Source of the DNA: Sulfurimonas sp.
Lineage (GTDB): Bacteria; Campylobacterota; Campylobacteria; Campylobacterales; Sulfurimonadaceae
DNA length: 64,000 bases
Direction of reading: 5' to 3'
Assembly: GCF_028714975.1 (NCBI RefSeq)
Contig: NZ_JAQTLH010000001.1
Location: forward strand, 248,001 to 312,000
Every line of letters begins with the position of its first letter. Within the stretch, counting starts at the first letter, position 1. A model generated the notes under the pieces. The model was not told where the DNA came from, made no database searches, and saw nothing but the letters and a program-made list of their open reading frames with translations. Both the position numbers and the translations under genes were made by a program. Below, in pieces: positions 1 to 64,000 of this stretch.

Positions 1-6
1 ACTTGA

Positions 7-12
7 TATAAT
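7..12 (+). promoter_or_regulatory. Probable -10 box of the clpB promoter
   Basis: A perfect TATAAT lies 86 bases before the clpB start. The matching -35 region would lie outside the window. Campylobacterota housekeeping promoters often rely on the -10 box alone, so this is plausible but not proven. Confidence 0.45.
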
Positions 13-27
13 TTCCATGTATATAAC

Positions 28-55
28 TTTAGTCGCCTCAGCGGCGTAAGCGAAG
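28..55 (+). repeat. Dispersed hairpin repeat, copy 1 (clpB leader)
   Basis: The segment AGTCGCCTCAGCGGCGTAAG contains CGCC and GGCG arms that can form a small GC-rich hairpin in an AT-rich leader. Close relatives occur upstream of hisA (22552-22572) and, on the minus strand, upstream of dnaK (56591-56640). At clpB and hisA the copy is followed by the same ATAAAATTAAGGA stretch, which carries the ribosome binding site. Confidence 0.6.
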
Positions 56-97
56 ACAAAGAAATTACTTTTTAGAATAAAATTAAGGAACATATCA

Positions 98-2674
98 ATG
101 GATAATATTTTTGAAAAACTAACGAACAATATGAGTGAAACGATAGAGTCGTCCGTATCACTCGCACTTTACAATAAAAATCAAGAGGTTGAGCCGATAC
201 ATTTTTTATGGGCGCAGCTGACAAACTCAAACTCTGTTTTAAATCAGATGTTTAATAAGATGGGAGTAAGTAAAGCTGCCGTTGAGTTAGATGTAAAGAG
301 CATAAGCGAAAAGCTGCCAAAATCGTCATCCGTAACAAAAGAGAACATTAAGCTCTCAAGAAATTTTGTTCAAACACTGCAAAACGGTGTAGGTCTTATG
401 ACAAAAAACGGAGACTCTTTTTTAGCAGTCGATACTTATATGTTGGCGAATATAAAGAGTGAGCCGTTTTTTAGCCTGCTAAAAAAATACATAGATGTCT
501 CAGAGCTTATAAAAAATTTGGAGAGTTCCCGCGGCGGAGCAAAAATAAGTTCTCAAAGTTCAGATGAGACGTTAGAATCGCTCTCAAAATACGGAATAGA
601 CTTGACCATCGAAGCAAAAGAGGGGAAACTCTCTCCTGTTATCGGGCGTGATGAAGAGATAACGCGAATGATGCAGATTTTAATCCGTAAAACTAAAAAC
701 AATCCGATGCTGCTCGGTGAGCCGGGAGTCGGTAAAACTGCTTTGGTTGAAGGACTTGCACAGAGAATAAGCGACGGGGCTGTTCCGACATCTCTGCAAA
801 ATAAAAAAGTCATCGCTCTTGATATGAGCGCGCTAATTGCCGGTGCAAAATATAGAGGAGAGTTTGAAGATAGACTCAAATCTGTTATAGACGAGGTTAA
901 AAAGAGCGGAAATATCATACTCTTCATAGATGAGATACACACGATTGTAGGAGCAGGGGCAAGCGAAGGTAGCATGGATGCTGCAAATATACTAAAACCG
1001 GCTCTTGCGCGCGGTGAGCTTCATACCATCGGGGCAACGACACTTAAAGAGTATAGAAAATATTTTGAAAAAGATATGGCGCTTCAAAGACGCTTCTTGC
1101 CAATTAGCGTAAATGAGCCAAGCGTAAATCAATCTTTACAGATACTAAGAGGTATAAAAGAGAGATTGGAGACCCATCATAATGTTACTATCACTGACAG
1201 TGCTTTGGTTGCGGCGGCAAAACTCTCGGATAGATACATAGCGGATAGATTTTTACCAGACAAAGCAATCGACCTTATAGACGAAGCTGCAGCTGAACTT
1301 AAGATGCAGATAGAGTCTGAGCCTAATGCTCTAAGCAGTGCCAAGATAAAAAGATCCGAACTTCGTGTTGAGCAAGAAGCGCTTAAGATGGAAGAGTCGC
1401 CGGCAAATACAAAACGGCTTGAAGAGATAAAAAAAGAGCTGGCTGATGTTGAAGAGAGAGTTAGAGGTTTAGAAGCACAATTTGCGAACGAAAAAGAGGT
1501 GTTTGGAAAAATATCAAGCATAAAAAACGAGATTGAAGCAAAAAGAAGAGAAGCAAATGTAGCTAAAAGCACATCCGAATTTAATCGTGCGGCAGAGATT
1601 GAGTACGGTGAGATACCGTCGCTGTTGGCAAAAGAGAAAGAGATTGCGCAAAATTGGGAGAATCTTCAAAAAGAGGGAACTCTTCTCAAAAACAGTGTAG
1701 ATGAAGAGTCAATCGCTTCGATTATTTCAAGATGGACGGGCATCCCGATTAAAAAGATGCTTCAAGCTGATAAAGATAAGATTTTAAATGTTGAAGACGA
1801 GTTAAACAAAGAGGTTGTCGGGCAAAGCAAGGCAACTCATGCAGTTGCCCGTGCAATAAAGAGAAACAAAGCAGGTCTTTCAAGCGGCAATTCTCCAATC
1901 GGAAGTTTTCTATTTTTAGGACCGACAGGCGTAGGTAAAACACAGACTGCCAAGACTTTGGCTAAGTTTTTGTTTGACTCCCCCGATGCTATGGTGCGAA
2001 TCGATATGAGCGAATATATGGAGAAGCATTCTGTTTCAAGACTTGTCGGTGCGGCACCGGGATATGTCGGATATGAAGAGGGCGGACAGCTAACCGAGGC
2101 AGTAAGAAGAAAACCGTATAGCGTTATACTTTTTGATGAGGTTGAAAAAGCTCATCCTGATGTATTTAACATCTTGCTTCAAGTTTTAGACGACGGAAGA
2201 TTAACCGATAACAAAGGCGTAACTGTTGATTTTACAAATACGATTATTATCCTGACTTCAAATATAGCAAGTGACAAGATTATAAACAATCCCGATTCGC
2301 AAATGCTTCAAGAGCTGGTTATGGGCGAGCTAAGAAAGTCATTTAAGCCGGAATTTTTAAACCGCTTGGATGATATAGTTATATTTAATGCACTCGGTCG
2401 AGAACAGATAGTCGGAATCGTAGATATTTTCTTTAATGATATCGCTAAAAAGGTTGCGGGTAAGGAGATAACTTTAACGCTGAGCCAGAGTGCAAAAGCT
2501 TATATAGCAGAGGCTGGATTTGACCCTGTTTATGGGGCTAGACCGCTGAAACGCGCTCTATATGAAATAGTTGAAGACAGACTTGCGGAGTTAATACTTG
2601 AAGGTAGAGTTGAAGAGGGATCTCATGTGGAGTTTGATTTTCAAAACGGTAAGATAGAGGTGAAAATATCTTAA
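98..2674 (+). CDS. clpB: ATP-dependent disaggregase ClpB
   Basis: ClpB/Hsp104 is a cytoplasmic hexameric AAA+ chaperone that pulls polypeptides out of aggregates and hands them to DnaK. The 858 residues match the usual ClpB length. They hold an N-terminal Clp-N domain (about 1-145), AAA module 1 with Walker A GEPGVGKT near residue 207 and Walker [10 protein letters not shown] near 274, a long charged coiled coil (about 400-530) that separates ClpB from ClpA/ClpC, and AAA module 2 with GPTGVGKT near 608 and [11 protein letters not shown] near 677. The C-terminal D2-small domain is complete. The ATG has AAGGAA just upstream. dnaK and grpE, its partners, lie about 54 kb downstream. Heat-shock control is likely but no CIRCE element is visible. 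Confidence 0.97.
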
Positions 2675-2757
2675 ATAGGGCAGAGTGTATAATCTTAACC
2701 GCACTTTAAGTAACTTTTTTGTAACATTCGCAACTTAATTTCAAAGAAGGATGTGTC

Positions 2758-2892
2758 ATGAAAAGAACATACCAGCCTCATAGCAAACCGAGAAAGAAAA
2801 CTCACGGTTTTAGAGCAAGAATGGCAACGAAAAACGGTCGTAGAGTACTTAACCGTCGTCGTGCTAAAGGTCGTAAAAAATTGTCAGTTTAG
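2758..2892 (+). CDS. rpmH: 50S ribosomal protein L34
   Basis: This 44-residue gene is absent from the ORF track because it is short. The product begins [22 protein letters not shown] and ends in a lysine/arginine-rich tail, the standard bacterial L34 sequence. L34 is a basic protein of the large ribosomal subunit. The start has AAGAAGG upstream. It heads the conserved rpmH-rnpA-yidD-yidC-jag-mnmE order, and its last codons appear to overlap the beginning of rnpA in another frame. Confidence 0.97.
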
Positions 2893-3230
2893 GAAATTTC
2901 TATACGCTGAAGCTTCATCGTGAGTTTCAGTACATATATAGAAAAGGAAAAGATACTCATTCAAGCAGTGTAGTGCTTTTTTTTCTTCCTGCTAATGGAA
3001 TTCATAAAGTAGGGTTTACGGCTACTAAAAAGATTGGTAATGCCGTAAAGAGAAACAGAGCCAAAAGAAGACTTAGAGCGCTGTTTCTTGAATTCTCTCA
3101 TTTACTCAAAGACGGCACATATATATTTGTAGCCAAACAAACAATCAGTGAAACAACCCACCAAAAACTTAAAAATGATTTTGAAAAAGTTTTAAATCGC
3201 TCTAATGCAATCAATAAAGAACTGAAATGA
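2880..3230 (+). CDS. rnpA: Ribonuclease P protein component, probable ATT start
   Basis: RnpA is the small basic protein that helps the RNase P RNA cut 5' leaders from precursor tRNAs. The conserved basic segment [10 protein letters not shown] is present. The ORF track begins at GTG 2973 and gives 85 residues, but the same frame continues upstream with family-like sequence ([19 protein letters not shown]), so the protein is longer. Back to the in-frame stop at 2874 there is no ATG, GTG or TTG. The best initiator is ATT at 2880, inside rpmH, with AAAGG nine bases before it, giving 116 residues, the usual size. CTG at 2907 is a weaker alternative. The gene ends in an ATGA overlap with yidD. Confidence 0.85.
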
Positions 3231-3562
3231 TTAGAGAGTTTTTATTAAAACTATTATGGCTTTATCAAAAATTTTTTACACTCATCGGATATGGGAGTTG
3301 TAGATATTACCCGTCTTGCAGTCAATATGCAAGAATTCATTTCGAAAATAATTCCATTTCAAGTGCTTTTTACCACACTTTTACTAGAATACTGCGTTGT
3401 AATCAATTATTTGACGGCGGAATAGAGCATCCTTTGCTTGATAAACTGTCATTAAAGCCCGCAAAATTGGGGGTTGATTCTATAAAATATTGGTTGGTTC
3501 CAAATAAAAAAAACCGTTTTTATATTATAAAAAATTTTTCTTTTAAGGGCAAATCGTGTTAG
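3227..3562 (+). CDS. yidD: Membrane protein insertion efficiency factor YidD
   Basis: YidD is a small membrane-associated protein that assists YidC-dependent insertion of inner-membrane proteins. The 111-residue product has the family signature GSCRYYPSCSQYA near residue 25 and an amphipathic N-terminus. It starts at an ATGA junction with rnpA and overlaps yidC by 7 bases, so translation is probably coupled. The C-terminal tail beyond residue 75 is lysine- and aromatic-rich and somewhat longer than in the shortest family members. Confidence 0.93.
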   Translation: MIREFLLKLLWLYQKFFTLIGYGSCRYYPSCSQYARIHFENNSISSAFYHTFTRILRCNQLFDGGIEHPLLDKLSLKPAKLGVDSIKYWLVPNKKNRFYIIKNFSFKGKSC

Positions 3563-5166
3563 AAAAAATGACACCAAATCAAAGATTAATGATAGCAATA
3601 GTGTTATCAGTTCTATTTTTCGTAGCCTATACGGCAATTTTTCCACCTGAGCAGCCGCAGAGCGCAAAAGTAGAGCAGACAAAAACTCAAAATTCACAAA
3701 CTTCGAGTCAACCTCAAGTTTCAAAAGCAGAAAATATAGTTAAGCACGAAATTTCTACCGATGAAAAAAACCCCGCAAATAGTTCAACTACGCTAGTGAC
3801 CGTAAAAAATAGTAAGTTTATACTTAAATTAGATACATTAGGTCGTATCTCTTCAAAAGAGCTGCTTCAAGAGAAGTATAACGATAAAAATAATAAGCAT
3901 GCAGAACTTATTCCTCCTAACGGAATGAAGCCTCTTTTTGTAAGGTTTTTGGATTCAACTTTGAATGAAGAAGCGATAAAAGTTGCATACACGGCGGATT
4001 TGTCAGAATTGTCAGTTGAAGACGGCTCTCAAAAAGTTACATTGACTCAAAAGCTATCAAGTTTAACGGTTACCAAAGAGATTATATTTTATGCGGATGG
4101 ACATTATGATGCAAAAGTATCATTGTCTGATGATAAAAGATATGTCGTCTATTTAGGTGAAAGACCTCGAATAACGGAGCAGATGATGACCGTATCGGGT
4201 GCTATGATCTATACAGACGATAAAATAGTGACTATAATCGAAGATAAAAAAGCAGATGCAAGAAAATCTTTTAACGCAGTAGAGCTAATTTCTGCTTTTG
4301 ATCAATACTCTGCATCAATTATGTACGGGTTTTCAAAAGATACAAATATAGTAGTTGAAAAAGATAAAGAAAACAACCCTGTTATCTATTTTGAAGCACT
4401 TCAAAATATGCCTTTTAGCGGCTATATAGGTCAAAAAGAGTACAAAACATTAAATAGCATAAATCCTGTTTTAACTAACGCTATCGAGTATGGCTGGTTT
4501 ACTTTTGCATCTAAGCCGTTGTTTCAACTGCTCTCATGGCTACACGGTATGTTTGGCAACTGGGGTTGGTCTATTATAGCACTTACTCTTATAATTAGAG
4601 TTATTCTTTACCCTTTAACATACAAGGGTATGATCTCTATGCAGAAGATGAAAGATATTGCACCACAGGTTAAAGCAGTTCAGGCAAAATACAAAGGCGA
4701 TCCTCAGAGAGTGAATTCTGCCGTAATGGATTTATATAAAAAACACGGTGCAAATCCTCTTGGCGGATGTCTTCCTATGTTACTTCAAATACCGGTATTT
4801 TTCGCAATCTATCGTGTACTTTTAAATGCGGTTGAACTTCAAGGTGCCTCTTGGATGTTATGGGTAGAAGATTTATCGAGAATGGATAGCACATTTATCC
4901 TGCCGATACTTATGGGTGCTTCGATGTACTATCAACAAAGACTTACGCCAAGCAACTTTACAGATCCGTTGCAAGAGAAAGTATTTAAATATTTACCTGT
5001 AATATTTACATTCTTCTTTATAACTTTCCCTTCAGGTTTGGTTCTTTACTGGTTTGTTAATAATCTTTTCTCTATCGGGCAACAGTTTATCGTAAATCAG
5101 CAGTTTAAAAATGCAAAAGATTTGGAGATAGCTGCTCATAAACATGCGGAGAAAAAAGATGATTAG
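3556..5166 (+). CDS. yidC: Membrane protein insertase YidC
   Basis: YidC inserts and folds inner-membrane proteins, alone or with SecYEG. The 536 residues have the Gram-negative layout: an N-terminal signal anchor (about 8-26), a large periplasmic domain (about 30-325) and a C-terminal five-helix core with membrane segments near 335-355, 403-425, 447-462 and 484-510. The GTG start at 3556 has AAGGG six bases upstream inside yidD. An ATG four codons later is an alternative. The end overlaps jag. Confidence 0.96.
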   Translation: MLEKMTPNQRLMIAIVLSVLFFVAYTAIFPPEQPQSAKVEQTKTQNSQTSSQPQVSKAENIVKHEISTDEKNPANSSTTLVTVKNSKFILKLDTLGRISSKELLQEKYNDKNNKHAELIPPNGMKPLFVRFLDSTLNEEAIKVAYTADLSELSVEDGSQKVTLTQKLSSLTVTKEIIFYADGHYDAKVSLSDDKRYVVYLGERPRITEQMMTVSGAMIYTDDKIVTIIEDKKADARKSFNAVELISAFDQYSASIMYGFSKDTNIVVEKDKENNPVIYFEALQNMPFSGYIGQKEYKTLNSINPVLTNAIEYGWFTFASKPLFQLLSWLHGMFGNWGWSIIALTLIIRVILYPLTYKGMISMQKMKDIAPQVKAVQAKYKGDPQRVNSAVMDLYKKHGANPLGGCLPMLLQIPVFFAIYRVLLNAVELQGASWMLWVEDLSRMDSTFILPILMGASMYYQQRLTPSNFTDPLQEKVFKYLPVIFTFFFITFPSGLVLYWFVNNLFSIGQQFIVNQQFKNAKDLEIAAHKHAEKKDD

Positions 5167-6082
5167 GATAGAATCAACCACTTTAGAGCAGGCATACAAA
5201 GATGCCGCATCTGCGCTAGAGTGTTCTGCCGCTGACTTAATAATAGAGGTCGTTCAAGCTCCGAGCAACGGTTTTATGGGACTTTTTAAAAAAAACGCGA
5301 TAATTGTTGCCGCAAAGAAAAACCAAGAAGTTAAAAAAGCAGACACTCCGTTTGTACAAAAGGTCAAAGAAGAGGTTAAACAAGAGACTTCATATGTAGA
5401 AAAAGAAGAAATTAAGCAAGAGCCTAGAGAAGAGATAAGAAAAGAGTTTAGACAAGATAGCAGAGCAAAAAAAGATGTCGAAAAGCCTCAGCACAGTTTT
5501 GTCAACGATACGATGATGCCGCAATCATTTGTGAGTATGCAAGATGATGATTATGATATGGATGACATCAACTATACAGCCGATTATGAAGATGAGGAAG
5601 AGGGTATAGAGTCAAATGTCAGTGCATATGACATAGCTAAGAAGGTTGAAAAAGAGATTAACGAGCTCTTTAATCAAATATGTTTTAAAATTGACAAAAT
5701 AGAAGTAAGCGCTTATGATGATGTTACGCTTCTTGTTGAGTTTAAAGGCGAAGATGCGGCGTTGCTTATAGGAAAAGAGGGTTATAGGTATAAAGCTCTT
5801 TCATATATGATTTTTAACTGGATCAATACCAAGTATCAATTGCAGCTGCGTTTGGAGATAGCAGAGTTTCTAAAAAATCAAGAAGAGTCTATCATGAGGT
5901 ATTTGACTACGGTTTGTGAAAACATAGATAGAGACGGACGCGCTCAAACTAAAATACTTGACGGTGTTTTAATTCAAATAGCATTAAAAGAGCTTCGTGA
6001 TAAATATCCGAATAAGTATGTAGCCGTTCGCTCTACGCGCGACGGGCTTAAATTTATCATTATAAATGATTACCACAACTAA
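5159..6082 (+). CDS. jag: Jag/KhpB family RNA-binding protein
   Basis: Jag proteins bind RNA through a KH domain (with GKEG motif: LIGKEGYRYKALSYM) followed by an R3H domain, and are nearly always encoded beside yidC. An N-terminal Jag-N domain (about 1-50) precedes a lysine/glutamate-rich, poorly conserved linker (about 55-155), then the KH and R3H regions. The ORF track starts at 5144, but ATG 5159 has GGAG seven bases upstream and begins with the family-like MIRIESTTLEQA, so it is preferred (307 residues). It overlaps the yidC stop. Its cellular role in this phylum is not settled. Confidence 0.9.
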   Translation: MIRIESTTLEQAYKDAASALECSAADLIIEVVQAPSNGFMGLFKKNAIIVAAKKNQEVKKADTPFVQKVKEEVKQETSYVEKEEIKQEPREEIRKEFRQDSRAKKDVEKPQHSFVNDTMMPQSFVSMQDDDYDMDDINYTADYEDEEEGIESNVSAYDIAKKVEKEINELFNQICFKIDKIEVSAYDDVTLLVEFKGEDAALLIGKEGYRYKALSYMIFNWINTKYQLQLRLEIAEFLKNQEESIMRYLTTVCENIDRDGRAQTKILDGVLIQIALKELRDKYPNKYVAVRSTRDGLKFIIINDYHN

Positions 6083-6087
6083 GCATA

Positions 6088-7428
6088 ATGAATAACGATA
6101 CGATAAGTGCCGTTGCAACCGCCAACGGCATAGGCTCTATCGCCATAATCCGCATTAGCGGCGATAGAGCTTTAGAAATTGCAAAAAAAATTACCCGCAA
6201 ACAAGATTTTTCTCCGAGATATGCAACTTTAACAAATATATATAATTTCAACAACGAGCTTATAGATGAAGCTATCGTTATCTATTTTAAAGCGCCGTTC
6301 TCTTTTACCGCCGAAGATGTAGTCGAAATTCAGTGTCACGGCGGTTTTATAGTTGCACAAACTATTTTAAAGGCAACTATCTCTTACGGTGCAAGATTGG
6401 CAACTGCAGGCGAATTTTCTAAAAGAGCTTTTTTTAACGGTCGAATCGATTTGAGTGAAGCCGAAGCCATTGCACAGCTGATAGAAGTAAAAAGCGAAGA
6501 GGGTGCAAAAATTTTAGCAAAGCAGATGAAGGGTTCACTAAAAGAGTATATAGAAAAAATTCGTGATGAAATTATCCATATACTTGCATATTCCGAAGTC
6601 AGCATAGATTATGCCGAAGAGGATTTGCCCGAGGATCTGGTTTTGCAAATTGAGGCAAAGCTGGAGGAGTTGAAAAAATCTCTTGAAAAAACACTCAAAG
6701 CAAGCAGGGCAAGAGAGGGGCTTATGCAGGGATTTCGCGTGGCAATTGTGGGAAAACCCAATGTCGGGAAAAGTTCACTCTTAAACTCTCTGCTAAACTA
6801 TAATCGTGCGATTGTCAGCGATATCGCAGGAACGACGCGAGATACGATAGAAGAGCAGGTAAAAATCGGCACGCATCTTATCCGTATAGTCGATACTGCA
6901 GGAATACGCGAGGCAAGCGATGAGATAGAGCGCATCGGGATTGAGCGCTCACTTGAAGCGATAAAAGAGAGCGATATCGTTATAGCGCTTTTTGACGGCT
7001 CAAGAGCTGCCGATAGCGAGGATGAACAGATGTTATCTCTTATAAAATCAGATGCTAGCGATAAACATGTTTTGTATGTAAAAAACAAGATAGATTTGGA
7101 GCCGAAGTTTTCAGATATAGATATAAAATTTGATATGGAGCTTAACTCAAAAGAGAGTGTCGATGAGCTTGTAAAGGCTTTGGAAAATATTATGAATATA
7201 ACAAACAGCTCCGATGAGATGATGCTGATATCTCAAAGACAGATATCGGCGGTTGAAAATACGCTAAAAAATATAGAAGAGGCACTTTTTCCGCTTCAAG
7301 ACCAAGAGTTGGAAATATTCTCGTTTTGCTTAAACGAAGCGGTAAAAGAGATGGCTTCAATAACTAGACCTTTTGAAAACGACGAGATGCTTGACAAGAT
7401 GTTCGGCAGTTTTTGTTTGGGGAAATAG
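6088..7428 (+). CDS. mnmE: tRNA modification GTPase MnmE
   Basis: MnmE works with MnmG to modify the wobble uridine (5-carboxymethylaminomethyl group) of certain tRNAs. The protein has an N-terminal folate-binding domain, a central G domain with G1 GKPNVGKSS near 222, DIAGTTRDT near 246, DTAGI and NKID near 331, and the C-terminal FCLGK whose cysteine belongs to the family CxGK motif. The length of 446 residues is normal. It follows jag by 5 bases and precedes ruvX by 5, so all are probably one transcript. Confidence 0.97.
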   Translation: MNNDTISAVATANGIGSIAIIRISGDRALEIAKKITRKQDFSPRYATLTNIYNFNNELIDEAIVIYFKAPFSFTAEDVVEIQCHGGFIVAQTILKATISYGARLATAGEFSKRAFFNGRIDLSEAEAIAQLIEVKSEEGAKILAKQMKGSLKEYIEKIRDEIIHILAYSEVSIDYAEEDLPEDLVLQIEAKLEELKKSLEKTLKASRAREGLMQGFRVAIVGKPNVGKSSLLNSLLNYNRAIVSDIAGTTRDTIEEQVKIGTHLIRIVDTAGIREASDEIERIGIERSLEAIKESDIVIALFDGSRAADSEDEQMLSLIKSDASDKHVLYVKNKIDLEPKFSDIDIKFDMELNSKESVDELVKALENIMNITNSSDEMMLISQRQISAVENTLKNIEEALFPLQDQELEIFSFCLNEAVKEMASITRPFENDEMLDKMFGSFCLGK

Positions 7429-7433
7429 AGATA

Positions 7434-7844
7434 GTGAAGTATATTGCTATTGATTTGGGGCTTAAACGGATAGGTTTGGCATACAGCGCGCATAAAGATT
7501 TGGTAAATCCGCTAAGGGCCGTTGAGCGAAAAAACAGAGACCAAGCCGCAAGAGATGTAAAAAAAGTTCTTGACGAGTGGGAAGTTGATGCCGTTGTCGT
7601 CGGTATACCGATGGGTGGGGGCAGTGAAGATGAGATGAGACGCCGTGTAGCTCACTTTATGAATTTGGTCGGTTTTAAGGGTGAGATTTTTTATCAAGAC
7701 GAGAGTAACTCATCCGTTGAAGCAGAGAGTATGATGCGAGGCGAGATAAAATATATCCGTGACGGACGCATCGACTCAATCTCCGCTATGATTATTTTAC
7801 AGAGATTTTTAAAGAGGCTATTAGTCAACGCGGTTAATATTTAA
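7434..7844 (+). CDS. ruvX: Putative pre-16S rRNA nuclease YqgF/RuvX
   Basis: The YqgF/RuvX family has an RNase H-like fold and is implicated in maturing the 5' end of 16S rRNA. The protein opens with IAIDLGLKRIGLAYS, carrying the first catalytic aspartate, and later has FYQDESNSSVEA and a DSISAMIILQ end segment with further acidic residues. The track start (TTG 7413) lies inside mnmE. GTG 7434 places the conserved strand at the N-terminus as in other members and gives 136 residues. The 3' end overlaps the convergent MarR gene by 24 bases. Confidence 0.88.
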   Translation: MKYIAIDLGLKRIGLAYSAHKDLVNPLRAVERKNRDQAARDVKKVLDEWEVDAVVVGIPMGGGSEDEMRRRVAHFMNLVGFKGEIFYQDESNSSVEAESMMRGEIKYIRDGRIDSISAMIILQRFLKRLLVNAVNI

Positions 7845-8321
7845 AAGAATCTTTTTTAAAAGCGTGCTAAAGAGTTCTCTCTCTTCCTCGCTAAAGGCTT
7901 CAAAATACTTACTGCACTCTTTTGAAATTTCATGAAGGGATTTTATAATAAGCTCTTCTCCGCTTTGAGTCAAACAGACAAGCATACATCTCTTATCGCT
8001 TACATCCTCTTTTCTGCATATCAGATCTCTCTCTTGAAGTCTTTTTAACACTTTTGTCATGCCGCCGGATGAGAATATCGTCATATCATAGAGCTGAGTC
8101 GGGGAGAGCACTTTGCCGTTAGTGAAGAGAGATGCTAAAACATCCACTTCAGAATTTAATAGGTCAAATTTCTCTTTTAAAAAATTTTCTGAATGAGAGA
8201 AGATAGTTTTATGAATAAGCGCTATGGGAAAAGTCATCAAAAAAACCTCAGAAAGCTCTTTTGAATCTACTTTGTCGTAGAAGTTAGTGATAAGGCTAGT
8301 GTGTACTCTATTTTTTTTCAT
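7821..8321 (-). CDS. MarR-family transcriptional regulator
   Basis: This is a winged-helix dimeric repressor of the MarR type, divergent from a TolC/RND efflux operon and therefore its probable local regulator. The recognition region LYDMTIFSSGGMTKVLKRLQ is followed by a wing with the family DxR pattern (KEDVSDKRCMLVCLTQSGEEL). The ORF runs upstream to 8357, but that start would fall inside the intergenic palindrome. ATG 8321 (MKKNRVHTS) is preferred and gives 166 residues. The ligand cannot be deduced. Confidence 0.9.
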   Translation of the reverse strand: MKKNRVHTSLITNFYDKVDSKELSEVFLMTFPIALIHKTIFSHSENFLKEKFDLLNSEVDVLASLFTNGKVLSPTQLYDMTIFSSGGMTKVLKRLQERDLICRKEDVSDKRCMLVCLTQSGEELIIKSLHEISKECSKYFEAFSEEERELFSTLLKKILLNINRVD

Positions 8322-8338
8322 AAAGGAATTATAGCAGA

Positions 8339-8366
8339 AAATATATCTTTCTGGCAAGATATATTT
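8339..8366. promoter_or_regulatory. Perfect palindrome, candidate MarR operator
   Basis: Two perfect 11-base arms, AAATATATCTT and AAGATATATTT, flank the 6-base spacer TCTGGC. The site lies between the divergent MarR gene and the efflux operon, close to both starts. Palindromes of this sort with ATCTT/AAGAT halves are usual MarR-family targets, so binding here would control both directions. Confidence 0.7.
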
Positions 8367-8412
8367 AAGAGTTATTGTGATAATATTTTATAAAATTGAT
8401 AAAGGAGAGCAG

Positions 8413-9645
8413 TTGAGACTTTTTTTGCCGATGCTTTGTATACCGATGTTTCTCTACTCGTACACTTTGGATGAGTTGGTAGAGTTGTCACATAAAAATA
8501 GAGTCGTAGAGTCAGCTTCACATCTTTTAAACTCAAAAGAGAGAGCTTACGAGAGTACAAAAAACTCTTATCTGCCAAATATTGAAGTAGGCACGACCTA
8601 TCAAAACGCTTATAAAGAGAGTCCGTCACTTGCGCAAAATACATTTAAAATTCAAGCAAGTTTAAAGTACACTCTTTATGACGGAGGAAAAGAGCAGAGC
8701 CTTTATTCACAGCTAAAATCAAATATTGATTCAAGCAAGATGGGTGTAGAGGCGACTAAAAAGAGCCTATCGCTTGATGTGGCTAAGCTTTACTTCAGCT
8801 ATCTTGCATTTGACGCGGATAAGATAGCAAAACTTCAGGAGATTGAACAGCTAAAAGCGGAGTTAAACAGGCTTCAGCTTTTCTATGAAGCAGGAACTAT
8901 AACGCATGACGAACTTGACAAGATTGACTCAAGAGTTAAAAATGCGATGGTGAAACTACATGAGATAGAGCTTGAGAGTCAAAAGATTCTTCATGCGCTT
9001 GAGTATTATACTTTGCAAAAGATAGACTCTTTAGAGGAGGGTTCGCATGTAAAGTTTGTTTATGAGCAGGACTCTTCTACAAGAGCAGATATCAAAGCGC
9101 TTGAACATAGCACAACATCAATGCTCTATGAAGCACAGAGCAAAAAAAGCCAAAATTTACCGCAAATCACTTTTAATGACACGCTGAGTTACAGCGACTA
9201 CTATTTTAATAATAAAAATTTTGAGAGTAATTTTTTGATAGATAAGCAAAATATAGCAATGCTTAATCTTTCATGGAATATTTTTGATTTTGACACGACC
9301 GCAAAGAACTACGAGTCAAAATTCGAAGAGTATTTGAGCAAGAAATCTACGCTTGAACATGAGAAGCATAAGGCGGATGTAGAGTATAGGCTTGCAAAAA
9401 AATCACTTGAAATAGCAAAGCTCAAAATTGCCGCAGCCAAGGCTACTCTTGATGCCGCAAATGCAACCTATGAGCTTGTCAAAGTGAAATACCAAAATAA
9501 AACTATCGATAATGTTGCCTATCTTCAATCATTAAGTGAAAAGTTTGATGCACAAAGAGATTATGAAAGAGCGCTTTTGGATGTAGAGATGAAAAAAGCC
9601 GAGTTGATTTACTATAGCGGAAAAGATATAAAGGAGTTTTTATAG
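8413..9645 (+). CDS. TolC-family outer-membrane efflux protein
   Basis: TolC-like proteins form the trimeric outer-membrane channel and periplasmic tunnel of tripartite pumps. The 410-residue product has a signal peptide (MRLFLPMLCIPMFLYSYT), then two alpha-helical repeats rich in heptads and alanine/lysine. The track begins at GTG 8377, but TTG 8413 is preceded by AAAGGAGAG and starts directly with the signal peptide. Adaptor and RND pump genes follow at once, so the three form one efflux operon. Confidence 0.92.
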   Translation: MRLFLPMLCIPMFLYSYTLDELVELSHKNRVVESASHLLNSKERAYESTKNSYLPNIEVGTTYQNAYKESPSLAQNTFKIQASLKYTLYDGGKEQSLYSQLKSNIDSSKMGVEATKKSLSLDVAKLYFSYLAFDADKIAKLQEIEQLKAELNRLQLFYEAGTITHDELDKIDSRVKNAMVKLHEIELESQKILHALEYYTLQKIDSLEEGSHVKFVYEQDSSTRADIKALEHSTTSMLYEAQSKKSQNLPQITFNDTLSYSDYYFNNKNFESNFLIDKQNIAMLNLSWNIFDFDTTAKNYESKFEEYLSKKSTLEHEKHKADVEYRLAKKSLEIAKLKIAAAKATLDAANATYELVKVKYQNKTIDNVAYLQSLSEKFDAQRDYERALLDVEMKKAELIYYSGKDIKEFL

Positions 9646-10737
9646 ATGAAAAGTTTAACATTATCCATAGTAGCGGTTGCACTGCTCTTTATCGGCTGCA
9701 GCGAAGATAAAAAAAGTGCGCCTGCCGCACAAGCGGCTCAAATGCCTCCTTTGCCGGTTAAAGCGCAAAAGATAAAGTTCGATAAAGCAAATTTTACAAA
9801 GAGTTACTCTGCCGTGCTTAAGCCTTTTAGAGAAGTAGATGTAGTGGCTCGCGTCAAAGGTGTTTTAGTAAAAGAGAATTTCAAAGAGGGCACATTTGTA
9901 AAAGAGGGTGCTACTCTTTACGAGATACAAAAAGATGAATACGGCGCAGCTCTTGAAGAGTCAAAGGCATCTTGGCTTAAAGCCGAAGCAAATTTTAACA
10001 AAGCTTCAAGAGATTGGGAGAGAACTGAATTTTTATTTAAAAACAGTGCGATAAGCGTGCAGCAAAGAGATGATATATTGTACGCTTACGATAGTGCAAA
10101 AGCTGAAGTGCAAAAAGCAAAAGCGGCTCTTAAAAATGCAGAGCTAAATTACGGTTATACGACCATAAAAGCACCTATCGACGGTGTTGTCGGACTTAGC
10201 AGCAGAGATGTCGGGGCTTATATAGAGACGCAAAACTCAAAGCTTACGACTATCACAGCGCTCAATACTCTTTACGCAGAGTTTTCCATACCCAGCAGCG
10301 ATGCTTCAAAATATGCATCCCAGATAAAAACGGGCGCAAAAGTGACGCTAAAGAGCGGAACAAAATCATACGAAGGCACGGTTGATTTTATAGCGCCCAA
10401 ACTAGATTTACAAACAGATACGCTTCTTCTAAGAGCAGTATTTGAAAATCCAAAGAGAGAGCTTATTTTAGGTTCATATGCTGAGGTTAGTTTAGAGGGA
10501 TTTAGTTATGATAGTGTTGCAAAAATTCCTCAGGGTGCACTTATAAAAACTCCCGATGCTACAGTCGTTTATATTATAGAAAACGGCACCGCATCAATGA
10601 GAGCGATTAACGTTTTACATGTACAAAACGGCGTGGCAATGGTTGAGGGTGGAGTGCAAGAGAATGAAGAGATTGCAATAAGTAATATTGCAAAGTTAAA
10701 GCCAAACGCTAAAGTAACAGTTATGGACGGTAAATAA
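9646..10737 (+). CDS. RND efflux periplasmic adaptor (AcrA/MexA-like lipoprotein)
   Basis: This membrane-fusion protein links the inner-membrane RND pump to the TolC-type channel. Residues 1-20 form a lipoprotein signal with lipobox LLFIGC, so it is probably anchored by lipidation at that cysteine. A barrel-sandwich region (LKPFREVDVVARVKGVLV and later TTIKAPIDGVVG) brackets a helical hairpin at about 95-165, followed by beta-barrel and membrane-proximal domains. At 363 residues it is a standard member. It starts directly after the TolC stop and ends one base before the pump gene. Confidence 0.93.
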   Translation: MKSLTLSIVAVALLFIGCSEDKKSAPAAQAAQMPPLPVKAQKIKFDKANFTKSYSAVLKPFREVDVVARVKGVLVKENFKEGTFVKEGATLYEIQKDEYGAALEESKASWLKAEANFNKASRDWERTEFLFKNSAISVQQRDDILYAYDSAKAEVQKAKAALKNAELNYGYTTIKAPIDGVVGLSSRDVGAYIETQNSKLTTITALNTLYAEFSIPSSDASKYASQIKTGAKVTLKSGTKSYEGTVDFIAPKLDLQTDTLLLRAVFENPKRELILGSYAEVSLEGFSYDSVAKIPQGALIKTPDATVVYIIENGTASMRAINVLHVQNGVAMVEGGVQENEEIAISNIAKLKPNAKVTVMDGK

Positions 10738-10738
10738 G

Positions 10739-13700
10739 ATGCTTTCTGCTTTTTTTATAAAAAGACCAATTTTTGCATCTGTTATCGCCATTATTATCGT
10801 TTTAGCAGGTGTTATCTCTATGCGTTCTCTTCCTGTCGGAGAGTATCCCAGAGTTATTCCGCCTCAGATAGTAGTCACGACATCTTATCAGGGAGCGAGT
10901 GCCGAGACTATCTCAAAAACGGTTGCGGCACCTCTTGAAGAGCAGATAAACGGGGCTAAAGATATGCTCTATATGAACTCTCTCTCTTCAGATAACGGTT
11001 CACTTAGTATAAGTATATTTTTTAAAGTCGGAACAAATCCCGATGATGCAAAAATTGATGTAAACAATCGTGTTCAAGCAGCACTCTCAAAACTGCCTGA
11101 ACAGGTAAAGCGACAGAGTGTCAGAGTCGCTGAAAAATCGCCCGATATGCTTCAAGTAATCATTCTGCATTCGCCAAAACAGAGCAGGGATGTGACATTT
11201 TTATCCAACTATGCGCTTATGAATGTCGTGGATGATTTAAAAAGGGTTAAAGGTGTCGGGGATGTAACTATCTTTGGAGCAAAAGATTACTCTATGCGTA
11301 TCTGGATAGATCCGCTTAAACTCCAAAAATACTCTTTAACCGTTAATGATTTGATTGTGGCGGTAAGAGAGCAGAATGAGCAATACGCTGCCGGAAAACT
11401 ATCTTCTGAACCGGTTGCAAAAGGCGAGATGTTTACATACACGCTTGAGACGCCGCAAAGGTACAGTGAGCCGTCACAATTTGCAAACATTATCATAAGA
11501 GCAAACGAGGATGGAAGCTCGCTAAAGTTAAAAGATGTAGCAACGATAGAACTCGGTTCGCAAAGCTATGATATGAAAAACAAGCTCAACAACTCTCCGG
11601 CAGTTCCCGTAGCTATATTTTTACAAAGCGGTGCAAATGCTATCGAGACGGCAAAAGAGGTTAGAAAAGTTATAGACGGTATCAGTAAAAATTTTGTCGA
11701 CGATGTGCAGTATGTTATCCCTTACGATATTACCGACTTTGTTCAGGTCTCTATAAACGAGGTTGTAAAAACTTTTATAGAAGCTATCATTTTGGTCGTA
11801 TTTATTATATTTTTGTTTTTGCAGAGTTGGAGAGCTACGCTTATTCCCATATTGGCAGTTCCAGTCTCCATTATCGGGGCATTTGCGGGAATGTATGTTT
11901 TGGGCTTTAGTATAAATCTGCTTACTCTTTTCGGACTTGTTTTAGCTATCGGTATAGTCGTAGATGATGCGATTATCGTTATAGAAAATGTCGAGAGGCA
12001 CATCAAAGAGGGACTCACTCCGCTTGAAGCTTCACTTCAGGCCATGAGAGAGGTTTCAAGCGCGCTTATTGCAATCGTTTTGGTGCTCTCAGCCGTATTT
12101 ATTCCTGTTGCGTTTTTGGGAGGACTAAGCGGTGAGATGTATAGACAGTTTGCAGTAACGATAGTTATCTCTTTGGCTATTTCAGGATTTGTAGCACTTA
12201 CTTTAACACCCTCTTTATGTGCGTTAATGCTCAAACCGACTCATAAAGAACCGAAATATTTTTTTAAATGGTTTAACAGTTTTTTTGATTGGGCTACAAA
12301 TGGTTACTCAAATACTCTAAAACTTACTATTCGATACTCATTTTTGAGTATGCTTCTATTTGGCGGACTTATATATGTTACCTACGATATGTTCAATACT
12401 CTAAAAACCGGACTTGTCCCTATAGAGGATAAAGGAACCGTATTTGTATTTAGCTACAACCCTCCGGGAGCCTCACTTAGCAGAACGGATGCGCTTACTT
12501 CGGAGATATATAACATAGCTTCAAAAGATAAAGAGAGCATAAAAAATATAGTTCAGTTTGCAGGTATGGATTTTGTAACATCTTCGCTTAGAACAAATTC
12601 GGCGGCTACTATTTTAAAACTTCAACCGTGGGATGATAGAACAAAGCCTGAGCAACATGCAAGCCAAATAGCCGCACAGATGGGTAAAAAACTCTCCGCA
12701 ACTAGTGACGGTTTCTCTTTTGGCGTCGTTCCTCCGCCGATTATGGGTATGGGAGTCGCAGGCGGTTTTGAACTCTATGTACAAAATAAAACAGGCTCTG
12801 ATATAAAAGAGCTTCAAAAATATGTAAATGAGATTATTCAAAAAGCAAACGCAAGACCTGAACTTATGGGAGTAAGAACAACGCTTAATGCAAATGTGCC
12901 TAAGTATCAGGTAAGCGTAGACACTGCAAAAGTAAAGGCAAAAGGAGTGAGTGTAGATCAGGTTTATCAAACGCTTAGTGCAACTTTTGGAAATTTTTAT
13001 GTAAATGATTTTAATCTTTTTGGCAGAACCTATATGGTAAATATGCAGGCAGACGAGTCATTTAGAAAAACACCAGAAGATTTGAATAAGATTTATGTAA
13101 GAAGCAACAAAGGCGAGATGCTGCCTCTTAGCTCATTTGTAACGCTTAAACAAACACTAAGTGCCGATTTGGTGGAGCGGTTTAATCTTTTTAGCGCGGC
13201 AAAAGTAGCAGGTCAGGCAAACATAGGATATAGTTCGGGAGATGCGCTAAAAGCGATAGAAGAAGTTGCAAATGAGGTTCTGCCTCAAGGGTACAGCATC
13301 AGCTGGATCGGTACGGCATATCAAGAAAAACAGATCTCAAGCGCAGGAAATATGGCATTTATATTCGGGATAATATTTTTGTACCTTATCTTAGCAGCGC
13401 AGTATGAGAGATGGCTTATGCCTGTATCCGTAATCTTGGCTGTACCGTTTGGTATCTTTGGAGCCGTTGCGGCAAATCATCTAAGAGGCTTGGAAAACGA
13501 TATCTATTTTCAGATAGGTATACTCGTTTTAGCAGGACTAAGTGCAAAAAATGCAATCTTAATCGTAGAGTTTGCTATGCAAAAAAGAGAGCAGGGTATG
13601 GTATTGGTTGACGCTGTTTTAGAAGCTGCAAAGATTCGTCTCCGCCCGATTATTATGACTTCGTTGGCATTTACGCTCGGAGTTATTCCGCTTGCAATCA

Positions 13701-13843
13701 GCAGCGGTGCGGGAGCTGCAAGCAGACACTCAATCGGTACGGGGGTTGTAGGAGGAATGTTGGCTGCTACATTTTTAGCTATCGTTTTTATCCCTCTTTT
13801 TTATGTTCTTGTTTCAAAGTTGAGAAGAGGGAAAGAGGCGTAG
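10739..13843 (+). CDS. RND multidrug efflux transporter (HAE1, AcrB-like)
   Basis: This proton-driven trimeric pump exports hydrophobic or amphipathic compounds. The 1034 residues match the hydrophobe/amphiphile efflux-1 family: FIKRPIFASVIAIIIVLAG at the N-terminus, two large periplasmic loops, and twelve predicted membrane segments. TM4 includes LFGLVLAIGIVVDDAIIVIENVERH, with the paired aspartates of the proton relay. TM10/11 carry GLSAKNAILIVEFA and RLRPIIMTS. The substrate cannot be read from sequence; control by the divergent MarR protein is inferred. Confidence 0.96.
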   Translation: MLSAFFIKRPIFASVIAIIIVLAGVISMRSLPVGEYPRVIPPQIVVTTSYQGASAETISKTVAAPLEEQINGAKDMLYMNSLSSDNGSLSISIFFKVGTNPDDAKIDVNNRVQAALSKLPEQVKRQSVRVAEKSPDMLQVIILHSPKQSRDVTFLSNYALMNVVDDLKRVKGVGDVTIFGAKDYSMRIWIDPLKLQKYSLTVNDLIVAVREQNEQYAAGKLSSEPVAKGEMFTYTLETPQRYSEPSQFANIIIRANEDGSSLKLKDVATIELGSQSYDMKNKLNNSPAVPVAIFLQSGANAIETAKEVRKVIDGISKNFVDDVQYVIPYDITDFVQVSINEVVKTFIEAIILVVFIIFLFLQSWRATLIPILAVPVSIIGAFAGMYVLGFSINLLTLFGLVLAIGIVVDDAIIVIENVERHIKEGLTPLEASLQAMREVSSALIAIVLVLSAVFIPVAFLGGLSGEMYRQFAVTIVISLAISGFVALTLTPSLCALMLKPTHKEPKYFFKWFNSFFDWATNGYSNTLKLTIRYSFLSMLLFGGLIYVTYDMFNTLKTGLVPIEDKGTVFVFSYNPPGASLSRTDALTSEIYNIASKDKESIKNIVQFAGMDFVTSSLRTNSAATILKLQPWDDRTKPEQHASQIAAQMGKKLSATSDGFSFGVVPPPIMGMGVAGGFELYVQNKTGSDIKELQKYVNEIIQKANARPELMGVRTTLNANVPKYQVSVDTAKVKAKGVSVDQVYQTLSATFGNFYVNDFNLFGRTYMVNMQADESFRKTPEDLNKIYVRSNKGEMLPLSSFVTLKQTLSADLVERFNLFSAAKVAGQANIGYSSGDALKAIEEVANEVLPQGYSISWIGTAYQEKQISSAGNMAFIFGIIFLYLILAAQYERWLMPVSVILAVPFGIFGAVAANHLRGLENDIYFQIGILVLAGLSAKNAILIVEFAMQKREQGMVLVDAVLEAAKIRLRPIIMTSLAFTLGVIPLAISSGAGAASRHSIGTGVVGGMLAATFLAIVFIPLFYVLVSKLRRGKEA

Positions 13844-13861
13844 CATTTTGAGTCAGCCGTT

Positions 13862-13914
13862 CCTCGCAGTGACAGTTGTGTCGTCATTGCGAGGAGCTTG
13901 CGACGAAGCAATCT
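13862..13914. repeat. CATTGCGAGG-type palindromic intergenic repeat, copy 1
   Basis: The arms CCTCGCAGTGAC and GTCATTGCGAGG pair over 12 bases with one G-U wobble and are followed by AGCTTGCGACGAAGCAATCT. This GTCATTGCGAGG...GCAATCT sequence is a mobile-like intergenic palindrome seen in many unrelated bacterial genomes. It lies between the convergent RND pump gene and a hypothetical gene and could act as a terminator for either. A variant lies at 15867-15901. Confidence 0.75.
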
Positions 13915-13919
13915 AGTGC

Positions 13920-14543
13920 TTAAATAGCTATCCCAAAAAACTTTGCAGCTTCTATCTCGTCATCGCTTAAATTATCTTGTGCATAATCTTCATCTTCATT
14001 TATAAGTCTTTGAACCTCTTTTTGACAATACTCAAACAAAACATCTTTTGCTTTTTCTAAATCGTCTACAAAACCAAGACCGCTGAATTGGTAGGGATTT
14101 TCTTGCTCTATGCAGATAAGAGTACCGTCACACTGCTCCTCCAAGACATCGACCAAGTCTCTATATTTTATACCGAATTCCGATGCGTGCCAGCCGATAT
14201 CTTCCATCTCTTTTGTCGAGAGCTCATCTACGCCGTCGGACGTCGTGTCGTTATAGGTTGCTCTAGGGGCATTAAAGCCTATAATCTCCTGCCAAGCAGC
14301 AAAAGCTTTCATCAAAACTCTCTCATTATCCACGACTACCTGATAGTTTTTGCCAAAAGCGCTCTCTAGCGGCATATCTTTATTTGCAACGCCTTTGTAG
14401 ATTAAAATATCATGTATAGTGAAGGGTTCGTAGCAGATTTTGCCGTCAACTCGTATGCCAAAAGTTTTAAAGGAGCCGATAGCCTCTTGCAAATCCTCTC
14501 TTTTAACTACTATAATTTCTTTAAAAAGATTAAATTTATTCAA
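13920..14543 (-). CDS. Conserved hypothetical protein
   Basis: I do not recognise the family. The 207-residue acidic protein has no signal peptide or membrane segment and is probably cytoplasmic. Its N-terminus (MNKFNLFKEIIVVKREDLQEAI) resembles an alpha/beta start. The middle has many aromatic and acidic residues (KEMEDIGWHASEFGIKYRD), and the C-terminus is a charged helix. It is divergent from ilvC with about 107 bases between them. Codon use is like its neighbours, so there is no sign of recent transfer. Confidence 0.75.
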   Translation of the reverse strand: MNKFNLFKEIIVVKREDLQEAIGSFKTFGIRVDGKICYEPFTIHDILIYKGVANKDMPLESAFGKNYQVVVDNERVLMKAFAAWQEIIGFNAPRATYNDTTSDGVDELSTKEMEDIGWHASEFGIKYRDLVDVLEEQCDGTLICIEQENPYQFSGLGFVDDLEKAKDVLFEYCQKEVQRLINEDEDYAQDNLSDDEIEAAKFFGIAI

Positions 14544-14594
14544 AAACAGTCCTCAATTTTTGCTGACATTATAAAAGTTTTTGCTTTATTTTAG

Positions 14595-15673
<1,079 letters not shown>

Positions 15674-15686
15674 TCTTTTTGCTTAT

Positions 15687-15732
15687 TGCACTTCATCTTT
15701 AAATGATGAGTGCAGTCAGCTACTTCAGTAGC
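15687..15732 (+). terminator. Two small hairpins after ilvC (possible termination region)
   Basis: TGCACTTCATC and GATGAGTGCA can pair with one bulged base (15687-15714), followed by GCTAC-TTCA-GTAGC (15719-15732). Neither is followed by a long T-run, so this is at best a weak intrinsic terminator. The rest of the ilvC-trpA gap (to 15916) is AT-rich, with only the repeat at 15867-15901 standing out. Confidence 0.35.
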
Positions 15733-15866
15733 CTCCTTTACTCAAACATTTGAATCTTATGCACACTAAACAAAAATCTTTAGTTTTTATATTTCGTTTA
15801 TTTTTTAATGTACTTTCTTATTATGCGCCTTGAAACTACATCACTTTTTTAGTTTTTAAAATGACG

Positions 15867-15901
15867 GTCATTGCGAGCCTCTGCAAGAGGCGCGGCAATC
15901 T
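15867..15901. repeat. CATTGCGAG-type palindromic intergenic repeat, copy 2
   Basis: GTCATTGCGAGCCTCTGCAAGAGGCGCGGCAATCT shares its two ends with the repeat at 13883-13914 but has a different centre, a perfect GCCTC-TGCAA-GAGGC hairpin. It lies just beyond the 3' end of trpA. The outer TTGC/GCAA bases can also pair. Confidence 0.7.
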
Positions 15902-15916
15902 AACCTTGATTTAAAA

Positions 15917-16657
15917 TTAGCTATTTATCTCACTCTTTAATATTTGAGCAAGTTCCTTGCAGTTGTTTATCTTTTGCGTGTAGTTTAGATCATCGTTTAA
16001 CAGTATCTCCACAAAAGCACTTCCCACGATTACTCCATCGGCACCTCTTACTTTATCTTTTGCCGTTTTTTTGTTTACGCCGAATCCGACATAAATCGGG
16101 GTTTGCGTATATTTTTTTACAGATGCAATTATCGGTTGAAGATCCTCTGAAACACCGGAACCAGTTATTCCCGTGTAGGCTACCATATATATAAACTTTT
16201 TAGAATTTTCAACTATCGTTTTGATTCTCTCTTGGCTGTCCGTCGGAGCGACAAAGCTGATATTTGACATCTTGTTTGCGTCAAAAAGTTCTTCGTATGC
16301 CAAAGCCTCTTCATGCGGTAAATCAGGTATTATAAAACCGTTTACTCCTAACTTTTTTGCGTGGGGAATCAGTTTATACATATCATGCTGATAGAAGCTA
16401 TTAAAGTATCCCATCCACAAAGTGTCGATTTTAGGAGCAACAACTTTTGAAATCTCTAAAAGATGCGCAAACTTAAATCCAAGTTCAAGCGCTTTATGAT
16501 TTGCCTTTTCTATCAAAGGACCATCAGCCACGGGATCAGAAAAAGGAACACCGAGTTCTAGCGTATCTACACCGCTCTCTCCAAGTGCGAGGGCTAAATC
16601 AATACTAAAAGATTTTTCCGGATAACCGGATGTTATATATGCGACTAATTTTTTCAA
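15917..16657 (-). CDS. trpA: Tryptophan synthase alpha chain
   Basis: TrpA cleaves indole-3-glycerol phosphate to indole and glyceraldehyde 3-phosphate and channels indole to TrpB. The catalytic glutamate and aspartate lie in LELGVPFSDPVADGPLIEKA (about residues 36 and 47). The flexible active-site loop and phosphate site (VAYTGITGSGV, VGFGVNKK, GVIVGSA) are present. At 246 residues it is slightly shorter than the typical 260-270. trpB is not adjacent. The start overlaps the end of the HPt gene by 4 bases, indicating translational coupling to an unrelated protein. Confidence 0.96.
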   Translation of the reverse strand: MKKLVAYITSGYPEKSFSIDLALALGESGVDTLELGVPFSDPVADGPLIEKANHKALELGFKFAHLLEISKVVAPKIDTLWMGYFNSFYQHDMYKLIPHAKKLGVNGFIIPDLPHEEALAYEELFDANKMSNISFVAPTDSQERIKTIVENSKKFIYMVAYTGITGSGVSEDLQPIIASVKKYTQTPIYVGFGVNKKTAKDKVRGADGVIVGSAFVEILLNDDLNYTQKINNCKELAQILKSEINS

Positions 16658-17058
16658 TTGTTTTCCAAATCAGGTAATTTAAGTAGAGAATATTTTATAT
16701 GAGTGAGCTCTTTGTCAAGTTTTAAGTCATTTTTCCACACTCCAAACATATCGCTTATGCTTAAGAGCCAGTTTGTAGTCTCTTCATTGATGCTACTGTG
16801 ATTGGCTCTTATCTGTTCAAGTACATCTTCTACAAAAGCGGAAAGTTTATTCATTTGCGCGATTTTTAGGTATCCTGAAGCCGATTTTATATTATGAAAA
16901 ACACGAAAAAGCTCATTTATGCTTCGAGTATACATATCCTCTTTTGATAGGTCTAAAATCATAATCTCCATTGCGTCAACCATCATTGAGTAGTGATCTA
17001 AAAATTCATCGACTATTTCAAAATCAAAGTTAGAATATAAATCACTTTTTACACCCAT
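16654..17058 (-). CDS. Stand-alone HPt (histidine phosphotransfer) domain protein
   Basis: The four-helix HPt fold relays phosphate between histidine kinases and response regulators. The signature histidine lies in FRVFHNIKSASGYLKI, matching the H-x-x-K-S-x-S/A pattern of HPt domains. No membrane segment or other domain is present. ATG 17058 (MGVKSDLYSN) has GGAG about ten bases upstream and is preferred to ATG 17073. The gene is coupled to trpA downstream. No partner kinase is nearby, so its pathway is unknown. Confidence 0.75.
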   Translation of the reverse strand: MGVKSDLYSNFDFEIVDEFLDHYSMMVDAMEIMILDLSKEDMYTRSINELFRVFHNIKSASGYLKIAQMNKLSAFVEDVLEQIRANHSSINEETTNWLLSISDMFGVWKNDLKLDKELTHIKYSLLKLPDLENN

Positions 17059-17082
17059 AAAATATTTCTCCATATAGTCAAA

Positions 17083-17088
17083 ATTATA
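17083..17088 (-). promoter_or_regulatory. Probable -10 box for the HPt-trpA operon
   Basis: On the minus strand a perfect TATAAT (GCTATAATTTTGAC) lies 24 bases before the ATG at 17058. The start of panB, in the other direction, has only the weaker TAAAAT at about 17103-17108. Confidence 0.45.
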
Positions 17089-17135
17089 GCAATTTTTAGT
17101 TAAAATACTTTTTATTAAAAGAAAGAGTTTTAAAA

Positions 17136-17927
17136 ATGACTAAAAAAATGACAATAACTTCTATCAAAAAAAGCAAGGGTGTTTCGCCTTTGGTTATGAT
17201 AACGGCTTATGATGCTCTTTTTGCAAGACTCTTCGAGACAGATGCCGATATGATTTTAATCGGAGATAGCTTAAATATGAGTTTTGCCGGTAAAAGTGAC
17301 ACGTTAAGTGCGACTCTGGAGCAGATGATATATCATACAAATGCAGTTGCAATGGGAGCAAAAAACAGTTTTTTGATTTGTGATATGCCGTTTGGAACTT
17401 ATGTAAATAAAAAAGAGGCGCTTAAAAACGCTATAAAAGTATTTCAAGAAACTCCCGCAGATGCTATAAAGATAGAAGGCGGGGAAGATAGAGCCGACAT
17501 TATAGAGTATCTATGCTCAAACCAAATTGCGGTTTGCGGGCATATCGGGTTACTGCCTCAAGCGGTTCGTTCAGAGGGTGGATATAAAATAAAGGGTAAA
17601 ACCGATGAGGAGAGATTGCAGCTCATAAGAGATGCAAAGGCGGTTGAGAAAGCAGGTGCATTTTGTATGGTGATAGAGGGCGTAAAAGCTGATGTGGCTT
17701 GTGAAGTCGCAAAAAGCGTAGAGATACCGGTAATCGGTATCGGTTCGGGTAAAGATGTAGACGGTCAGGTTCTTGTCTTTTCGGATATGTTGGGACTCTT
17801 TGAAGAGTTTACGCCTAAGTTTGTAAAGAAATATATGGACGGTGCTACTTTGGTTAAGAGTGCAGTCAAAAATTATGCAGATGAAGTCAAATCGAGAGAA
17901 TTTCCTCAAGATATACACACTTACTAA
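17136..17927 (+). CDS. panB: 3-methyl-2-oxobutanoate hydroxymethyltransferase
   Basis: PanB adds a hydroxymethyl group from methylene-tetrahydrofolate to 2-oxoisovalerate, the first step of pantothenate synthesis. The (beta/alpha)8 barrel enzyme of 263 residues has [14 protein letters not shown], the metal- and substrate-site [29 protein letters not shown] and [16 protein letters not shown]. It begins an operon with ruvB (8-base gap) and an AI-2E family transporter. The panB-ruvB pairing also occurs in Helicobacter, which supports the taxonomic call. Confidence 0.96.
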
Positions 17928-17935
17928 GAGAAGAT

Positions 17936-18949
17936 ATGCAAAGATTGGTCGAGATAGAGAGATTTGACAGCGAGGAGAGCTCTGAGGTAACTCTTCGCCC
18001 CAGCGCTTGGAGTGAATATATAGGGCAGGAGCAGATTAAAAAAAATCTCGGTGTCTTTATAGAAGCTAGTAAAAAAAGAGGTGAGGCACTCGATCATGTT
18101 CTTTTTTTTGGACCTCCGGGGCTTGGCAAAACCACTTTGGCTCTCATAATTGCAAATGAGATGAATGCAAATATCAAAGTAACAGCCGCTCCCATGATAG
18201 AAAAAAGCGGTGATTTGGCAGCTATTCTTACAAACTTAGAAGAGGGCGACATACTCTTTATAGATGAGATTCACCGCCTATCTCCCGCCGTTGAAGAGAT
18301 ACTCTACTCATCAATGGAAGATTTTAGAATCGACATTATCATAGGAAGCGGACCTGCTGCGCAGACCGTAAAGATAGATTTGCCCCGTTTCACGCTTATC
18401 GGTGCTACGACAAGAGCGGGTATGCTCTCAAATCCGCTTCGCGACAGATTCGGTATGAATTTTAGAATGCAGTTTTATTCTCCTGAGGAGCTGGCAAAAA
18501 TCATCTCTCAAGCTTCAAATAAATTAAATAAAGAGATAGCGCATGAAGCTAGCATCGAAATAGCAAAAAGAAGCCGCGGAACTCCTCGTATAGCTTTGAG
18601 ACTTTTGCGTCGCGTAAGAGATTTTGCAGATGTAGCAAATGAAAAAAATATATTGCACTCAAGAACTCGTTATGCGCTTAATGAACTCGGCATAAATTCG
18701 CATGGATTTGACGAGATGGATATTAGACTTTTAAATCTTTTAGTCGGCGCAAACGGAAGAGCTATGGGGCTTAGTACTATTGCAGCGGCACTTAGCGAAG
18801 ATGAGGGAACGGTAGAGGATGTTTTAGAGCCTTACCTTATAGCAAACGGATATTTGGAGAGAACGGCTAAAGGAAGAAAGGCGACAAAAAGCACCTATGA
18901 TGTTTTAAATGTCAATTTTCCTGCCATAGATGATGGAGGTCTATTTTGA
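17936..18949 (+). CDS. ruvB: Holliday junction branch migration helicase RuvB
   Basis: RuvB is the hexameric AAA+ motor that, with RuvA, drives branch migration of Holliday junctions during recombinational repair. Walker [10 protein letters not shown] (near 60), Walker [11 protein letters not shown], the [18 protein letters not shown] sensor/arginine-finger region and a C-terminal winged helix ([18 protein letters not shown]) are visible. The 337 residues are the normal length. It overlaps the next gene by 4 bases. Confidence 0.97.
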
Positions 18950-19980
18950 AACCGCAATATTTTGTAGGGGTACTTTTTGCCACATCTCTTTACTGGATGT
19001 ATCTTCTATATGCGCCGTTTTTACTGGCTATGACAATAGCCGCACTGCTTGCAATCTCGACTTCAAATATACAGGATATTTTTTTAAAATATTTAAAAAA
19101 CAGATTTTATGCCTCTATGGCATCTGCATTTCTGCTAGCGGTTCTATTTTTTGTTCCTCTTGGATATTTTTTGATAACTCTGAGTATAGAGTTAAATAAC
19201 TTAGATCCTCAGATTTTGATAAACATTAAGCAGTATGTATTGGCAAAAATTGAAAATCCTCCTGAATATCTTGCGTTTGCAAAACCGTATATATTAGAGA
19301 GTGTTGAAAAGCTGGACATCGCTTCATTCGGAGAGAGGGCACTCTCTTATACGGGAACCGTAGGTGCATTTAGCGTCGGCTTTTTAAAAAATTCATTTCT
19401 TATAATAATTTTTTACTTTTTTGTTTTATATAACGGAGAGTATATTTTTACATTTTTAAGAAGAGTCGTTCAGATGTCCGTTGAAGAGAGTTCCATACTC
19501 ATTAAAGAGCTTTCATCCGTTATGGGAGTAGTTTTTTACTCAATCATCGTAAATGCTATGTTTCAAGGTATTTTATTTGGCTTGGCAATATCATACATCG
19601 GGTATAACGGAGTTTTATTCGGCGTAATGTACGGATTTGCCTCGCTGGTTCCCGTTATAGGCGGAGCAGTTATGTGGCTGCCGTTTATGCTTTTTGAATT
19701 TTCGCTCGGAAATGAGTCAAACGGTATCTTTATAGCTATGTATTCGGTGGTAATGATCTCAATCGTTGCAGATACTTTTATAAAGCCGCTTATTATAAAA
19801 GAGATCAACAAAAGACTCCTCAAAGAGGACGATGCAAGGGTGGACGAGCTTGTGATTTTCTTTGCTATTATTGCAGGACTTGCGACATTCGGTTTTTGGG
19901 GAATGATTTTAGGACCTGCAATAACGGCGCTTTTTTTAACGCTGTTGAAGTTGTTTGAAGCAAGAGTTAAAGATAGTTAA
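18946..19980 (+). CDS. AI-2E family (YdiK/PerM-like) membrane transporter
   Basis: The 344-residue product has seven or eight hydrophobic segments and the family C-terminal pattern [25 protein letters not shown] with an upstream [12 protein letters not shown]. The family (PF01594) includes exporters of autoinducer-2 and of ions such as Na+ in some bacteria, so the substrate here is unknown. The TTG start at 18946 overlaps the ruvB stop and has GGAGG upstream. It converges with and overlaps the lpxL-like gene by 4 bases. Confidence 0.85.
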
Positions 19981-20867
19981 TCTTTTTTTTCATAAATTTC
20001 TTTATGTTCGCCTTTGAATCTGCGATGTATCCAAAACCAAAATTTTGGCTCATCCGTTATAATTTTAGTAAGCCAATCCGCTTGAAGCTGCGTCGCTTTT
20101 TGGATATCTTCTTCTTCATTATCGCTTCTCTCTACCGGGATTTCGTCAAAAAATATTAAAGTATAATTTTCCTCATCATCCGTTTTTATTATAACAGGGA
20201 TAATCGCCGCATTGTATTTTCTTGCCAAATAAGCCGGAGTCGATGTCTGACGGGTACTTTTTCCCAAAAATTGAACTTCTACGCCTTCTCTCTGATTGAT
20301 TCCCGTATCAATCAAAATACCGCAAGCCTCACCGTTTTTAATGAGCCTTATAAGAGGTTTTATCACATTTGATTTTTCTAGTGATTTGTTTTTGAATTTG
20401 GAACGGGATTCTAAAACCCACTTTTGATAGTGGGAATTTTTCATCTTTTTATAAACGGCAGTTATGGGTTCTGCAAAAGCTCCTATCGCCGCTCCGCCTA
20501 ATTCCCAAGCACAGTAGTGAGATGTAACATATATTACCGCTCTTTGCTCTTCATGTGCTTTTTGCACCGCTTGAATATTCTTTATGGTTACTTTTTTTGC
20601 CAACTCTTCTTTACTCATATGTCTGATTTCCATTAGATGTAAAAAATTAAGCAGCAGGTTTTTAAAGCTGTACTTAACAATCTCTTCTTTGGCTTTTTGA
20701 CTAAGCGTATCACTGAATGTAAAATCTAAATTTATAAATCCGATACTTCTGTATCTAGGAGATAGATAGTATGCCAGTTTTGCTAAAAAAACAAAAAAAC
20801 TTTTTCTACATTTTTTCGGCAAAATCATTAAAAAATTTTCAAATATTAAAAAAAGTTTAAATCCCAT
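19977..20867 (-). CDS. Lipid A biosynthesis acyltransferase (LpxL/HtrB family)
   Basis: These inner-membrane enzymes add secondary acyl chains to Kdo2-lipid IVA on the cytoplasmic face. The catalytic H-x4-E motif is seen as SHYCAWELGG (about residue 115). GILIDTGINQ and the C-terminal WFWIHRRFKG are also typical. The N-terminal hydrophobic segment FVFLAKLAYYLS anchors it. At 296 residues it is a full-length member. Which acyl chain it transfers cannot be told. It may be monocistronic, divergent from the PDC protein gene. Confidence 0.92.
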   Translation of the reverse strand: MGFKLFLIFENFLMILPKKCRKSFFVFLAKLAYYLSPRYRSIGFINLDFTFSDTLSQKAKEEIVKYSFKNLLLNFLHLMEIRHMSKEELAKKVTIKNIQAVQKAHEEQRAVIYVTSHYCAWELGGAAIGAFAEPITAVYKKMKNSHYQKWVLESRSKFKNKSLEKSNVIKPLIRLIKNGEACGILIDTGINQREGVEVQFLGKSTRQTSTPAYLARKYNAAIIPVIIKTDDEENYTLIFFDEIPVERSDNEEEDIQKATQLQADWLTKIITDEPKFWFWIHRRFKGEHKEIYEKKD

Positions 20868-20959
20868 CGGTAAAATAGCTCCAATTCATTTTAAAAATGG
20901 ATTATATCAAATGAAAAGAGATAAAAAAATAACTTATGAAATTGTTACAATGCCTTTGG

Positions 20960-20965
20960 TATAAT
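20960..20965 (+). promoter_or_regulatory. Probable -10 box for the PDC-hisH operon
   Basis: A perfect TATAAT (TTTGGTATAATCACG) lies 36 bases before the ATG at 21001, without a recognisable -35. The 133-base gap to the lpxL-like gene is otherwise AT-rich and featureless. Confidence 0.45.
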
Positions 20966-21000
20966 CACGACAATTAAAAAAATTAATAAGGGTTGCAAAA

Positions 21001-21906
21001 ATGGTTATAGGGGATATTCAAAATTTTTCTGAAGGTCGTACCAAAGCAAGAGCATATTTTTGTTATCTTTTTTCAAAAAATATTCCAAACAGATTGCCCT
21101 CTTTATCCGTTGAGATGATAGTTCCAAGGCTTTTAAAGATTAAAGCGGATTTGGAGCATTGTGAGGGGGTATATCTTCTTGATAATCGCGGAGTTCAAAT
21201 TTCACCGACATATACGCCGGCAAAACAGATTGATGAAGATGCCGGAAAAATAAGAGCAGACCGTGCATACTATTATCGCGCAGTCAGGGAAGAGAGATGT
21301 ACGATAACCGACCCGTACCCGTCCATTATTACAGGCGAGCTTTGTGTCACGGCATCTCAACCTATTTTTGATGAACACGGTGAGCTGAAATATGTAGCAT
21401 GTCTTGATATGCCTCTTGAAGAGGTTATTTTAATATCTCGTTCAAGTAATTTTGATAGACTTTTTATAAATCTTTTTAGATACTCATATATGGCTTTTGC
21501 ACTTGCTTTAATAGCGGTTTCCGTACTTCTTTTTTTCAAAGGTATGCAGAGTTTTTTTATATACGAGATAACTCCTCAGCATTTTGAGATAAAGGATGTG
21601 TTTGAAGCTACGATTTTAATAACGCTGGCACTGGCAATATTTGATTTGGCAAAAACGATAATAGAAGAGGAGATATTCGGCAAGGATAAAGAGCATAGCA
21701 TCTCCGGACCGCATAAAACCATGGTTAGATTTTTAGGTTCAATCATTATAGCTCTATCAATAGAAGCATTGATGTTAGTATTTAAATTTGCAATTACAGA
21801 CCCTGAAAAAATTATCTATGCCATGTATATAGTTGCAGGCGTTTCAATGTTGCTTATAACTTTAGCGATATATATAAAATTTACAAAATTAAAGATTGAA
21901 GATTAA
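21001..21906 (+). CDS. PDC/Cache-like sensor domain protein with C-terminal membrane helices
   Basis: The N-terminal part (about 1-160) reads like a PDC/Cache ligand-sensing domain: EGVYLLDNRGVQISPTY, DRAYYYRAV and GELCVTASQPIFDEHGELKYVACLDM. It is followed by about four hydrophobic segments (about 162-185, 203-225, 240-262, 272-293). No signalling output domain (kinase, MCP, GGDEF) is present and there is no N-terminal membrane segment. No in-frame start exists further upstream before the stop at 20962. It precedes hisH by only 3 bases, but a role in histidine synthesis is not implied. Function unknown. Confidence 0.75.
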   Translation: MVIGDIQNFSEGRTKARAYFCYLFSKNIPNRLPSLSVEMIVPRLLKIKADLEHCEGVYLLDNRGVQISPTYTPAKQIDEDAGKIRADRAYYYRAVREERCTITDPYPSIITGELCVTASQPIFDEHGELKYVACLDMPLEEVILISRSSNFDRLFINLFRYSYMAFALALIAVSVLLFFKGMQSFFIYEITPQHFEIKDVFEATILITLALAIFDLAKTIIEEEIFGKDKEHSISGPHKTMVRFLGSIIIALSIEALMLVFKFAITDPEKIIYAMYIVAGVSMLLITLAIYIKFTKLKIED

Positions 21907-21909
21907 AGA

Positions 21910-22521
21910 ATGATAGGAATTGTTGATTATAACATGGGAAATTTGGCAAGTGTGCAAAACGCATTTGCCTCTTTAGGTGAAAAAACGGTTATAGAGAGTA
22001 ACCCGCAAAAATTTAAAAATTATGATAAGTTGCTACTTCCGGGAGTCGGCGCTTTTGGCGATGCGATGGAGCATTTAAAAGAGCGAAATATGGTAGAGGC
22101 TTTAAGAGAGTTTGCAGATAGCGGTAAGTATATGTTTGGCATATGTCTTGGAATGCAGCTGCTTTTTCAGAGCAGCGAAGAGTTTGGTTTTCATGAGGGC
22201 TTGGGTCTGATAAAAGGCAATGTTACCGCTTTTGATACGACTAAATTTAGCGAGCCGTTAAAAGTGCCTCATATGGGATGGAATAGGATGTTTACAAAAG
22301 AGCACCCGCTTTTTAAAGATTTAGATGAAGCGCACTATCTCTATTTTGTTCACACATATCATGTAAACTGTGCAGATGAAAAAGATATCATAGGTCGCAC
22401 AAACTACGGATACGAATTTACATCGGCCGTTGCGCATAACAATATTTTAGGAATTCAGCCACACCCTGAAAAAAGCCATAAAAACGGGCTTAAAATATTA
22501 GAAAATTTCATAAATTTGTAA
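21910..22521 (+). CDS. hisH: Imidazole glycerol phosphate synthase subunit HisH
   Basis: HisH is the glutaminase subunit that supplies ammonia to HisF in histidine biosynthesis. The class I glutamine amidotransferase triad is present: cysteine in YMFGICLGMQLLFQ (near 79) and the histidine/glutamate in IQPHPEKSHKNGL near the C-terminus. The oxyanion strand LPGVGAFGDAM is also clear. The length of 203 residues is normal. hisA follows after a 75-base gap that contains a hairpin repeat. hisF is not adjacent. Confidence 0.96.
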   Translation: MIGIVDYNMGNLASVQNAFASLGEKTVIESNPQKFKNYDKLLLPGVGAFGDAMEHLKERNMVEALREFADSGKYMFGICLGMQLLFQSSEEFGFHEGLGLIKGNVTAFDTTKFSEPLKVPHMGWNRMFTKEHPLFKDLDEAHYLYFVHTYHVNCADEKDIIGRTNYGYEFTSAVAHNNILGIQPHPEKSHKNGLKILENFINL

Positions 22522-22551
22522 AACAATAAATTCCGGCGCAAAGAGCCAACC

Positions 22552-22572
22552 TTCAGTCGCCTTAGCGGCGTA
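22552..22572 (+). repeat. Dispersed hairpin repeat, copy 2 (between hisH and hisA)
   Basis: TTCAGTCGCCTTAGCGGCGTA nearly matches the element in the clpB leader (AGTCGCCTCAGCGGCGTA) and is followed by the same ATAAAATTAAGGA run before the hisA start. Relative to the clpB copy, the stretch between hairpin and tail is shortened by about 26 bases. Confidence 0.6.
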
Positions 22573-22596
22573 TGAAATAAAATTAAGGAGAAAAAA

Positions 22597-23307
22597 ATGA
22601 CTTTATACCCTGCTATTGATTTAAAAGACGGAAAAGCAGTAAGACTTACAAAAGGTCTTATGGATAGTGCAAAAATCTACTCCGATGAACCTTGGATGCT
22701 TGTAAAAAAGTTTGAAGAGATGGGAGCCCTGTGGGTTCATCTGGTTGATTTAAACGGTGCCTTTGCAGGTGAGCCGAAAAATTTGGAGCAGATAATAAAA
22801 ATTAGGCAAAATTGTAGTGTTAAGCTTGAACTCGGCGGCGGCATACGCGATGAAGCAACTATCAAAAAGATGCTTGAAATCGGTATAGACAGAGTTATTT
22901 TAGGCTCAATTGCAGTAAAAAATCCACAATTTGTTAAAGAGATGGCAGCAAAATATCCCATAGCAGTCGGAATCGATGCCATAGACGGTTTTGTTGCAGT
23001 TGAGGGGTGGGGTGAAGTTAGCTCAATGAGAGCAACCGACTTGGCTAAAGAGTTTGCAAATGCAGGTGTTGAAGCGATTATATGTACGGATGTAAGCAAA
23101 GACGGAACTCTAAGCGGCGTAAATGTGGAGTTCACGGTGGATATCGCTAAGGCTAGCGGAGTTAGCACGATTGCAAGCGGCGGTGTTAGGGATGAGAGAG
23201 ATATCCAAGCTTTAATGGCTACAAAAAGTGTTGACGGCGTGATTATAGGCAAGGCATATTACGAGGGAACTCTTGATTTGCCAAAAATGTTTAAGTTGAT
23301 TAATTAA
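22597..23307 (+). CDS. hisA: ProFAR isomerase HisA
   Basis: HisA isomerises ProFAR to PRFAR, the fourth step of histidine synthesis. The (beta/alpha)8 barrel of 236 residues begins [16 protein letters not shown] with the catalytic aspartate. Its second half has the other catalytic aspartate and phosphate site ([34 protein letters not shown]). The ATG is preceded by AAGGAG. It may be transcribed together with hisH. Confidence 0.96.
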
Positions 23308-23387
23308 GCCCTGCTTAATCATAAAATAAATAAAATTTAGGTAAAATTGATGGTTAATTTGCAAATATTTATAGAAAAGGATTTCAT

Positions 23388-23762
23388 TTGAAATTACTTG
23401 TTGTTGATGATAGCTCTACAATGCGTCGTATTATAAAAAACACATTACAAAGATTAGGGCATAAAGATATTTTAGAAGGCGGAGACGGTGTTGAGGGTTG
23501 GAATACTTTAAATGCAAATCCGGATGTTGATATGCTGATTACAGATTGGAATATGCCTGAAATGAATGGGCTTGAGCTTGTTAAAAAAGTCCGTGCAGAT
23601 GCTCGTTTTACGGATTTGCCTATAATTATGGTAACGACGGAGGGCGGTAAAGCAGAGGTTATAACGGCTCTTAAAGCAGGGGTTAATAACTATATAGTGA
23701 AGCCTTTTACACCGCAAGTTTTAAAAGAGAAGCTTGGCGCAGTTATGGGTATTGAAGGTTAA
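23388..23762 (+). CDS. cheY: CheY-type single-domain response regulator
   Basis: This 124-residue receiver domain is expected to bind the flagellar switch when phosphorylated by CheA. The acidic pocket (VVDDSSTM), phosphoacceptor aspartate (LITDWNMPEMNG), conserved threonine (IMVTTEGGKAE) and lysine (YIVKPFTP) are all present. The start is TTG with AAAAGG eight bases upstream. The order cheY-prmA-ftsH is shared with Helicobacter, which supports calling it the chemotaxis CheY rather than an orphan regulator. Its stop overlaps the prmA start. Confidence 0.93.
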   Translation: MKLLVVDDSSTMRRIIKNTLQRLGHKDILEGGDGVEGWNTLNANPDVDMLITDWNMPEMNGLELVKKVRADARFTDLPIIMVTTEGGKAEVITALKAGVNNYIVKPFTPQVLKEKLGAVMGIEG

Positions 23763-24595
23763 TGCAAGATCATTATTTTGAATTAGTAGTCAAGGTATCT
23801 TCTCATCATTCACTCTTTTCAGATTTTTTAGCAGATACGCTTCCCGTCGGTTTTGAAGAGACTGATGAGGGCTTTATTATTAGAAGTGAAGATGAACTTG
23901 ACACTATAATATGGGGATTAGAGCAGTTCGCGGAAGCTTTGCAAAAAGCATTAGGTCAAAATATAGAAATCGAATGCAAGCAGACAAAACTCAAAAGCAG
24001 TGACTGGGTGCAAGTTTATCAAAATAGCATCAAACCTTTAACTATAGATAAGTTTTATATCCATCCGACATGGGATGAGCCAAGCAGTGAATTGATAAAT
24101 ATAGTTATAGATCCGGCTTTGGCGTTTGGTACGGGACATCATCCGACAACGGCATCATCACTAAGAGCAGTTGCAAGATATGTAAAAAAAGGCGACAGGG
24201 TTCTTGATGTAGGCTGCGGAAGCGGTATACTCGGTGTCGGAGCGCTTAAACTGGGCGCTATAGTCGATGCATGCGATACTGATGTCGTATGTATAGAAAA
24301 TAGTGAGTTGAATGCTCAGCTAAACGGGGTGAAATTTGAAAACTTGTGGGAAGGCTCTTGCAGCTTGGCAAAAAATAAGTATGACATTGTCGTAGCAAAT
24401 ATAGTAGCCGATGTTTTGACTTTTATAGCAAATGATTTAAAAAGTGTTTTAAAAGATGGCGGAGTGCTTGTTTTATCGGGAATATTAGATAAATATGAAT
24501 CAAAAGTTTTAAAATTTTATCAAGATTTTGAAATTGAAGAGAAAATAACTCAAGATGAGTGGGTTACATTAATACTAAAACAAGGTAAAAAATAG
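23762..24595 (+). CDS. prmA: Ribosomal protein L11 methyltransferase
   Basis: PrmA trimethylates ribosomal protein L11 using S-adenosylmethionine. The methyltransferase domain has motif I VLDVGCGSGILGVGALKLGA (about 149-168), the preceding substrate segment DPALAFGTGHHPTTASSL and the post-motif VANIVADVLTFI. An N-terminal substrate-recognition domain takes up about 1-90. It shares one base with the cheY stop and is followed by ftsH after two bases. Confidence 0.95.
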   Translation: MQDHYFELVVKVSSHHSLFSDFLADTLPVGFEETDEGFIIRSEDELDTIIWGLEQFAEALQKALGQNIEIECKQTKLKSSDWVQVYQNSIKPLTIDKFYIHPTWDEPSSELINIVIDPALAFGTGHHPTTASSLRAVARYVKKGDRVLDVGCGSGILGVGALKLGAIVDACDTDVVCIENSELNAQLNGVKFENLWEGSCSLAKNKYDIVVANIVADVLTFIANDLKSVLKDGGVLVLSGILDKYESKVLKFYQDFEIEEKITQDEWVTLILKQGKK

Positions 24596-24597
24596 AT

Positions 24598-26595
24598 ATG
24601 CAAAATCAAAACAACAATGAAAAAGATAATAACTTTTTTAATAAAAATCCGCTGATAACTTTTGCAATCTTTTCAGTCATAATTATTTTACTTTTTAAGA
24701 CATTAATGGGGGAAAACAGCGGTTCTGAAGCGGTTGTATCCGCAAGTAAAAAAGCAAAACAGATAAGTTATTCGGAGTTAAAATCATTAATAGAATCTAA
24801 AAGTTTAAAAAAAGTCGATATCGGACAGAGTTATATTAAAGGATTGTCAACAGATGGTTTAACGATTTATACTACTAGAATAGTTCCGGGTGATTCAAAG
24901 CTTACTGAAGAGTTGGAGAAGCAAGGCATAGAGTATGGAGGATTTAGCGAAACTAACTGGTTTACAGAGATGTTTGGGTGGCTGTTTCCTTTTTTAATAA
25001 TTATAGCTATATGGATGTTTTTTGCCGGACGAATGCAAAAAAGTATGGGCAGCGGCATTTTAGGCATGGGCGGTTCTAAGAGAATGATTAACTCCGAAAA
25101 GCCAAAAACAAAATTTGATGATGTAGCCGGAGTAGAAGAGGCAAAAGAGGAAGTGCAAGAGATTGTAGACTTTTTAAAGTATCCTGCCCGTTATGTCGAG
25201 ATTGGTGCAAAAATTCCAAAAGGCGTCCTTTTAGTCGGAAGTCCGGGTACCGGAAAAACACTTTTGGCAAAGGCCGTTGCGGGTGAAGCGGATGTTCCGT
25301 TTTTTTCGGTAAGCGGTTCTAGTTTTATAGAGATGTTTGTCGGTGTAGGAGCGGCTCGTGTTCGTGATCTTTTTGAGCAGGCAAAAAAGGATGCGCCGAG
25401 CATAATTTTTATAGATGAGATAGATGCTATAGGAAAAAGTCGTGCAGCCGGTGCAAATATGGGCGGAAATGATGAGAGAGAGCAGACTCTCAATCAACTT
25501 TTAGCAGAGATGGACGGATTTGGGACGGATACTCCTATAATTATTTTAGCTGCAACAAACAGACCTGAAATTTTAGATCAGGCGCTTTTGCGTCCAGGAC
25601 GATTTGATAGACAAGTTTTGGTTGATAAACCGGATTTTGAGGGTCGTATAAAAATTTTAAAAGTGCATGTTAAGGGCGTTAAAATGGACGCTGATGTTGA
25701 CCTTGAAGAGGTTGCGCGTCTTACAGCCGGTTTGGCGGGTGCCGATTTGGCAAATATTGTTAACGAAGCAGCACTTTTAGCAGGTAGAAAGAGCCAAAAA
25801 ACAGTTACTCAAAAAGATCTTTATGAAGCAGTTGAGCGTGCTTTGGCAGGTCTTGCTAAAAAATCTCGCAGAATCAATCCGAAAGAGAAAAAAATTGTGG
25901 CATATCATGAGAGCGGACACGCACTCCTTGCAGAAACAACCGTCGGTGCAAAGAAAGTTTCAAAAGTCTCTATCGTGCCTCGCGGTTTAGCAGCTTTGGG
26001 TTATACTCTTAATACTCCTGAAGAGAATAAGTTTATGATGCAGCATCATGAGCTTTGGGCTGAAGTTGATGTACTTCTGGGCGGTCGCGCCGCAGAAGAG
26101 GTATTTATAGGTGAGATATCTACGGGTGCAGGAAATGATTTGGAGCGTGCTACTGATATTATAAAATCTATGGTTCAAACTTACGGTATGAGCGATGTTG
26201 CAGGACTAATGGTATTGGAGAAAAGCAGACACTCTTTCTTGGGCGGTTATGGACAATCATCAAGAGAATATAGCGATAAGATGGCTGAAAATATGGATGA
26301 ATTTATAAAATCATCACTTCAAGAGAGATATAAAGAGGTTGTAAAAAGACTTCAAGATTATAGACCGGCAATCGAAGATATAGTAAAGCTTCTTTATAAA
26401 AAAGAGAATATTACCGGTGAAGAAGTTAGAGAGATTATTATAGGTTTTGAGAAAGAAAACGGCTTAGAGTCAAAAGTAAACTTAGTCGTCGATGATATTG
26501 AAGAGGAACTTAAAGCTGATGCTAAAATGGTTCAAGATGATGAGAATAGCGAAAAAAATATAACACAAGATAAAGAGGAATCAGATGAGAAATAA
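24598..26595 (+). CDS. ftsH: ATP-dependent zinc metalloprotease FtsH
   Basis: FtsH is a hexameric inner-membrane AAA+ protease that removes misfolded membrane proteins and regulators. Two N-terminal membrane segments (about 18-38 and 124-146) bracket a periplasmic domain. Walker A is GSPGTGKT at 214-221 (serine in place of the usual proline). Walker B is [11 protein letters not shown], and the SRH region is present. The zinc site HESGH lies near 437. The 665 residues are normal. The acidic C-terminal tail overlaps the next gene by 11 bases. Confidence 0.97.
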
Positions 26596-27232
26596 TCTTT
26601 TACCGATTGCTAAAGAGGGGTGGAGTTACATAGTAGGAGCTCTTTTGTTGATGCTGGTTTTTATGCTTCTTCATTTGGCATTTTTACAGTTTTTTGCTTT
26701 TTTAGCTACACTGTTTTTTGTTTTTGTTTTTAGAAATCCTGAGAGACAAAACATGCTTTACCAAGAAAATAGCGTTGTTAGTCCGGTTGATGGAACGGTA
26801 ATTTCTATAGAAGAGCTAGATAATGATGATAGCTATGCATATAAAGTAGATATTGATAACAGCTACCTAGATGTCTCTTTGTTAAGAGTTCCTTTTACAT
26901 CGGTGCTAGAACATGTCGAGCTGCACAGAGGTACAAGACTCTCTAATATGTCTTCTCTCTCAAAAGTGCTAAATGAAAATGCAAAATTGGTATTTAGCGA
27001 TAAAAACTCAAACAATAAAGTAAAAATTACCCATACATTAAAGCAGAGCTTTAAGAGTATAGATTTGGATGTAGCAAATTTACAAAATTTGCAGCAAGGT
27101 TCAAGATACGGTCTTATGATAAACGGGGTTACAACACTTTATTTACCACATAATTTTAGATTAAATATCAGTTTGGGCGCTGAACTAATAGCTTCTGAAT
27201 CGCTTCTAGGTTATTTTACAAGCGAAAAATAA
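26585..27232 (+). CDS. Phosphatidylserine decarboxylase-related protein, apparently lacking the pyruvoyl serine
   Basis: The 215-residue protein has two N-terminal membrane segments (about 15-50), the family motif VSPVDGTVISIEEL (about 65) and a C-terminal YLP segment, like the short phosphatidylserine decarboxylase-related proteins. Active members self-cleave at a Gly-Ser (usually GSR) just before the YLP strand to form the pyruvoyl cofactor. Here that place reads GLMINGVTTLYLP, with no serine. An isolated GSR occurs ten residues earlier. Decarboxylase activity is therefore doubtful by my reading. It overlaps ftsH, so the two are coupled. Confidence 0.75.
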   Translation: MRNNLLPIAKEGWSYIVGALLLMLVFMLLHLAFLQFFAFLATLFFVFVFRNPERQNMLYQENSVVSPVDGTVISIEELDNDDSYAYKVDIDNSYLDVSLLRVPFTSVLEHVELHRGTRLSNMSSLSKVLNENAKLVFSDKNSNNKVKITHTLKQSFKSIDLDVANLQNLQQGSRYGLMINGVTTLYLPHNFRLNISLGAELIASESLLGYFTSEK

Positions 27233-27241
27233 TCTATAAAA

Positions 27242-27274
27242 AAATCTCAGAAGCAGAAACTAATTCTGAGATTT
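27242..27274. terminator. Bidirectional intrinsic terminator between the psd-like gene and pflB
   Basis: The perfect 11-base arms AAATCTCAGAA and TTCTGAGATTT flank an 11-base loop. On the minus strand the stem is followed by a T-run, and the hairpin includes the pflB stop codon. On the plus strand it is followed by a weaker T-rich stretch, so it can serve both convergent genes. Confidence 0.85.
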
Positions 27275-29602
27275 ACCTTTTTCAAACATCAATTTATCAG
27301 AATCAATATTAAAATTAAAATATTCGGAATTAAAGTTATTTTTGTTTATTTTTGAGAGCTGTATTACCGCTGCTTTGTTGTTTTTTGCCTCTAAATAAAG
27401 AAGACCGAGTGCATATCTGCTCTCTAAAAAATTTATATCTTTCATTTTAGATAGTTCTAAAAGAGCTATCGCATTTTCATGATGATTTGCCGCCGTTGAA
27501 GCAACAGCACCTAAAAATAGAGTTTGAGCATCTTGAACCTTAAGATTGTCAATAAGATTGTTATAGAGTGCATATGACTCCTCATAAGCACCGTCATAGA
27601 GTGAGGCAAGTGCTAATGCACTCGTTAATTCGTGCGTTTGCCCGGTTGTTGATTCTAATGATTTTCTTATGTTTTCTCTTAAAAAATATAATTTTCCCGT
27701 AATCAAATTTTGTTGGATATATAGATATCTTGTAACATATGCACCAAAATTAAAATCATTGAAATTGAACTCCTGCATTTTTAAATAGTTCATGACATCA
27801 CTTGCATACTCTTTAGACCCTGTTTTGTTAAAATATGCATCAATATACATCAGATGCGGCAATATCTCATTTGGAAGAAGCGCAGTAAGCTTGTTTGCGG
27901 ATTTTTGAGCCGTTTCTAAATTATTTAGTTTAAGTGCTATGATTATATCCAAAGCTAAATAGAGAGGTTTTTTTTGATATTTTTTATCCGGCCAATCGCT
28001 GGCTGAGAGAGTATTGCCCTCACTGATATAAATCAGGGTATTGTAAAGGTCGATATCTTCGGAAGATTCTTCGCGTGAGACAGCATCTTTAACAATTGAT
28101 GCTAATTTTTCGCTCTCTTTGTTTATAAGCTGAGAGGTCATAATTGCATATATTCCGGATAGATAATTTTTTGCATCTAAATTATATGAACGCAAAAAAT
28201 GTTTATTAGCATCTACCATATTACCCATTTGAGCGTAAGTCAAAGCTAGGTTATAGTGTAAAATAGAGTGTTTAGGCTGAATATCGACTAATTTTAAAAG
28301 CATCTCGTTTGCTTCTCTGATTTTAAAAGAGAGAGCTTTTTTGATAGCAGCGGCAATTCCTGCATTTACACTTGATAAAGAGGAACTTTTCGTTAAATAC
28401 TCTTGTGCAGAACCTACATCATCAATAAAAATATTTGCATTTCCTTTTCGTATGTAGCTTATTGTTTGATTTGCATTAAATATTTTATACGGCGAGAAGT
28501 AAAATATCTTTTGATAATCTATCTCTTTGCTGTTGATTATTAGGCTTCTATATCTTTTTTGAGCCAAATCCTGATTAAACAAGGACTCTTTTAGTTTTAC
28601 TTTAATCGGATAGGGTTTATAAATGTCATCTCTAAACATATCGGTAGCATTTTCTATCTCTTTTGCCGCTTCCTGAACTTGACCTGCCTTTAAGTCTATA
28701 TAACCAAGAGCAAGCTGGGCTTTCATCGGTTCAATATTATTTTTAATAGCGTTTTGTAAATATTTTTTTGCAAGCGTCAAATCACCTACTCTTGCATACA
28801 GAAGACCTAAGCTAAAATAGTCGGATGGTGAATTGTTTTTTTCCATACTCTCGATAGCGCTAATGTCATTATTAAATAAAGCGTTAATCTTTGAGCTTAG
28901 ATTATTTTGAGTTTTTATATACTCATTTGTAGTCGGATTTTTAAGTGCGCTTAGAGCTTCTAGGTAGTTACCGTTATAGTAACTGATAAGCGCATAGTAG
29001 TATGAGTATAAGGGAGACTGTCTCTCTTGCGGCAGATAAGCATATGCCAAATCAATGTAATATCTAAAATTTTTCTCATTTTCAAGATATAGTGAACAAA
29101 CAGCCGCGTTTATGGCACTTACACATCTTTTTTCATTGTTTTGTATGGCTTTTTGAAATGAGTTTAGAGCTGTTTCATACTGACCGTCTTTAAGTTGAGC
29201 AACTCCCAGATTGTAGGCTGAAACTGCTTCGCTATAGTATGCAATCTTCTCATAAAGAGAGAGAGCTTCGTTTTTTGAGCCCGTGGAGTAAAGATAATCC
29301 GCTTTGGCTATCATATTTTCTATTTTGCTCGGTTCAACGGGTTCACTAATCTCTTGAGAGAGTTTTTCTTCTATTTGAGCTGCAGGAATATTTGTATGCT
29401 TTTTTGCTTTAACTTTAATGAGTATAAAAGCGCCGATTGCTATTATTAAGAGAACCCCGACACCGATACCTATATATATAAGCTTTTTTTTCTTCTCGGA
29501 TGATGAATCTTCCCCGCCTGCCGATTTGCCCGAAGAGGCACTATCATTTGCGGCATCACTGTCTTCAATGATTATTATCTCTTCTTCTAATCCATCAGCC
29601 AT
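27260..29602 (-). CDS. pflB: PflB-like flagellar motor TPR protein
   Basis: In Campylobacter, PflB is an inner-membrane TPR protein of the flagellar motor scaffold that helps seat extra stator units. This 780-residue product has the matching architecture: an acidic, serine-rich cytoplasmic N-terminus (about 1-35), one membrane segment (about 41-63) and a long periplasmic region of TPR-like helix pairs (for example EALSLYEKIAYYSEAVSAYN, HSILHYNLALTYAQMGN). It lies directly downstream of serS, as PflB does in Campylobacter and Helicobacter (recalled, not searched). Sequence conservation in this family is low, so synteny and architecture carry the call. Confidence 0.82.
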   Translation of the reverse strand: MADGLEEEIIIIEDSDAANDSASSGKSAGGEDSSSEKKKKLIYIGIGVGVLLIIAIGAFILIKVKAKKHTNIPAAQIEEKLSQEISEPVEPSKIENMIAKADYLYSTGSKNEALSLYEKIAYYSEAVSAYNLGVAQLKDGQYETALNSFQKAIQNNEKRCVSAINAAVCSLYLENEKNFRYYIDLAYAYLPQERQSPLYSYYYALISYYNGNYLEALSALKNPTTNEYIKTQNNLSSKINALFNNDISAIESMEKNNSPSDYFSLGLLYARVGDLTLAKKYLQNAIKNNIEPMKAQLALGYIDLKAGQVQEAAKEIENATDMFRDDIYKPYPIKVKLKESLFNQDLAQKRYRSLIINSKEIDYQKIFYFSPYKIFNANQTISYIRKGNANIFIDDVGSAQEYLTKSSSLSSVNAGIAAAIKKALSFKIREANEMLLKLVDIQPKHSILHYNLALTYAQMGNMVDANKHFLRSYNLDAKNYLSGIYAIMTSQLINKESEKLASIVKDAVSREESSEDIDLYNTLIYISEGNTLSASDWPDKKYQKKPLYLALDIIIALKLNNLETAQKSANKLTALLPNEILPHLMYIDAYFNKTGSKEYASDVMNYLKMQEFNFNDFNFGAYVTRYLYIQQNLITGKLYFLRENIRKSLESTTGQTHELTSALALASLYDGAYEESYALYNNLIDNLKVQDAQTLFLGAVASTAANHHENAIALLELSKMKDINFLESRYALGLLYLEAKNNKAAVIQLSKINKNNFNSEYFNFNIDSDKLMFEKGKSQN

Positions 29603-29652
29603 TCTCTACCTTGCCATCGTTTCTTTTTTAAAGCAAAAAAGGTACCATAAAG

Positions 29653-30900
29653 TTAATTTAAATACGGCTCAAGCGCCTTTGGAATCGTAATAGTTCCATC
29701 TTCATTTTGAAAATTCTCCATTATAGCGACCATTGTTCTGCCGACTGCCAACGATGAACCGTTGAGAGTGTGTACAAAAGAGTTTTTATCTCCGTCTTTA
29801 AATCTAATCTTTGCGCGTCTTGCCTGAAAATCTCTAGTATTTGATACTGAACTTATCTCTCTGTAGCAGTTTTGTCCAGGTAACCAAACTTCCAAATCTA
29901 CCGTTTTTGCCGCACCGAATCCTAAGTCTCCGCTGCAAAGAGTCATAAGACGGTGAGGAAGCTCTAATGCGCTTAGCAGATCTGAAGCAGTCTGAACCAT
30001 CTCATCAAAAATTTTATCGCTATCTTGCGGTTTTGTAATGCTTACGAGTTCAACTTTATGAAATTGATGCTGTCTTATCATACCTCTCGTATCTCTTCCT
30101 GCAGCGCCTGCTTCTTTTCTAAAGCATGCCGTATAAGCAGTCATTTTTATAGGCAGTTTATCTGGAGCTAAAATTTCATCTTGATAAAGATTTGTAACGG
30201 GAACTTCCGCGGTTGGAATCAAAAATAGTTCTTGGTCTTGTACTTTATATAAATCATCTTCAAATTTCGGAAGTTGACCCGTTCCCTCTAACGCCGCTCT
30301 GTTTACTAAAGAAGGTACGCTTACCTCCTCAAATCCTCTTTTGGAGTTAAAGTTAAGCATAAAGTTGATAAGTGCGCGTTCTAGTTTTGCACCCATGCCG
30401 AATGAGACGCTAAAGCGGCTGGTTGCTAGTTTTACGCCTCGCTCAAAATCTATCCACCCATTTTGTTCAGCTAGCTCCCAATGCTCTTTTGGAGTAAAGC
30501 TAAACTCTATTGGAGTCAGAACTTTTTTAATCTCGACATTCTCGCTGTCGTCTTTACCGTTTGGAACACCATCGTCGGGAATGTTTGGAATAGACATAGC
30601 AATAGACTCAAGTTCTTCTTGTCTGACTCTTTGAACTTCAAGAGCTTCGGCTATTTTTATCTTATTTGCATCGACTCTCTCTTTTAATTCGCTAGTGTCT
30701 TTGCCCTCTTTTTTGTAGATGCCGAACTCTTTACTCATCGTATTTTGAGCAGCTTGAAGAGTCTCATACTCAATTTTTGCAACTTTTAACTCTTCGTTTT
30801 TTCTCTTTAAAGAATCAAGAAGCTCAACACTCACGCCTTTGCGGATAAGTTTATCGCTAACGCTCTGAAAATCTTTTTGTAGTAATTTTAAATCAATCAT
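29653..30900 (-). CDS. serS: Seryl-tRNA synthetase
   Basis: SerRS charges tRNA-Ser with serine. The N-terminal coiled-coil arm (about 25-105) binds the tRNA long arm. The class II catalytic core has motif 2 [20 protein letters not shown] and motif 3 [20 protein letters not shown] 30900 (MIDLKLL) is used in place of the track start at 30945 because family members begin there and TAGGAC sits just upstream. That gives 415 residues, the normal length. pflB follows. Confidence 0.96.
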
Positions 30901-30925
30901 TGTTGTCCTAAAAAATAAGTAGCGA

Positions 30926-30931
30926 ATTATA
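30926..30931 (-). promoter_or_regulatory. Probable -10 box of the serS promoter
   Basis: On the minus strand TATAAT (TTTGATATAATTCGC) lies 25 bases before the chosen serS ATG, giving a short leader. Confidence 0.5.
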
Positions 30932-31003
30932 TCAAAATAAACCATACTGTTACATCTATGTGATAAAATACAATACTTTTGAAATAACTATAGGAAAGTA
31001 AGT

Positions 31004-33118
31004 ATGCAATCATCGTTTAATGACAAGGCAGCTGATTTATCAGAGCAAGAACTTTACTGTAAAAGACTTTACTCAGGTCTTATGCAGGCACAAGCTTTGG
31101 CAAATATCGGTCACTGGGAGCTTAATCTGTTAAATAACACTCTTTACTGGTCGGACGAGGTGTATCGTATTTTTGGGTTAGAACCTCAAGAGTTTGATGC
31201 AACTTACGAAGCATTTTTAAGATATGTTTATCCTGAAGATATAGCTATGGTAAATGATACATACACTACATCGCTAAAAGAGAAGCACGGTTATTTTGTC
31301 GAGCATCGCATAGTTCGTAAAAACGGTGAAATCGGATTTGTTGAAGAGAGATGCGAGCATGAATTTGATGCTAGTGGAAAGCCGATAAGATCTATCGGCA
31401 CGGTTCATGATATAACAAGACGAAAAAATGCAGAGAACGAGCTTATTTTGGCATCTGCCGTCTTTGAAAAAATGAGTGACGGTGTTCTTATCACAGACTC
31501 CAATCAAAAAATAATCACGGTAAATAGCGCATTTAGTAAAATATCGGGATATGCGTTTGAAGAGGTTAAAGGAAAAACACCAAATACATTTAGTTCAGGT
31601 TGGCACGATAACGCTTTTTATCAAAAACTATGGAGTGATATAAATAAAAAAGGTCAATGGAACGGAGAGGTAATTGATCGCAGAAAAAATGGAGAGCTAT
31701 ATACGGCAGAGCTAAATATTATCGCGCTGCATAATAAAAACGGCATATTGACAAACTACATATCCATAGTAAACGATATAAGCGAAAAGAAACAAAAAGA
31801 GAGTCTGATTCACAATCTCGCCTATTTTGATTCGCTTACAAATCTTCCCAACAGGGTACTGTTTCAAGAGCGTGTCGTTAGCAAAATACCTGCGCTAAAA
31901 CGGGACTCTAAAAAAATGGCCCTGCTTTTTATCGATATGGATAATTTTAAAAATATAAATGATACATTCGGGCATTTAACTGGTGATAAATTTTTAATCG
32001 AAGTAGCAAAATCAATAAAATCTCTTCTCCGCGAACAAGATACTTTTGCACGGCTTGGCGGTGATGAGTTTACCGTAATATTGGATGATGTAAAATCGAT
32101 TGTAGATATCGCTTCGGTTGCCGATAAGATAACGGGTATATTTAAAAATCCGGTTATGATAGAGGATAGAGAATTTTTTACGGGTGCTAGTGTGGGCATT
32201 AGTATCTATCCTGATGACGCACAAAGCTACGAAGAACTTATGAGAGCGGCAGATACGGCAATGTATCATGTAAAAGAGAGCGGAAAAAACGGTTATCAGT
32301 TTTATACGCAATCAATGAATGATAAGATAACCGAGCGGATGCTTATAGAAAATGATTTGCGTAACGCTATAAATAAAAACGAACTATTTTTAGAGTATCA
32401 GCCAAAGGTAAATTTAGAGACGAAAAGCGTCTACGGGATGGAAGCGTTGATCCGTTGGAATCATTCGGAAATAGGACTTATTCGACCTGACAGATTTATC
32501 GGAATATCCGAAGAGACGGGTCAAATTTTAGAAATCGGTTTGTGGGTTGCAAAACAGGCAATTAACGATACGAAGATATTTCATAATGAGGGTAACAAAC
32601 TTACCGTCTCTATAAATGTTTCAAGCAAACAGTTAAATGATCTCTCTTTTGTAGATGATATTTGCAGTATCGTAGATGATATAGGGCTTGACAAGAGTTA
32701 CATTGAATTAGAGATTACTGAGAGTCATATTATGAAAAATGTCGACAAAGCGCTAATTATTTTAAATTTGCTGCATGCAAAAGGCTTTAAACTCTCCATT
32801 GATGATTTTGGAACAGGTTACTCATCGCTAAGTTATCTTAAAAAATTGCCTGCTAAAACTATAAAAATAGACCGTAGTTTTGTACTTGAGATTGATAAAA
32901 ACGAGGATGACCGCTCAATTGTTTCGGCGATTATCGCAATGACTAGATCTTTAGGAAAAGATGTTATTGCCGAGGGTTCCGAAACTAAAGAGCATGTCGA
33001 TACTTTGAAATTTTTAAGCTGTAACCAAATACAGGGGTACTATTTTAGCAAACCTCTAAAAATAGATAAATTTAGAGAGTTTATCTATAATTTTAAAGGC
33101 GAGGGTAAATCAGTCTAG
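31004..33118 (+). CDS. PAS-PAS-GGDEF-EAL cyclic di-GMP protein
   Basis: This soluble 704-residue protein probably makes or degrades c-di-GMP in response to a PAS-sensed signal. Two PAS/PAC domains lie at about 30-145 (IGHWELNLLNNTLYWSDEVY) and 148-265. The GGDEF domain follows, with the canonical motif at 352-356 and an RxxD inhibitory site five residues before it (REQD). The EAL domain (about 445-700) has MEALIRWN, EITES, DDFGTGYSSLSYL, KIDRSF and AEGSET, so both domains may be active. There is no membrane segment. It appears to be a single-gene unit. Confidence 0.95.
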   Translation: MQSSFNDKAADLSEQELYCKRLYSGLMQAQALANIGHWELNLLNNTLYWSDEVYRIFGLEPQEFDATYEAFLRYVYPEDIAMVNDTYTTSLKEKHGYFVEHRIVRKNGEIGFVEERCEHEFDASGKPIRSIGTVHDITRRKNAENELILASAVFEKMSDGVLITDSNQKIITVNSAFSKISGYAFEEVKGKTPNTFSSGWHDNAFYQKLWSDINKKGQWNGEVIDRRKNGELYTAELNIIALHNKNGILTNYISIVNDISEKKQKESLIHNLAYFDSLTNLPNRVLFQERVVSKIPALKRDSKKMALLFIDMDNFKNINDTFGHLTGDKFLIEVAKSIKSLLREQDTFARLGGDEFTVILDDVKSIVDIASVADKITGIFKNPVMIEDREFFTGASVGISIYPDDAQSYEELMRAADTAMYHVKESGKNGYQFYTQSMNDKITERMLIENDLRNAINKNELFLEYQPKVNLETKSVYGMEALIRWNHSEIGLIRPDRFIGISEETGQILEIGLWVAKQAINDTKIFHNEGNKLTVSINVSSKQLNDLSFVDDICSIVDDIGLDKSYIELEITESHIMKNVDKALIILNLLHAKGFKLSIDDFGTGYSSLSYLKKLPAKTIKIDRSFVLEIDKNEDDRSIVSAIIAMTRSLGKDVIAEGSETKEHVDTLKFLSCNQIQGYYFSKPLKIDKFREFIYNFKGEGKSV

Positions 33119-33124
33119 TGAAAT

Positions 33125-34036
33125 TTAAGAGAGTATATCTTTAGCCAGCTGGAACTGGTTTGCCGTCATAAGGTGAATTTTGGGGTGAAGCTTTTTTAAG
33201 TCTAAAAAGAGATTTCTGCTAAGCTCAAATCCGACTCTATACTCCTCTTGGCTCCCTTTTTCGTTTGCCTCTCTTAGTGCTTCTATCCAATCATTTGGCA
33301 CATTTATACCCGGAACATGGGCAGATAAAAACTGCGCAGTTCTAAGCTTCGTGATAGGAAAAATTCCTAAAATAAGCTCACCCTTCTTGTTCTCGTTATC
33401 GCACTCCGCATTTGCGGCATCTTTTAGCTCAAGAAGAAGTTTTGCGTTCTCTATGTCATAGACCGGTTGCGTTATAATCCCCAGTGCTCCATGCTTTATC
33501 TTCTTTTGCATCTTTTTTTGAAGAGTTTTCGGATTTTTAGCATAAGAGTTTACGACCGCAAAAGGGTAAAGTTCTTTTGGCTTATGCGCCAAAGGTTTGC
33601 CTGCATAATTAATTCCGCTGTTAAAACAAGAGATAATGTCTAACAAAAGGGAACTGTCTGATTCAAAAACTCCCTTTGTGTGCGGCTGATCCGATATTGT
33701 TGCAGGATCTCCCGTAAGTGCCAAAATAGCTCTTATATCTGCCTCATTTGCTCCAAGAAGATCTGATTGAAGTGCAATCTTGTTTCTATCACGCATACTC
33801 ATAGTTGCAATAACCGGCTTGTTAAATCTATCCTGCAACATCTTCGCGGCAAATAGTGAGTTGTACTTTAACTTTGCAAGCGGATTGTCGGTTGTCGTAA
33901 AGCCGTCCACTAGCTTATCAAGCCCTAGCTCGGCTATCGTCTCAATTATAGGAGAAAAAATAGGAGAGTGACCGGGAGTAGTTTCAAGCGTTATGTATGT
34001 ATCGTTTTTTAGTTTATTTATGAGTTCATCAAACAA
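33125..34036 (-). CDS. Methylenetetrahydrofolate reductase-like protein
   Basis: The protein resembles the MTHFR family (PF02219), which reduces methylene-THF to methyl-THF with FAD. Seen here are an N-terminal strand with glutamate (ITLETTPGHSP), LALTGDPATIS (compare the family ALRGDP) and GIITQPVYDI, plus ILGIFPI. Similarity to E. coli MetF is modest, so this could be a divergent paralogue. TTG 34036 has AGGA six bases upstream and is preferred; the track start (TTG 34066) would lie inside the promoter palindrome. That gives 303 residues. Confidence 0.75.
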   Translation of the reverse strand: MFDELINKLKNDTYITLETTPGHSPIFSPIIETIAELGLDKLVDGFTTTDNPLAKLKYNSLFAAKMLQDRFNKPVIATMSMRDRNKIALQSDLLGANEADIRAILALTGDPATISDQPHTKGVFESDSSLLLDIISCFNSGINYAGKPLAHKPKELYPFAVVNSYAKNPKTLQKKMQKKIKHGALGIITQPVYDIENAKLLLELKDAANAECDNENKKGELILGIFPITKLRTAQFLSAHVPGINVPNDWIEALREANEKGSQEEYRVGFELSRNLFLDLKKLHPKIHLMTANQFQLAKDILS

Positions 34037-34053
34037 AAAGCATCCTAAATGGG

Positions 34054-34071
34054 TATAATTGCGCAATTATA
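34054..34071. promoter_or_regulatory. 18-base perfect palindrome with face-to-face -10 boxes (metF-like / serB)
   Basis: TATAATTGCGCAATTATA is a perfect palindrome whose two ends are TATAAT on opposite strands. The plus-strand box is 31 bases before the serB ATG. The minus-strand box is about 30 bases before the TTG of the reductase gene. RNA polymerase could probably use only one at a time. Confidence 0.55.
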
Positions 34072-34090
34072 ACAGATAGGGAAATAATAT

Positions 34091-34714
34091 ATGTTGAAAT
34101 TGGCTGTTTTTGATTTCGATTCTACGCTTATGGACGGCGAGACGATAGATTTTTTTGCAGAAGAACTAGGGCTTGGCGAACAAGTAAGTAAAATAACCGA
34201 GGCTGCGATGAGCGGCGAACTTGATTTCTTTGAGTCGCTTCAGCAAAGAGTAGGGCTTTTAAAGGGCTTGGAGTATAGCGTAGTCGAGAAGATTAGCCAC
34301 AATTTACCGTATATGAAAGGTGCGCGCGAAACAATCGCCGAGTTAAAGGGCAGGGGTATGAAAGTAGTCTGTTTTAGCGGCGGATTTAGAAGTGCAACGG
34401 GATATGCAAAAAACATCTTAGGATATGATGCGGATTTTTCAAATGTGCTGCATCATAAAAATCAGATACTTACGGGTCTTGTCGGCGGAGATATGATGTT
34501 TAACTACTCAAAAGGCGATATGCTGATTCGCTTACAGGGTTTATTAAAGGTTACGCCTGAGGAGACGCTAGTATGCGGAGACGGAGCAAATGATCTCTCT
34601 ATGTTTGCCCATGCAGGAACGAGAGTCGCTTTTTGTGCAAGAGAAATTTTAAGAAAAGAGGCAAATATAGTGATTGAGACAAAAGATTTAACACAAATTT
34701 TGGAGAAAATATAA
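34091..34714 (+). CDS. serB: Phosphoserine phosphatase
   Basis: SerB dephosphorylates phosphoserine in the last step of serine synthesis. The HAD-superfamily motifs are clear: FDFDSTLMDGET (nucleophile and acid aspartates, near 8-10), CFSGGF, and the late CGDGANDLSMFAHAG. The 207 residues match the short SerB form without the ACT domain. The start of the following small gene overlaps the stop by one base. Confidence 0.93.
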   Translation: MLKLAVFDFDSTLMDGETIDFFAEELGLGEQVSKITEAAMSGELDFFESLQQRVGLLKGLEYSVVEKISHNLPYMKGARETIAELKGRGMKVVCFSGGFRSATGYAKNILGYDADFSNVLHHKNQILTGLVGGDMMFNYSKGDMLIRLQGLLKVTPEETLVCGDGANDLSMFAHAGTRVAFCAREILRKEANIVIETKDLTQILEKI

Positions 34715-35043
34715 TGCTAAAAAATAGTATTTGGAGACAGTATAACAGCGAGAATAGTTTTAGAGGGTTATTGGCTAAATTTTGTAGATTAAGCGAAGTT
34801 GATTTGATTGAAGATGATAAAGCTCTCTATAATGCACTTAAGACGAAATTGACAAAAAAAGAGTTAAAACTTTTTGCAATGGATAGTGCAAACGAGAGCG
34901 ATGAAGCAATAAAATCTGAATTTTCATATAATGATGAAGAGTTAGAAAAAGCTAAATTTAAACTCTATAAAAAACTAAAACAGGATAAAGTAAGACTCAG
35001 TTTTAGAGCAGGTAGCGAAGATACACAAGGGTATGAGGATTGA
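34714..35043 (+). CDS. Small conserved-looking hypothetical protein, coupled to serB
   Basis: I do not recognise a family. The 109-residue protein is highly charged and helical (KLTKKELKLF, DEELEKAKFKLYKKLKQDK), without a signal peptide or membrane segment. Its ATG overlaps the serB stop (TAATG), so it is almost certainly translated from the serB message. Codon use matches serB. Confidence 0.7.
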   Translation: MLKNSIWRQYNSENSFRGLLAKFCRLSEVDLIEDDKALYNALKTKLTKKELKLFAMDSANESDEAIKSEFSYNDEELEKAKFKLYKKLKQDKVRLSFRAGSEDTQGYED

Positions 35044-35072
35044 TTAAAACCTCTGATTAAATCAAAAGAGAG

Positions 35073-36326
35073 TCATTTTGATTTTGTCGGCTTTGTCGGT
35101 ATTTTAGCCATAGAGAGGTCTTTGTTGAGTTTTACTATCCACATATTCGTCTCTTGAGAATCTTTGTTTGTGTAAATCCCCGCAGCGGCGATCTGAGAGT
35201 TGTGAAGGATGCTAAGGGCATTAAAGGAGTCATGCTCATCTGAGCCGTAATGCTCCTGATTAAGCATAGAAAATTTATTATCAAGCAGCATCGCAAGTCC
35301 GTCCGTATTATGAGAGTCTCGGACATATCCTACTCCTACAATCTTGGTGTCGCTAAACTCTTTTATATCCTTTAAAACACTTGCGTATGTTGTCTGAATC
35401 ATCTTATCTTGTAAAATATTTTTTTGCAAATCTATCTTAATAAGTCTTATCTGCTCTTTGTTTGTATCATCATTTTGAGAAAGCGAGATAACAAAATTGT
35501 TATCTCTTAGTTTAATTATTTTATGAGGAGTTAAATTTTTCTCATTTTTATACTCTTTTATCCAGATTTTATCGCCGTTTTGCGTAATCCTTAAAATGGT
35601 TATGCTTTTAGATTTTTTTTCACTTATTTGCCCAATCACCATAAAAGAGCCGTCATCCGCTTCAGCTGCATCTACTCCTATATCATCTTTTAGGGTTCCG
35701 TACTTTTTGCTCCATAAAATCTCTCCCTCTTTTGATAATCTGGTTAGATATATATCGCTTAGACCAAGCCCGCTCTCAAAAAGATTGTCGTTTGGAGATC
35801 TTGAAACTACGGATGAACCGATTGCTAAAACTCCGCCGTCTCGAAGCGGAATCATTTTGCTCATTTTATCTTGATTTGCGGTTCCGAATGTTTTATGAAA
35901 TATCGTCTGGGCATTTGAATCCATTTTTAAGACTAAAAGCGAGCCATCAAGGGTGTGTCCACCTATGAAATAACCGTTTTGCGGAGTTTTTGCAATTGAG
36001 ACCGCTTCATTAAAATATGGTAGATTTGTTGATTTTCTAAGTGTTATATCCGCCTCATTGTTTACTTTTACTAAATGTGTCTGTGAGCCGTTGCTGTTAT
36101 TTGAAAGAGATGCCAGATAATCAAAGGCATTTGTATAAGTCGTATCTGCTTTTGCTTGATTGTTTTTATATTTTTTAATAAAACCTACGGCACTTATATC
36201 TCGGTCATAATCTTCAGTTATATCAACTAAAGCATTGCTAAAGGGCTCGTTTATTACAATCGAGAAGTCATCACTTTTTGCATAGAGAAAAGATGTCAGT
36301 AAAATAAGGGTTAGAATATAGTGCAT
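35073..36326 (-). CDS. Secreted repeat protein, probable beta-propeller
   Basis: A signal peptide (MHYILTLILLTSFLYAKS) is followed by about 400 residues with recurring blade-like units such as NGYFIGGHTLDGSLLVLKMD, GGVLAIGSSV, GSFMVIGQISEKKSKSITIL and SQIAAAGIYTNKDSQ. These look like the propeller repeats of proteins reporting on a delta of data (G-G-x-x-hydrophobic strands ending in a K/D turn). It is probably periplasmic. No catalytic motif was seen and the function is unknown. It lies downstream of rpsR, beyond a terminator. Confidence 0.7.
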   Translation of the reverse strand: MHYILTLILLTSFLYAKSDDFSIVINEPFSNALVDITEDYDRDISAVGFIKKYKNNQAKADTTYTNAFDYLASLSNNSNGSQTHLVKVNNEADITLRKSTNLPYFNEAVSIAKTPQNGYFIGGHTLDGSLLVLKMDSNAQTIFHKTFGTANQDKMSKMIPLRDGGVLAIGSSVVSRSPNDNLFESGLGLSDIYLTRLSKEGEILWSKKYGTLKDDIGVDAAEADDGSFMVIGQISEKKSKSITILRITQNGDKIWIKEYKNEKNLTPHKIIKLRDNNFVISLSQNDDTNKEQIRLIKIDLQKNILQDKMIQTTYASVLKDIKEFSDTKIVGVGYVRDSHNTDGLAMLLDNKFSMLNQEHYGSDEHDSFNALSILHNSQIAAAGIYTNKDSQETNMWIVKLNKDLSMAKIPTKPTKSK

Positions 36327-36408
36327 AGTGCTACTTTTTTACTTTGTATGTAGCAAAAAATATTCCTAAATTAAAAAGTGTTTTGTTTGAGAATTTTATG
36401 GGAGTGGA

Positions 36409-36445
36409 TTTGGTGCAAAAGCACCAAAAAAACCTATTTTAGGTT
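36409..36445 (-). terminator. Tandem hairpin terminator after rpsR
   Basis: On the minus strand AACCTA-AAA-TAGGTT (36445-36431), which includes the rpsR stop codon, is followed by six T residues. A second perfect hairpin, TTTGGTGC-TTTT-GCACCAAA (36428-36409), comes directly after. This ends the rpsF-ssb-rpsR operon. Confidence 0.8.
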
Positions 36446-36697
36446 CTCAAATGGTGCAGTTACAACTGTTTTTCTAGTTACAGTGTATGGAACTAATGCT
36501 GCTGCACGAGCTCTTTTGATAACTGTTGATATCATATCTTGGTGACGTTTACAGTTGCCTGTTAAACGACGAGGCATAATTTTATATCTTTCTGAAAGAG
36601 AGAAACGAAGTGCTCCTACATCTTTATAGTCCATAAAATCAACTTTTGCTTCACAATACTTACAAAATCTTTTTTTGTATTTTCTTCTTTCTGCCAT
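36434..36697 (-). CDS. rpsR: 30S ribosomal protein S18
   Basis: S18 binds next to S6 on the platform of the small subunit. The 87-residue protein contains [10 protein letters not shown] at 10-18 and NCKRHQ near 60, a C-x2-C plus C-x2-H arrangement that may bind zinc, as in the cysteine-containing form of S18. The core [17 protein letters not shown] is standard. It is the third gene of the rpsF-ssb-rpsR operon, 27 bases after ssb. Confidence 0.97.
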
Positions 36698-36724
36698 GTT
36701 ATTTCCTTTTGTTATCTATGTTTT

Positions 36725-37246
36725 CTAAAATGGAATTTCATCTTCATCAATATCTATTTCCGGAATAGAGTTGCTACTCGGCATTTGTCTGCTTTGTGAG
36801 TAAGCTTGCTGAGTACTCGGCTGTTGATAGCTTTGCGGCTGTTGTTGGTAATTAGGCTGTTGATAACCTTGCTGCTGATTCTGAGCCTGTTGAGGCTTGT
36901 AATCGTTAGCATTTTGGTTATCGCCTTTACTATCTAACATTTGCATAGTTTCAACAACAACAGAGTGCTTCGAGCGTTTCTGTCCGTTTTGATCTACCCA
37001 TTGATCAAAGTTAAGTCTACCTTCTACAAGGATTTTACTCCCTTTTCTAAGGTATTGGTTGGCAATCTCTGCACTTCTGGCAAAGAATGTAATATCTATG
37101 AAACAAACTTCCTCTTTTTTTTCACCGTTTACGGTAAACTTGCGGCTTGTAGCAAGACCTGTGCTTGCTATGCCCATGCCGCCTTGAGAGTATCTAAGTT
37201 CAATATCTCTAGTTAAGTTTCCAACCAAAATAACTTTGTTATACAT
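36725..37246 (-). CDS. ssb: Single-stranded DNA-binding protein
   Basis: SSB tetramers coat single-stranded DNA in replication and repair. The OB fold (about 1-108) starts MYNKVILVGNLTRDIELRY. A glutamine/proline/tyrosine-rich linker (about 115-160) follows, ending in the acidic tip DIDEDEIPF, which recruits partner proteins. The 173 residues are normal. It lies between rpsF and rpsR. Confidence 0.97.
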   Translation of the reverse strand: MYNKVILVGNLTRDIELRYSQGGMGIASTGLATSRKFTVNGEKKEEVCFIDITFFARSAEIANQYLRKGSKILVEGRLNFDQWVDQNGQKRSKHSVVVETMQMLDSKGDNQNANDYKPQQAQNQQQGYQQPNYQQQPQSYQQPSTQQAYSQSRQMPSSNSIPEIDIDEDEIPF

Positions 37247-37290
37247 GAATCTTCCTTATTTGTTTAGGCGTTAGCCAATTACTCTGCTGT

Positions 37291-37701
37291 TTATTCAGCC
37301 TCTTCTTCAAGTGCTGCAGGTATTACAACTTCTTCTACCTTAGCTTCGCCTGCCGGTTGTGTAGCTTTCTTTTGAGCTTTTTGCACTAACTGATTCCAAG
37401 CCGTTACTTCACGATTTGTATCATATTTGATAGTAACAAAACGAAGAAGATTCTCGTTGATACGGAAGCGTCTTTCAATTTCACTAATTGCCGATGGAGC
37501 AACTGAATAGTAGATAACATGGAAATAACCACGCTCATTTTTGTTAAGAGGATATGCTAATTTTCTCATACCCATAGTGTCTCTAGCAGCTATTTCGCCA
37601 CCGTTAGAAGTAATAACTTCCTCAATAGCACTGATGTTAGCTTGAATTTCTTCAGCTGTTAATGTTGGTTTTACGATTACTAGGTTTTCGTAATTTCTCA
37701 T
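37291..37701 (-). CDS. rpsF: 30S ribosomal protein S6
   Basis: S6 pairs with S18 in the small ribosomal subunit. The product begins MRNYENLVIVKPTLTAEEI; the track ORF extends 29 codons upstream into the leader, but family members start at this methionine, which follows a GGGAG site. The alpha/beta ferredoxin-like core is followed by an alanine/glutamate-rich tail (about 105-136). It heads the rpsF-ssb-rpsR operon. Confidence 0.96.
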   Translation of the reverse strand: MRNYENLVIVKPTLTAEEIQANISAIEEVITSNGGEIAARDTMGMRKLAYPLNKNERGYFHVIYYSVAPSAISEIERRFRINENLLRFVTIKYDTNREVTAWNQLVQKAQKKATQPAGEAKVEEVVIPAALEEEAE

Positions 37702-37799
37702 AGAGTATAATCTCCCTTTGGTATTTCGCCTAAAAATAGGCTTTTGTTTCCCTTTCGGATGTATATATATCGAAAAAATTCGATACAAAGAGAAAGGAA
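37702..37799 (-). promoter_or_regulatory. Structured rpsF leader, candidate S6:S18 binding motif
   Basis: The leader (about 98 bases) contains two perfect hairpins, TATCGAA-TTTT-TTCGATA (37785-37768) and GCCTA-TTTT-TAGGC (37741-37728), separated by ATCCGAAAGGGAAAC. rpsF leaders in many bacteria fold into a motif with a conserved CCG that binds the S6:S18 complex and gives autoregulation. The CCG between the hairpins fits this, but I have not tested the covariance model. Confidence 0.45.
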
Positions 37800-37805
37800 C
37801 GCGGG

Positions 37806-37822
37806 ATTATACAAAAATTATA
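37806..37822 (-). promoter_or_regulatory. Two possible -10 boxes for the rpsF operon
   Basis: On the minus strand TATAAT occurs twice (37822-37817 and 37811-37806) in TAAGTATAATTTTTGTATAATCCCGC. The downstream copy would start transcription near 37799. Confidence 0.5.
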
Positions 37823-37894
37823 CTTAAAAAAAACAATGTCCTTATATAAACTATTTTGGGTTTTTAGGATATAGTTTTACAAAAAAATTGTTTC

Positions 37895-37900
37895 TATAAT
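37895..37900 (+). promoter_or_regulatory. Probable -10 box for the deacetylase-dprA operon
   Basis: TATAAT lies 25 bases before the ATG at 37925, which has GGAG six bases before it. Confidence 0.45.
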
Positions 37901-37924
37901 AGAGATGTTTTACATGGAGATTTA

Positions 37925-39028
37925 ATGCACAAAAGGAAAAAAAGTAGTTCCAAAAAGCAATCAAAAACTTTAGTTTATATAGCATGGATTTTAACTTTTA
38001 TAGCGGTTGCATTAAGCTCGGTTGTTGCAGGATACTACTTTGGATATGACGATGCGAAAAAAGAAACAGTAAAAAAAGAACAGATAAAAGAAGAAAAAAG
38101 ATCCTCCGTACTCAAAAAACTTGAAGATTCAGGTGCTAAAAAAGAGGATTTGGATGTAAACAACAGACTCAAAGAGGTATTAAAAAAAGAGAGTAAAACG
38201 ATAGCGGAAGATAAAGAGGCAAAAGAAGAGAAAGAAGTTAAAGCCAAAGACGAGAACCAAACTAAAATAGAGAAAGAGAAGGCAAGGGAAAAAGAGGCGG
38301 TAAAAGAGTATGAAGATGCTTCGCATGAGGTTGAGGGCGCAGTGTTGCCGGCACCGCCAAAACGTGAAATCGTAAAAATTTCTACTAAAGCGAAGTTGGC
38401 GATTATCATAGATGATGTAAGCGTTAAGTCACATGTTAGCGCCGTAGAGAACCTTAAACTTCCTATAACAATGTCTTTTTTGCCGCCGAGTGAACTTAGA
38501 CCGAACTCCCATGTTCTGGCATCAAAAGAGAAATTCTATATGGTTCACTTACCTATGGAAGCTAAAAATTTTAAAAGAGAGGAACCCTTTACCCTTAGGG
38601 TAGAGGATTCCCAAGAGAAGATATCACAAAGAATTATAGAGATAAAAAAACTTTTTCCAAGAGTTAAGTATATAAACAATCATGCAGGCAGTAAGTTTAC
38701 ATCAGACGAAGGGGCGGTAGGTAGATTGATTCATGTGCTGAATGAACAAAATATTAGTTTTATCGATAGCAGGACTATCGGCGAATCAAAGGTGCCCAGC
38801 GTAATGAAAAGTTATAAAAAACAGTATGTAGGCAGAGATGTTTTTTTAGATCATCAGATTGATAAAGATTATATAAAATCACAAATTAAAAAAGCAATCG
38901 AAGTAGCTAAGTTGCACGGAAGCGCAATCGCAATAGGGCATCCGCACGCAAATACGATTTTAGCAATTGATGAATCAAAACACCTCTTTAAAGATGTTGA
39001 GTTGGTTTTGGTAGATAAGCTTTATTAA
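37925..39028 (+). CDS. Divergent polysaccharide deacetylase family protein
   Basis: The C-terminal domain (about 150-367) belongs to the YibQ-like divergent polysaccharide deacetylase group: KLAIIIDDVSVKSHVSAV, LPITMSFLPPSEL, YMVHLPMEAKN, VKYINNHAGSKFT and IAIGHPHANTIL. The N-terminus has one membrane anchor (about 18-40) and a long lysine/glutamate-rich helical stretch (about 50-130), so the enzyme-like domain is periplasmic. Its substrate, possibly peptidoglycan or another glycan, is unknown. dprA begins one base after its stop. Confidence 0.88.
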   Translation: MHKRKKSSSKKQSKTLVYIAWILTFIAVALSSVVAGYYFGYDDAKKETVKKEQIKEEKRSSVLKKLEDSGAKKEDLDVNNRLKEVLKKESKTIAEDKEAKEEKEVKAKDENQTKIEKEKAREKEAVKEYEDASHEVEGAVLPAPPKREIVKISTKAKLAIIIDDVSVKSHVSAVENLKLPITMSFLPPSELRPNSHVLASKEKFYMVHLPMEAKNFKREEPFTLRVEDSQEKISQRIIEIKKLFPRVKYINNHAGSKFTSDEGAVGRLIHVLNEQNISFIDSRTIGESKVPSVMKSYKKQYVGRDVFLDHQIDKDYIKSQIKKAIEVAKLHGSAIAIGHPHANTILAIDESKHLFKDVELVLVDKLY

Positions 39029-39029
39029 A

Positions 39030-39806
39030 ATGAATATAGTTAAAAATGAGATTCACGAACTGCTCTCTATGAAAAGCTATCCTTCACAGCTTTTTTATGA
39101 CGGAAATCTTGAACTCTTAAAAAGAACAAAAATCTCGATTGTCGGAAGCAGAAAACCGACAAAATATTCACGGGAGATTATTCAAAAACTCTCATCCGCA
39201 CTTTGTAAAAACGGAGTTTGTATCGTAAGCGGCGGTGCTATGGGCATAGATGCGGTAGCTCACGCGGGTGCCGGAAGCTCAAACACTATCGCTGTTTTAC
39301 CGTGCGGGATAGATCTGCGTTATCCGGCAGTAAATAAGAGTTTGTTAAACGATATACAAAAAAACGGGCTTTTGCTTAGTCAGTTTGAACTCGGATTTTG
39401 TGCGACTCCTTGGAGTTTTGTGGTGAGAAACGAGCTTGTCGTTGCACTCGGAGATGTCTTAGTAGTCGGTGAGGCAGAGATAGACAGCGGAACTATGAGA
39501 AGTGTAGAGTTTGCATTAAAAATGAAAAAAGAGATTTTCGTACTTCCGCAGCGTTTTGGTGAGAGCAGCGGTACGAACCTGCTTGTTAAAGAGCAGAGAG
39601 CAAAAGTGATTTATGATATAGACGAGTTTGTTGCAAGATTTTCTACATCTAAAAATCAGCAACTGCCAAAGAGGGATGATTTTATAGAGTTTTGCACGGC
39701 AAATCCCACTTATGATGAGGCTTTGGCTAAGTATCCGCAAAGAGTTTTTGAAGCTGAGCTTAGCGGTGAAATAGAGATACTCGGCGGTAAAATTTTTGTG
39801 TTGTAG
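39030..39806 (+). CDS. dprA: DNA-processing protein DprA
   Basis: DprA protects incoming single-stranded DNA during natural transformation and loads RecA. The Rossmann-like domain has IVGSRKPTKYS, VSGGAMGIDAVAHAGA and LPCGIDLRYPAVNKSLL. At 258 residues it is a short form with only a small C-terminal extension. Its presence indicates possible natural competence. It is convergent with queA, only 4 bases away. Confidence 0.93.
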   Translation: MNIVKNEIHELLSMKSYPSQLFYDGNLELLKRTKISIVGSRKPTKYSREIIQKLSSALCKNGVCIVSGGAMGIDAVAHAGAGSSNTIAVLPCGIDLRYPAVNKSLLNDIQKNGLLLSQFELGFCATPWSFVVRNELVVALGDVLVVGEAEIDSGTMRSVEFALKMKKEIFVLPQRFGESSGTNLLVKEQRAKVIYDIDEFVARFSTSKNQQLPKRDDFIEFCTANPTYDEALAKYPQRVFEAELSGEIEILGGKIFVL

Positions 39807-39810
39807 CAAT

Positions 39811-40851
39811 CTATAATATTAACATAGCATCACCGTAAGAGTAAAATCTGTATCTTTCTTTTATGGCTATGTCGTAGAGTTCCATAGCTTTTTCTAAGCC
39901 GACAAAAGAGGCGACAAGCATAAGCAGTGTTGATTTTGGCAGGTGAAAATTTGTAAGCAGATGGTTTACTCTTAGCGGTCTGTTGTTTGGGTGTAAAAAT
40001 AGATTTGCTTCACCCCTTTGCAACTCTTTGTTTCTTGCATAAAACTCTACCGTTCTTGTAGAAGTTGTTCCTACGCTTAAAATAGGTATCTCGGAATCAA
40101 GAAGTTTTTTGGCTTCATCGGAAATATCATAATACTCGGAGTGCATCGGATGTTCTGTTATCGTATCGCACTCTACGGGCTTGAATGTTCCGCTTCCTAC
40201 ATGCAGTGTTATAAAAGCGTGAGGAAATTTTGAACAGACTCTCTCGTGCTGCTCTTTTGTAAAATGAAGCGATGCCGTAGGAGCCGCAACGGCACCTTCT
40301 TCTTTGGCAAATACGCTTTGGTACTCATTTTCATCTTCTTTATTGTCTTCTCTTTGGATATACGGAGGGAGGGGAACATGACCGATTTTATCTATAATAG
40401 GGAGCAGCTCTTCAAAGCGTAAAGCTTCTTTAGTAAAGTTTTCGTCTTGATAAAAATTTACAATTCTGCTTCCCTCTTCAAGCAACTCTTTTACATCCGC
40501 AATTAGATTTTCATTAAAAATGATTTTGGTGCCGACTTTTACTTTGCCCCTGATATATACACTTATGTCGTGTGCATTTAAGGCTCTGTTTATAAGAAGT
40601 TCGATTTTTCCGCCGCTTGGTTTTTCGCCGAAAAGCCTTGCTTTTATTACTTTTGTGTCATTGAATATAAGTGCGCAATTTTTCGGGATAAATTTTTCTA
40701 AATCCCAAAAATTAACATGTGAAATTTTGCCTGTTGTTCTGTCGTAAACTAAAAGTTTTGCACTGTCTCTGGGAGAGGCTGGGTAGGTCGCTATAAGTTC
40801 TTTTGGAAGGCAAAAATCATAGCTAGAAGTGAGTAGCTCTTTGCTACTCAC
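39811..40851 (-). CDS. queA: S-adenosylmethionine:tRNA ribosyltransferase-isomerase
   Basis: QueA transfers the ribosyl moiety of S-adenosylmethionine to preQ1 in tRNA, making epoxyqueuosine. Typical motifs include LIATYPASPRDSAKLLVYDR, CALIFNDTKVIKARL, HVGSGTFKPV and LLTNFHLPKSTLLMLVASF. The 346 residues are standard. It follows tatC by one base on the minus strand as the last gene of the hemW-tatB-tatC-queA group. Confidence 0.96.
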   Translation of the reverse strand: MSSKELLTSSYDFCLPKELIATYPASPRDSAKLLVYDRTTGKISHVNFWDLEKFIPKNCALIFNDTKVIKARLFGEKPSGGKIELLINRALNAHDISVYIRGKVKVGTKIIFNENLIADVKELLEEGSRIVNFYQDENFTKEALRFEELLPIIDKIGHVPLPPYIQREDNKEDENEYQSVFAKEEGAVAAPTASLHFTKEQHERVCSKFPHAFITLHVGSGTFKPVECDTITEHPMHSEYYDISDEAKKLLDSEIPILSVGTTSTRTVEFYARNKELQRGEANLFLHPNNRPLRVNHLLTNFHLPKSTLLMLVASFVGLEKAMELYDIAIKERYRFYSYGDAMLIL

Positions 40852-40852
40852 T

Positions 40853-41653
40853 TTATCTCTCTAATTTTTTCATATCGGCATCAATCTCGTCTTCATCTTC
40901 TTTTTCCTCTTCAAGAGGAGGTGCAGGATTTACCGCTTTAACGATTAAAATAGAGATACCGTATAAAATGGTTAACGGGATTGCCATAAGAAGTTGAGTT
41001 AAAACATCCGGCGGAGTAAGAACGGCAGCAACTATAAAAATAAGTACTATCGCATATCTAAAAAACTCTATCATATGTCTGTCGTTTATCATGCCAAGAA
41101 GTGCTAAAGAGTATGCAAAAATAGGCAATTCAAAAGCAATTCCAAAACCAAACATAATTTTTGTAAAGAATCCTACATAATCTTCTATGTTTATAAGCGG
41201 AGTAAATTTAAAACTACCGAATTCTATAAGAAAATCAAAGCCTAACGGGGTAACTACATAATAAGAAAATAAAACTCCGACTATAAACATTGTCGTTCCG
41301 CCGAATATAAACGGAAGTACTAGTTTTTTTTCATTTGCATAGAGTGCCGGCGCCACAAATGCCCATATTTGAGCCAAAATTATAGGCAAAGAACCTAAAA
41401 TTGCCGCAAAAAACGACACTTTAAGAGCAACAAAAAATGTTCCGCCGACTTGAGTCGTCGTAACCATACCGTCAGCTGCATGTATGGATGTTTTACCGAC
41501 TTCGATAAGTGCATTATTCAGCGGCGCGACTATCCATTCTAAAATCTCTTCATGAAAAGAGAACATTACAAAAAACATTACAAATAGGGTGGCAATAGAT
41601 ATTGCCAATCTTTTTCTTAGCTCAATTAAATGCGGTCTTATCTCATCAAACAT
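40853..41653 (-). CDS. tatC: Sec-independent translocase protein TatC
   Basis: TatC is the six-helix core of the twin-arginine translocase and recognises RR signal peptides. The 266-residue protein starts with FDEIRPHLIELRKRL, the conserved cytoplasmic N-terminus. It carries six hydrophobic segments and a charged C-terminal tail (EEEKEDEDEID). It overlaps tatB by 8 bases. Confidence 0.96.
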   Translation of the reverse strand: MFDEIRPHLIELRKRLAISIATLFVMFFVMFSFHEEILEWIVAPLNNALIEVGKTSIHAADGMVTTTQVGGTFFVALKVSFFAAILGSLPIILAQIWAFVAPALYANEKKLVLPFIFGGTTMFIVGVLFSYYVVTPLGFDFLIEFGSFKFTPLINIEDYVGFFTKIMFGFGIAFELPIFAYSLALLGMINDRHMIEFFRYAIVLIFIVAAVLTPPDVLTQLLMAIPLTILYGISILIVKAVNPAPPLEEEKEDEDEIDADMKKLER

Positions 41654-42065
41654 TTTTCTTATCTTCTTCTACTTTATTTGTCGCTTGTGCAGTATCGTTC
41701 TTTTTGAGTGTTACCTCTTGCGGCTGAGTCGGAGCAGCTTTTTTCTCCGGTTCTTTGAGGCCCTCACCCATATAAAAATCATCCTCAAGCGTTGTTAGCT
41801 TTGCCGCCATTGCTTTAATATCCGTAGAGCTTTTTACTTGATCTGAAACATCAAGAAGCTCTTTTTTGTATGCCAAAGCTTCATCTTTCATGCTTTTAAC
41901 ATTCAACTCTTCTTCAAAACTATCTTTTATAGAACTGATAGTATTTTTAGTGCTTTTAAAAAATTTAGCTAACTCTACCATTGCACCCGGTAGTTTATCC
42001 GGACCAAGAAATAAAATAGCAACAACAGCGATGACGAGTATCTCTCCAAAATCCATACCAAACAT
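41646..42065 (-). CDS. tatB: Sec-independent translocase protein TatB
   Basis: TatB partners TatC in binding twin-arginine signals. One N-terminal membrane helix (FGEILVIAVVAILFLGPDKLP) with the LGP hinge is followed by an amphipathic helix and a long variable tail of 139 residues in all. Proline at the hinge and the acidic residue in the helix (FGMDFGEIL) fit TatB rather than TatA. tatA is not in the window. Confidence 0.92.
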   Translation of the reverse strand: MFGMDFGEILVIAVVAILFLGPDKLPGAMVELAKFFKSTKNTISSIKDSFEEELNVKSMKDEALAYKKELLDVSDQVKSSTDIKAMAAKLTTLEDDFYMGEGLKEPEKKAAPTQPQEVTLKKNDTAQATNKVEEDKKNV

Positions 42066-42120
42066 AAAAAAATCCTTAAATTATATAATAGGGCAAGATT
42101 CTATCTAAAGAATAATTAAA

Positions 42121-43173
42121 TTAATATATAAAGAGTGCAATCTCATCTGATAAAAGGTAGTCGTTGTTGTAAAAAGTATCATTTTGTAATATAAGTTTTT
42201 TTTCATCAACCAAAAGATAGGCTTTTTTTAATTCATTTGAATTTAAAATAGTTTTAGATATTCCCACACATGAACGAAGACCTAAAAAAATACGCTCTGT
42301 TTTTTTATCTTCTAGGGTTAATGTTTCACTCCTTATATTTAGCGGATTTTTAATATACTCTTCAACGCTGGGAGTCGGATAGTATCTCTCTGGGCCCAGT
42401 TTGCCAACGGCTCCGCTTCCAAGCCCTATATAATCTTTGTACTCCCAATATCCAAGATTGTGAGTGCTTCTGTAAGAGCCGAAATTGCTAATTTCATACT
42501 GCTCAAATCCGGCATCGCCTATTTTTTTAAAGAGCCAAGATGTTAGTTTTAGTCTCTCTTTTGACATATGCGGTTTTGACTCAAAGGGCGTGCCCTCTTC
42601 AATGGTCAGGGCATAAGCGCTAAGATGATTTATGGGCAGAGAAAAAGCGGTGACAAGGTCGTTTTCTAAAAGCGCTTTTGTATCGCCCAGCGTTGCATAA
42701 ATCAGGTCAAGCGAGATATTTTTAAATCCGACTTTTTCTGCATTTAAAATCGCCTCTTTTGCTTGAGTGGCGTTATGCGCGCGGTTTAGAAGCTTTAGTT
42801 TGTCTTTGTTAAAACTTTGCACTCCGAAACTTATACGATTAACTCCAAGTTCAAACATTCCTTCAAGCCACTCAAAAGTTGCGCTGTTTGGATTTGCTTC
42901 GCTTGTTATTTCTATATTATCGCCAAAATAGGGTTTTGACATCTCAAAGATTTTTTTATAAAGTTTCGGTGAAACGGTAGAGGGTGTTCCGCCGCCGATA
43001 AAGAGTGATTCTATCGCTTTTGGCGTGGCGCTAAATCTTTTTAGCTCAAACGCAAGCTGAGTACAAAGAGCCTCCATATAGTGCTCTTTGAGGTGAAACT
43101 TGTCTACATAAGAGTTAAAAGCGCAGTAAGAGCATTTTGAATCACAAAACGGGATGTGTATGTAGAGTAACAT
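42121..43173 (-). CDS. hemW: HemW-like radical SAM protein (HemN family)
   Basis: The protein begins MLLYIHIPFCDSKCSYCAFNSY, a C-x3-C-x2-C cluster that binds a 4Fe-4S centre and S-adenosylmethionine. HemW proteins deliver heme to targets, whereas the closely related HemN oxidises coproporphyrinogen III. The 350-residue length and lack of the HemN N-terminal extension favour HemW. It lies 55 bases upstream of tatB in the same direction. Confidence 0.88.
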   Translation of the reverse strand: MLLYIHIPFCDSKCSYCAFNSYVDKFHLKEHYMEALCTQLAFELKRFSATPKAIESLFIGGGTPSTVSPKLYKKIFEMSKPYFGDNIEITSEANPNSATFEWLEGMFELGVNRISFGVQSFNKDKLKLLNRAHNATQAKEAILNAEKVGFKNISLDLIYATLGDTKALLENDLVTAFSLPINHLSAYALTIEEGTPFESKPHMSKERLKLTSWLFKKIGDAGFEQYEISNFGSYRSTHNLGYWEYKDYIGLGSGAVGKLGPERYYPTPSVEEYIKNPLNIRSETLTLEDKKTERIFLGLRSCVGISKTILNSNELKKAYLLVDEKKLILQNDTFYNNDYLLSDEIALFIY

Positions 43174-43176
43174 TTC

Positions 43177-44289
43177 CTATCTTGAAAGATTGCTAAGCGT
43201 GTTGATAATCTCATCCATTTTATCGCTGATGAGTCCGACTTCATTTGAGATATCGTTAACTTCATCGGCATTTCTGTTTAGCGCATCGGAACTCTCAGAG
43301 ATAGATTGGATTAGAACATTTGTTGTCGCTGAAGTCTCGGCTAAACTTTTTTGAGTTCTCTCTGCAAGTTTTCGCACCTCGTCGGCAACAACGGCAAATC
43401 CTCTTCCGTGTTCACCTGCACGAGCCGCTTCAATAGCCGCATTAAGCGCTAAAAGATTTGTCTGTTCGGCTATATCGCCGATGGTAGCTAAAATGCTTTT
43501 TGTCTCATTCGCATTTGCTACTAGAGTTTGAAGGTTATCAACCATGTCATTCTCTTTTTGAGCAACATTGTGGATTCTCTCTACTGTCTCGTTAATCATC
43601 TCTTTTAGGTCTCTAATCGTGCTGTTGGTAATTTTTGAGATGGTTTGGTTTAGCATATTTGAAGATTCGACTATGGTCTCTTGACTCTCTTTGTTTTTTT
43701 GTTCCATATCCTGAAGTGCTTGACCGAGATTGTTTATGTTTGTGAGCAGTTCAGCCATTTTTGCTTCGACATCGATTGTGCTTCTTGTCGAAAACTCTCC
43801 GTTTGAAAACTTCTTAAGTGTAGAGATGGCATTATCGATATTTTTTTCAGAATGGTTCAGCATATTGTTTAGGCTGTTTTTAAGTACATGTACATAAGGA
43901 GTTTTAGAGTCGGATGAAATTCTGCTTGAGTAGTCCCCTCTTGAAACTTTATCAGCCAAAAGAACCATCTCGCCTGCAACTTTCGTATCTTCAAGTACTG
44001 AATTTTGGTAACTGTTTACAATCTTGTTGAAGTTTACCTCCGCTTCATCTTGAGTGTTGTTGTTAAGCTCGATTCTGTTTCTGTTAAACTCCATCATGTC
44101 GATTAACTCGACTCTTTTTGAGTTTATATAGGCGTTACCCGGACTCTTTATCAATCCGAGCGCGATTGTAATCATAAAAGTTACTACTGCAAGAACTGCG
44201 TGAATGATGGTAGACTCTACCAAAAAGAGTGATGCCAAAAGTATTAAAAAAGCTATAGATATGATTATATTTTTTTGTGTAGCGTTCAT
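43177..44289 (-). CDS. Methyl-accepting chemotaxis protein, CetA-like
   Basis: Two adjacent N-terminal membrane helices (about 8-27 and 29-48) with almost no periplasmic loop are followed by a HAMP-like region and a receptor signalling domain. The hairpin tip reads [39 protein letters not shown]. Lack of a ligand-binding domain and the preceding PAS gene match the CetA half of the split CetA/CetB energy-taxis system of Campylobacter jejuni. It lies 3 bases before hemW. Confidence 0.9.
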
Positions 44290-44298
44290 CTGAATTTC

Positions 44299-44682
44299 CT
44301 ATCTTAATGTTTTATATAGCTCTAGGGCTTGTTGAATCTCTTGCTCGGATGGTTTTCTTCGGCATGAAAGATAAGTTTTCTCTTTTCTTGTTTCATCATA
44401 TAGCGGATAAACGGTTGCATAAACCCAGTAAAACCCGCCCTCTTTGGTTCTGTTTTTTACATAACCGTTCCAGACTTTATCGCTCTTTATTGTCTCCCAT
44501 AGACTTTTGAATGCAGCTTTTGGCATATCGGGATGGCGAACGATATTGTGAGGTTTTCCGACTAGCTCCTCAAGCGTATAACCTGCAACATTACAAAAGT
44601 CATCGTTGGCAAATAGTATTATGCCTTTTGAGTCGGTTTGTGATACTAAAAAATCGTTCTTTTTTAAAACATACTCTTTCAT
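44299..44682 (-). CDS. Aer-type PAS domain protein, CetB-like
   Basis: This soluble 127-residue protein is essentially one PAS domain close to the Aer family: FLVSQTDSKGIILFANDDFC, PHNIVRHPDMPKAAFKSLW and GFYWVYATVYPLYD. In CetB the PAS domain binds FAD and senses redox or oxygen. It sits 9 bases upstream of the CetA-like receptor, on the same strand, and probably signals through it. Flavin binding is inferred, not seen. Confidence 0.85.
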   Translation of the reverse strand: MKEYVLKKNDFLVSQTDSKGIILFANDDFCNVAGYTLEELVGKPHNIVRHPDMPKAAFKSLWETIKSDKVWNGYVKNRTKEGGFYWVYATVYPLYDETRKEKTYLSCRRKPSEQEIQQALELYKTLR

Positions 44683-44737
44683 TCAAATAGCCTCTCTCTT
44701 TTTATCTAAAAGTTTACAATAATAAAATGAAAAATAG

Positions 44738-44765
44738 TTGATTTTAAATGCTAATTTTGTATAAT
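44738..44765 (+). promoter_or_regulatory. Sigma-70 promoter of rppH-lysC-hobA-holB-folP
   Basis: TTGATT (44738-44743) and TATAAT (44760-44765) are separated by 16 bases and lie just before the rppH start at 44799. No internal promoter is evident downstream because the genes are tightly packed. Confidence 0.55.
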
Positions 44766-44798
44766 TCCAAATTCAAAACTTAATATCGAAGTGAAGCT

Positions 44799-45269
44799 AT
44801 GAGCAAAAAAGATTTATATCGCCCTAATGTTGCTATGATAATAGTATCAGACAGCTATCCGCATAAAAAAGAGATTTTTTTAGCTCAAAGAAATGATTTG
44901 CTTGATGTATGGCAGTTTCCTCAAGGCGGGATTGATGAGGGAGAAGAGATTATAGAAGCTCTTTTTCGTGAACTTCAAGAGGAGATAGGCACTGACAGAG
45001 TTGAGGTGATTGCTGAGTTTCCTGAGTGGATTTCATACGACTTTCCTCCAAGAATAGCACAAAGCATGAAGCCTTTTATAGGGCAGACACAGAGATATTT
45101 TTTGGTTAAATTGCAAGAGGATGCAACGATAAATATCAATACGGAGCATCCGGAGTTTCGTGATTATAAATTTGTAACTGCCGATGAGGCTTTAAATCTT
45201 AGTGCCAGTTTTAAAAAAAATGTTTATGAGAGTGTGATAAATTATTTCAAAGAAGAGGGATTGTTATAA
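44799..45269 (+). CDS. rppH: RNA 5'-pyrophosphohydrolase (Nudix)
   Basis: RppH converts the 5' triphosphate of mRNA to monophosphate, triggering decay. The Nudix box GGIDEGEEIIEALFRELQEEIG is at about 43-64. PNVAMIIVSDSYP, AQRNDLLDVWQFPQG and the C-terminal YKFVTADEAL match the 156-residue RppH group. It heads a compact operon in the same order as C. jejuni. Confidence 0.93.
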   Translation: MSKKDLYRPNVAMIIVSDSYPHKKEIFLAQRNDLLDVWQFPQGGIDEGEEIIEALFRELQEEIGTDRVEVIAEFPEWISYDFPPRIAQSMKPFIGQTQRYFLVKLQEDATININTEHPEFRDYKFVTADEALNLSASFKKNVYESVINYFKEEGLL

Positions 45270-46481
45270 ATGTTGATAGTTCAAAAATTTGGCGGAACGA
45301 GTGTAGGCGATTTAAATCGCATTCAAAATGTTGCCAATCGCGTAAGTAAAACAAAAAAAGCCGGACATGATGTCGTTGTAGTCGTTTCGGCTATGAGCGG
45401 AGAGACAAATAAGCTTATAGATTATGCCGAACATTTTTCTAAAAATGCTTCTCGCGCGGACATGGATATGCTTCTTAGTTCAGGAGAGCGCGTAACTGCA
45501 TCGCTTCTCTCAATAGCTCTAAACGAGATGGGACTTCCCGCAGTTGCAATGAGCGGGCGAAAAGCCGGAATAGTAACGGATACCCATCATACAAAAGCGC
45601 GCATCCAAAATATAGATCCGACTGCTATGCATGAAGCTCTCAAAGAGGGTAAAATCATAGTAGTTGCCGGTTTTCAAGGTGTAAACGAGAGCGGTGACGT
45701 AACGACTCTTGGACGCGGCGGAAGCGACTTAAGCGCCGTTGCTATTGCAGGAGCGGTTAAAGCGGATTTGTGCGAGATATACACCGATGTCAGCGGAATA
45801 TTTACGACTGATCCGAGAATTGAGCCAAAGGCTAAAAAGTTAGAGAAAATCTCATACGACGAGATGTTGGAATTGGCGTCTTTGGGTGCGAAAGTGCTTC
45901 AAAACCGTTCAGTTGAACTGGCAAAAAAATTAAATGTAAATCTAGTAACAAGAACAAGCTTTTCAGATGAAGAGGGAACTTTAATAACTAAGGAAGAAAA
46001 TATTATGGAAAAACCGTTAGTAAGCGGAATAGCGTTAGACAAAAATCAAGCTCGCGTGTCGTTAATAGGCGTAAAAGATAGACCGGGAATCGCATCTGAT
46101 ATCTTTACTAAACTTGCAAAAAATAATGTAAACATTGATATGATTATCCAAAATGTCGGACATGACGGCAAAGCGAATATTGATTTTACGGTTCCGGTGG
46201 GCGACTTAAACGACGCAAAAGCGGTAATGGATACATTTGTAAAAGAGTCTGAAGTAGATGAAGTGACTTATGATGAAAATATCTGTAAAGTCTCTATTGT
46301 CGGTGTAGGTATGAAATCTCATACGGGCGTTGCCGCAAAGGCATTCTCTACAATGGCGGCTGAAAATATCAATATCAATATGATTTCAACTTCAGAGATA
46401 AAAATCTCTATGGTTATTGCTGAGAAGTATGCAGAGCTTGCGGTTAGAGCTCTTCATAGTGCTTACGAATTAGATAAGTAA
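45270..46481 (+). CDS. lysC: Aspartate kinase
   Basis: LysC phosphorylates aspartate, the entry to lysine, threonine, methionine and diaminopimelate synthesis. The kinase domain opens VQKFGGTSVGD and has DVTTLGRGGSDLSAVA. Two C-terminal ACT domains (about 260-400, GIASDIFTKLAKNNVNIDMI and VAAKAFSTMAAENININMIS) suggest allosteric feedback by lysine or threonine. The 403 residues are usual. Confidence 0.96.
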   Translation: MLIVQKFGGTSVGDLNRIQNVANRVSKTKKAGHDVVVVVSAMSGETNKLIDYAEHFSKNASRADMDMLLSSGERVTASLLSIALNEMGLPAVAMSGRKAGIVTDTHHTKARIQNIDPTAMHEALKEGKIIVVAGFQGVNESGDVTTLGRGGSDLSAVAIAGAVKADLCEIYTDVSGIFTTDPRIEPKAKKLEKISYDEMLELASLGAKVLQNRSVELAKKLNVNLVTRTSFSDEEGTLITKEENIMEKPLVSGIALDKNQARVSLIGVKDRPGIASDIFTKLAKNNVNIDMIIQNVGHDGKANIDFTVPVGDLNDAKAVMDTFVKESEVDEVTYDENICKVSIVGVGMKSHTGVAAKAFSTMAAENININMISTSEIKISMVIAEKYAELAVRALHSAYELDK

Positions 46482-46485
46482 CTTT

Positions 46486-47034
46486 ATGTCGGATTTTGCT
46501 CAATGGAGCCTAGACGCTATCAGAGAAGAGGGCGGTTGTTTTAGTTGGTTGGAAGAGCAGCGGTTTGACTGGACGACTACGACTTCACAGGCACTGGAGC
46601 AGATTCTTAGCGGTAAGACGGTCATTCTCATTACTGATGAGAAGAGAAAATGGCTTGAGACTTATATCCTTGATTTTTTAAACAGCGCTCAACTTGAGCG
46701 TCCGCTTCTTCCGATACTTAGCATAGATAGTATATACAAGCACTACAACAGCATAAGCGGCGGCGAGATGATTGATATGGTTGAAGATATGATATCTTTA
46801 GCTCATAAAGATGATTACTTCTTTTGGTATATCGGCAGGGGCGATGACAAAAGAGCCGATATCGCAAAAAGAAAAGATACAAGCTATTTTTGGATTTTTG
46901 ATGAAGACTACCTCAATGCTTTTACCCTAAAATCTTACGATAAACTGCTCGATATAAAATTACTACAACTTTACCGACTTTTTAATGCATCTCTTAATGC
47001 TGCGATGTTTGGAGAAGTTGATGTCAACTCATAA
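46486..47034 (+). CDS. hobA: DnaA-binding replication initiation regulator HobA
   Basis: HobA binds domains I-II of DnaA and promotes its oligomerisation at oriC. It is a Campylobacterota-specific functional counterpart of DiaA. The 182 residues resemble H. pylori HobA at FAQWSLDAIREEG, LSGKTVILITDEKRKWLETYIL and LLDIKLLQLYRLFNASL. The position between lysC and holB, as in Helicobacter and Campylobacter, is decisive. It overlaps holB by 14 bases. Confidence 0.9.
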   Translation: MSDFAQWSLDAIREEGGCFSWLEEQRFDWTTTTSQALEQILSGKTVILITDEKRKWLETYILDFLNSAQLERPLLPILSIDSIYKHYNSISGGEMIDMVEDMISLAHKDDYFFWYIGRGDDKRADIAKRKDTSYFWIFDEDYLNAFTLKSYDKLLDIKLLQLYRLFNASLNAAMFGEVDVNS

Positions 47035-47644
47035 CTCTAAAAAAGGGTATATTTTAATCTCCACTAACATCCAAGCGGAGTTTGAGAGGCTAAGAGAAGA
47101 GTTAAAACCAAATAGAGTTGTCGGTTTTATAGAAGATGAGTTTAAAATAGAGCATGCAAAAGCAGTCCTTGCAGAGTCATACATCAGCGAATCGCAAACG
47201 AAATATATCGTTTTGGGTGCTAATAATTTTAACAGCGTTTCGCAAAATTCGCTTCTAAAACTACTGGAAGAGCCGCCTAGAAACATAGAGTACATTATCA
47301 TATCCTCCACAAAATCAAACCTGCTTCCTACCGTACGCTCAAGAATGCCGATTTTAAAAGGCGAAACAGAGCATACGGCACAAGAGATCAATATTAATCT
47401 ATCTAAGATAGACTATGCAGAAGTTTTTGAGTTTTTAAAAGCAAACGAGAGAGTTAAAAAAAGCGAAGCGAAGGGTCTTGTCGAAGCGCTTTTTAACAGA
47501 GCCGTTAAAGAGAGGGTTACACTTAGTGTTTCACAACTTCAAAATTTTGACAGAGCGTATAGACTCTTGGAGTTAAACTCAAGACCGCAGAGTGTTTTGG
47601 CTATGCTTCTTATGAGTTTTGCGGGAGAAAAAAATGCAAATTGA
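47021..47644 (+). CDS. holB: DNA polymerase III subunit delta' (HolB)
   Basis: Delta' is part of the clamp loader. The recognisable segment NSLLKLLEEPPRNIEYIII, with a following SRMPIL, matches the AAA-like fold, without a Walker motif. ATG 47021 (MSTHNSKKGYILIS) has GGAG six bases upstream inside hobA and replaces the longer track start at 46985. At 207 residues it is much shorter than E. coli HolB (334), as is usual in this phylum. Confidence 0.87.
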   Translation: MSTHNSKKGYILISTNIQAEFERLREELKPNRVVGFIEDEFKIEHAKAVLAESYISESQTKYIVLGANNFNSVSQNSLLKLLEEPPRNIEYIIISSTKSNLLPTVRSRMPILKGETEHTAQEININLSKIDYAEVFEFLKANERVKKSEAKGLVEALFNRAVKERVTLSVSQLQNFDRAYRLLELNSRPQSVLAMLLMSFAGEKNAN

Positions 47645-48776
47645 ACTTTTATCAAATAGTATTGATATAAAAAAATATCTAAAAGAGCTCGGCGTAGAGA
47701 GCGGCGGAGTAGGTATCATGTCGGCAAAAGCGGCACATCACACTCTCTATATCAGAGATTTGCATGTAGGCGGAGCCAATATCTTAAAGCAGGATGCCCT
47801 AAGCGTGGGTGCCGATTTGGCGGTGCCTCGCGGAACGGTCGTGGCAAAAACTCCGCATGTGGATTGCATACTCATCGCAACTTCAAAACAGTTAGAGCTT
47901 CTTAGTAAAAAAGAGCTGCTTCAACCCTTTGGACTAAAAGAGGCGGCAAAAAAATTTCAAGAGATTTTAAAAATCAAAAAACCAAAAGATGTAGAAGTCA
48001 TGGGCGTTATAAACGCGAATGACGACAGTTTTTTTAGCGAGTCGAGATTTAAAGAGGGCAGTGCGATAGAAGCCATAGAGCGTATGATAGCAGATGGCGC
48101 CCATATCATAGATATCGGCGGAGTTTCATCTGCTCCTAACTCTGCACGGGTAGATAAATATGAAGAGTTAAGAAGAGTAAAGCCGATTCTTGACGCAATA
48201 CAAGGCGAAAAACTCTTTAATAAAGTAAAATTCAGCATTGATAGTTATGAGCCTGATGTTATCTCTTATGCGCTTGATAGCGGATTTAAGATAGTAAACG
48301 ACATAACGGGTTTGGCGGATAAAGAGGTTTGCAGGCTTTGTGCAAGTTATGATGCGACTGCAGTGATTATGCATATGCAAAAAAAACCGCAAACTATGCA
48401 AGAAAATCCGGAGTATGAAAATATATTAAGCGATATCTACTCATTTTTTGGGCAGAGAATCAAAGAGGCCAAAGCGATGGGTGTTAAAGATATTGTCCTA
48501 GATGTCGGAATAGGGTTTGGTAAAACGCTAGAACATAATTTGATGCTTATAAAACATCATGAACACTTTTTGACACTCGGCAAATCTCTGCTCATCGGTG
48601 CTTCAAGAAAGTCGATGATAGATAAAATCTCGCCCTCTCTGCCAAAAGAGAGGCTTGCAGGGACTATTGCTCTGCATCTTGAAGCTGTGAGAAACGGAGC
48701 TTCTATCATCCGTGTGCATGATGTAAGAGAACATATTCAAGCGTTAAAAATTCAACAAGCATTAAATGCCATTTAG
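47634..48776 (+). CDS. folP: Dihydropteroate synthase, N-terminally extended
   Basis: FolP joins p-aminobenzoate to dihydropterin pyrophosphate in folate synthesis. An N-terminal domain of about 110 residues (MQIELLSNSIDIKKYLKELG...) precedes the barrel, as in H. pylori. Barrel motifs are VMGVINANDDSFF (usual NVTPDSF), DIGGVSSAPNS (usual DIGGESTRPG), FSIDSYEP, NDITG, MHMQ, DVGIGFGKT, GASRKS and the final RVHDV. ATG 47634 has GGGAG upstream and is preferred to TTG 47619. The gene overlaps holB by 11 bases. Confidence 0.9.
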   Translation: MQIELLSNSIDIKKYLKELGVESGGVGIMSAKAAHHTLYIRDLHVGGANILKQDALSVGADLAVPRGTVVAKTPHVDCILIATSKQLELLSKKELLQPFGLKEAAKKFQEILKIKKPKDVEVMGVINANDDSFFSESRFKEGSAIEAIERMIADGAHIIDIGGVSSAPNSARVDKYEELRRVKPILDAIQGEKLFNKVKFSIDSYEPDVISYALDSGFKIVNDITGLADKEVCRLCASYDATAVIMHMQKKPQTMQENPEYENILSDIYSFFGQRIKEAKAMGVKDIVLDVGIGFGKTLEHNLMLIKHHEHFLTLGKSLLIGASRKSMIDKISPSLPKERLAGTIALHLEAVRNGASIIRVHDVREHIQALKIQQALNAI

Positions 48777-48787
48777 AGGTTAAAGTT

Positions 48788-50116
48788 ATGAAATTCCCGA
48801 CAATCGGCAGTATAGCAACAACTTCAGTTGTTTCAATAGATATAAACAAGACGATTTCAGATGCTATAAAAATGATGTTTGAGAGCGTGCATAGAAATAT
48901 AATAGTAATAGATGAAAATGTTTTTCGTATTTTAACGGTAAACGACATTTTAAATATTAAAATTCAAAATATAGATTTGAATGATTCGCTTAAGAGCTTA
49001 AAACTTAATAGCGTTTCCGTAGCACATAAAGATAAAAATATTTTAGAGATAGTTGATTATCTAAATTGCGAAATAGAGTATATATGTGTAATTGATGGAG
49101 ACGGTTCGCTTCACGGGCTTGTTTCGCATACGGATGTTACAAGCAGTATAGACCCTGAGACACTGATGGATAATTTTTGTCTGCAGGACTTTTTAAAGCT
49201 TAGCAGAAGAGCCAAGTGGATAAATAAAGGTATGAAGACGCTTGATTTGCTTGAAGAGATGATAAAAAACCGTTACGAGAGCGTAATGATTGTAGAAAAC
49301 TTCAAGCCTATAGGAATCTTTACTACAAAGGATGTTGTAAAAATCATCAAACATAACGAAGATTTAGAGCTGCCTGTAAGTAACTATATGTCATCTCCAG
49401 TTGAGACGATAAGTAAAAACAGTTCTATAAAAGAGGCTTTGGCATTTTTGAAAGAGAAGCATTATAAAAGAGTAGTAGTTGTTGACGATAACGGAGATAT
49501 GTCTGGGATAATTACGCAAAAAGAGCTTATTTCCCTCTCATACTCAAGATGGGCAATGCTTATGAAAGAGCATCATGATGAGCTTTGTCAAATCAATGCT
49601 TCTCTTTTAAACAAGAGCAAAAAGTATGAAGCGATGGCTTCTATAGACCCTCTTACGAGTTTATATAACCGCAATAAATTTTTAGAACTATATCTCTCAT
49701 CATACAAAACTATGGCAGAGAGAGATAACAGTATGTCATTAATCATAATAGACATAGACCATTTTAAAAAGATAAACGATGCTTACGGGCATAATGTCGG
49801 GGATGAGGTTCTTGTAAAAATCTCTCATGAGCTGCAAAAAACCCTAAGAAACATAGATATAGTATGCAGATGGGGAGGAGAGGAGTTTGTTATACTCCTT
49901 CCTGCGACAGATATGGATAATGCACTTTTATTAGCCGAAAAATTAAGAGCTCATATAGAAGAGTTAAATATAGATAAAGCAGGCAAAATTACTGCAAGCT
50001 TCGGAGTCACAAAAGTAGTAAAAGACGATGAGCTAAAGAGTGTCATCGAGAGAGCCGATAGAGCTCTCTATGAAGCAAAAGCTTCGGGTAGAAACTGTGT
50101 TAAGGCGATTTTTTAA
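48788..50116 (+). CDS. CBS-domain diguanylate cyclase
   Basis: The 442-residue protein has two N-terminal CBS pairs (about 1-120 and 135-255; for example GIFTTKDVVKIIKHN and SGIITQKELISL), which bind adenine nucleotides in other proteins. A GGDEF domain (about 280-440) follows, with active-site GGEEF at 363-367 and an intact RxxD inhibitory site (RNID). It has no membrane segment. It likely links c-di-GMP synthesis to cellular energy or nucleotide state. It starts 11 bases after folP and overlaps the next gene's end by 4 bases, on opposite strands. Confidence 0.93.
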   Translation: MKFPTIGSIATTSVVSIDINKTISDAIKMMFESVHRNIIVIDENVFRILTVNDILNIKIQNIDLNDSLKSLKLNSVSVAHKDKNILEIVDYLNCEIEYICVIDGDGSLHGLVSHTDVTSSIDPETLMDNFCLQDFLKLSRRAKWINKGMKTLDLLEEMIKNRYESVMIVENFKPIGIFTTKDVVKIIKHNEDLELPVSNYMSSPVETISKNSSIKEALAFLKEKHYKRVVVVDDNGDMSGIITQKELISLSYSRWAMLMKEHHDELCQINASLLNKSKKYEAMASIDPLTSLYNRNKFLELYLSSYKTMAERDNSMSLIIIDIDHFKKINDAYGHNVGDEVLVKISHELQKTLRNIDIVCRWGGEEFVILLPATDMDNALLLAEKLRAHIEELNIDKAGKITASFGVTKVVKDDELKSVIERADRALYEAKASGRNCVKAIF

Positions 50117-52221
50117 TCCTCTCTTATGCAGACTCTGTTTCTTCCGCTGTTTTTTGCCTCATAAAGAGCATCATCCGCTCTTTTTACTATTGTTTCAGAT
50201 GTATCGTCATCAATAAAGCTGCTTACGCCGAAACTTGATGTTTTTCTCCCCACGGCTTCAAATCGGTACTGTTCTATTTTTGCTCTTAAAATTTCTGCAT
50301 GTTCGGCAGCTGCTTTTATATCCGTTTGCGGAAGTATAATCATAAACTCTTCTCCGCCCCAACGACCTACAATGTCTGTTACCCTTGAGTTCTCTTTTAA
50401 TATTTTTGCAACATCAATAAGTGTTTTATCGCCGATGTTGTGCCCGTAAGTGTCGTTTACGGATTTGAAATGATCTATATCCAACATAATGACGCTAAAG
50501 ATTTGTCTGTATCTTGAGGCTCTCTCTATCTCGCTATCAAAAATAGACTTAAGTTTTAGCCTATTGTATAGTTGCGTTAATTGATCCGTCACTGAAAGCT
50601 CTTCTGTAATCTTTTGAGCGGTTATATCGTATCTTAAGGAGGTATAGCCGATTTTCTCCCCTGAGGCGTTATATATCGGAGAAATTGTTGCGTGTGTCCA
50701 ATAAGACTTACCCTCTTTTGTAGTATTTCTTATCTCACCCCTCCAAGTTTCGTCTCTCCTTAAGGCTCCCCACATCTCTTTGTAGAGTTCGTTTGGTGTG
50801 TTAGGATGTCTCATTATATTGTGTTTTTTACCTATGAGTTCATCCTTCTCGTAGCCGGTAAAATTACAAAATGCACTACTGACTTCCGTAATAACTCCGT
50901 TTAAATCCGTTGAAGAGGAGATAATATATCTATCCACAATATCAAGATATCTTTTCATAGAAGCGTTTGTTTTGCTAAGCTCATTTTTTGCCTCTTCAAG
51001 CTCTCTTGTTCTCTCTCTTACTTTATCTTCAAGGCCGATAGCATGCTTTTTGATAATATTTTGCGAATTTTTAAGTTTTTTAGCCATTTTGTTGAAGTTG
51101 CGCGCCAATACTCCTATTTCGTTGTCCACATAAACATCTACTCTGTTTTTTTCTTGATTTTCCAAAGAGAACTCTTTTACTCTTTTTATAAGAGCATCTA
51201 TCGGAAAAACTATATGTTTTGTCGCCATAATGATTGCAATAGCAATAAAAACCAAAACAATGAGGATAACTGCAATTGAGATTAATTCTTCTTTATGTAT
51301 AGGTTTTAAAACTTCATCCAGATCTATTTTTACGATAACTCCCCAATTAAGCGCGGGAATATACCCCCACGCCGTGATAACTTCAACTCCTCTATAGTCA
51401 AGACCTTCACCGCTGCCGTATCCTCCTCTTGCAGCTTTTGCAGATGCCAACTCTTTGTTTTCGTTAAATTCAAATTCGTTTTCTACGGAGTTTTTTATAT
51501 ATTTTAAAGGCGTAGTTGATATTAATTTATTTTGAGAGTTTATGGTAGATGCAAAAAATTCACCGCTCTCACCTAAGCCTTTTTGATCATCAAATATTTT
51601 AGAGAGCCTGCCTTTTGCAAGTTGAATTGCAATAACACCGATAATTTTATCTTCATTATAGATCGGATGTGCAACAAAAGCCGCATGGGCTTCAGAAGGC
51701 AGATAATACTCAAAACTGCTTATCTTAGTGTTTAAAAACATTTTTGCATCTTTATATACGGAAGCCAAGTTTGTATCTTTATAGATACCTGTTATAAGAT
51801 TTGTACCCAAATCTGACTCTTTTTTGAACGAGTAGATTATATTTCCGTCCATATCTATAAAAAAGATGTCATAAAATTTATCTTTATCTGTAAAGTTGTT
51901 TAGTATTTTGTTAAGTTTTTCGTCATCGCTAATTAGATGATTGTTTTGCTCAAAATTATCTTTATGTTTTAAAAAACCGTTAACCATACATGGAAAAGAG
52001 GCTATAAGCTTTGAACTTTTTTCGATATCTTCTATCTGATATTCTAATTTTGATATTTTTTCATTTAAGGTAAGCTCAAGACGCTCTTTTGCTTGGGATT
52101 TAAACTGATTTTTGTAAAAGAAATAGTTTATACTAAAGAGAGTAATAATTGGAATAACGGAAACTACGATAAACCAAAATAGAATTTCATCTCTTATATG
52201 CAAATTGAACCGTCTACTCAT
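50113..52221 (-). CDS. dCache-HAMP-PAS diguanylate cyclase
   Basis: This inner-membrane receptor of 702 residues has a membrane segment at about 12-30, a periplasmic dCache domain (about 35-310; FFIDMDGNIIYSFKKESDLG, GVIVKIDLDEVLKPI), a second membrane segment (about 311-334), HAMP (about 335-390) and a coiled coil. A PAS domain (about 430-535; YISSSTDLNGVITEVSSAFCNFTGY) leads into GGDEF with GGEEF at 622-626 and RxxD site RVTD. Its start overlaps the stop of the binding-protein gene by ATGA, suggesting a shared signalling unit. Confidence 0.94.
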   Translation of the reverse strand: MSRRFNLHIRDEILFWFIVVSVIPIITLFSINYFFYKNQFKSQAKERLELTLNEKISKLEYQIEDIEKSSKLIASFPCMVNGFLKHKDNFEQNNHLISDDEKLNKILNNFTDKDKFYDIFFIDMDGNIIYSFKKESDLGTNLITGIYKDTNLASVYKDAKMFLNTKISSFEYYLPSEAHAAFVAHPIYNEDKIIGVIAIQLAKGRLSKIFDDQKGLGESGEFFASTINSQNKLISTTPLKYIKNSVENEFEFNENKELASAKAARGGYGSGEGLDYRGVEVITAWGYIPALNWGVIVKIDLDEVLKPIHKEELISIAVILIVLVFIAIAIIMATKHIVFPIDALIKRVKEFSLENQEKNRVDVYVDNEIGVLARNFNKMAKKLKNSQNIIKKHAIGLEDKVRERTRELEEAKNELSKTNASMKRYLDIVDRYIISSSTDLNGVITEVSSAFCNFTGYEKDELIGKKHNIMRHPNTPNELYKEMWGALRRDETWRGEIRNTTKEGKSYWTHATISPIYNASGEKIGYTSLRYDITAQKITEELSVTDQLTQLYNRLKLKSIFDSEIERASRYRQIFSVIMLDIDHFKSVNDTYGHNIGDKTLIDVAKILKENSRVTDIVGRWGGEEFMIILPQTDIKAAAEHAEILRAKIEQYRFEAVGRKTSSFGVSSFIDDDTSETIVKRADDALYEAKNSGRNRVCIRED

Positions 52222-53435
52222 TTTGTATCACCTTTGCCTTCCCAAGAGTTACCAAAAGATTTATAAATCTCGTTTATACCGTTTTCCCAAAAATCAATCT
52301 CTTTAAACGGCGGATAGGGTTGAGGGTTTATTATATACTTAGATTGCCATACGATATCAAACTGATTTTGGTTATTTATTTTGCCTATAAATACTTTTCT
52401 GTGAACATGTTGGTTTATGGGGTCTACATAAAAGATGTTATCAGATATATTAACACTTGTTCTTTTTATATTTTTAAGTATCTCGGCGGAAGTTATTTCT
52501 TTTGATTTCAGTACCGCTTGTTTAAAAAGCTCTATGCCGAGATACATTGAAAACATAGCATCTGTTGTAAACTTATTTTGACCGTCGTTAATACCTTTAA
52601 AATAGCCCCATGTTGCATAGTGTCCAAGAGTTGCGCTGTTTTGCACATGTTTGGAAATCTCTAAAAGCGATGCTTCATCCACGCTTAGTGATATCACAGG
52701 AACTATATCTGATGTTATGTTAAACTCTTGAAGTTTTTTAAAAAATTCTATGTTTGAATCGCCGTTTAGGGTATTTATAATTGCATCGGGTTTTTTAGAT
52801 TTTATATCTTCAAAGAGATCTTTAAAATCGCTTGAGCCTAATGTAAAATATTTCTCTCCCACTACATGTAAATCGGTTAGTTTTGACAACTCGTTTATGT
52901 AAAAATTTGTAGCTTTTGGGTAGATGTAGTCTGAACCGACAAGATAGATATTGTTGCCGAAATTTGATTTGATAAAGTCTATAGTCGGGTTGACCTGCTG
53001 ATTTGCGCTAAGACCTAAATAGACTATGTTTGGCGAACTCTCAAACCCTTCATACTGAACGGGGTAAAATAGTATGCTGTTTGCTGATTCGACTATCTCT
53101 TTAACCTCTTTTCTTGAAGCGGAAGTCCAACATCCAAAGATAGCTACAACGCCTTTGTCGATAAGCTCTTTGGCACCTTTTTTAAACTCTTTTGAATCAG
53201 ATTTTCCGTCAAACTCGATGATTTCTAGCTCTCTATTTAGCAGACCGCCGCTTCTGTTTATCTCTCTTGCGGCAGCTCTTAGTATATCTCCTAGAGGTTT
53301 TTCGTTTGTGCTCATGGTTCCGGTTGCCGAGTAAAGAAGACCTATTTTTATACTCTCTTTTTTTATTCCTACAAAGGCAACTAACAAAGCAGCTATAAAA
53401 GTCGCAATGCTAAAGATAGCGATAAAAGTTCTCAT
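52218..53435 (-). CDS. Periplasmic binding protein of the urea/amide type, coupled to a diguanylate cyclase
   Basis: The product has an N-terminal signal or anchor (FIAIFSIATFIAALLVAFVG) and a type I periplasmic-binding fold like UrtA/AmiC: IKIGLLYSATGTMSTNEKPL, AIFGCWTSASRKEVKEIV, ILFYPVQYEGFESSPNIVYLG and ATWGYFKGI. No permease or ATPase gene is near. The neighbour overlapping its stop is a diguanylate cyclase with a periplasmic domain, so it may be a ligand-presenting sensor part. ATG 53435 (MRTFIAIF) with GGGAG upstream is preferred to TTG 53447. The ligand is unknown. Confidence 0.85.
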   Translation of the reverse strand: MRTFIAIFSIATFIAALLVAFVGIKKESIKIGLLYSATGTMSTNEKPLGDILRAAAREINRSGGLLNRELEIIEFDGKSDSKEFKKGAKELIDKGVVAIFGCWTSASRKEVKEIVESANSILFYPVQYEGFESSPNIVYLGLSANQQVNPTIDFIKSNFGNNIYLVGSDYIYPKATNFYINELSKLTDLHVVGEKYFTLGSSDFKDLFEDIKSKKPDAIINTLNGDSNIEFFKKLQEFNITSDIVPVISLSVDEASLLEISKHVQNSATLGHYATWGYFKGINDGQNKFTTDAMFSMYLGIELFKQAVLKSKEITSAEILKNIKRTSVNISDNIFYVDPINQHVHRKVFIGKINNQNQFDIVWQSKYIINPQPYPPFKEIDFWENGINEIYKSFGNSWEGKGDTK

Positions 53436-53502
53436 AGCTTCTCCCAAGTCAAAATGGTCGAAAATAAACTCTTATGTTTTTATATATAGTACCTCAATAT
53501 CT

Positions 53503-54486
53503 TTAAAAAGTAGCAGGTGCTATATATTTTCCATTGACAAAACGGCAGCCGTGACCTTTTGGAAAGAGTTTCTTTGCATCAATCCATAGCTCGTTTACAC
53601 TCTCTTTATGGGTAAAGTCGATTTTTGCCTGAGACTCCTTCACATCAACGACTAAACCGCAATTTGTTTCTACACCTTTTTTAATGTTTTTTCTAAAGTT
53701 TTCAATGCTTTTTGTGTAGTTGTCTATAGCTTTTTGCTCCATTTTTGCTAAGTTTATATTCTCTTTTTCTAGCTGTTTTTCGCTCTTTAGTATCTTTTGT
53801 TCGCTTGCTTTTGCCAATCGCTCTTCTTCTAGCTTTTTATTTTGCTCTTGGATTTTTAAATTATCGCGATTTTTTGTAGCAATAGGAATTAAAGTAGAGG
53901 CATAAGCATAAGATGAATATTTTTCTATAAATGCATCAAGCTCGTTTACTGTTTTAGCTTCAAGAAATAGGCGGTCACATTGTGCACGCTCAAATATAAT
54001 TTTTTTATTCTCAATAGCTTTAAACAGGTTTGTCTGTCTTATGGCTTCATCAATCAGCTCTTTATCGACATACTTTTGTTTAGGAGATTTAGCATCAAGA
54101 TTTTTTATGAGGCCTACGATATTTTCCGGAGTAACAGCACTTGTTAGATTGCTTGTACACGGAGTATATTGACCGGTATTATTTGAGTCACGGCATACAT
54201 ATACATTTGAAGAGTTCATCGCAAAATTTGGGTTTACTTCGCCATTTGCCTCATTTACTTTAAGAATCTCTTGATTCGTTTTTGCTCTTTTTTCTATTTC
54301 GGTATCTTTTATATCGACTATTTTCCAACCGGTATTATTTTTTTCAATCAATGCATAATAGTAACCGCTTTGGCTCACATATCCGCTCTTAGATGCAGAT
54401 TTTGCATTAAGAGCCTGATTTGAGGTACTGCATCCAAAAAACAGGATAGATAAAGTAAGCGTATAAATAATATTTTTGTAAAACAC
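53503..54486 (-). CDS. Lipoprotein with coiled-coil C-terminal half, unknown function
   Basis: The N-terminus MFYKNIIYTLTLSILFFGCSTS is a lipoprotein signal with lipobox LFFGC, so the protein is probably membrane-anchored. Residues 40-150 form an uncharacterised domain (YYYALIEKNNTGWKIVDIKD), and about 190-290 form a charged coiled coil (EEERLAKASEQKILKSEKQLEKEN). A small C-terminal domain ends GHGCRFVNGKYIAP. I know no family. It lies upstream of the binding-protein/cyclase pair on the same strand, about 67 bases away. Confidence 0.72.
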   Translation of the reverse strand: MFYKNIIYTLTLSILFFGCSTSNQALNAKSASKSGYVSQSGYYYALIEKNNTGWKIVDIKDTEIEKRAKTNQEILKVNEANGEVNPNFAMNSSNVYVCRDSNNTGQYTPCTSNLTSAVTPENIVGLIKNLDAKSPKQKYVDKELIDEAIRQTNLFKAIENKKIIFERAQCDRLFLEAKTVNELDAFIEKYSSYAYASTLIPIATKNRDNLKIQEQNKKLEEERLAKASEQKILKSEKQLEKENINLAKMEQKAIDNYTKSIENFRKNIKKGVETNCGLVVDVKESQAKIDFTHKESVNELWIDAKKLFPKGHGCRFVNGKYIAPATF

Positions 54487-54605
54487 ATAATTCCTTTTAA
54501 GGTTTAAGTAGTTGAGATGTTTAATCAGACCTGTAAATTAATTTTACATCGTGAAATATTAAAAAGCCGTTAAGCTCTTTAGAATGTGGCGGGTTTTTAA
54601 GGATA

Positions 54606-54629
54606 CTCTCACACGTATTTGTGTGAGAG
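54606..54629 (-). terminator. Hairpin after dnaK (probable terminator)
   Basis: On the minus strand CTCTCACAC-AAATAC-GTGTGAGAG forms a perfect 9-base stem 12 bases beyond the dnaK stop. The following TATCCTT is only partly T-rich, so termination may be imperfect. The rest of this gap (54487-54640) shows no gene. Confidence 0.6.
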
Positions 54630-54640
54630 CAAAGCTGTTT

Positions 54641-56521
54641 TTACTCTATTTCAGCATCGATGACATCATCATCTTTCTTCTTTTTTGAACTATCTGCGTG
54701 AGCTGCAGTATCATCTTTTTTGTACATCTGCTCAGCCATTTTGTGACTTACTTCCGTTAAAGTTTTCACTTTTGCTTCAATCTGCTCTTTTGTAGAGTTT
54801 GTATCTTTGAGAACATCTTTTAGTTCAGATATAGCACTCTCTATCTTAGTTTTTTCGCTTGCATCGATTTTAGTACCGATTTCGCCTAACGATTTTTCAG
54901 TTTGTGCTATAAGTGCATCGGCTTGATTTTTAAGGTCAACCAACTCTCTTCTTTTTGAGTCTTCCGCTTTGTGTGCCTCTGCATCTTGAACCATTTTGTT
55001 AATCTCTTCTTCGCTAAGTCCTGAAGAACCGCTGATTGTGATTGATTGAGATTTGCCCGTACCTTTGTCGGTCGAACTAACAGTTAAAATTCCGTTTGCA
55101 TCGATATCAAAAGTTACTTCGATTTGAGGCACGCCTCTTGGAGCCGCTGCGATGTTTCCTAGTTCAAATAGACCTAAAGATTTGTTATCTCTTGCAAACT
55201 CTCTCTCACCTTGAACAACCGAGATGCTAACGGCAGGCTGGTTGTCTTCTGCAGTTGAGAAGATTTGAGATTTTTTAACCGGAATCGTCGTACCTTTTTC
55301 AATGATTTTAGTAGCAACACCGCCTAAAGTCTCGATTCCAAGGGAAAGCGGAGTAACATCAAGTAGAAGTACATCTTTAACGTCTCCTCTTAAAACACCG
55401 CCTTGGATAGCTGCACCCGCCGCAACAACTTCGTCAGGGTTTACGCTTTTGTTTAGGTTTTTACCGCCAAAGTAATCAGAAACCATTTTTTGAGCAAGCG
55501 GAACACGGATTGAACCGCCGACCATGATAATCTCTTTGATATCGCTGTTTGATAAACCTGACTCTTTCATAGCAGTTTTGATATGCTCGATAGTCTCTTC
55601 AACAAGTTTTTCAATCATACTCTCAAATTTAGCGCGAGTAAGTTTGATAACCAAGTGTTGAGGACCTGCTTGCGTCATAGTGATAAACGGCAGGTTAATC
55701 TCTGTTTCAGTAGATGAACTTAACTCTTTTTTAGCATTTTCAGCTGCATCTTTTAAGCGTTGAAGTGCCATTTTGTCGTTTTTAAGATCTACGCCGTGAG
55801 TATTTTTAAACTCGCTGTTTAGGTAATCAACGATTTTGTTGTCAAAGTCGTCCCCGCCTAAAAATGCGTTACCGTCAGTTGAGAGAACTTCAAAAGTACC
55901 GTCACTTATCTCTAAAACAGTAACATCGAATGTCCCGCCCCCTAGGTCATAAACAAGTACATTTTCATCCGATTTGCTCTCTAGTCCGTACGCAAGTGCA
56001 GAAGCGGTAGGCTCGTTGATGATACGAAGAACATTAAGACCCGCGATAGTCCCCGCATCTTTTGTAGCCTTTCTTTGTGCATCGTTAAAATACGCCGGAA
56101 CCGTAATAACCGCGTCAGTTACGGTAGAACCGAGGTAAGCTTCAGCATCCTCTTTTAGTTTAGAAAGGATCTTAGCCGAAATCTCTTGCGGAGTGTAAAT
56201 CTTGCCCGCAACATCAACGGCAGCCATGCCGTCTTTGTTAACTATGTTATAAGTTACTTTATCGTGAGCAGCTTTTGCATTTTCCTCGCTCATCATAAGA
56301 CCCATAATTCTCTTGATTGAAGAGATTGTTTTGTTTGGGTTTGTTATCGCTTGGCGTTTTGCAGGATCTCCTACTAAAACTTCACCTTTATCCGTAAATG
56401 CAACTACCGAAGGAGTCGTATTTTTACCCTCTTTATTCGGGATGATTTTCGCCTCACCGCCCTCATAAACAGCAACACATGAATTTGTCGTTCCTAAATC
56501 TATACCTATTACTTTACTCAT
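54641..56521 (-). CDS. dnaK: Chaperone protein DnaK (Hsp70)
   Basis: DnaK is the central ATP-driven chaperone, working with DnaJ, GrpE and ClpB. The N-terminal ATPase opens [19 protein letters not shown]; phosphate motif [16 protein letters not shown] and [13 protein letters not shown] are visible. The substrate-binding domain (about 380-510) and lid follow, with a C-terminal DAEIE. The 626 residues are normal. It follows grpE by 177 bases containing a hairpin repeat. dnaJ and hrcA are not adjacent. Confidence 0.98.
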
Positions 56522-56590
56522 TTTTTTATCCTTAATTTGATTTTATTTTATAAAATAAAATAAAATGAAGGGAACCTCCATCTTATTTGT

Positions 56591-56640
56591 CGCAAAAGGA
56601 ACAAGTCCCTTTCGCTTTCGCTAGCCGCTAAGGCACTAAA
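56591..56640 (-). repeat. Dispersed hairpin repeat, copy 3 (dnaK leader)
   Basis: Read on the minus strand, TTTAGTGCCTTAGCGGCTAG followed by CGAAAGCGAAAGGGA matches the clpB leader copy (TTTAGTCGCCTCAGCGGCGTAAGCGAAG) closely. The next stretch, AGGGACTTGTTCCTTTT, can form an additional hairpin (GGGAC.../...GTTCC). It is located about 70 bases before the dnaK start, inside the grpE-dnaK spacer, so it is in the transcript. Confidence 0.6.
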
Positions 56641-56698
56641 GTTTGACACTTTTGTGTCAGATTTGATTTTTTATCTTATAAAACTATATGAACGAATG

Positions 56699-57244
56699 TT
56701 AATTCGCCACAACAACCATCGCTTCGCGAAGCGGTCTCTCTTTATATTTATAGCCTGTTTGGAAAGTTTGAACTATCTGTCCGCTCTCTACCGTGTCGCT
56801 ATCTACGCTTTGTATAGCGTTATGAATGTTCGGGTCAAAAGGTTCGTCGTGAGAAACCATCTTTACGCCGTGCTTTTCCAAAGCGGTCGTGAGCTGCTTT
56901 AGCGTAAGCTCAATCCCCTCTTTTAATTTTTCTAAGTGTTCTACGGGGTCTGCTACGCTTGCAGTCGATGAGAGAGCCATTTGAAGTGCATCCATAACTG
57001 GAATCATATCTTTGGCAAATTTCTCGTTTGAATATTCGACCGCAGTATACTTCTCTCTCTCCAATCTTTTTTTGATATTATCAAAATCAGCATGAACGCG
57101 AGCATATTTGTCTTTTAGTTCAGCCATTTCGGCTTGTAAAAGATTAAACTCGTTTTCAACGGCTGCTGCTTCTGCCGCCGCATCATCTAGTTCAACTTTT
57201 TCAAGAGTTTCGCTTTGAACCTCTTCATTATTTTCTTTTGACAT
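56699..57244 (-). CDS. grpE: Nucleotide exchange factor GrpE
   Basis: GrpE releases ADP from DnaK. The 181-residue product has an acidic N-terminal tail, a long coiled coil (about 30-100; FNLLQAEMAELKDKYARVHADFDN), and the C-terminal beta domain ending in GYKYKERPLREAMVVVAN, the family signature. It is the first gene of grpE-dnaK, with a consensus promoter and AAAGGAG upstream. Confidence 0.97.
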   Translation of the reverse strand: MSKENNEEVQSETLEKVELDDAAAEAAAVENEFNLLQAEMAELKDKYARVHADFDNIKKRLEREKYTAVEYSNEKFAKDMIPVMDALQMALSSTASVADPVEHLEKLKEGIELTLKQLTTALEKHGVKMVSHDEPFDPNIHNAIQSVDSDTVESGQIVQTFQTGYKYKERPLREAMVVVAN

Positions 57245-57281
57245 AGTTGTTAAATCACTCCTTTTCTAAAAAGATGACAGA

Positions 57282-57311
57282 ATTATACATATTGAGCGTA
57301 ATAATGTCAAG
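57282..57311 (-). promoter_or_regulatory. Consensus sigma-70 promoter of grpE-dnaK with HAIR-like element
   Basis: On the minus strand TTGACA (57310-57305) and TATAAT (57287-57282) are separated by 17 bases, an exact consensus. Over the -35 and spacer lies CTTGACA-N7-GCTCAAT (57311-57291), matching 10 of 14 positions of the HspR/HAIR operator (CTTGAGT-N7-ACTCAAG). This suggests HspR-like repression. No CIRCE element is seen. Confidence 0.6.
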
Positions 57312-57443
57312 GGCAAGTTAAATGTTTTTTGTCAACTAACTTTAGTCCGTTTGTATCAACTATACGGTTTACAAAAAAAATCATTAATATTGTATCATTA
57401 TAGAAGAAGTTTTGATATCAAATTTAGCGGTAGAGGAGACGGC

Positions 57444-59456
57444 GTGAAGTATTTAGCTTGGATTGGCGGAATTTTATTAATATTTGCAGCAACTGCATAT
57501 GGAGTTTTTTTTTCGCCGCTAGGCAATAGCTTGATAAAGCCGATGGTAGAGAGCAAAATACGAGAGCAGACAAAATTAGAGAGCAAACTTACCAAATTTT
57601 CACTCTCTACAAGTAGTTTTGAGATAGTTTTAGAGTTAAATAGCAACAACACCATAAAGATAAAAGGGGATTACTCTCTCTTGTCGCGAGCATTTCAACT
57701 CTCCTATGAAGTAGGTTTTCAAAAATTGGAGAGTTTGGAGCCGTTTACTCTAACTGCGCTTAGAGGAACGCTTTATACAAACGGAACAGTAAAAGGCAGC
57801 ATGGCATTTATGAAAGTTGACGGCAAAAGCGATATCGGAGATAGTCATACGGCTTACTATGTCGAGCTGACTGATTTGAATCCGACTTCCATTATCGCAA
57901 AAATGAAAGATGCGAAACTCTCTTCTTTGCTTCATACGGCTGCTAAAAATCCATACGCGACGGCAGATATAGATTTGGAAATAAATTTTAAAAATATAAA
58001 CCCGCATACAATGGACGGAGATATAGTTTTAAAGAGCAAAAACGGAAATATAGACCCAAAATATATGAAAAGCGATTTTAATGTAACTATCCCCAAAACC
58101 TCTTTTTCTATGAATCTTGATGCAAAACTAAAAGGTGACGATGTAGATTATAAGTATGATTTTTCTTCAAATCTATTTAAAATTGCCACTTCGGGCAGGG
58201 TAGTTCCACAGCCTCTTAAAACGGATATAAAATATTCGCTAGATATCCAAGAGTTGGAGGTGCTAAAACCTATTACCGGCGCAGATATCAGAGGTGCATT
58301 GAAGCTGGCGGGAGAGGCAAAAGGAGACAAAGAGAGACTTGCAATAAGCGGTATAAGCGATTTGGCTTCATCAGAAAGTGTATTTGAGGCAGTTTTAAAA
58401 GATTTCGAACTTGCATCGCTTCGTGCTAAAATAGAAAATTTAGAGATAGAAAAACTGCTCTTTATGTTAAAACAACCGCACTATACGGACGGATTGCTTT
58501 CTATGAACGCGGATATAAGCGATGCACGAAGCGATAAACTGGATGGAAAAATTACGACTAAAATTACAAAAGGTCTTTTAAACTCAAACTACTTGACAAA
58601 AGCCTATGAGTTCAAATCGGCTATGCCGACAACGACTTTTGACTCTGCGACGACAACTATGTTAAACAAAAGTGTAGCCGATACTAAAGTCGTTTTTAAC
58701 TCAAATATTGCAAATATTGACATAAAAAACGCAAAATTTGACATAAAAGATGGCTCTCTTAAGGGTGACTATACGGCTAATATCGCGGATTTGAATAAGC
58801 TTTTTTTTATTACAAATCAGCATCTAAGAGGTGCATTGGCTGCAAATGGAGAGTTTAGCAAGGCAAAAGATTTGGATTTTACGATGCATACAAATATTGC
58901 GGAGGGAAAAATAGATGCAAAACTTCATAATAATGATTTTTATGCGGATATCGGCTCCGTAAAAACCAAAAAACTGCTCTATATGTTTCTATATCCGGAG
59001 CTGCTCGACGCTACTTTAAATGCTAAGATAAATTACGATTTGACTCAAAGCAGAGGTACATTTAACGGGCAAGTTGCAAACGCAAAGTTTGAAAAGAATC
59101 AACCTTTTGATTTAGTCAAACAGTATGTCAAGTTTGATATGTACAAAGAGTTTTTCAGCGGTGATATAAATGCAAAAATACATAAAGAAAATATTTTAGC
59201 ATCGCTTGACCTTCGTTCGATAGAGGCTTCCATAAAGATAAAAGAGGCTAAAATCAATACAAAAACAAAGCAGATAGATAGCGATATAACCTTGCAGGCA
59301 AAGAAAAATGTTGTGAGTGCAACTCTAAAAGGTGATATTGATGCTCCGAGAGTGTCGATAAATTTGGAAGAGTTTATGAAAACAGAAGCCGGCAAAGAAG
59401 TTCAAGAGAAAATAAGCAAAGAGGCAGACAAACTCTTTAAAAAGCTGTTGAAGTAG
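57444..59456 (+). CDS. AsmA/TamB-like membrane-anchored protein
   Basis: After an N-terminal membrane anchor (YLAWIGGILLIFAATAYGVFF) comes a long beta-rich periplasmic region with repeats such as GDYSLLSRAF, DIDLEINFKN and GSLKGDYTANIADLN, like the AsmA/TamB superfamily that transports phospholipids to the outer membrane. The C-terminal residues GDIDAPRVSINLEEFMKTEAGKEV fit this group. GTG 57444 has GAGGAG five bases upstream and is preferred to TTG 57351, giving 670 residues. Divergent from grpE. Confidence 0.75.
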   Translation: MKYLAWIGGILLIFAATAYGVFFSPLGNSLIKPMVESKIREQTKLESKLTKFSLSTSSFEIVLELNSNNTIKIKGDYSLLSRAFQLSYEVGFQKLESLEPFTLTALRGTLYTNGTVKGSMAFMKVDGKSDIGDSHTAYYVELTDLNPTSIIAKMKDAKLSSLLHTAAKNPYATADIDLEINFKNINPHTMDGDIVLKSKNGNIDPKYMKSDFNVTIPKTSFSMNLDAKLKGDDVDYKYDFSSNLFKIATSGRVVPQPLKTDIKYSLDIQELEVLKPITGADIRGALKLAGEAKGDKERLAISGISDLASSESVFEAVLKDFELASLRAKIENLEIEKLLFMLKQPHYTDGLLSMNADISDARSDKLDGKITTKITKGLLNSNYLTKAYEFKSAMPTTTFDSATTTMLNKSVADTKVVFNSNIANIDIKNAKFDIKDGSLKGDYTANIADLNKLFFITNQHLRGALAANGEFSKAKDLDFTMHTNIAEGKIDAKLHNNDFYADIGSVKTKKLLYMFLYPELLDATLNAKINYDLTQSRGTFNGQVANAKFEKNQPFDLVKQYVKFDMYKEFFSGDINAKIHKENILASLDLRSIEASIKIKEAKINTKTKQIDSDITLQAKKNVVSATLKGDIDAPRVSINLEEFMKTEAGKEVQEKISKEADKLFKKLLK

Positions 59457-59466
59457 TTAGTTTTAT

Positions 59467-59496
59467 TTGACTTATTTGGATTGAGTTGAGTATAAT
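59467..59496 (+). promoter_or_regulatory. Promoter of the PIN toxin-antitoxin pair
   Basis: TTGACT (59467-59472) and TATAAT (59491-59496) are 18 bases apart, 32 bases before the antitoxin start, with AGAGG before the ATG region. Confidence 0.5.
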
Positions 59497-59527
59497 CTTT
59501 ATATAAAAAATTAAGAGGTCTTAATAT

Positions 59528-59731
59528 ATGCATACTTTGAAATTGAAAGTGCAAGACAGTGTATTTGATAAAATTATGTATTTTTTACAAAATCTTCCAA
59601 AAAGTGAAGTAGAAATTGTTGAAGATAAAGTGACATTAAAAAATCAGCCGGATTTTATTGAGTATCTTTCCTCAAATCCTGTTGCCGTAAATAGTGACTT
59701 CCTTAGTAGAACAGAAGCTAATGCCAGATAA
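59528..59731 (+). CDS. Putative type II antitoxin of a PIN-domain pair
   Basis: The 67-residue protein (MHTLKLKVQDSVFDKIMYFL...) precedes and overlaps a PIN-domain toxin by 11 bases, the typical antitoxin-first arrangement. The N-terminal strand-helix pattern (LKLKVQDSVFDKIMYFLQ) resembles a small DNA-binding antitoxin fold; the family is not identified. The C-terminal half would wrap the toxin. Confidence 0.65.
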   Translation: MHTLKLKVQDSVFDKIMYFLQNLPKSEVEIVEDKVTLKNQPDFIEYLSSNPVAVNSDFLSRTEANAR

Positions 59732-60125
59732 AGTTTTTTTAGATACAAATATTTTATTATATGCATTTAGCACAAAAGATATAAATAAGCACAATATAGC
59801 AAAAAATATTGTTTTGTCTCAGGCAGTAATTAGTACTCAGGTCATTAATGAGGTAGCTGTAAATCTCATTAAAAAATTTGATTTTTCTGAAGATAACATA
59901 CAAAAATTTCTAAGTAGCAGTTATTCAAGATACTATGTTGTCGGGTTAGATTATGATGTTTTTTCTGCTGCTTCTGATTTAAGAAAAAAATATATGTTCT
60001 CATATTATGATAGTCTAATTGTTTCAGCCGCACTTGCGTCACATTGCACCATCCTCTACAGTGAAGATATGCACCACGACTTACTCATCGAAAATAAACT
60101 AAGAATCATAAATCCCTTTAAATAG
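59721..60125 (+). CDS. PIN-domain ribonuclease, VapC-like toxin
   Basis: PIN toxins cleave tRNA or other RNA in a metal-dependent manner. The active-site acidic residues are visible in VFLDTNILLYAF (near 6), INEVAVNL and SYYDSLIVSAAL, with a late SEDMHH. ATG 59721 (MPDKVFLDTN) is preferred to TTG 59694. The 134-residue length fits. The 3' end overlaps the convergent GGDEF-EAL gene by 8 bases. Confidence 0.85.
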   Translation: MPDKVFLDTNILLYAFSTKDINKHNIAKNIVLSQAVISTQVINEVAVNLIKKFDFSEDNIQKFLSSSYSRYYVVGLDYDVFSAASDLRKKYMFSYYDSLIVSAALASHCTILYSEDMHHDLLIENKLRIINPFK

Positions 60126-62034
60126 CTTTTACGGAGTCAAAAAGCTCTTCTTTCTCAATCAAAGTAGCTTTTGGCGGGGAGATATAGTAGCCTTGCATAA
60201 AGTCGACATTTAACTCAACCAGCTTATCAAAAACATTTTTCGAGTGAACAAACTCGGCGACTGTTTGCATATTGCTCTGCGAAGCAAAGTGGATGATGCT
60301 CTTTGCAACTTTGTAATCTTTAATGTTTTTATCGATATTTTTGATTAGTGAGCCGTCTATTTTAAGGTAGTTTGCCTCTATGTCGATAATGGTTTTAAAG
60401 TTTGAGTAGCCGCTTCCAAAGTCGTCTATGGAGACTTTTGCTCCCAAAGAGTGAAGCAGATTTGTTTTGGTTTTAAAGAGTTCTACATCATCTATCTCAT
60501 CACTCTCAAGTATCTCAAAAGTAACGCTGGATGCCAACTCCGGATTGCTTTTGAGATGTTTGATAATCGTCTCTTCAATGTCTGCATTGATAAGGTCTGA
60601 AAAATTTATATTTACGCTTATATTTTTTTTACTCTCTTTTAGTTTATCAAAAACAATTTGTAAAATTCTCTGAGTAAGTTTATAGTGCATATTTGTCCCT
60701 TTTATTTGAGGCAAAAACTCAAAAGGGGTAACGACTCTCCCATCGGCTGCTATTATCCTAACCAGTGCTTCATACTTGTAAATCTCACATTTTTTGTAAT
60801 CATATATCGGCTGATAGTAGCATGTAACTCTATCTTCATCAAGTGCTTCTTTTACAAAACTTATGTCTTTTGAGCTGTCATTTTTTTCAGAGATTGATTT
60901 TTCATCATAAATCTCTATCCTGTTTCTTCCGTTTTTCTTTGCATTATAGAGCATTTTATCCGCTATTTTAATAGCTTCGTGCAGATTTTTTTCTAATGCC
61001 GGATGTTTATGCAGACCGATGGAGACACTTAAGCCGATTTCATTGCCCTCATAAAAATAATCTCTTGAAGAGATACTCTCCTTAATCCTTTCGCACACTT
61101 GCAGTGCAGAGCCGCTTCTGTTATGGATAAGCAGTAAAAACTCCTCTCCGCCGTATCTGACAAGTATGTCGCTGGCTCTGATGGAAGCTTTAAATATTTT
61201 ACTGGCTTGAACAAGCACAAAGTCACCTGCTTGATGCCCGTAAATATCGTTTATGGATTTAAACTTATCAAGATCTAACATAGCAATACTGTAATTATTT
61301 AGATTTATGACATTTTGCAGCTCTTCGAGGTAGTTTCTGTTAAATGTATTTGTAAGCGGATCCGTAAATACTCTTTTTCTTGTAGCAAAATAGTGAAAAA
61401 GCTGCATAGCTATCATAGCCATAAAGAGAACTACGACAATTATTAAAATAATAAAAAAGTTCTCTAAAGGCTTAATCGATTGCAGAATTATATCTTGGAT
61501 TTTTGTCGTGATATCGACGCTAAAAAGAGCGGCTACTTCATTGTTGATTATTATGGGATGAAGAAGAGTTATATAGAGATTTTCTATATCCTTTTGTTTT
61601 AAAATCACGGGTTTTTTAGTACTATATACATCAAAATACTCATTTTGAGTAACATCAAATTTTTGGTAAAAACTTGCTTTGTCTGTTTTTGAAGCATCTA
61701 AGATAAATCTAAATTTGTTTTTCTCGTCTTTATATAGTATATAGGCATATTTTATATTTGCCGTCATAATCAAAGAGATAATATCTTCATATTTTTTTGC
61801 GTTCTCTTCTTCCATAAAAGCATTTAGCAGTTCATCGGAATTTCTGATATTTAGAGATGTCGTAAAATCTCTCTGCACTGCATTTAGTATGGTTGAGATC
61901 TGCTCTATCTGATCTGTTTCAATGCGATTGTAAACATCCTCTTTTGTTGTTTTGATATTGCTGTATATGTAGACGAAAAATAGACCTAAAACCAGAAGAA
62001 GAAAAAAGATAAAAAAATCTTTGCTCTTTACCAT
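60118..62034 (-). CDS. Membrane GGDEF-EAL cyclic di-GMP protein
   Basis: Two membrane segments (about 7-27 and 188-212) bracket a periplasmic sensor domain. GGDEF follows with GGEEF at 295-299 and RxxD site RASD five residues before, then EAL (about 410-635): YEALVRI, EILESDE, DDFGSGYSNF, LKIDGSL and AEFVHS, so both activities are possible. It is the third gene of an operon with a TonB-dependent receptor and a small secreted protein, and overlaps the latter by 7 bases. Confidence 0.95.
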   Translation of the reverse strand: MVKSKDFFIFFLLLVLGLFFVYIYSNIKTTKEDVYNRIETDQIEQISTILNAVQRDFTTSLNIRNSDELLNAFMEEENAKKYEDIISLIMTANIKYAYILYKDEKNKFRFILDASKTDKASFYQKFDVTQNEYFDVYSTKKPVILKQKDIENLYITLLHPIIINNEVAALFSVDITTKIQDIILQSIKPLENFFIILIIVVVLFMAMIAMQLFHYFATRKRVFTDPLTNTFNRNYLEELQNVINLNNYSIAMLDLDKFKSINDIYGHQAGDFVLVQASKIFKASIRASDILVRYGGEEFLLLIHNRSGSALQVCERIKESISSRDYFYEGNEIGLSVSIGLHKHPALEKNLHEAIKIADKMLYNAKKNGRNRIEIYDEKSISEKNDSSKDISFVKEALDEDRVTCYYQPIYDYKKCEIYKYEALVRIIAADGRVVTPFEFLPQIKGTNMHYKLTQRILQIVFDKLKESKKNISVNINFSDLINADIEETIIKHLKSNPELASSVTFEILESDEIDDVELFKTKTNLLHSLGAKVSIDDFGSGYSNFKTIIDIEANYLKIDGSLIKNIDKNIKDYKVAKSIIHFASQSNMQTVAEFVHSKNVFDKLVELNVDFMQGYYISPPKATLIEKEELFDSVKAI

Positions 62035-62456
62035 ATCTTATCCTCAACATAATCATCCAGTTTATCCGAGACTATTATTGATTGTGCTTTTGCTCTAGGC
62101 GCAATTATAACGATATTGGGTCTGCCTTTTTTCCAAAAAATAGCACCGAAGCTTTGCGGAACCTCTTTTAAAAGAGCATAGTCAAGTACGAAAATCGCTT
62201 TTTCATGGCAAGTTTTGTCTAGGTTTTTTTTATTTTCCAAGATAAGGAGTGTGGCATCTTTGCAATAAGCCGTTGTTGCATAAGAGCCTTTTTTATCAAA
62301 CTCTTCAATCAGCTCTTTATCATCGGACCAGATAACCAGCCCTTTTTTCATAGAGATATTTGCAAATATTTTTTCTAATATCTCAGCTTTTATAGCATGC
62401 GTATTATCCGCAAAAGCTAAAGCGATTAAAAAAAATACCCCGATTACAGTTCTCAT
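62028..62456 (-). CDS. Small secreted protein, YfiR-like (DUF4154)
   Basis: A signal peptide (MRTVIGVFFLIALAFA) precedes about 125 residues. By eye the layout matches YfiR/DUF4154: KAEILEKIFANI at the start, and FGAIFWKKGRPNIVIIAPRA...IIVSDKLDDYVED at the end (compare GG.I.....RFDVN..AA..AGL..SS.LL.LA). YfiR is a periplasmic repressor of the diguanylate cyclase YfiN, and here the next gene encodes a GGDEF-EAL protein with a periplasmic domain. Similarity is weak and unscored. Confidence 0.6.
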   Translation of the reverse strand: MRTVIGVFFLIALAFADNTHAIKAEILEKIFANISMKKGLVIWSDDKELIEEFDKKGSYATTAYCKDATLLILENKKNLDKTCHEKAIFVLDYALLKEVPQSFGAIFWKKGRPNIVIIAPRAKAQSIIVSDKLDDYVEDKIW

Positions 62457-64000
62457 CTAAAAAGTGTACTCCAGCGTAAAAATAGCTCTTCTCTCTATCG
62501 CTGAGGTAAAGATACCGTTTATATTTGACTGGCTTGCTTTGTCAAATATATTTTCGCCCTTTATCTTTAAGTCTAAATTTTTGTCGTAATGGTATATGGC
62601 ACCTGCCGTGTAGTCATATCCCGCATCTATTTTATAGCCCATCACATCTATGTATGAAGATCTATATACAAGCTCATTATAGAAGTCAAATCTACCGACT
62701 TTGTTAAATAGCTGCACTAACGCACCGTTGTCCGAACTAAGATGAGCTTTGTCTTTATCGGCAATAAAATATTCCACAAAAAGTTTATTGTCTTCATCAA
62801 ATTTATATTTTGTGTTTACAAAGAGTTGCCTAAAATCGGCAGTGTCGGGATTATTTATATATCTGCTGTTAGCCCTGTCGAATGCGATACCGTTTTTGCT
62901 TTTAGCTTCACCCACTCCCAGAGTAAGAGTTAGCGCATCTTTTTTGTACTCACCCTCAATTTTTAATAGATTACCGGTAGTAGCTTCTAGGTTTGGATTT
63001 GGATAGTAAAACGGGGAGAAAGTCGTCTGTGCAAATATCGGGTAGGTATAATTTTTTTGAGCAAAAAATTTAATTGAAAAATCCTCTCTAAGTTGCCCGT
63101 TGTAAGCAAAACGAATCAATTTTTGTGTAGCTGATTCGCTCATGTAGTTTTTGTAGTAGTCAACTTTTGTGCCGAGTGTTATAGAGTGATACTTATTGAA
63201 TTTATATTCATCTTCTATGTAGAGCATATAGATATCAAGATCTCTTGGTCCGACTATTACGGTTTTATCTACGCCGTTGCTCTTAAATTCGTCAAGGAAA
63301 AACTCTTTAAATCTAGCCTCTGTACCTACTAAAATATAGTTATCCCCATAAACGAATCTTTTTTCCAAAGTAGCACTGTTTGTTCGTGAGCCGTTTTTAA
63401 TAAGTAAATCATAAGCTTTCGTTCTGTCTTGCAGAGTCATGCCCATGCTGTCCGAGTTGCTTACTCTTACCTCTTCATAATCGCTTCCAAAAACAAATTT
63501 TATATTATTGTCAAAATATTTTGTAAAGCTTATATACATATTTTTTGTGTCAAGATAACCGCCTCTGACCGCCGGACCAAAACCGGCAAAAATATCACTT
63601 TTTTCTCCTCCGGCGCCAAGCTCTACTAAAAAGTCATCCTCTTTTTGCAGACTGACATAAGATTGAACTCTTTTGCCGTCTCTTGAGAATTTGGCGCCGT
63701 TTGTACCTGTATGTTTATCATAGTTACTTATCCCGACATCAATATTTGCCAGATATGAGTATCCGTCAAGCTTTTTTGCCTCTATAAGCTGAGCTCTGCC
63801 GCCGCCGCTTTCTGAGTTTATAGAAGTTTGCAAGACCGTTGCATCTTCTCTTGAGGGATCTTTTGTATACATTCTTATGGTCATATTGCCGGGTTCACCG
63901 CCAAAGGAGATAGAGTTTGAAGCTTGGTATATCTCGATATGGTCTATAAAATTTAGTCCTATTTTTCCGTACTGAGTCATCGCAGTTCCGGCAGTTAAGG
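62457..64000 (-). CDS. TonB-dependent outer-membrane receptor (5' end beyond window)
   Basis: The visible 514 residues begin within the plug domain (TAGTAMTQYGKIGLNFIDHIEIYQASNSISFGG) and continue through a beta-barrel ending in the C-terminal aromatic strand AIFTLEYTF, as required for outer-membrane insertion. The open frame runs off the window edge, so the TonB box and signal peptide are not visible. The track start (ATG 63980) is internal. It abuts the small secreted protein gene with no spacer, so the three genes are co-transcribed. The substrate is unknown. Confidence 0.9.
   Translation of the reverse strand, partial: LTAGTAMTQYGKIGLNFIDHIEIYQASNSISFGGEPGNMTIRMYTKDPSREDATVLQTSINSESGGGRAQLIEAKKLDGYSYLANIDVGISNYDKHTGTNGAKFSRDGKRVQSYVSLQKEDDFLVELGAGGEKSDIFAGFGPAVRGGYLDTKNMYISFTKYFDNNIKFVFGSDYEEVRVSNSDSMGMTLQDRTKAYDLLIKNGSRTNSATLEKRFVYGDNYILVGTEARFKEFFLDEFKSNGVDKTVIVGPRDLDIYMLYIEDEYKFNKYHSITLGTKVDYYKNYMSESATQKLIRFAYNGQLREDFSIKFFAQKNYTYPIFAQTTFSPFYYPNPNLEATTGNLLKIEGEYKKDALTLTLGVGEAKSKNGIAFDRANSRYINNPDTADFRQLFVNTKYKFDEDNKLFVEYFIADKDKAHLSSDNGALVQLFNKVGRFDFYNELVYRSSYIDVMGYKIDAGYDYTAGAIYHYDKNLDLKIKGENIFDKASQSNINGIFTSAIERRAIFTLEYTF

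Follow-up and report, generated by a model that had tools for sequence, protein, structure and literature searches.

Introduction

In Pseudomonas aeruginosa, YfiR represses YfiN, and an outer-membrane partner sequesters YfiR (PMC3375315, PMC4887326). Variation in the output domains of YfiR-YfiN systems has already been described, and a 2012 survey found that distant YfiR relatives are mostly not accompanied by YfiB (PMC3375315). YfiR also has a pocket for tryptophan and vitamin B6 that overlaps the site for its partner. Our literature search found no paper joining YfiR or DUF4154 (PF13689) with TonB receptors, a weak absence with subscription journals and supplements mostly outside its scope.

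Here we describe a trio of genes in a 64,000-nucleotide stretch of Sulfurimonas sp. DNA (the window), coding for a TonB-type outer-membrane receptor, a small putatively periplasmic protein, and a membrane GGDEF-EAL enzyme. From their architecture, we propose that the trio probably constitutes a YfiBNR-like trans-envelope relay, with a TonB-type receptor standing in for the lipoprotein YfiB.

A conserved three-gene unit

All three open reading frames are present on the minus strand of the window, in the order receptor, small protein, and membrane enzyme. The window holds the C-terminal 513 codons of the receptor gene (62457..64000, minus strand), whose TAG stop directly abuts the ATG of the small gene (62028..62456, minus strand) with a gap of 0 nt; the 3' end of the small gene (...ATGGTAA) includes the ATG of the enzyme gene (60118..62034, minus strand), giving an overlap of 7 nt. 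An earlier note on this DNA had described three genes in the same direction that abut or overlap, and these junctions bear it out.

The gene-neighborhood survey in Campylobacterota that the earlier note had called for covers 72 distinct loci; in 70 the genes for the receptor, the small protein, and the membrane enzyme are adjacent, and for the most part they overlap. Automatic calls gave 69 of these and a corrected ORF call the 70th (L065), in which the downstream frame encodes an enzyme with GGEEF and the misleading ORF lies on the other strand. Loci L044 and L066 keep the small protein and the enzyme without an adjacent receptor. An apparent fusion at L063 (350 aa) proved to match another protein weakly and was rejected, and the "overlaps" of about 110 nt at L039 and L185 are probably artifacts of taking the first start codon.

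About 40 upstream-neighbor families are found in 63 loci around the trio, which is thus conserved across different surroundings. The trio is a real gene unit, and its arrangement is far beyond chance. Small proteins, receptors, and sensors occur in equal numbers across 30 genomes (1/1/1 in 12, 3/3/3 in two, and none in most others), with deviations in G016 and G330, in both of which a DUF4154-type protein replaces the small protein. At locus L132 of G330, a TonB receptor and a true DUF4154 protein accompany the same sensor domain, and throughout the 30 genomes checked the receptor family is always accompanied by a YfiR-type gene. The outputs at the trio loci are GGDEF-EAL proteins (47), GGDEF proteins (16), and histidine kinases (7); the output type switches at least eight times on the receptor tree, on which the EAL label changes several times, with the small protein constant and the sensor mostly so.

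The small protein defines a family with a predicted YfiR-type fold

The small protein (142 aa) is a putatively periplasmic adaptor with a predicted YfiR fold, as indicated by AlphaFold2, Foldseek, and hhalign. Its AlphaFold2 model (pLDDT 90.4) has P. aeruginosa YfiR (4zhu_B) as the best Foldseek match in the PDB (E 4.6e-4, TM 0.60, 8% identity), and most of the 20 best matches are YfiR chains (TM 0.53-0.60); small Rhodothermus substrate-binding proteins are also matched at similar E-values (TM 0.40-0.51). A hydrophobic N-terminal helix is present in every row of the small-protein alignment (A1); export to the periplasm is putative.

The likeness to YfiR proposed in the earlier note holds for the predicted fold and for a modest profile-profile match, but not for the Pfam DUF4154 profile. 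The HMM search of 62028-62456 against DUF4154 (PF13689) suggested there gave no match, and in Pfam scans the small protein matched no family and none of 35 relatives, scanned singly, matched DUF4154. A sequence-to-profile search of the trio's own genome likewise gave no DUF4154 match, and a PDB profile search using the small-protein family returned chance matches only. Aligned by hhalign to 16 Campylobacterota DUF4154 proteins, which themselves retrieve YfiR in the PDB at 2.3e-9, the small family gives a probability of 87% and an E-value of 3.8e-6 over just 77 columns, with this weak alignment lying in the C-terminal half of the small protein's profile.

The most conserved feature of the alignment of 72 sequences is a hairpin at residues 102-118 (62103..62153, minus strand) with the signature G-[AG]-F-[FY]-W-x-K-[GS]-R-P-[NQT]-I, in which W108, K110, and G104 are each conserved at 97%, R112 at 99%, and P113 at 93%. 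The hairpin aligns with that of YfiR (residues about 151-164) by both hhalign and hmmsearch. Two cysteines, Cys65 (62262..62264, minus strand) and Cys83 (62208..62210, minus strand), are jointly kept or jointly lost in 69 of the 72 sequences and are likely disulfide partners. These FFWxKGRP proteins constitute a previously unrecognized family with a strong signature. None of their relatives was found on the plasmids searched, and chromosomes outside Campylobacterota were covered by one pattern-based scan for the small protein that reaches close relatives only.

The receptor and the membrane enzyme

The receptor is complete in L001:5458-7323 (621 aa), with a GTG start at about window position 64322, so that its first ~107 residues, comprising the signal peptide, a short conserved pre-plug segment, and the plug, lie beyond the window end. 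It is diverged, with Pfam scores of 21.3 bits for the plug (cut-off 23.9) and 25.8 bits for the barrel (cut-off 27), in the correct order. A conserved LDxLLxxY...TK segment precedes the plug; no clear TonB box was found, and there is no STN domain match up to an E-value of 1. The trio's genome has two ExbD genes. We classify the receptor as of the TonB type from these sequence features and an alignment of 39 receptors (A4), its TonB dependence being putative, given both Pfam scores below the cut-offs and no identified TonB box.

The enzyme (638 aa) is predicted from hydropathy to have two transmembrane segments, at residues about 5-27 (61954..62022) and about 187-216 (61387..61476), flanking a periplasmic single-Cache/PDC-like sensor at residues about 28-186 (61477..61953), all on the minus strand. 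The sensor assignment derives from alignment A3 (n=51), an AlphaFold2 model (pLDDT 89.8), and Foldseek matches to Cache/PDC sensors, and the same type of sensor is shared with the histidine kinase outputs. No CHASE8 or HAMP match was found in the enzyme by Pfam. We note that the Cache sensor could bind a ligand of its own. The cytoplasmic output consists of a GGDEF domain (60919..61368, minus strand; Pfam, 121 bits) and an EAL domain (60172..60852, minus strand; Pfam, 187 bits). The earlier note had read the I-site (RASD) and the EAL signature residues as intact, and the window sequence agrees: RASD-x5-GGEEF is complete, and the catalytic E, N, E, D, D, K, E, and Q, all of the standard positions, are present.

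True DUF4154 proteins beside receptors

Pairing with a receptor extends to true DUF4154 proteins, which in Campylobacterota adjoin TonB receptors in 17 of 20 cases; loci L146, L147, and L149 have no same-strand receptor alongside. On Pseudomonadota plasmids, all four matches are operons of a TonB-dependent receptor, a YfiR/HmsC-like (PF13689) protein, and a CHASE8 kinase or GGDEF-EAL enzyme (Sphingobium, Indioceanicola, and Pseudoalteromonas), for which no published description was found in the literature searched. DUF4154 domains also occur in fusions with a coiled coil, a transmembrane segment, and one of GGDEF, a histidine kinase, or a phosphatase-like domain, and receptor sequence lies close to them.

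Discussion

Because the three genes stay together in many Campylobacterota while the output domain can be exchanged, they very probably act as one signaling chain from the cell exterior to the cytoplasm. Computation supplies the gene unit, the YfiR-type fold, the Cache-type sensor, the catalytic motifs, the matched part numbers, and output exchange with the sensor unchanged. For the physical contacts, the sign of control, the ligand, and the receptor's control of the small protein, we infer the following from architecture and analogy. The receptor would bind an extracellular ligand and/or be pulled by TonB, and its periplasmic face (the short conserved N-terminal segment and the plug) would bind or free the small YfiR-fold protein. 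The small protein would in turn use its conserved FFWxKGRP hairpin to bind the Cache-like periplasmic sensor and lock the enzyme in a single state, most likely the off state in which YfiR keeps YfiN. Release would alter the dimer and activate GGDEF; in most, though not all, relatives EAL would presumably add a second activity. A relay from receptor through a YfiR-like protein to a c-di-GMP enzyme had been proposed in the earlier note, to be abandoned if DUF4154 similarity were absent and the trio were also unconserved. The trio is strongly conserved, and together with the fold and the modest profile match this supports the proposal.

Two other explanations of the locus have to be weighed. The small protein may be a mini substrate-binding protein that hands a receptor-transported ligand to the Cache sensor, like NspS-MbaA, with no sequestration by the receptor; the small Rhodothermus proteins among the Foldseek matches, the ligand pocket of YfiR overlapping its partner site, and the ligand-binding type of fold of the Cache sensor are all consistent with this. 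We consider it unlikely, however, as YfiR chains dominate the top matches at higher TM scores, the most conserved residues (W, K, G, R, and P) cluster at the hairpin tip and not in a spread-out pocket, and closely related arrangements employ true YfiR proteins with a YfiN-type CHASE8 sensor. Somewhat more doubtful still is that the enzyme and small protein sense the state of the envelope and the receptor gives no input, merely being needed under the same conditions. Although the loci lacking an adjacent receptor (L044 and L066) or a same-strand one (the DUF4154 loci L146, L147, and L149) fit such regulated uptake, the receptor family is never apart from a YfiR-type gene in the 30 genomes checked, part numbers match even at three copies per genome, and the genes overlap and are not just near each other.

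A further question, compatible with the relay, is the net output of the window enzyme. Some GGDEF-EAL phosphodiesterases use GGDEF as a GTP-sensing accessory domain, and net c-di-GMP hydrolysis by EAL is a possibility that we hold tentatively and regard as the lesser one. Across 47 relatives the EAL catalytic residues hardly vary, and the best PDB relative of the enzyme is the GGDEF-EAL protein PA0861 (5xgb), namely RbdA, whose phosphodiesterase activity is stimulated via GGDEF. Against this, every one of the 60 proteins with a readable motif has an intact GGEEF, and 16 of the 63 c-di-GMP outputs carry GGDEF without EAL, although this evidence concerns the shared activity of the trios and not the net activity of the window protein itself. 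These motif patterns make diguanylate cyclase activity the more likely shared c-di-GMP output, narrowing the earlier view that output could go either way.

These loci bear on the input to most YfiR-type regulators, in that the outer-membrane slot is here repeatedly filled by a TonB-type receptor. Should the relay exist, a surface compound could tune the c-di-GMP or phosphorelay state through a small soluble adaptor. We give even chances to the broader view that TonB-type receptors of several bacterial classes signal via YfiR-fold adaptors to membrane c-di-GMP enzymes or kinases, a general route separate from STN/anti-sigma signaling, with the FFWxKGRP family as its hitherto unrecognized branch in Campylobacterota.

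Several described systems resemble parts of this proposed relay. NspS-MbaA of Vibrio cholerae shares with the proposed relay a membrane GGDEF-EAL enzyme under the control of a periplasmic protein, but NspS is a full-size substrate-binding protein and the unit has no outer-membrane receptor. In the TonB-dependent transducers (FecA-FecR-FecI and FpvA), a TonB-type receptor signals inward across the periplasm, as the trio's receptor would, whereas the trio has neither an STN match in its receptor nor an anti-sigma/sigma pair, and would use a soluble adaptor with a second-messenger enzyme or kinase. The YfiBNR (AwsXRO/TpbB; P. aeruginosa and E. coli) and HmsCDE (Yersinia) systems are three-part envelope relays of the kind proposed here, similarly combining a small periplasmic YfiR-fold protein with an inner-membrane enzyme that has a periplasmic sensor and GGDEF. 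In contrast to YfiBNR, whose outer-membrane part is the Pal-like lipoprotein YfiB, the trio has a TonB-type receptor, and none of the genome's three OmpA-domain genes is on the contig that carries the trio (C1). Its small protein falls outside PF13689 and, at 142 aa, is shorter than the local DUF4154 proteins (156-194 aa), and its enzyme lacks CHASE8 and HAMP matches and has EAL added. The Pseudomonadota plasmid operons differ from the trio in their true DUF4154 protein and CHASE8 sensor, but have the same gene order of receptor, adaptor, and enzyme, with close or overlapping genes and exchangeable outputs.

Arrangement of the trio

The trio of TonB-type receptor, small protein (adaptor), and membrane GGDEF-EAL enzyme is encoded on the minus strand of the window, within a genome of 2.06 Mb whose closest named relatives are Sulfurimonas. 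The receptor gene (62457 to beyond the window end, with the first ~107 of its 621 codons outside) abuts the middle gene (62028 to 62456), which codes for a 142-aa protein with a hydrophobic N-terminus; 0 nt separate the receptor stop codon from the small-gene ATG. The third gene (60118 to 62034) overlaps the second by 7 nt, within the string ATGGTAA, and codes for a 638-aa protein that combines two transmembrane segments and a periplasmic domain with GGDEF and EAL. Because 54 nt lie between the receptor gene and the gene preceding it, the transcription unit could start further upstream.

We note that a gene for a PIN-domain protein (59528 to 60125, plus strand; VapC-like, E value 8.7e-11) is positioned tail to tail with the enzyme gene, the end of which it overlaps by 8 nt, and is itself preceded and overlapped by a 67-aa open reading frame that is a possible antitoxin. 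The PIN-domain gene is absent from the close relatives compared. Elsewhere in the window, at 50113 to 53447 (minus strand), another periplasmic protein is separately paired with a diguanylate cyclase: a 702-aa dCache-HAMP-PAS-GGDEF gene shares 4 nt with the gene for a periplasmic binding protein of 409 aa (Peripla_BP_5, E value 6e-105).

Conservation in Campylobacterota

The small protein is present in 29 of the 60 relatives searched, often with only 25 to 30% identity, and a profile of 35 family members (A1) places it in 54 of 298 Campylobacterota genomes and 18 of 58 genera. The trio, which the earlier note had read as an operon, is conserved together in these genomes. With neighbors classed using purpose-built profiles, automatic calls for 72 distinct small proteins show a receptor gene directly upstream on the same strand in 70, a classed enzyme directly downstream in 71, and both in 69, or 70 when the open reading frame call at one locus (L065) is corrected; one of these 70 complete trios (L053) has its enzyme cut by a contig end. 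The majority of junctions overlap, with spacings of -4, -13, -28, or 0 nt between receptor and small protein, and of -4, -1, -7, or -8 nt between small protein and enzyme. Across 63 loci, 40 gene families occupy the position upstream of the trio, a rough count from BLAST clustering of mechanical open reading frames, and the trio itself is thus conserved, independently of any wider region. The usual order is receptor, small protein, enzyme; one of three trios in genome G039 (L211, contig C1) has the order enzyme, receptor, small protein.

The three parts also match in number. Receptor and sensor were searched for separately in 30 genomes, chosen so that roughly half carry the small protein. Where the small protein is present once, one receptor and one sensor accompany it (the G055 receptor being counted as two pieces), and two genomes with three small proteins have three of each. 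In G055 (L058, C1, about 478137 to 480226) the receptor gene is split by what appears by eye to be an IS21-type transposase pair, and the small protein and enzyme stay intact despite this. Genomes lacking the small protein also lack receptor and sensor, with two exceptions. In G016 a distant receptor relative adjoins a kinase and a protein that matches the local Campylobacterota DUF4154 profile (5.9e-19) and has no Pfam DUF4154 match; in G330 the sensor belongs to a kinase whose neighbors are a TonB receptor and a true DUF4154 protein. Both neighborhoods therefore follow the usual layout, with another YfiR-type protein as adaptor.

The small protein and YfiR

The resemblance to YfiR proposed in the earlier note stands for the fold and not for Pfam membership. 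Neither the small protein nor its relatives convincingly match any Pfam family, and HMM searches give none of them a match to DUF4154 (PF13689, the YfiR family), of which the small protein is not a member by the Pfam test. The confident AlphaFold2 model (pLDDT 90.4, pTM 0.81) nevertheless has YfiR (4zhu_B; E value 4.6e-4, TM 0.60) as its best match among 350,542 PDB chains, with YfiR chains making up most of the top 20 and Rhodothermus small substrate-binding proteins ranking next. Alignment of A1 with the local DUF4154 alignment (A2) by hhalign gives an E value of 3.8e-6 over the C-terminal 77 columns, and A2 proteins match YfiR in the PDB at 2.3e-9. Combining the A1-A2 and A2-YfiR alignments, at low identity, would map the family signature GAFFWxKGRPNI to the YfiR hairpin around residues 151 to 164, a region that includes positions proposed for YfiN binding and Glu163, shown to contact YfiB (PMC3375315, PMC4887326). 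Cys65 and Cys83 are co-present or co-absent in 69 of 72 sequences (Fisher p 3e-15, uncorrected for kinship), suggesting a disulfide. We conclude by analogy that the small protein would function like YfiR, and the two probably share ancestry.

Enzyme outputs and sensors

The GGDEF and EAL signatures are intact, as the earlier note had suggested, with GGEEF, an RxxD I-site, and every EAL catalytic position. The confidently modeled periplasmic domain (pLDDT 89.8) matches Cache/PDC sensors, including WalK, Tlp3, and a formate sensor, with moderate TM-scores, and the same domain precedes histidine kinases at other loci. Outputs at the 72 loci comprise 47 GGDEF-EAL, 16 GGDEF, 7 histidine kinase, 1 truncated, and 1 uncalled (L065, a GGDEF-EAL). 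On a quick receptor tree these labels change at least 8 times, with a single change for the kinase and several for the EAL label. In two otherwise complete trios (L172 and L062) the histidine kinase has no match to the common sensor domain, so other sensors may be compatible with the adaptor. GGEEF is intact in 60 of 60 proteins where the motif was read, and the I-site varies within the family; the suggestion that output could go either way is thereby narrowed, diguanylate cyclase activity being the more likely shared c-di-GMP function.

True DUF4154 loci

True DUF4154 genes are present in 21 of the 298 genomes. An adjacent same-strand receptor gene is found at 17 of 20 loci fetched (L145 being counted by position, allowing for a wrong open reading frame call); one other has a divergent receptor gene and two have none. 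At most DUF4154 loci a GGDEF, GGDEF-EAL, or kinase gene adjoins or is one gene away. Natural fusions, with receptor sequence nearby, are encoded in three further cases (L113, L128, and L114). In these a coiled coil and a membrane segment join DUF4154 to an output domain, which is GGDEF, what looks by eye to be a SpoIIE-like phosphatase, or a histidine kinase that includes the beginning of a receiver domain.

All four records matched in a plasmid search with a DUF4154 query carry consecutive genes for a receptor, a DUF4154 protein, and a CHASE8 enzyme, with DUF4154 identity scanned for two proteins and taken from annotation or query match for the others. CHASE8 is the sensor family of YfiN. The enzyme is a CHASE8 kinase with receiver in the Sphingobium (two) and Indioceanicola plasmids, and a CHASE8 GGDEF-EAL protein in a Pseudoalteromonas plasmid, whose receptor is annotated as two pieces. 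This small sample extends the receptor-adaptor-enzyme arrangement to a second phylum.

Proposed mechanism and comparison with YfiBNR

YfiR keeps YfiN off, and outer-membrane YfiB sequesters YfiR (PMC3375315, PMC4887326). By analogy with YfiB-YfiR-YfiN, the periplasmic face of the receptor would bind or free the adaptor once ligand-loaded or pulled by TonB. Operon position, matching numbers, and a conserved pre-plug segment (LDxLLxxY...TK...G, with L24, L25, T38, G44, and M57 near invariant in the alignment) are consistent with such control. The receptor has no recognizable TonB box and no STN domain match; the genome codes for ExbD.

Output swapping behind YfiR-YfiN and distant YfiR relatives without YfiB are already known (PMC3375315). 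The main text of that paper does not mention TonB, and a literature search, partial in its coverage, found nothing relevant linking YfiR or DUF4154 with TonB receptors. What is new is a TonB-type receptor replacing YfiB, the outer-membrane part of YfiBNR, as a repeated arrangement, together with an adaptor family without a Pfam entry and a Cache-type sensor, in contrast to the CHASE8 sensor of YfiN.
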